DNA from: Basidiobolus heterosporus B8920
Taxonomy: Eukaryota > Basidiobolomycota > Basidiobolomycetes > Basidiobolales > Basidiobolaceae
Assembly: GCA_000697455.1 (NCBI GenBank)
Contig: JNET01030830.1
Location: 1 to 24,439, forward strand
DNA length: 24,439 nucleotides
Direction of reading: 5' to 3'
Positions 1-24,439 of the stretch are shown in pieces. The position numbers were made by a program, and so were the translations under genes. Numbering within the stretch: the stretch's first letter is position 1; the number at the start of each line of letters is the position of its first letter. The notes beneath the pieces were generated by a model. The model saw only the letters and a list, made by a program, of their open reading frames with translations, made no database searches and was not told the origin of the DNA.

Positions 1-638
1 AGGCTTACGAGGATTAATCTGTTTCAGCAACCACGTGACAGGTATCATCATCACGTATGGTCAGCAATGAGAGTACAATACGAGTACAATAAGAATACAT
101 TCATTTCTGACTGAACTCAGCCAACCATAGATCCTTGACATCTCCGCATTCATTCATTGGCCTAGTCATCAAGGCGTATATGGTTTTAATTTAGAAATGG
201 GATAATGCATGTAGAGATGGGGCAAATCAAAGTTAGGGTTAGGGTTGGATCGATAAGTGTTAATGATTTATCTGTTTTAGGCCTCATATAGTTCTTGGTG
301 CTAGGGTGAGGCTACACAATAGCTAACACGATAACTTAATATAACTTCGATGACTTGAGAACCGTTGTTTTTAATATCCACCTTCCTTTTCAGTACGATA
401 CTAATTCATTCTATTTATTACTACCACCTATCTACCAATTACTTACCAATCTATCTGGCATCCCTCATTTTCCCTTATTTTCCCTCATTTGATCCACCTT
501 TTTTTGCTGCTTCTAGTCAAACCCCTTCTCGCGTGTACTTTTATATACCTTCGTTCTGGCTCTTGTTCCAGTGTTCTTGTGTTTCTTTGACCGAGTTTAC
601 CTTCACTTCTTCCTTCCAAGTACCGACTTTTACTAAAC
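1..638 (+). promoter_or_regulatory. Upstream region of the LARGE-like gene
   Basis: No gene is supported here. The stretch contains a CACGTG E-box at 32-37, a short TTAGGG array at 233-246, pyrimidine-rich CTACC/TTTCCCTCATTT-like sequence from about 415 to 495, and a TATA-like TTATATA at about 541-547, roughly 95 nt before the ATG at 639. An open frame at 365-673 runs through this sequence but is Pro/Phe/Tyr/Ser-rich, overlaps the real start in another frame, and matches nothing I know. Confidence 0.5.
233..246 (+). repeat. Interstitial telomere-type TTAGGG repeat (telobox-like)
   Basis: Two full TTAGGG units plus a trailing TT sit about 390 bp upstream of the LARGE-like start codon. TTAGGG is the common fungal telomere unit. 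Short internal copies in promoters are known binding sites for Myb/TRF-type factors such as Tbf1 in yeasts. Binding here is inference. Confidence 0.7.
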
Positions 639-2175
639 ATGAGGGTCGACCTGTCCTACTCACGTATTTTTAAAGTTCTCTTTCTGGCTTACCTAGGAGT
701 TTCCATCTTCTACATATTCCACTTTTTCTATAGTTCCCCCAACAAAGCCCACACAAAGACTCCAGTGAACTCCAAACAAACGCCAGTAAACTCTAAGCAA
801 ACCCCCGTGAAAACTGAGCGCCCTGTAACTTCAAGCCAGAACAGCTTATGGGTGAATGACAAACGTAGGTTTTTCACTGACTTTTCTTAAGCCACAAACA
901 TAGGTCAACTCACTCTTCGTCCCTAGACCCAAATATACCTTTTCCCGAAGATTATGTCTATTCCAAGCTATTCTCTGAAGCTATGCAACCCACCAACCTG
1001 AAGCCCTACTATTACAGAATGGAGCCGGCTCCCCCTCCAGAAGATATTACTGTGGCCACTTTGATCACTTCCGACCGGTTTCATGTTTTCAAGAAGTTGG
1101 TCGATAACTATAAGGGTATGTAGGGCAAGTACACGCGCGTTGGCTCAGTGTAATAACTCATTCGATATAGGACCTATTTCGGTAGCACTGCATATTTCTG
1201 ACGACCAAGAGAAAGTGAAGATATTGAATCAGTTAGCGGAGATGTACGAGTCTAATCCACTCATGAAACAATACGTAGATGTTCACCTGATCATTGACAA
1301 CTTTGAAAGACAATTCAATTATTGGAGAAATGTGGCTCGTTTCTTCACACGTACCGATTATTTCTTACTGTTAGACATCGACTTTTATCTATGCACCGAT
1401 TTCCGCGAGAGTCTTAGGAAATATCCGGATTTAATGGATAAATTAAGAAAGGGAAATGCTGCAGTCGTCCTACCAGCATTCGAATATGATGACCTAAATG
1501 AAGGACGTAACGCTGAGGTCTTCCCACGGGTGAAGTCTAAGCTGATAGATTTGGTGGAGGCAGAGAAGATATCTATGTTCCATAAAGGATGGACGCGAGG
1601 ACATGGCTCCTCAAATTACACCCATTGGTACGGCACTAGCACTCCCTATACTGTAACTGAGTACAACTTTAGCTATGAGCCCTATGTTATTGTAAAGAAA
1701 GATGGAGTTCCTTGGTAAAGTCAATCCTTGCAGTATGTAAATGTTCAAGAGAATTAACCGAATCTCTTTCTAGGTGTAATGAGCGGTTTATCGGATATGG
1801 AGGAAACAAAGCTGCATGTCTGTATGAGATCTACCTTTCAGGAGTAGATTATTGGGTTCTACCGGAGGATTTCATCATCCATCAAAACCATGATTACCTA
1901 GAGAACACTCGAAAGATAGAGGTAAGCGGTGAACATTCATCATGGAGACACTTTATTATTATTATTCTATCCCTAACGCAATTATTTAGCGGAAGTTCAA
2001 TAAGAAAGTTTACCAGAATTTCCGAGAAGAGGCATGTTTCCGTTACTTCCGAAACTTCTTATCCCGTGGTGAATGGGATACTCCCAAAGCGGATAATCTC
2101 AAGCGGGAGTGTGGCGAGAATGTACCCCGCTTCTTGCAAGATTCCAGTGCTTTCAAATCGGAGACAGTTCATTGA
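639..2175 (+). CDS. LARGE-like glycosyltransferase, GT49 family (5 exons)
   Basis: A type II Golgi glycosyltransferase, 430 aa after splicing. Exons are 639-864, 927-1115, 1171-1714, 1774-1921 and 1990-2175; introns are 62, 55, 59 and 68 nt. The first has a GTAGGT donor and the second a GTATGT donor, and the fourth has a CCTAACG branch site. A hydrophobic anchor spans residues about 10-31. It is followed by a stem with the 7-residue unit TPVNSKQ twice plus TPV. The catalytic domain starts near residue 120 (DITVATLITSDRF), with GPISVALHISDD, a DID metal-binding DXD-type motif at 207-209, and the GT49 C-terminal signature YEPYVIVKKDGVPW..RFIGYGGNK..LPEDFIIHQNHD. In animals LARGE adds xylose and glucuronate to dystroglycan through two domains; only the GT49 half is present here. 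Fungi have no dystroglycan, so donor and acceptor are unknown. Confidence 0.9.
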
Positions 2176-2202
2176 GTTTTTTGATTAGATGTAACATTCA
2201 CC

Positions 2203-2261
2203 TTGCCACCTATCACCTACCACCTACCACCCACCACCTACTACTCATCACTTACCACTTA
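2203..2261. repeat. CACCTAC-type simple repeat in the convergent 3' interval
   Basis: Imperfect short repeats of the form CACCTA(C/T)CAC lie between the converging 3' ends of the LARGE-like gene (stop 2175) and the NAD kinase gene (stop 2460). The array is purine-poor on this strand. Nothing else was seen in 2176-2459. Confidence 0.6.
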
Positions 2262-2459
2262 TTCTTTGTATTCATAAATCCTCACGCTCAGAAAATTCAT
2301 GGTTCCTATACTTTCCCTGGCTCACTCGATTGTCTAAACCAGTAAACATTCATATTCATATTCTTCTACTTGGCCAAGTTTCTTCATATTTTATTCATGG
2401 TAATCGCATATGATGATTACATTCAAATAGATTAATTACATCACCAAAGCAAATGAGAT

Positions 2460-4195
2460 TTATTCAATATCCCAAGAATCGGAATGGAATGGTTTCTGAC
2501 GTTGTCTTTCGTTCCAATTCAATACTTTGCGTAATCCATTAAACCAATCTATGGACTGGTCGTCTTTGCAAATCGATGGCAATGGATAGTTGGAGGCGGT
2601 GATTGTGATTGAATCTCCACGGTTCAGCTCTACTCGGTGGTGTCCATCAAACGATGCCTGGTTTTGTAAGGGTTAGTGAATGTTGAAGCGAACCAGATCA
2701 AGTCAAAATTACCCATGCTGTGCTTCGTGCTTGCGGTGGTACGCATATCCTAAGTTCCTTGTAACCAGGAATGACCATGGGACGGCAGGTTAGGGTATGT
2801 GGACATATCTGAGTAACCAATATCGCACACATTTCCGGGTGAATAAGCGAGCCTCCAGCGGAGAGCGAATATGCAGTGGATCCGGTGGCAGTGGCAATGA
2901 CCAATCCGTCAGCTAGAATGGTTGTCAAGTGTATGTTATCAACAAACAATTCTAACATAACCATGTTTGGATTCGCCCCACGGTCTACTACCAATTCGTT
3001 CAACACATGGTGCACACCACATTTAGTAAGCGAGCATGAGTCCTCACTCGCAGGGTCGTCAAGGCAGAGGTTGCACATGTTGGGTGTGATACTAGAATCC
3101 GAGAGGTTTTCTATATCCGAGATGCAATTCGCGATTCGTTTGTAAACTGTGCATTTGATTCTCATTCGAAGGTTTGCGTGAATGGATTTACTATCAATGA
3201 TATGGCTAAGGGCCTCTTGAAATTGTCCAAAGTTGTAGACTGTTAAAAATCCCAGAGATCCCAAATGGAACGAAAGGATCGGTGGCACCTTTCTTTGGAA
3301 CAGCAGGGAGGTGTAGAGTACAGTTCCATCACCGCCCAACGTGACGGCCAAATCAACACACTCAGGGAAACACTGCTGTGACCAAAATTTTAATCTGTTC
3401 GCAATGGCTGGGGTCTCAGAGACAATGGCCTCATGCTTGAACGCGGGATTATTTTTAAATGTATCCCCAACGTAAACCGTAAGATGTTCATATTTTTCTA
3501 GAAGCCAGGTAGCCACCAGCTTTGTGTGTTTTACCAATTCTGGTGTAGGTTTAGTAACTATGACGATTTTAGTAACAATCTCCAGTTCGACCAAATAGGA
3601 CTTGAGTTCGCTGATGGAGTTGGTTACTTTGGAGTATCTATTTATCAAACTAGAAACACAGGTCCGATTTTTGGCACAATTTTCAGGTGTGGAGTTCTAC
3701 CAAAAGAAGTCCTTCAGTGATTAGTACAAGAAATGACAGGACGAGAGGTTTGATCTAAGTTAATACTTCATCCGAAATCCGAGATTTGACATGAATTCTT
3801 CTGTGTCCTTGCTCCACTATCTCTTTCAAATATTTCCAAGCATCGCTATTTTCTGCAAAAATCCATTCCATTTAACTAAACAGGCAGAAACATTTAAGAG
3901 TGAGGAAAGTTACCAGTGATGGATATCCAATCTCCTTCAACATCTTTCCACAATAACCTATAATCACGCAACTGAAAGTCGGTATATTCCTTTTGAAACT
4001 GTTCCACTAGAAGTGCGAAACTCAGCTTTTCTTCTATTTCAAGCAAAAATGGTGTGAATTGAAGCAAAGAGTAGATGCTTGAATAAGCACGGAAATTTCT
4101 GGAGAGATTGCTTTGGAAGAGATACCTTTGACGAAAACAAAGTTAGTCTCCCCCCGATGTGTGAGCTTAATACGCAACTGATCCATTTCGTTCAT
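2460..4195 (-). CDS. PB1 domain-NAD kinase fusion (5 exons)
   Basis: Predicted to phosphorylate NAD to NADP; 485 aa. Exons, 5' to 3' on the minus strand: 4195-4126, 4033-3914, 3852-3767, 3696-2713, 2657-2460; introns 92, 61, 70 and 55 nt. Residues about 5-90 are a PB1 domain: a basic first strand (LRIKLTHRGE) and an acidic OPCA loop (WKDVEGDWISI, then D). The kinase follows: GGDGT at about 213-217, FHLGSLGFLT, LNELVVDRG, the nucleotide site ATGSTAYSLSAGGS at about 362-375, and a C-terminal strand segment ending in DWFNGLRKVLNW. The kinase exon has no ATG before the catalytic core and is preceded directly by a TAG that fits an acceptor, so an upstream exon is needed. The 70-nt intron 3697-3766 is phase 0 and contains TACTAAT. 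The first intron (4034-4125) is the least certain: it lacks a clear branch site but is required to avoid a stop. No mitochondrial presequence is seen; cytosolic is likely. Confidence 0.85.
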
Positions 4196-4507
4196 ATTTT
4201 ACGAGTGGTTGTATTAGCAAGCTTCAAAGAAATTAAACGGATACTTAGGTGTGTGTATGTATATATATTTATAATATCTCGAAAAAGAGACAAAGTGGCT
4301 TTATACTATTCCAGCCCCCAATTGTTATTATCAGCAGATTAAAGATCATGATCATCTCATTACCGATCAAAAGTGATCATTGTAAATCGTGACGGTTAAT
4401 TTTACTAATTGACGATGCATTCTAGCCTACAACTTAGCCTATAACTGGCCCAACTCAAGTCACTAAACATTTATCAAATAAGTTGGTGTGCAGTTAGTTC
4501 AGTGGCT
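4196..4507. promoter_or_regulatory. Region upstream of the PB1-NAD kinase gene
   Basis: No gene is supported. The sequence is AT-rich with TATATATTTATAAT at about 4259-4272 and several TGATCA/ATGATCAT elements between about 4345 and 4385. These could be factor sites, but I recognise none. Confidence 0.35.
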
Positions 4508-4663
4508 ATGGACTCGCAACTATCCGAACACTCGAGGACCGAGACACATACACAGATGTTGCCAGAGATTTGGCGGAAGGAAACGAAAGAGGAGGAATCT
4601 AAAGAGGGTCTGCAGTACATATACGACCAGATAAACAAAGTAGCCGTTAGTGACCAAGAGTGA
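4508..4663 (+). CDS. Possible small protein, 51 aa
   Basis: ATG at 4508 and TGA at 4661. The product is hydrophilic and charged (QMLPEIWRKETKEEESKEG, then LQYIYDQINKVAV), with a possible C-terminal amphipathic helix. I do not recognise it. It ends only 65 nt before the stop of the convergent cullin-4 gene, so it would overlap that gene's 3' UTR. No convincing intron extends it. It may be a chance ORF or the antisense of the cullin 3' UTR. Confidence 0.25.
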   Translation: MDSQLSEHSRTETHTQMLPEIWRKETKEEESKEGLQYIYDQINKVAVSDQE

Positions 4664-4728
4664 GAATGAAAGCTGGGGAAATGGTGTCTCAAAATATTTA
4701 TATTTCTACTTTGGCTGTCCATTTCGAG

Positions 4729-7700
4729 TTAAGCCAAGTAGTTATATACACTCGTGTCGGTCTTGTCCCGCTCCAGGTACTCTCGATCAATCAGAGACTC
4801 TATTCGTTTTTTGAGGTCAGAAGCCTACATCGAAACCAGTTAGCATACAATGAATCGATAAGCCGAGTGACTGACTGATCACACCTTAACAGGGAACCGT
4901 AGTTGTTCAAAGAGCTCATTCATGAGAAGCGTGTGGCTTAATTGCTTCCGTGTTTTCATGATTCTAACGATCGCTGCATCGACTTGGTATTGGCGATCCT
5001 GGAACACTCTCTCCGTAGTATTGGTATTCTCTTCAACCTAATCATGAGGGAGGGGAAGATATCTTAATCGGTGAACCTCCTCACTGTCTTCTAAAGCAAC
5101 AAGTTACCGTCTCTTTCATCTGAATAGCATTGACTTTGATCCTGAAAAGTGGAGCTGTAAAGTCCTTATTGAAAGAAAATTGGTCTGTTTCAGCAATTTC
5201 CCGGCCTTTAGGGTACTTGGTCAATACTCGGACTTTTCCGCAAGCCAAGGATTGTAACGTGCGTTCGAGTTCCTTTAGCTCTGGATAGATAGGAGTGTTA
5301 GGAAACCAATAGTTCATGGCCGCTCCACCTGCATAGCTTAGGACATACCTATATTAGTCGCTTCAGAGATTTCCTTGAAGCTCAGCCGAGTATCAATGTC
5401 AATGCTGTTAAACAGTAGCAGAACCATAGCTTGATACAAGGATACTGCCAGCTCTTTTTTCCCCTAATCATTGAGTGAAGTAAATGAGCATAAAGCCAAT
5501 GATAAATACTCAAGTAAACTCTCGACTCACTCTCGGGAAGTGCGCCTTCAAAACACAATGCCCTAAAGAATGTTGCCACATTAAGCGACGTCCATGATGT
5601 TTACTGAGGTAGAAAGCCTTGAACACCTCTTGATATTCGGTCATCTATGATATTAACATGTTGAGGCGCAGATCTTAAGAAAAAATGGATCAATGATTCA
5701 GTCCGTACCTGCTCTGGTAGAGTGATCTCTGCTGGTGGGTAAGTAGGCCAGTACCCTTGAGTAAGGACTGATACGTTGAGTTCTATGTCCTTGCATAGCT
5801 CAGTGTATTTCTGGGTTTGGCGGAAAGAAACCATAATATCCCTAGAAACATCCATGTCTTTAAACATTCCCTCGAGTTTACTGGTAAAACTAGCTCCACA
5901 TTCGGTTTTAAGCTTTGAAAGCATTGATTTTTCAGCGTCAAACGAAGCGCTTTTATTGAGCAGTAGGCGTTTGGCCAGATCCCGTTTGTAGAACGCTTCG
6001 AAAACATCCTTGCCTTGGATAAATCTAAACAAGATTAGCACGTTGTCCAAGATGCTCTCAAGCTCTTCATCCGTGGCAGTCTTGTTTCCGGTACGGAGCT
6101 TCGAGTCGACAAACTTGGCAATCATTTCAGCAGGTTTGTTTTGTCGAACATTGATAAACGACTCGAAACTTTCCTTCAGAGTATTGAAGAAATTCTCGTT
6201 TTTCTGGAAGCTTGTAGCAAGAATACTATCCAACTTCAGCTTAAAGTTAAGCAAGTCTTGTACCATGGTGTTGTCTCGACTAGTGTCTGTAACAATTTCA
6301 AGCCCAGCTTTCTTGACGTAGACACCAAAGAAAGTTTTCAGTTGATTCAAGTGACCGACTCTAGCAAGTAATGAATACAGTCGAGCGAGGTCTTCTTTTT
6401 GGTCATTGTTCACCAGACCATCAAAGCCCTTTTCAAGAATTAATGAGACAGGTTTTGCGATCAACTCTCTTTCGACCAGTTCGGTAAGAGGCTTCCTTGT
6501 TTCCTTATCTAGATAATGAATTGTGCGGTCTTTCTCTTCTTGCAACTTCTGCTCGACATAAAGAAGATAACTCGATACTTCCAAATCATGAACTCGAGTA
6601 TCGCTCTCTTTGCGATAGAAAAGCTCGGTGGATTCCAAGAACGCACTTTCGAAGCCGTTGAAATATATCCCTAGGTCTATGAACATCCGTAGTAGCGATT
6701 TGAGGATGGCTCGGTTAACGGATTCTCCGGACCTTTCTTTCTCTATTAAACAAAGTAGTCCGTCAAGCGTTTTTTTACGAATTTCTTTGGACTCCATGAC
6801 ATGGTCGCGAAATAGATCTAATCCCATGTCCCTATCAATGTATGATCACGTCAGTATCTAATTGCTCAGTACCACAAGACTCGGATGCCTACCAGAGTGA
6901 GGAAAGGCCAGATGTCTGTAGCACATAAGTGCGGTCAAGGTACAGAAAAATACTCCTAATCATGATCTTTAGACGGCGTGTTAGTATTGTTGACAATGAG
7001 GTGACGTGAGGCCTTGATTACCATTTGGCGGCAGTAATTTTTCCAGCAATTGTCAATGGCAGCCAAGAAAAACTCATTCGTAGTAACATTGCTAAAAGTT
7101 GTTCAGAAACAGCTTGAGAATTACCTCTTCAATGAGTCAATAAATAATGCGAATATAGTACTTTTTCAAGCTTTCTAGTTCCTCGATTATGTGTGATTCA
7201 CACTCAGCCTTGAGTTTTCGGTAGAGTGAATTCGCCATTTTGTGATGACATAGATTTTCACATGCCTACAAAAGAGTTCATGGTTAGAGAAGATAAAGAT
7301 GCTGAAAGGAACATAATGTGTTACGGACTTTGTATAGCTCTTCTAAACTATCAGGAACTGGCCGACTTTCGTGTATCGCCTTGACAGCGCCCTTGAGCTT
7401 TTGCCAAGTTTCTGCTTCGTAATTTTCAGGAAGCTTGGGTTTGACTAAGCGAATAAAGAGTGTAAGGGCAAATAGAGTTTATATTACCCAATGCAAACTA
7501 TTCTCAAATACATTTGGTAAACTGACCTTTGAAGCTTTTGATCACCAATTTCTTCACCGGGGCTTTACCTAGACCAATTCGAGAGGTATTTGAGGAGTTA
7601 AAAGAGCCATTTTGATTCGTAATTTTCCCCGACGTTTGCTCCTTTTTGGCTGAGAATATACTGTCTTTGCCAGAGCTGAAACCACTAGACGCTGGGAAAC

Positions 7701-8046
7701 CTAAACCTCCACTTTGAGCAGAGCTATTGGACGAGTAAGAATTTTGGCTATTTGAGTGAAAAGGCAAGTTTATATTTTCTTCACGAGCTTTTCCACTGGA
7801 ACTTTGCCCATTGCTATTTGTAGTAAACATTTCTGATATAGTACGTTGTCTTTTTGGTAAAGGATTAGATTCAGTTTCAAAAGCAGCTTCCAAAGGTCGA
7901 GTAAGACTCGAAATGTTGTTTGAACCTATTGTATTCCTGTTATTATTAGTTCTGTTGGTTCTGCCAACGTTGGACCTTGAAGAGTGGGTCGACCTGGAGG
8001 GCCTGTTACTTTTATCGGATGGCATGTAAAAAGAGGGGGTATTCAT
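4729..8046 (-). CDS. CUL4: Cullin-4, scaffold of CRL4 ubiquitin ligases (11 exons)
   Basis: Scaffold that binds DDB1 through its N-terminal repeats and RBX1 through its C-terminal domain; 885 aa. Minus-strand exons: 8046-7527, 7444-7329, 7265-7162, 7091-7022, 6966-6893, 6831-5709, 5644-5531, 5463-5349, 5280-5108, 5037-4885, 4824-4729; introns 55-82 nt. Residues 1-165 are a Ser/Asn-rich disordered leader with a basic NLS-like PLPKRQR. Then come [49 protein letters not shown], the cullin-homology stretch [20 protein letters not shown], and [20 protein letters not shown]. The C-terminal winged helix has [20 protein letters not shown] and [13 protein letters not shown], with the NEDD8 acceptor at Lys831, and ends [17 protein letters not shown]. 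The pattern is CUL4 rather than CUL1 or CUL3. The start is the first in-frame ATG; a second at 8025 is possible. Confidence 0.95.
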
Positions 8047-8538
8047 CCAAAAGACGGAAAAATGCCTCAAATTGGTTTTGATGTCCTCATCACTAGCGAT
8101 GGTACTAAGTCTGATTTTTTTTCTGAATAAATGTCTATCTAATTGTAGGATGACGAAGACTTCCTGATGTTATTATATTATGTGATTCTTATGACTGCTT
8201 AGCTGCGTCCCAAAGGATTAATCGATTACCGTTTGATCGATTGCTTGATTGGATTAACCGATAGGTAGAGAGCATGTATAGTTAGGGTTAAACTAGTATT
8301 TCTGAGTATTAAGAGCTTCCAGAGAATGAAAAGAACAAATCGACCATGTGATGGTTCAAGGTGCACATGGCGTATACCCATCATCAAGGGTTAGGGCCGG
8401 AATGGCCAGGTTTGCTATGGCTTGTAGAACACTGTGAGACTTGAAGATCGCTTCGAACAAGATTCGGACCTAGTCATCCGCTCAATCTATCTCAAGAATC
8501 TTGTTTCAATCTTGTAACCATTCCAAGCGAATCAATCT
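8047..8538. promoter_or_regulatory. Divergent region between CUL4 and the PH-like gene
   Basis: No gene is supported. The interval carries telomere-like motifs GTTAGGGTTA at 8281-8290 and GGGTTAGGG at about 8388-8396, and a cluster of ATCGATTA/GATCGATT elements at about 8220-8265. Both flanking genes are transcribed away from it. Confidence 0.45.
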
Positions 8539-9144
8539 ATGAAGACCGTGTGGTTTATGAACTTTATAAAAGAGCGAGTACATCTCGATAACTTTAGTAA
8601 TTTTCGTCGGTCTTCTATTTCTCTAATGAGCTGTCTTGCCGTAGTACCACCTGCCATTCCTGACTTTGGCTCTGGCAGGAAATATCACCGGTTGTCCTCA
8701 GCGTCTATTAATTACGCTCTTGAAATCCAAAGAGACGTGGAAAAGAATCCAACCGAGATCTCGCATAACTCGCCGTACTTACTGATGGAGAACAGCACCT
8801 CGGACCTTTTCGACCCAATTCATAGCACTCTATATGAAGCACAAGCGTTTACCTTGTTTGAAGATCATATTTTGATTCGCCACCATCACTTCCCATCCAT
8901 AAGAAACCAACGAATTCCCTATCGAGGCATTCTCCATGTATCTACAGATGAGGGGCTTAGTGTTAACTGGGCAAGAGGTCTTACTCTGAATAGTATTCGA
9001 CGTTCACTCGTCCTAGTGTTAACCATTAGTGGCAATCCTAGGAAGCATATGAGAGTTGGATTTTCGTTGACGGATTCCACTGCCTATTCATTACTGAAGC
9101 GGTTGGTTCATGAAGCAAACAACACTCCTTTAACCATAGAATAA
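8539..9144 (+). CDS. Uncharacterised protein with PH-like C-terminal domain, 201 aa
   Basis: An intronless ORF from ATG 8539 to TAA 9144. Residues about 1-90 are polar with no recognisable motif. From about 98 to 197 the pattern suggests a small beta barrel capped by a helix: AFTLFEDHILIRHHHFP, IPYRGILHV, RSLVLVLTISG, MRVGFSLTD, then the helix STAYSLLKRLVHEANN. This resembles bacterial-type PH (bPH) domains in strand pattern and in the final D-x-x-A-x-x-L-L helix, but I cannot name a family. There is no signal peptide or membrane segment. It lies 402 nt upstream of, and co-directional with, the helicase gene. Clean coding length and composition argue for a real gene; function is unknown. Confidence 0.7.
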   Translation: MKTVWFMNFIKERVHLDNFSNFRRSSISLMSCLAVVPPAIPDFGSGRKYHRLSSASINYALEIQRDVEKNPTEISHNSPYLLMENSTSDLFDPIHSTLYEAQAFTLFEDHILIRHHHFPSIRNQRIPYRGILHVSTDEGLSVNWARGLTLNSIRRSLVLVLTISGNPRKHMRVGFSLTDSTAYSLLKRLVHEANNTPLTIE

Positions 9145-9546
9145 TCTTTGTTCTCTACCATAAGCTCGAATACCCTTCACATTCTAATGTAAATAATTGT
9201 CCCTCATTATGTAATACAAAACACCCGAAATTCTGATTTTGGTTACTCTTTGTGTAGCCTCCAGACAATCTTTAGAACTCCACACTCGACACCTGAGTTT
9301 ATACTGAAATTTCTGTGAAAAGATGCTCAGGACTATGGTACTTCATCATATCAGCCATGATCCTGTTTCTGAGATTTGAAAATTTTCTCCCATTTCAATA
9401 TCAGACAATTGATTCTAAGTCACGTGACTCATGCTGGTTTTTCGCAGTAGTTGATTGCACAAGGAATAAGATGGTATTGCGCATAACCTAGCGAGCTAGT
9501 ACCTGTATATTGATCTACACTAGGTAGATTTTAGGAAGCGAAAAAC
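9145..9546 (+). promoter_or_regulatory. Intergenic region and promoter of the DEAH helicase gene
   Basis: No gene is supported. It contains the 3' end of the PH-like gene. At 9419-9431 a GTCACGTGAC palindrome overlaps TGACTCA, so a bHLH E-box and a Gcn4/AP-1-type site share bases about 120 nt before the ATG. The recognition sequences are established; use here is inference. Confidence 0.5.
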
Positions 9547-12500
9547 ATGGATCTCAAGAGTTGGGTATCAGACAATGTGTTAAACTTTCTTGGACTTTCT
9601 TCTAGAGAAGTAGTAGAATACATCCTCACTTCCGCCAAAACCTCTAGCAGTCCTGAACAACTATACAGTACTCTCAAAAACGAGGGTTTTCCCACCAGTG
9701 ATGCAGCTAAGAATTTCGCTTACGAGTTATATTCTCGCGTTCCCCACCAGGCACCAAGCACAAAGAGAAAAGTCGAGAGAAAAGAAGAGCTACGTTCAAG
9801 TAAACTTTCGAAAACGACTCTACCAAAGACTGGTACCCCAAAACAAGATACTGCTTCCGGAGATACAGGAATTTCCTCCAAAAAAGGGAAAGGAAAGCAG
9901 CTCAGAAAAAAAGAAGAGGATGGTCAATGGGATAGTGATGAGGACCAGATCAATCGCTATCAGCCACCTGAGGAGCTTTCACACGATCCTGAAACGGAAT
10001 TTCAAATGGCTGAAGAGGAAAGACTACTGGACTTGAAAGAACGTGATGAGTTTGCGGAAAGATTAAAAAATAAGGATCTTGAACGGACCAAAAAATTGAT
10101 CGAGGACAGATCTGGTAAAGAGGAAGCGGAAGCAGCGAAACGCCGTAATCTGGCGGACGATCCTGAAGCCAGAAAGTCTGCACTTCCTAATATTCGTGAA
10201 CGCTCTCGTCAACAATACTTGAAGCTACGTGAAGAACAACGGTTGGAACTGTTGAGAAAGAAAATCGAAGACGAAGAAGTTCTCTTTAGAGACGAGAAGT
10301 TGACCAAGAAAGAAATTGAGGCCCACGAGTATAATAAAGAGGTCTTGAGACTTGCCGAAGAGCGCTTGAAAATTGATGACAAGATCGATGGCTATGTCAT
10401 GCCTGAGGACTACATCACTGAAAAGGGCAAGATAGATCGTAAGAAGAAGGAGGAGGTTCTTTATAAGCGCTACGAAGAAGATCAAAACCAGAAGTTTGTT
10501 TCCGAACAGGACCAATGGGAGATGAGCCAGATCAACAAATCCCAACTCAAAGTGGGTGCTAAGGATCGTCCAAGACATGATGAACAAGACGAATACGATT
10601 ATGTGTTCGACGAGCAACAGATTGACTTCATCCTGCAAACCACTCTGAACGAAAAGAAAGCCGATGAACAGGAGGGCGAGAAGATCAGTGAATGGGAGCG
10701 AAAGCAAATGTCGATCAAAGAAGTGCGTAACTCCCTCCCCATCTACAGCTTCCGAGAACAACTGGTAGAGGCAATTGCGGATAATCAAATTCTTATCATC
10801 GTTGGAGAAACTGGATCCGGAAAGACCACGCAACTTCCACAGTATTTGCATGAAGAGGGATACACCAAAGGGGGTAAAAAGGTTGGTTGTACACAGCCCA
10901 GAAGAGTTGCCGCCATGAGTGTTGCTGCTCGTGTAGCCGAAGAAATGGGAGTTAAGCTGGGCTACGAAGTCGGTTACTCCATTCGTTTCGAGGACTGTAC
11001 TTCCGACAAGACCGTGATGAAATACATGACTGATGGTATGCTTCTCCGAGAGTTTTTGACCGAGCCTGACTTGGCGAGCTACAGTGCTCTAATTATTGAC
11101 GAGGCCCACGAAAGAACGCTTCACACTGATATCCTATTTGGCCTCGTCAAGGACATAGCAAGATATCGACCCGATCTGAAGCTTCTGATTTCCAGCGCCA
11201 CTATGGATGCGCAGAAGTTCTCGGAATATTTCGACGATGCCCCTATCTTCATGATTCCTGGCCGACCTTTCCCTGTTGAAGTGTACTATACTAAAGCCCC
11301 AGAAGCCAATTACTTGCAAGCTGCCATCACCACCATCATGCAAATCCATGTGACCCAGGATAAAGGTGACATACTTGTGTTTCTTACAGGTCAAGAAGAA
11401 ATCGAAAGTGCCCACGAAAGCCTTCAGCAAACGTGTCGAGTGCTGGGAAGCAAAATCAAAGAACTGATTATCTGTCCTATCTACTCGTCTCTCCCTTCAG
11501 AAATGCAAGGGAAGATCTTCGAGCCTACTCCCGAGGGTGCTCGAAAAGTCATTCTTGCCACAAATATCGCTGAGACATCTATCACTGTTGACGGGATTGT
11601 GTACGTGATTGATCCAGGGTTTGCCAAGCAGAAGTGCTACAATCCCAGAACCGGTATGGAGTCGCTCGTGGTTACACCGTGCTCAAGAGCATCTGCTGAT
11701 CAAAGAGCCGGAAGAGCTGGGCGTGTTGGTGCAGGAAAGTGCTTCCGCCTCTACACCCAGTGGGCGTATCTCAATGAGATGGATTCGAATACTATTCCCG
11801 AGATTCAAAGATCCAACCTTGGAAACACTGTATTGCTGTTGAAAAGTCTGGGTATCAACGATCTCATTGAATTCGATTTCATGGATCCCCCGCCTGCCGA
11901 AACATTAATTCGTGCTCTGGAGCAGCTATATGCATTGGGCGCTCTGAATGATCGCGGTGAACTGACCAAACTGGGCAGAAGAATGGCCGAATTGCCAACT
12001 GATCCCATGTTAGCAAAGACTATTGTTGCCTCGGAAAACTTCAACTGCTCCGAAGAAATCCTGTCAATATGTGCAATGTTAACTGTACAGAACTCCGTTT
12101 TCTACCGGCCGAAAGACAAGAAGTTCCACGCAGATAAAGCGCGCCAGAATCTTACACATTCGGAAGGTAATCACCTCACACTGCTTAACGTCTGGAATCA
12201 ATGGGTAGAAACCAACTTCTCTATGCAATGGTGTTACGAGAATTTCATTCAGTATCGATCCATGACAAGGGCACGTGATGTTCGGGATCAATTAATTGGA
12301 CTTGTGGAGAGAATCGAAATCGTCCCGGTGTCAAATCCCAACTCTGCAGACACTACCCCTATCAAGAAGGCACTTACATCTGGATTCTTCTATAATGCTG
12401 CTCGATTACAGCGCTCTGGCGATGCCTATCGCACTGCCAAGCATAACCAGACTGTCAATATACATCCTAGCAGTGGTCTGTTCGAGGAGAGACCAAAATG

Positions 12501-12657
12501 GGTCATCTATTTCGAATTAGTGCTTACTTCCAAGGAATTCATGAGACAAGTGACGGAAATCAAGCCCGAATGGTTGGTGGAACTGGCGCCGCATTACTAT
12601 AAAGCAAAGGAAATTGAGGAGGACACAAAACGAAAGATGCCCAAAGCACCTCGTTAA
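9547..12657 (+). CDS. DEAH-box spliceosomal RNA helicase Prp2/DHX16
   Basis: ATPase that remodels the activated spliceosome before the first splicing step (Prp2 in budding yeast, Cdc28 in fission yeast, DHX16 in human). The ORF is intronless, 1036 aa, close to the human length of about 1040. Residues 1-70 match the DHX16 N-terminus ([20 protein letters not shown]). Residues 75-360 are charged and coiled-coil-like ([19 protein letters not shown]). Helicase motifs: [10 protein letters not shown] from 420, Ia [14 protein letters not shown] at 518-521, [50 protein letters not shown] from 719. HA2/ratchet and OB-fold regions follow ([48 protein letters not shown]). The DHX16-type N-terminus separates it from Prp22, Prp16 and Prp43. 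Confidence 0.96.
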
Positions 12658-13014
12658 GTGCGTGGTTGACCCTTATTCATGCGAATTCACAACGAAGCAA
12701 CCACTGTAGAATATTAAATAGAAATCCTGACCCCAACCCCAACCCTCCACCCTATGCCTCTTTACCAATATAACACTCGTACCTCGTAAGCATGTAATAT
12801 ACACAAAATAAAGAAATCATGTGGACGGTTTATATACTTGCACAACTTATTAAAATATAGAGTGAAGTGGGGTGGTGAGTGGTGAGTGGGACGTGTCTCG
12901 TCTATTCAATGTTGATGAAATGATGGGTGAGTGAGAAGTATTGAATGGTGGAAGTATTGAATGGTGGAAGTAATACACATAATAAACTATTGAATGCATG
13001 CAACCCGATCAGGT
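12658..13014. other. Convergent 3' interval between helicase and TypA genes
   Basis: No gene is supported. It holds a CCCCAACCCCAACCC tract at about 12731-12745, an AATAAA near 12807 that could serve the helicase mRNA, GTGGTGAGTGGTGAGTGG at about 12871-12888, and the 16-bp duplication listed separately. Confidence 0.5.
12937..12968. repeat. 16-bp direct tandem duplication
   Basis: The unit AGTATTGAATGGTGGA occurs twice head to tail (12937-12952 and 12953-12968) and is followed by a partial third unit (AGTA). It lies in the 3' region shared by two convergent genes. Confidence 0.8.
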
Positions 13015-15094
13015 TCATTTCTTGGATCTTTGTTTTCTCTTGGTAGGATCAAGCTCCTTCTTACGGAGACGGATTGATTCGGGAGTTACCTCTACGACTT
13101 CATCGTTGCTAACATACGCAATGATTTCCTCGAGAGACATGGGCTTGATGGGACTGAGCTTGATGGCCTCATCTTTGCCTGCGGCTCTCATGTTGTTTAC
13201 CGCTTTAGCACGGACAGGGTTGACCTCAAGATCAGAAGTGTCTTTGCTGTATTCGCCGATCACCATGCCAGTGTAAATCTTGCTACCAGGTAGAACGAAA
13301 AGCTTTCCTCTGGGCTCAATCAAAGAGAGCGCATATGATGTGGAGTCGCCAACAGCAGTGGACACTAAGGCTCCCTTGCGGGTTTTCTCCATCTCTCCCT
13401 TGTATGGCTCCCAGGCATGGAAGATATGATTCAAAACACCCAGTCCGCGGGTATCGTTTTTGAACTCGGCATGGTATCCCAAAAGACCACGAGTGGGGCA
13501 GTGGAAAATAAGACGGGCCTTATCACCGACCTCAGTGAAGATCTTCATTTCAGCCTTACGTTGAGCCAACTTTTCAATGATAGTTCCAGCAAACTCGTGG
13601 TCTACATCGATAGTTACTTCTTCTACTGGCTCAAGGGTTACTCCAGTCTTGGGGTCCTTTTTAAGAACTACTCGAGGTGGAGAGATGGATAACTCAAAGC
13701 CCTCACGACGCATGGTTTCAATGAGAATACCAAGCTGGAGTTCACCTCTTCCGCAAACCTCAACACCCTCTTGGCCAGCAGATTGGGATACAGCAAGGGC
13801 AACGTTAGTCTCAGCTTCTTTCAAAAGACGGTCACGAATCATGGTGGAAGTGAGATATTTGCCCTCTTGTCCAGCAATAGGGGAGTCGTTTACGCCGAAA
13901 AACATGGAGACTGTTGGTGGGTCAACAGGAGTAGAAGGAAGAGGGGTTTGAACCTCCGGGTTACAGAGGGTGGAGTTTACTGTAGCGTTTTTGACACCAG
14001 CAACGGTAATGATGTCTCCAGCACCTGCCTCGTCAACGATGATTTGATCAAGACCGGTACGAGTGAATAGCTTGGTAACACGAGCTTCATCGGTAACATT
14101 ACCATCAGTATCGAGTGCATGAAGACGATCATTGACCCTAATGGTACCAGATGTGATTTTACCCAAGAAACATTTACCCAAGTATGGGTTGCTCTCAATT
14201 TGTGTAACAAGCATTGAAAAGGGTGAGTTCCGATCAACATCTGGGCTAGGAACATGGTTCAAAATCAAGTCGAAGAGTGGATCCATATTTTTGGGCTCAT
14301 CGCCCACGTTTTCCACAGCCCAGCCATCCTTACCAGATGCATAGACAATTGGATATTCCAATTGTTCGTCATTGGCTCCTAGGTTCATAAACAAATCGAG
14401 AAGCTCGCTATCAACCTCAGAGGTACGCGCAGTAGGTCTGTCCACTTTGTTAATTACGACCAAAGGCTTGAGGCCAGCTTCCAATGCTTTAGAGAGAACA
14501 AACTTAGTTTGGGTCATAGGGCCTTCCGTAGCGTCCACAACCAGTGCAACACCATCAACCATAGAAAGAATACGTTCAACTTCACCACCAAAGTCAGCGT
14601 GACCAGGAGTATCGACGATATTGATACGATGGTTCTTGTACATGATGCTGGTTACTTTGGATAAAATAGTAATGCCACGTTCTTTTTCGAGAGCATTAGA
14701 ATCCATAACACGGATATCGGACAAATTTTGTAATGTTCCTGACTGACGGAGTAAACTGTCGACAAGAGTGGTTTTACCGTGATCGACGTGAGCTGTACAA
14801 GTAATCAGTTAGTATAAAGGCTCCACTATGGTTTAGAGAAAAGTAGTTCTTACCAATAATACCAATATTTCTGATAAACTTCGAGTCGATCAGAGTCCCA
14901 AGGGTATTTACAGGAGCTTCCTCATTTTCTGCATCGGGAACGCTGGAATAGGCGCGCAAGAAACGGTAAGTAGCTTGGCCAAGGGGTTTGTTGAGCACTG
15001 ACGAGTGCACATTAGTGCGTAAACCAAATAAGCCATAGCTATGCTTAAGTGGAGCACGAAAAGCAGACATAGTCGGTAGTCTTAAAGCAAACAT
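13015..15094 (-). CDS. Mitochondrial TypA/BipA translational GTPase (2 exons)
   Basis: A ribosome-binding GTPase of the EF-G/LepA group, 672 aa. Exon 1 is 15094-14854 and exon 2 is 14792-13015; the 61-nt intron has a TACTAACTG branch site. The intron splits the P-loop region, and splicing yields GIIAHVDHGKTTLVDSLLRQ. Residues 1-60 are basic and Ser/Ala-rich without acidic residues and end RFLRAYSS, a typical matrix-targeting sequence. Motifs: G1 AHVDHGKTT (81-89), switch KERGITI, G3 DTPGHADFGGEVER, G4 NKVDRP, then VSMFFGVNDSPIAGQEGK, CGRGELQLGILIETMRREG, PTRGLLGYHAEF, and the TypA C-terminus (VNPVRAKAVNNMRAAGKDEA; EVTPESIRLRKKELD) with a basic tail. The start is the first ATG in frame. Bacterial TypA acts in ribosome assembly and stress; by inference this one acts on mitoribosomes. 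Confidence 0.94.
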
Positions 15095-15782
15095 ATCTGC
15101 CAAGTATTGGGTACTCGTTTGGATATATTATAAGACGAGTGGGTAAGCGGAGCAGATAAGTGGAACAGGCAAAGCGAGATGCCACCAACAGTGAAAAATT
15201 TAATGGAATCGACTCCACACATGTGCTGTGCCATGACTACATCAAAGTAGAAACTTTTGGGTGATTGGACGAAGAATTTTTTTTGGAACTTGTGTAAGAT
15301 TTAATTAAGAAAATTTAAGATCAACCTTGACTTATTGGACCTTAAAGCACCTAAAAGCACGTAAAGTACCAAAAATGGAACAGAAGCATCCACATTTTGC
15401 TAATTTGACGAGGGGTAGGTAGTAAGTGGATATATTTTCCCCCGTCGTCTCCCCGTCGTCTCCCCGTCGTTTCCCGTAATCTTGGTATTTGCAAGCGGAA
15501 GTTGGTGGGGTAGACAAAAGTATACGGAGAAAAGAGGGTTGGCAAAAGAGGGTAGAGAAAGGAGGGTGGGGAAGGCCTGTGAGCATTCGACCAATCAAGC
15601 ATCTTGGATAATGATGTGGGCTTAGTTGGCTAACTACTATGAAATTTCCATTCAAGCTGGGCTAAGAAACCTAGGAAAAACTTAGGAAATATTTAATAGC
15701 GAGGAGGTAGCAGTAGGATGGCAATAGAATAGAAACTCCGGTCATCAGTCAGGTAGCGCTAGAACAGAAAACTTCAATCACC
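15095..15782. promoter_or_regulatory. Divergent promoter region of TypA and the GDSL gene
   Basis: No gene is supported. Minus-strand open frames at 15332-15655 are Pro/Ser/Leu-rich, overlap one another in different frames and lack motifs. The interval contains a T/A-rich patch (about 15270-15325), an 11-bp tandem repeat at 15440-15472, a purine-rich stretch (about 15520-15575), and ATATTTAATA at about 15689-15698 upstream of the GDSL gene. Confidence 0.5.
15440..15472. repeat. 11-bp tandem repeat, three units
   Basis: The unit CCCCGTCGTCT occurs at 15440-15450 and 15451-15461, with a one-mismatch third copy at 15462-15472. It is noncoding and lies in the divergent promoter region. Confidence 0.85.
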
Positions 15783-16715
15783 ATGAAACTTCTGGAAAGT
15801 CTAGTTTGTTTCTTGTGGTGTTCAATACGTCTAATTGCCGCGCAGAACCAGCCATCAGTGCAAAGTCTAATTGTATTTGGTGACGGGTATAGTGACATTG
15901 GTAACACTTTTATCTCTACTGGCAATAAATGGCCTCAGAGACCGTATTTCCGAGGCCGATTTTCCAATGATCAGGTATGGTCAGAGCTTGTGTCCCCACC
16001 CCTGAACGTTCCACTCTTTATGTATGCCTGTGGGGGAAGTCGAGGTATGACTTTATCAGACTGGGGCCTCTCCAACATTACTAACTATTATTGGCTAACT
16101 AACCAAGCCAACATCACTTCACATTTGTCGGTCACGATACCTAGCATCACACAGCAAATCGAGGACTTTCTATCGGTACCTACTGATAAGATACTGCGTT
16201 CATTGGTAGTGGTCTTTTTTAGTGGGGCCGAGTTTTTAGACGACGCCTCATTAAATCCCTACCAAATTATCAGGGCTTTTCGAGGGTCCATGTATAGTTT
16301 GCTACGAAATGGGGTCCGTAATATTGTTTTGACAACACTACCACCATTGGATCGGTTTCCAGGGGTTCATCTTGATCGAATCAGGCAGCATCAACTACGG
16401 GAAGTTGTTGATACCTACAACAAAGAAATCATCTCCTTGGCATCCTTTTTTGCACGCCGCCGTAAAGTAGTTTTGTGGGATGTGCATCGGGCTTTGACCG
16501 AGGTTCTAGATAATGGGCCATTTCGAGTCACCTATAGAGCCTGTCTACATACTACTCCTGAGATTCTCCCTGGAAAACAATGCAAGAATGTTGAAGATTA
16601 CCTATTTTGGGATCCTGTACATGTAACTTTTAGCATGCATCGCTTGCTGGCCAAGTCATTCATCCACCAAGTGATCACTGCTTGGCCGGATATTCATGTC
16701 TGGGGCGATGTTTAG
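15783..16715 (+). CDS. Secreted GDSL/SGNH-family protein, probably inactive
   Basis: An intronless ORF of 310 aa. Residues 1-20 are a signal peptide (LLESLVCFLWCSIRLIAA). The fold follows the SGNH hydrolase family: block I VFGDGYSDIGNT, block II YACGGSRG, block III region VVVFFSGAEFLDD, and block V WDPVH with Asp277 and His280. In active members block I is GDS, and that Ser is the nucleophile; here residue 35 is Gly (GGG at 15885-15887). Block III normally reads GxND; here it is GAEF, so the oxyanion Asn is also lost. Asp and His of the triad remain. The reading frame is intact with N-glycosylation sites, so this looks like a maintained secreted pseudoenzyme rather than a dead gene. Active relatives are lipases or carbohydrate esterases. 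ATG context is CACCATGA. Confidence 0.88.
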   Translation: MKLLESLVCFLWCSIRLIAAQNQPSVQSLIVFGDGYSDIGNTFISTGNKWPQRPYFRGRFSNDQVWSELVSPPLNVPLFMYACGGSRGMTLSDWGLSNITNYYWLTNQANITSHLSVTIPSITQQIEDFLSVPTDKILRSLVVVFFSGAEFLDDASLNPYQIIRAFRGSMYSLLRNGVRNIVLTTLPPLDRFPGVHLDRIRQHQLREVVDTYNKEIISLASFFARRRKVVLWDVHRALTEVLDNGPFRVTYRACLHTTPEILPGKQCKNVEDYLFWDPVHVTFSMHRLLAKSFIHQVITAWPDIHVWGDV

Positions 16716-16739
16716 CCCGACCGTCTAATGAATAACATG

Positions 16740-16770
16740 ATTTGCCACTCATTTGCCACTCATTTGCCAT
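16740..16770. repeat. 11-bp tandem repeat, about 2.5 units
   Basis: CTCATTTGCCA is repeated head to tail with a partial copy (ATTTGCCA) at the left edge. It lies within the 3' UTR region of the GDSL gene. Confidence 0.8.
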
Positions 16771-17122
16771 AATAAAAACCTAATAATTTGATTGATCGTA
16801 TGTGGATAAATAATCTGGATGATTGTTGTAAACATGGCATTGTAACATTCCATTGTATTACCATTCACGTGATTCGTTCCATGCAGGCGCGTAAAGTAAA
16901 TGTGCTTTTGCCTTCATTCTGTGAAATGGTTTAAACGAGCATCTTGTGCATAACCATGGTTGAGTAATGTGAAGCGATGCATCTGAAGACCACTTGGTTA
17001 CTAATTACTTCGCCGATAATTACCCCGCTATCAGTTGAATTATTAGGCTTAAAAATATATGAGGTGTATGTATACTTTACAATATGGATGATGAATAACA
17101 ATAAAATTGTTATCTACAATTT

Positions 17123-17150
17123 GGTGATGGCCGGGTGATGGCCGGGTGAT
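17123..17150. repeat. 11-bp tandem repeat, about 2.5 units
   Basis: GGTGATGGCCG occurs at 17123-17133 and 17134-17144, followed by GGTGAT at 17145-17150. It lies 30 bp upstream of the hairpin at 17179. Confidence 0.85.
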
Positions 17151-17178
17151 GCATGGCCCATCTATTAAAATCAACCAT

Positions 17179-17220
17179 TATAAAAATCATGAGCGCCCTT
17201 TAATGGTGCTCATTTTTATA
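17179..17220 (+). repeat. Inverted repeat / hairpin upstream of the 285-aa gene
   Basis: The left arm TATAAAAA (17179-17186), a 3-nt bulge TCA, then TGAGCGCC (17190-17197) pairs with GGTGCTCA (17205-17212, one G-T pair) and TTTTTATA (17213-17220). The loop is CTTTAAT. This gives 16 base pairs with one bulge. It could act in DNA as a palindromic factor site or in RNA if transcribed. Confidence 0.75.
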
Positions 17221-17473
17221 TATCCAATCTTGCTTTAAGTCTCTTTTATTTTTCCATAATATTCCTCACATTATTTCCCACCTCAAAGTTGTACCAAGTA
17301 CTTGAATTGTTCTTGTTGATATTATCAAATAATTTGGTACTCATCAAATTCCAGAGTTTGTTGCTTGTATTTCTTCCGTATTGAGAGGTATCAATAGATA
17401 TTCTTTACCACCCAAGTACTTTCTTGAGACTTATTGTTGAGAACTTCAAGCCTATTATTACATCAAAGGCGTA

Positions 17474-18331
17474 ATGTTGAATAAGCGCCTTACTAAAGCT
17501 CTTCGCCGTGTAACTGAGAAGACCAAAGCACATCTACCTAAAGGCTCCAACTCTACAACCGTAGACAGCACCTATCATCGCTTTCAAGATGACCTTGATT
17601 TAGAAGACTCTGATAGAAATTATTACCCACAACCTGAATATATTCCCCCACAAGCATATCCTGAAAGGCCCATTACTCCACCCCACTCTCCCCAAACCAC
17701 CTCAAAGCAACTTGAGCCTACATCATTACGCCGGAATCCCACCATCACTCCTCGAAGTTCTGGAAATTTCGTTCGGACCATGCGTTTGCTAAGTAAGCAG
17801 CGGAAGGAGGGTGCCCAAGCGTCCGACATTTATGACATCTTTTTTCCTGAGCAAGGTATATGTAAGGCGAGGGCTATCTATTTCGCGGCAAGACTCATGA
17901 ATCATTTACCAGACTTCATTTCTACGAAGTCTGCCGCAGGTGAGGACTCTGACAATCTTGAACGGCTATATCACATTATTGCCGATAGAATATACACTTA
18001 TTCGTACGTAAATTCTTTCATGCCTAAGGGGGAAAAACAGGAGAGTCTTGTGGCTAAATTTGAACAGGAAATGCAAGCTTTCAATCCTAAGTATTTAGAG
18101 CTTAAGGGCGGCTGTGAGGCGATTTTTGCGGTACATTATGCCCTGAATGTGGTTTTTTCTGAAGACCTCGATACAGAAGAGAAAGTGAAACTGGTTCAAA
18201 TGTCACGGGAGTGTATTGAAAACTGTCTCGAAAGCGAGGAGAAACTGAATGAAAACGAGAGACAATGCATGTATAATTTTCACAAACTTATGAGTGGTGT
18301 TGAGTGGCCTGATCCCAATCTGATAGTATGA
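17474..18331 (+). CDS. Unrecognised protein, 285 aa
   Basis: An intronless ORF from ATG 17474 to TGA 18329-18331. Residues 1-30 are very basic (RLTKALRRVTEKTKAHLPKG). Residues 30-100 are acidic then Pro/Thr/Ser-rich and disordered (PERPITPPHSPQTTSKQ), with SP/TP sites. Residues about 100-280 look helical and globular (ARAIYFAARLMNHLPDF; LERLYHIIADRIYTYSYVNS; GGCEAIFAVHYALNVVF; KLVQMSRECIENCLESEEK) and end at a short Trp/Pro tail. There is no signal peptide, membrane segment or motif I can name. Composition and length make it a real gene, probably lineage-restricted. Confidence 0.75.
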   Translation: MLNKRLTKALRRVTEKTKAHLPKGSNSTTVDSTYHRFQDDLDLEDSDRNYYPQPEYIPPQAYPERPITPPHSPQTTSKQLEPTSLRRNPTITPRSSGNFVRTMRLLSKQRKEGAQASDIYDIFFPEQGICKARAIYFAARLMNHLPDFISTKSAAGEDSDNLERLYHIIADRIYTYSYVNSFMPKGEKQESLVAKFEQEMQAFNPKYLELKGGCEAIFAVHYALNVVFSEDLDTEEKVKLVQMSRECIENCLESEEKLNENERQCMYNFHKLMSGVEWPDPNLIV

Positions 18332-19083
18332 TGTAATGACAACTGGGCTAAACACCAACATAGCGCTTTCGCATACATGCACGCATACAAGCACGCATTC
18401 CCCATTCATGGTTTCTTTTTCCTTTGGCCCTTTCTTACTTAATCGTCTTATGAGTATTAGCTTGTATTAATACACCTAAACTGTATATACAATCCTCGAC
18501 TAATCCATCCTTCCAGTCACTGTATTACCATAGTTATCCTCATGATTCACTTCCTCACTTCCTCACTTCCTCACATCTATTCTCGTCTGACTCTCTGGCT
18601 CTCTGGCCTTTTAAGCTGACAACTTTAATGATTCGACCATTCCCTTTTTATCCGTTCATCGGATAGCCAGCAACCTAGCAACGATCAAATGTTTGATTTG
18701 TAGTTTGACTTAAATTTTCATAAAGAACCCAAACAATATATAATGGAATGACTTGTTATAGAATATCACGACTGAATCACGCACAGGTAGAAGATTTTTT
18801 GCCAGTGAATTGAAAAAAAATTGACTAAGGAAAAAAAAGAGAAAAATCCAATCTTAATACTAGAATGGTTTTTGGTTTGGTGCATTCGAGCCAATGATCG
18901 GTGAAATTAGAAAAAAATCACTTTTTTTTTCTTGCCTGAAAATGTTGGAAAAAAGGTTATGGTGGCCGAGAGTTTGGTATTCATGAAATAGAAAAACCAA
19001 CTACGAACAGTCTCTTTTCTAACTTGGTCGTGCGTTTTCTCCTCACTAACTAACCACATACCGAGAGTTCTCTTTTTTCAGTC
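18332..19083 (+). promoter_or_regulatory. Promoter and leader of NOP56
   Basis: No protein gene is supported. It contains an 8-bp tandem CTCACTTC repeat (about 18548-18573), a TATATAA at 18737-18743, and several A- or T-tracts of 5-10 nt between about 18810 and 18960, a poly(dA:dT) arrangement common in strong fungal promoters. CTAACTAACC followed by TTCTCTTTTTTCAG ends at 19081, which looks like a 3' splice site, so a 5' UTR intron is possible. Confidence 0.5.
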
Positions 19084-20718
19084 ATGGTTAGCTTCCTATC
19101 CTTTATACTATCTTTTGCTTAGTGTTGTGTTATGTGTGTGGCTTGCTCTATATTGGTTTCTGTTACTTACCAAGATTACATTTGATATTGTTAGGTCAAC
19201 TACGTCTTGTTCGAAAGTGCTTCTGGTTACGCTCTCTTTGAGAGACTTGAGTCCGAGGAAATCGGTTCCAAGCTTGACGAAGTTCAAGAAAGCTTCTTGG
19301 ATCTCGCCAAATTCGGTAAAATGGTCAAGCTCAAATCCTTCGTTCCTTTCAAGAGTGCTGCTCACGCTTTGGAGAACGCCAACGATGTTTCCGAAGGTAG
19401 AATACGCGGTGTTGTCTTATGTTTTGTTCTCTTACTAATCTAGAACTCTTCTTTAGGTATCTGTAACGAAACCTTGAAGGCCTTCCTTGAGATGAACCTT
19501 CCCAAATCTAGCAAGAAATCCAAGGTTGAATTGGGTGTTACTGAGAAGAATCTTGCTGGTTCCATCAAGGCTGAAGTTGGTGTTGAGTGCTCCACTGGCG
19601 AGCTTGCTCAAGAGCTTATCCGTGGTATCAGATTCCACGCTGACAAGCTTCTTAAACAATTGAAGGAAGGTGATTTGGAAAAAGCACAATTGGGTTTGGG
19701 TCACTCCTACTCTCGTGCCAAGGTTAAGTTTAACGTTAACCGTTCCGATAACATGGTTATCCAAGCCATTGCTCTCCTTGATCAACTTGACAAAGATCTT
19801 AACACATTCTCCATGCGTGTCAGAGAATGGTACGGATGGCATTTCCCCGAACTCTCCAAGATTGTCAATGATAATGCCCAATTCGCTCAAATTGCCAAGT
19901 TCGTCAAGAACAAGAGCACTTTGACCGAAGAGAGCCTCGAGACCCTTGAGGAGATCACCGGTGATGCTGATAAGGCCAAGCAAATCTTGGATGCTGCTCG
20001 CTCATCTATGGGAACTGATATCTCTGAGTTCGATATGCTTAACATTGAGAACTTTGCTACTCGTGTTGTTTCCTTGTCTAACTATCGTAAGGAGCTTCAC
20101 GACTACTTGAACAGCAAGATGTCGCACATCGCTCCTAACCTTTCCGAGCTTATTGGTGAGGTTGTTGGTGCCCGTCTTATCTCCCACGCTGGTTCTTTGA
20201 CCAACCTTGCCAAATACCCTGCCTCCACCGTCCAAATTCTCGGTGCTGAGAAGGCTCTTTTCAGAGCTCTCAAGACCAAGGGCAACACCCCCAAGTACGG
20301 TCTCATCTACCACTCTTCCTTCATTGGTCGTGCCGGTACCAAGAACAAGGGTCGTGTTTCTCGTTTCCTTGCCAACAAATGCTCCATCGCTTCTCGTATT
20401 GATTGCTTCCTTGAGAAGCCTACCACCAAGTTCGGTGAGGCCCTCAAACAACAAGTTGAGGATAGATTGGCTTTCTACGAATCCGGTACTGCCCCTAGCA
20501 AGAACGCTGATGTCATGAAGGCCGTTATGGATAACCTCGATGATGATGAGGAAGAAGTTGCCGTTCCAGCCAAGAAGCGTGAGGTCGAAGAAGCTGATTC
20601 TGACAAGAAGAAGAAGAAGAAGAAGACCGAGAAGGGAGAGAAGAAGGTAGAAAAGGCTGAAAAGAAATCCGACAAAAAGGAGAAGAAGGACAAGAAGAAG
20701 AAGAAGAAGTCCGAATAA
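19084..20718 (+). CDS. NOP56: NOP56, core protein of box C/D snoRNPs (3 coding exons)
   Basis: Core scaffold of nucleolar C/D snoRNPs that guide rRNA 2'-O-methylation; 488 aa. Coding exons: 19084-19086, 19195-19396, 19457-20718; introns 108 and 60 nt. The N-terminal domain reads [20 protein letters not shown], then [17 protein letters not shown]. The coiled coil and Nop domain carry [64 protein letters not shown] and [19 protein letters not shown]. The tail is a Lys-rich KKE/KKD repeat. These strings fit NOP56 rather than NOP58. The first coding exon holds only ATG, because the intron donor GTTAGC follows at once; unspliced, the frame stops after a few codons. Codons are strongly biased (GGT, CTT, TCC, AAG) unlike its neighbours, as expected for high expression. 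No C/D snoRNA boxes are visible in the introns. Confidence 0.95.
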
Positions 20719-20816
20719 ATTGGTAGAAAGGATATGCATCAGAGAAATGTAGTTAGAAAGTATAAATCGTTTCTCCCTCTCTTGCCACCAAATTATAATT
20801 ACATTTTTATATAGAT

Positions 20817-20846
20817 ATTAGAGAGAGAAATCCTCTCTAATTTTTT
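20817..20846 (+). terminator. Hairpin followed by T-tract in the NOP56 3' region
   Basis: ATTAGAGAG (20817-20825) pairs perfectly with CTCTCTAAT (20833-20841) around a 7-nt loop AGAAATC, and a T-run to 20846 follows, about 100 nt after the NOP56 stop. The shape matches a bacterial intrinsic terminator, but in a nuclear gene it is more likely a 3' UTR structure. A terminator role is unproven. Confidence 0.4.
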
Positions 20847-21093
20847 CGAGACCGATTCTTGAGGTTGAATTTATTCTATGCCTTCTTCCTATTCCGATAT
20901 TATTCTTATCTTTATTTCATTAACATACGAACACGCGCAATACTTTTTAGTTACTTTGTCTCTTTGTGAATACTTTCATCTGTCCACCACGATCTTCCCC
21001 CTTTCGCAAGAAAATGATGAAAAAATATAATAAATTTATTGTAGACAGTCTGCTATTCACTAATCTTGTTATATATGACTAATCAACCCAGGG

Positions 21094-21105
21094 CATCACG
21101 TGATG
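21094..21105. promoter_or_regulatory. 12-bp palindromic E-box CATCACGTGATG
   Basis: A perfect palindrome centred on CACGTG, 84 bp before the ATG of the OXLD1-like gene and about 20 bp before its TATA-like element. TCACGTGA is the preferred site of Cbf1/USF-type bHLH factors, so it is a likely site for such a factor. Confidence 0.55.
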
Positions 21106-21189
21106 TCAAATCAGCACGTTTGCTTATATATAGATAACCCTAAATGTGTATCTCTTCTATCATCTCCTCCATCCTCTAACCCCAACTCG

Positions 21190-21650
21190 ATGTTTGCCAT
21201 CTCCCTTGGAAAAAGTCTCACGCACCCCTGTTATAGTGTTATTAGATCATTGAACTGCAGACCTTTACGTAGGCTATATTCTAGTGCCATCTTGAAAAAA
21301 TATGGTTTGCCAGAAAGGCCCCAAGAACCTACCACCTGTTGCATGAGGTAAGTTACCCCTAAACCCTAACCCTCCCCCCTGTTAATTAATAAATTCGTTC
21401 CTAGTGGATGTGTCAACTGGTAAGTTCAACTATAGTCCTTACATACAGCTACTAAACTGACTATAGTGTATGGGACATCTACAACGAAGATATGAAGGAA
21501 TTCAATGAAGCGGTTAAGAAGATTAAAGCTACCTACCAAGCCAATGACACTCCATTGCCTCAAGAGCTAGCAGAGGAGTTAGATAAGGAAGCCGATATAG
21601 ATCCTTCTATGAAGGCCTTTTTAGATATGGAAAAATCACTGAAGAAATGA
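21190..21650 (+). CDS. OXLD1-like mitochondrial protein, Oxidoreductase-like domain (3 exons)
   Basis: A small mitochondrial protein of 118 aa with the Oxidoreductase-like N-terminal domain (PF09791 type; human OXLD1). Exons are 21190-21347, 21405-21419 and 21467-21650; introns are 57 and 47 nt, both with GTAAGT donors, the second with a TACTAAACTGAC branch region. Residues 1-34 are an Arg/Ser-rich presequence (SLNCRPLRRLYSSAILKK). The conserved core is GLPERPQEPTTCCM then SGCVNCVWDIYNEDMKEF, a CC-x3-C-x2-C cysteine cluster that could bind metal or act in redox chemistry; biochemical function is not known to me. The C-terminal half is charged and helical. An earlier in-frame ATG at 21103 lies upstream of the TATA-like element, so 21190 is preferred. 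The middle exon is only 15 nt. Confidence 0.9.
21358..21372 (+). repeat. Telobox-like CCTAAACCCTAACCC inside intron 1 of the OXLD1-like gene
   Basis: CCCTAA-type repeats (complement of TTAGGG) followed by a C-run lie within the 57-nt intron 21348-21404, between donor and branch region. Confidence 0.7.
21405..21419 (+). other. 15-nt microexon of the OXLD1-like gene
   Basis: TGGATGTGTCAACTG is bounded by TTCCTAG on the left and GTAAGTTC on the right. It supplies the residues between CCM and VWDIY, giving S-G-C-V-N-C. Without it the family's conserved cysteine cluster is incomplete, which supports the exon strongly. Confidence 0.85.
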
Positions 21651-22156
21651 TTTCATTTTATTTATTGTCTCATCCTCATTTGTCCACTTATCATCAGCAT
21701 TCATAGTAGAAATAAACTCCACCATATTTATCAGAATTACCGGAAAGCTAATATTACCTGTCACATATCACAGGCGTAAGCATGTTGGAACATTCTTTTC
21801 CACTTTCTGTGGCTGTTAATAATCTACTTTATCTCAAATATTAACGACTCAAGGGTTGGGTTCTATGCTTAAAATACTCGATTAAAATGCTCACCTCTTT
21901 ATAAATAATTCCTGGCATATACTTCAGTTTTACTTCTCATCTCGTCCTTGTTTGTGTCCATTTTTACCGCTTACTTTCCATAGAATACCCATTTGTATAT
22001 ATTGCTTGTTTTTCTTTCACCTAACATATACATTACCACTTCCCCTCCCGTCCCTGGACCTTCAGCATTCTTCTGAAGCTCGGTTTCAGAGATATTACCA
22101 AGTGAATTTACTTTCTTCTACATTCGAACATACCTTTCCACTTTATTTAGTTACAC
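21651..22156 (+). promoter_or_regulatory. Region upstream of the SH3 membrane-protein gene
   Basis: No gene is supported. It contains the OXLD1-like 3' UTR with AAATAAA near 21710, a clear TATAAATA at 21900-21907, and a roughly 250-nt pyrimidine-rich leader up to the ATG at 22157. The open frame at 21952-22224 lies in that leader in another frame and is rejected. Confidence 0.5.
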
Positions 22157-23435
22157 ATGAAGGTGAAACGTTACCTTCTACCTATACTACTACTACTTCT
22201 CGACTCAACTCCGCAGACATATAGCCAGAACACCGTCTCGAAACCTATTGCAGAGTGCTATAGCCTTAGTAGCTCGAAATATTGTGGGGGAAGTTACACC
22301 GACTATTATCTCTCTAGCAAGACCACTATAGAGGGTATTCCAGTAACTGATACATCTTCGCTTGACCGCGCCATCGAATATTATTTTGGCTCTTCACAAG
22401 ACATCAAAAAGTGCTCGAGTTACTTTAACTGCAACCCTTTGAGTACTTGGGATGGCGTATACTACCCACCTTTTCGTGAACTTTTTTATTGTAGAACCCT
22501 TTTAGAAGCTCCCTCCTCCAAGTTATGCAATTCACAAAACCCAGTACCACCCGTATGTCAAACGGACTGTTTTCAAAGTGTAAATGATTGGGAGTTTTTA
22601 TGGGGTAATTCTACACTGTGTAACTCTCCTGGAGACCGTGAAACGAAGCGAGCTACCATTACCGATGCTTGGTGCAATACTTTTCCTTTTGACGGAACTC
22701 AAGCAAACTGTATACAACCAAAAGATTCGGCACAAACTGTTTGTGGTATATTTAAATTTCTCCTCTCCACTTAATTCTTTATATCCGAGAGATTTACACT
22801 TTCACTTATGTTAAGGCTACTCACTGCCCCACGATCTTCCTGCTTTGTGTATTTACTGCTCGGGTAATCCTCAAGCGTCGTGCTGTAGTTCAGACCATGT
22901 TCGCTCGTGTCGAGTGCCGGAAAGAAAGCCTAAAAATCAACTCATTCTGATTATACCTATTGTAATAGGTTGCTTAGGCATTATTGGCTTGATTGTAAGT
23001 TTATGGTATTACTTCAGCTTTAAAAAGAGACGGCAGCATATAGAACACAAGGGAGGCCTGCCAAATCCCAACACGGACACATCACTACGGTCTGAACTCA
23101 GGAGTCCGACGATAGATACTGATCACATAACATCAGTATCATCAGTGTATACATGTATATACCCCTATGAACCCACTCTACCCGATGAACTACGAATTCT
23201 ACCGAACGATAGAGTGGCTATTTTGATGTCTTTTGAAGATGACTGGGGTGTGGGCCGTAATCTCACACGTGGTGGTGAGGGAGCATTGCCACTAGCATGT
23301 CTCGACAAAAGCTCAATGCCCTCCGAAGAAACGATCGTTTCAATCGGCAGTAATAGTAGTATACCTAGACGGACAACATCCAAGCGAGATTCAGGAAGCA
23401 CCCGTATATCTCAATACTCTAATCCCATAAAATAA
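22157..23435 (+). CDS. Receptor-like membrane protein: Cys-rich ectodomain, TM segment, cytoplasmic SH3 (2 exons)
   Basis: Exons are 22157-22745 and 22816-23435; the 70-nt intron starts GTATAT and ends TTAAG; 402 aa. Residues 1-24 are a signal peptide (YLLPILLLLLDSTPQTYSQ). Residues 25-230 form an ectodomain with about twenty cysteines and an N-glycosylation site (GNST), ending CIYCSGNPQASCC. One TM helix lies at about 238-262 (LILIIPIVIGCLGIIGLIV), followed by a stop-transfer KKRR. The cytoplasmic part has an SH3 domain at about 306-360: YTCIYPYEPTLPDELRILPN, DRVAILMSFEDDWGVGRN, GALPLACL. ALYDY corresponds to CIYPY, and the conserved Trp of DDW is kept. The Ser/Arg-rich tail has possible phosphosites. 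This architecture resembles fungal Fus1-like cell-surface proteins. Ligand and partners are unknown. The acceptor is weak but is the only one that keeps the TM/SH3 frame. Confidence 0.88.
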
Positions 23436-24439
23436 CCTCCTAGAACATTGACCACCTTATCCTTGGATACACTGATGTGTTGTACATTCCACTATATATC
23501 CAGACCAATAACATTTATATTATTTGATCAATCGAGTTTTAACTGGTAATTCTTGATTTCGATCAATTGAGTTCCAACTGATGGTGCTTAAGGAAATATA
23601 CCGAAGAAAGTAGGCGTAGTCCTATATAAAACCACTTGGTTACTTCCGTAAATCTAGAAGTGGCTTCATCAAACGTAGTCTTCCGTGTTGGCGCGTAAAA
23701 CATCTTCTTAAAGTATTCTACGTAATCTCGTGTCAATGAGCGGAGATTTAGCAAGTAGAAGAGGCTTCGTGAACACCAATCAAGTGTTCAGAAATGGTAA
23801 CTGATTGTTGGATTGTTCCAATAAAATCCATGTGAATTGGCTCAAGAAGTTTAAATCTAATTTAGCGGTTAGCCAATCAATATCGGATCTCGACCCATAT
23901 GTGGGGTCTATTGTGTACTCTAATGGAACAAATGAACTTTTGACAAATTCGGTTAATGATTCAAAAAATAACGCCTGTTCAATCTATTCTATTCGAGTTG
24001 CCATTCCAACCGACTCTTTATACAAGTGCTAAGGTTGTTGCCGTTGATGAGGAGATTGTTCACATTGTAGTGAGCTATGTTGTTGTATAGCTCATGTATC
24101 AACAATCGCCGTATTAACGACCGGCATAATAGCCGTCAAGTCCATTTGTCTGAGATTGGTGATCAAAGCCAGGTTTGTTCTACAGTTTCATTGATACTTA
24201 AAATGGCAAGTGCCAATGAATCTTGGTGTACGCCATCAAGGTAGTTAGGTTGAATTTTAGTTGGATCTTATTGTCCTTATTATAGGTATTGCCTCCATTT
24301 TCAACCGTCTCAGTATATATTTGCTTCAAACATTCCCTACTCTTGCAACTTTGGGTTGTTCTTTCACGACTTAATACTAGCTAATTTTGAGTGGCTTTTC
24401 TACTCTTTCCCTTGTACTCTAACACATTATGTTGACCAC
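23436..24439. other. Right-end region without an intact gene
   Basis: No intact gene is seen up to the window edge. The open frames on both strands are at most about 75 codons. The minus strand carries several protein-like fragments broken by stops and frame changes (listed separately). Confidence 0.5.
23563..24439 (-). pseudogene. Possible decayed coding sequence, family unknown
   Basis: On the minus strand, stop-bounded open stretches follow one another in changing frames. Examples are a 67-codon stretch at 23983-23780 (with YTIDPTYGSRSDIDWL and LSQFTWILLEQSNN) and one at 23754-23563 (with RDYVEYFKKMFYAPTR). Shorter ones lie in 24000-24439 (LDGVHQDSLALAILS; LYNNIAHYNVNNLLI). None begins with ATG in a way that gives a full gene, and no intron set I tried joins them. 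I recognise no family. AT-rich noncoding DNA elsewhere in this window has open frames of similar length, so chance is a real alternative. Confidence 0.25.

What the first reader, a model, noticed from the sequence alone, without database searches (positions are those of the whole stretch)
2460..4195. NAD kinase fused to an N-terminal PB1 domain
The kinase exon (3696-2713) has no ATG before its catalytic core and is immediately preceded in frame by a TAG that fits a 3' splice site. Just upstream, three short exons encode a complete PB1 domain with basic strand and acidic OPCA loop. A 70-nt phase-0 intron containing TACTAAT joins the two in frame, with size and branch site like the others in the window. 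I know of no described PB1-NAD kinase fusion. PB1 pairs organise NADPH-oxidase regulators (p67phox/NoxR, p40phox) and polarity scaffolds (Cdc24/Bem1). A fused NAD kinase could make NADP(H) beside its consumer; this role is inference.
Basis: partly seen in the sequence, partly recalled or inferred. Interest (0 to 1): 0.8.

Follow-up and report, generated by a model that had tools for sequence, protein, structure and literature searches.

The report
Ancient fungal PB1-domain NAD kinase
A fungus carries an NADP-making enzyme with a protein-docking domain fused to its front, and the same fused enzyme turns up in many early-branching fungi, which suggests that they place NADP production at chosen protein complexes.

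Summary
Five minus-strand exons (4195-2460) encode one 485-residue protein: PB1 domain, short linker, helix, complete NAD kinase. The fusion is not a local splice guess: Basidiobolus ranarum has proteins 88% and 80% identical over 100% of the query, one matching 42 of 43 linker residues across the disputed junction. The architecture recurs in Mortierella relatives, Glomeromycotina, Syncephalis and chytrids (18 named genera with near-complete PB1). On a kinase-only tree 24 PB1-bearing kinases separate from 30 ordinary fungal ones with 100/99 support, so this is an old paralogue. Two AlphaFold2 models of distant relatives show PB1 topology. A survey of 12 fungal proteomes lists four PB1 families; this is none of them. 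The PB1 keeps its first key lysine and most OPCA acids, but the second key lysine of NoxR-type PB1s is basic in only 2 of 37. I infer docking by the acidic side onto a PB1 partner such as NoxR or Cdc24. Partner, activity and any NADPH-oxidase link are untested.

The parts
4126..4195 (-). exon 1: start codon and PB1 strands beta1-beta2, with the always-basic residue Lys10
   Evidence: strand positions from the model of the relative P0001
3914..4033 (-). exon 2: PB1 helix 1, beta3, acidic OPCA loop (Asp54, Glu56, Asp58), beta4
3767..3852 (-). exon 3: PB1 Asp67, helix 2 and beta5
3697..3766 (-). intron 3 (70 nt, phase 0, GT..AG, contains TACTAAT) joining PB1 to the kinase; its in-frame TAG 3757-3755 would end an unspliced reading
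   Evidence: the same junction is read through in P0001 of Basidiobolus ranarum
2713..3696 (-). exon 4: linker, linker helix and most of the NAD kinase (GGDG, NE..VDRG, ADG..TGSTAYSLSAGGS blocks)
2658..2712 (-). intron 4 (55 nt, GT..AG)
2460..2657 (-). exon 5: C-terminal end of the NAD kinase and stop codon
4199..4201 (-). in-frame TAA just upstream of the start codon, bounding the N-terminus
   Evidence: read by eye

Best explanation
The gene encodes a single NAD kinase whose N-terminal tail is a PB1 docking domain. It belongs to an old kinase paralogue, here called PB1-NADK, that occurs beside the ordinary NAD kinases of early-branching fungi (both kinds are listed for Rhizophagus clarus, Linnemannia elongata AG-77 and Linnemannia zychae). 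Shown: the architecture, its breadth, its separation from ordinary kinases on a tree, and conservation of the kinase motifs, of the first PB1 lysine and of most OPCA acids. Inferred: the PB1 uses its acidic side (Asp54, Glu56, Asp58, Asp67) to bind a basic-faced PB1 partner head to tail, and so sets where the kinase sits and hence where NADP is made. In this genome the PB1 proteins with a fuller basic face that I found are a NoxR-like and two Cdc24-like ones. My order of preference is NoxR or Cdc24 first and self-assembly second.
Against: No RNA or protein data. The fused window protein scores 23.4 bits for PB1, just under Pfam's 23.6; 11 of 30 relatives do not reach E 0.1. Two B. meristosporus models lack PB1; they start inside the linker or kinase. 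The acidic-side reading is weak in bulk: the second half of PB1-NADK PB1s has mean charge -2.9, against -6.3 in 60 NoxR PB1s, and in the window itself it is 0. All four acids are present together in only 23 of 37; 8 of 37 (seven named chytrids and the unnamed P0087) lack position 58. The first lysine position is basic in every row, which also fits self-assembly. NoxR occurs far beyond PB1-NADK fungi, and no Spizellomycetales is among the 120 of 173 NoxR hits listed. I found no Nox gene in the 8.1 Mb assembly by exon-wise search; it is probably partial.
Confidence: 0.6

Rival explanations
1. The PB1 makes the kinase assemble with itself: Lys10 of one subunit meets the OPCA acids of the next, linking kinases into larger assemblies that tune activity.
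For: The beta1 lysine position is basic in 37 of 37 and the three core OPCA acids are all present in 26 of 37, which is the type I/II pattern (definition from a passage of PMC7051960). Best profile matches among solved structures are NBR1 (E 0.0035) and then PKC iota (E 0.025).
Against: The second basic position of other fungal PB1 faces is mostly lost: basic in 2 of 37, acidic in 24 of 37, which weakens the basic face. No complex could be modelled here.
Confidence: 0.25
2. PB1 and kinase are two neighbouring genes and the 70-nt intron is a misreading; the PB1 frame ends at TAG 3757-3755 and the kinase starts elsewhere.
For: The PB1 frame does reach a stop inside the proposed intron; some relatives are annotated as kinase only.
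Against: Relatives in 18 named genera carry a near-complete PB1 directly before the same kinase group; the linker is 42 of 43 identical to P0001 across the junction; the kinase frame has no Met before GGDG; kinase-only models in this group begin inside the end of PB1, the linker or the kinase, and one from Linnemannia elongata starts at a Met inside the linker that the same species' full-length model reads through (P0022, P0008).
Confidence: 0.03
3. The PB1 is an internal regulator: it folds back on the kinase in place of the variable N-terminal tail of ordinary kinases and inhibits it until a partner binds.
For: PB1 takes the place of the variable N-terminal extension of ordinary fungal kinases. 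p40phox is a published case of an intramolecular PB1 contact (passage of PMC7051960).
Against: The model has a low-confidence linker (residues 92-100) and pTM 0.69, so no contact between PB1 and kinase can be read from it.
Confidence: 0.12

Closest known systems
Ordinary fungal/eukaryotic NAD kinase (Utr1-like, name recalled; human NADK)
   Different: Has a PB1 domain in place of the variable N-terminal tail and separates from ordinary fungal kinases with 100/99 support
NoxR / p67phox (TPR-activation-PB1)
   Same: A PB1 domain with the beta1 lysine and OPCA acids; pairwise profile alignment E 7e-9
   Different: NoxR has no kinase and keeps the second lysine (107 of 107) that is basic in only 2 of 37 PB1-NADKs
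p40phox (NCF4)
   Same: A PB1 with an acidic OPCA face; weak sequence match only (E 0.2 by single sequence, 0.075 by profile)
   Different: p40phox carries PX and SH3 domains and no kinase (PMC2121648 passage)
Bem1, Cdc24, CBS-PB1 (Mug70)
   Same: The other fungal PB1 families; OPCA motifs and two basic residues conserved with a few exceptions (PMC2121648 section 15)
   Different: None is described with a NAD kinase; PMC7051960 section 9 lists these plus NoxR as the four fungal PB1 families

Membership tests
PB1 domain | profile match | tested here: met
   28.2 bits (cut-off 23.6) for the domain alone; 23.4, just below it, in the fused protein; 19 of 30 relatives at E <= 0.1
PB1 domain | beta-grasp with five strands and two helices | tested here: met
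   Order of elements in two AlphaFold2 models, both of relatives, not of the window protein. Comparison with solved PB1 folds was not possible: kinases filled the lists
PB1 domain | beta1 lysine (basic face) | tested here: met
   Lys10 in the window; basic in 37 of 37 (33 Lys, 4 Arg)
PB1 domain | OPCA core D-x-D/E-x-D/E (acidic face) | tested here: met
   DVEGD in the window; all three acids in 26 of 37; singly 36, 31 and 29 of 37
PB1 domain | binding to a PB1 partner | not testable with these tools
   no complex modelling or binding data
NAD kinase | NAD_kinase and NAD_kinase_C domains with GGDG and the second motif block | tested here: met
   75 and 120.7 bits; motifs conserved
NAD kinase | NAD phosphorylation activity | not testable with these tools
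   motifs only
ordinary fungal NAD kinase clade | falls within the clade on kinase residues | tested here: not met
   window lies with the other PB1 rows, 100/99
NADPH oxidase complex subunit | physical association with NoxR or Nox | not testable with these tools
   NoxR-like gene present in the genome; no Nox gene found
NADPH oxidase complex subunit | occurs together with NoxR across fungi | tested here: inconclusive
   NoxR listed for Basidiobolus, Mortierella relatives, Glomeromycotina (other genera than those with PB1-NADK) and Syncephalis, but also for Mucor, Umbelopsis, Kickxellales and Dikarya; no Spizellomycetales in the 120 of 173 hits listed

The most novel reading that the evidence does not exclude
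PB1-NADK is a dedicated NADP-supply subunit of the fungal NADPH-oxidase/polarity complex: its acidic PB1 side docks on NoxR or Cdc24, so that NADP is made where Nox uses NADPH. It would be an additional answer to the 2007 question of which OPCA-bearing PB1 protein pairs with NoxR (PMC2121648 section 15).
Probability: 0.25. Interest if true: 0.85.

Novelty: new variant of a known kind. Interest (0 to 1): 0.63.

Why it matters
NAD kinases set the size of the NADP pool, and how cells direct NADP(H) to particular consumers is open (established knowledge, recalled). A NAD kinase with a built-in docking domain, kept in chytrids and in several lineages of terrestrial early-branching fungi, gives a natural system in which local NADP supply can be tested by deleting one domain. 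It also adds a fifth family to the published list of fungal PB1 proteins and a new candidate partner for NoxR.

Tried and rejected
Two-gene reading of the locus: rejected, see rivals. Nox gene in this genome: the four NAD_binding_6 loci read as two nitrate-reductase-like and two cytochrome b5 reductase-like proteins (by reading, not by Pfam); FAD_binding_8 gave 0 hits and its control rang nowhere. So Nox is neither shown nor excluded.

A second NAD kinase in this genome: not found (PF01513 and PF20143 one locus each; a canonical kinase query only the two exons of this gene), but the assembly is 8.1 Mb and probably partial, so absence is not claimed.

Fold search for the PB1 part: kinase chains filled both lists; no PB1 chain is listed, which shows nothing about the PB1 fold. 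Single-sequence search of solved structures gave only E 0.2 for p40phox. NoxR co-occurrence as a test of partner: not discriminating.

Origin of the PB1: pairwise profile comparison with NoxR PB1s (E 7e-9) and two Cdc24-like PB1s (E 2.5e-5) is not a fair ranking, since the profiles hold 107 and 2 sequences. PB1-NADK outside fungi: no named non-fungal protein in the best 120, but some rows are unnamed and candidates were capped at about 8000, so not excluded.

Rows dropped: the quick tree used 84 of 140 rows; 40 of its 41 ordinary rows form one clade, and P0135 (Blyttiomyces, no PB1, long branch) falls at the base of the chytrid PB1 group. The careful tree used 54 of those 84: it left out all 12 no-PB1 rows nested in the PB1 group, 7 of 31 PB1 rows (the long-branch P0087 among them) and 11 of 41 ordinary rows (P0135, P0081 and P0131 among them). 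The residue counts use 37 of 46 PB1 hits; nine partial ones were dropped. The joint alignment and charge means use 60 of 107 NoxR PB1s.

Full report
What is there. On the minus strand five exons (4195-4126, 4033-3914, 3852-3767, 3696-2713, 2657-2460) join with GT..AG introns of 92, 61, 70 and 55 nt into a 485-residue protein. An in-frame TAA lies two codons before the ATG (by eye). The neighbouring gene upstream is a cullin (Pfam on its main exon) whose frame appears to end at about 4729 (by eye), leaving about 530 bases before this gene. Pfam finds PB1 (28.2 bits alone, 23.4 in the full protein, cut-off 23.6), NAD_kinase (75) and NAD_kinase_C (120.7).

Is the fusion real? The critical step is the 70-nt intron 3766-3697. 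Basidiobolus ranarum, the nearest relative found over the full length, has two proteins, P0001 (485 aa, 88% identical) and P0002 (490 aa, 80%), both over 100% of the query. Window and P0001 share 73 of 92 PB1 residues, 42 of 43 linker residues across the junction, and 313 of 350 kinase residues. B. meristosporus has two kinase-only models, one marked partial, that start in the kinase or at a Met inside the linker.

How widespread? In searches with the protein and with an alignment of 30 relatives, hits covering 97-99% of the query come from Mortierella relatives, Rhizophagus, Funneliformis, Syncephalis, Spizellomyces, Powellomyces, Synchytrium, Rhizophlyctis and others. A PB1 profile made from 30 of these finds PB1 in 46 of the 140 proteins held (45 at E below 1e-3), 16 of which it had not been trained on; Pfam's PB1 model matches 19 of the 30 aligned members at E <= 0.1. 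By the names the 37 near-complete PB1s come from 18 named genera, and 20 if partial ones count. NCBI taxonomy places Basidiobolus, Syncephalis, Spizellomyces and Rhizophagus in four phyla. The Mucorales, Blastocladiomycota and the few Dikarya in the lists show no PB1, but lists were cut at 120.

One old paralogue. On a tree built from kinase residues alone, the 24 PB1-bearing rows lie on one side of a branch against 30 ordinary fungal kinases, bootstrap 100, SH-aLRT 99. A wider quick tree of 84 rows agrees, with one stray ordinary row on a long branch. Twelve kinase-only models nest with the PB1 group there; they begin inside the end of PB1, the linker or the kinase, so truncated gene models are likely. 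In Linnemannia elongata P0022 starts at a Met inside the linker that P0008 reads through to a PB1. Rhizophagus clarus has both a PB1-NADK (P0038) and an ordinary kinase (P0041). The tree is unrooted, so one gain near the fungal base followed by losses is the simple reading, not a proof.

The docking face. Over 37 near-complete domains, position 10 is basic in 37, and positions 54, 56, 58 and 67 are acidic in 36, 31, 29 and 28; all four together in 23. PMC2121648 (section 15) reports that fungal NOXR, Bem1, Cdc24 and CBS-PB1 keep two basic residues, equivalent to Lys-355 and Lys-382 of p67phox, plus the OPCA acids, with a few exceptions. In NoxR PB1s the lysine 27 residues after the first is present in 107 of 107, the same spacing as 355 to 382; in PB1-NADK the aligned position is basic in 2 of 37 and acidic in 24 of 37. 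So this PB1 has kept its acids better than its basic face. By inference it acts mainly as the acidic partner. Bulk charge does not add support: the second half averages -2.9 against -6.3 in NoxR, and is 0 in the window; only the first half differs as expected, -0.8 against +1.3.

Candidate partners here. The genome has a gene on contig C259 with a PB1 exon (50.6 bits) and a sub-threshold TPR match that, spliced by eye, is 58% identical over 99% to a B. ranarum TPR-PB1 protein; I take it for NoxR. Two further loci have PB1 exons, one also with a PH domain, and I take them for Cdc24. NoxR is listed for four of the five PB1-NADK lineages (not the chytrids, in a list of 120 of 173) but also for fungi without PB1-NADK in my lists, so the distribution neither singles NoxR out nor excludes it.

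Novelty. Full-text searches for NAD kinase or NADK with PB1, PB1 domain, or Phox and Bem1 gave no relevant paper, nor did searches with Mortierella, Rhizophagus, Basidiobolus or domain fusion, nor PB1 domain with early-diverging fungi; a looser search (15 of 96 papers listed, none of the 15 holding 'NAD kinase') led to the two papers used. Most subscription papers are not held. PMC7051960 (passages; section 9 whole) surveyed 12 fungal proteomes and lists four PB1 families, Bem1, Cdc24, Mug70 and NoxR, plus two single finds (p62-like, SAM-PB1) that it set aside. PMC2121648 was seen as passages and section 15 whole. UniRef names two members 'PB1 domain-containing protein' (P0002, P0010), so the domain has been seen by machine. 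I therefore call this a new variant of a known kind: a known enzyme with a known docking domain in a conserved combination that I found described nowhere in the searched library.

Noticed in passing
window 13015-15127, minus strand: A TypA/BipA-type GTPase (BipA_C 137 bits), preceded by an exon that reads like a mitochondrial targeting sequence (by eye).
   Followed up: partly
window 1065-2258, plus strand: A Glyco_transf_49-like gene converges on the PB1-NADK gene; a tandem repeat of about 14 bases at 2206-2258 lies between the two.
   Followed up: no
window 22815-23435, plus strand: An SH3 domain (SH3_1 27.7 bits) after a hydrophobic stretch (by eye), as in a membrane protein; it could belong to polarity signalling.
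   Followed up: no
L011 and L013 (contigs C244 and C402 of the own genome): Two open frames of 810 and 809 residues that read as nitrate reductases with cytochrome b5 and reductase parts (by eye).
   Followed up: no
P0002 of Basidiobolus ranarum: The second B. ranarum paralogue has a longer, different stretch at the PB1-kinase junction (30 of 43 linker residues shared with the window), as if the splice site had shifted.
   Followed up: no
window 3757-3755: If intron 3 were retained, a 95-residue PB1-only protein would be made; regulated retention could yield a free PB1.
   Followed up: no
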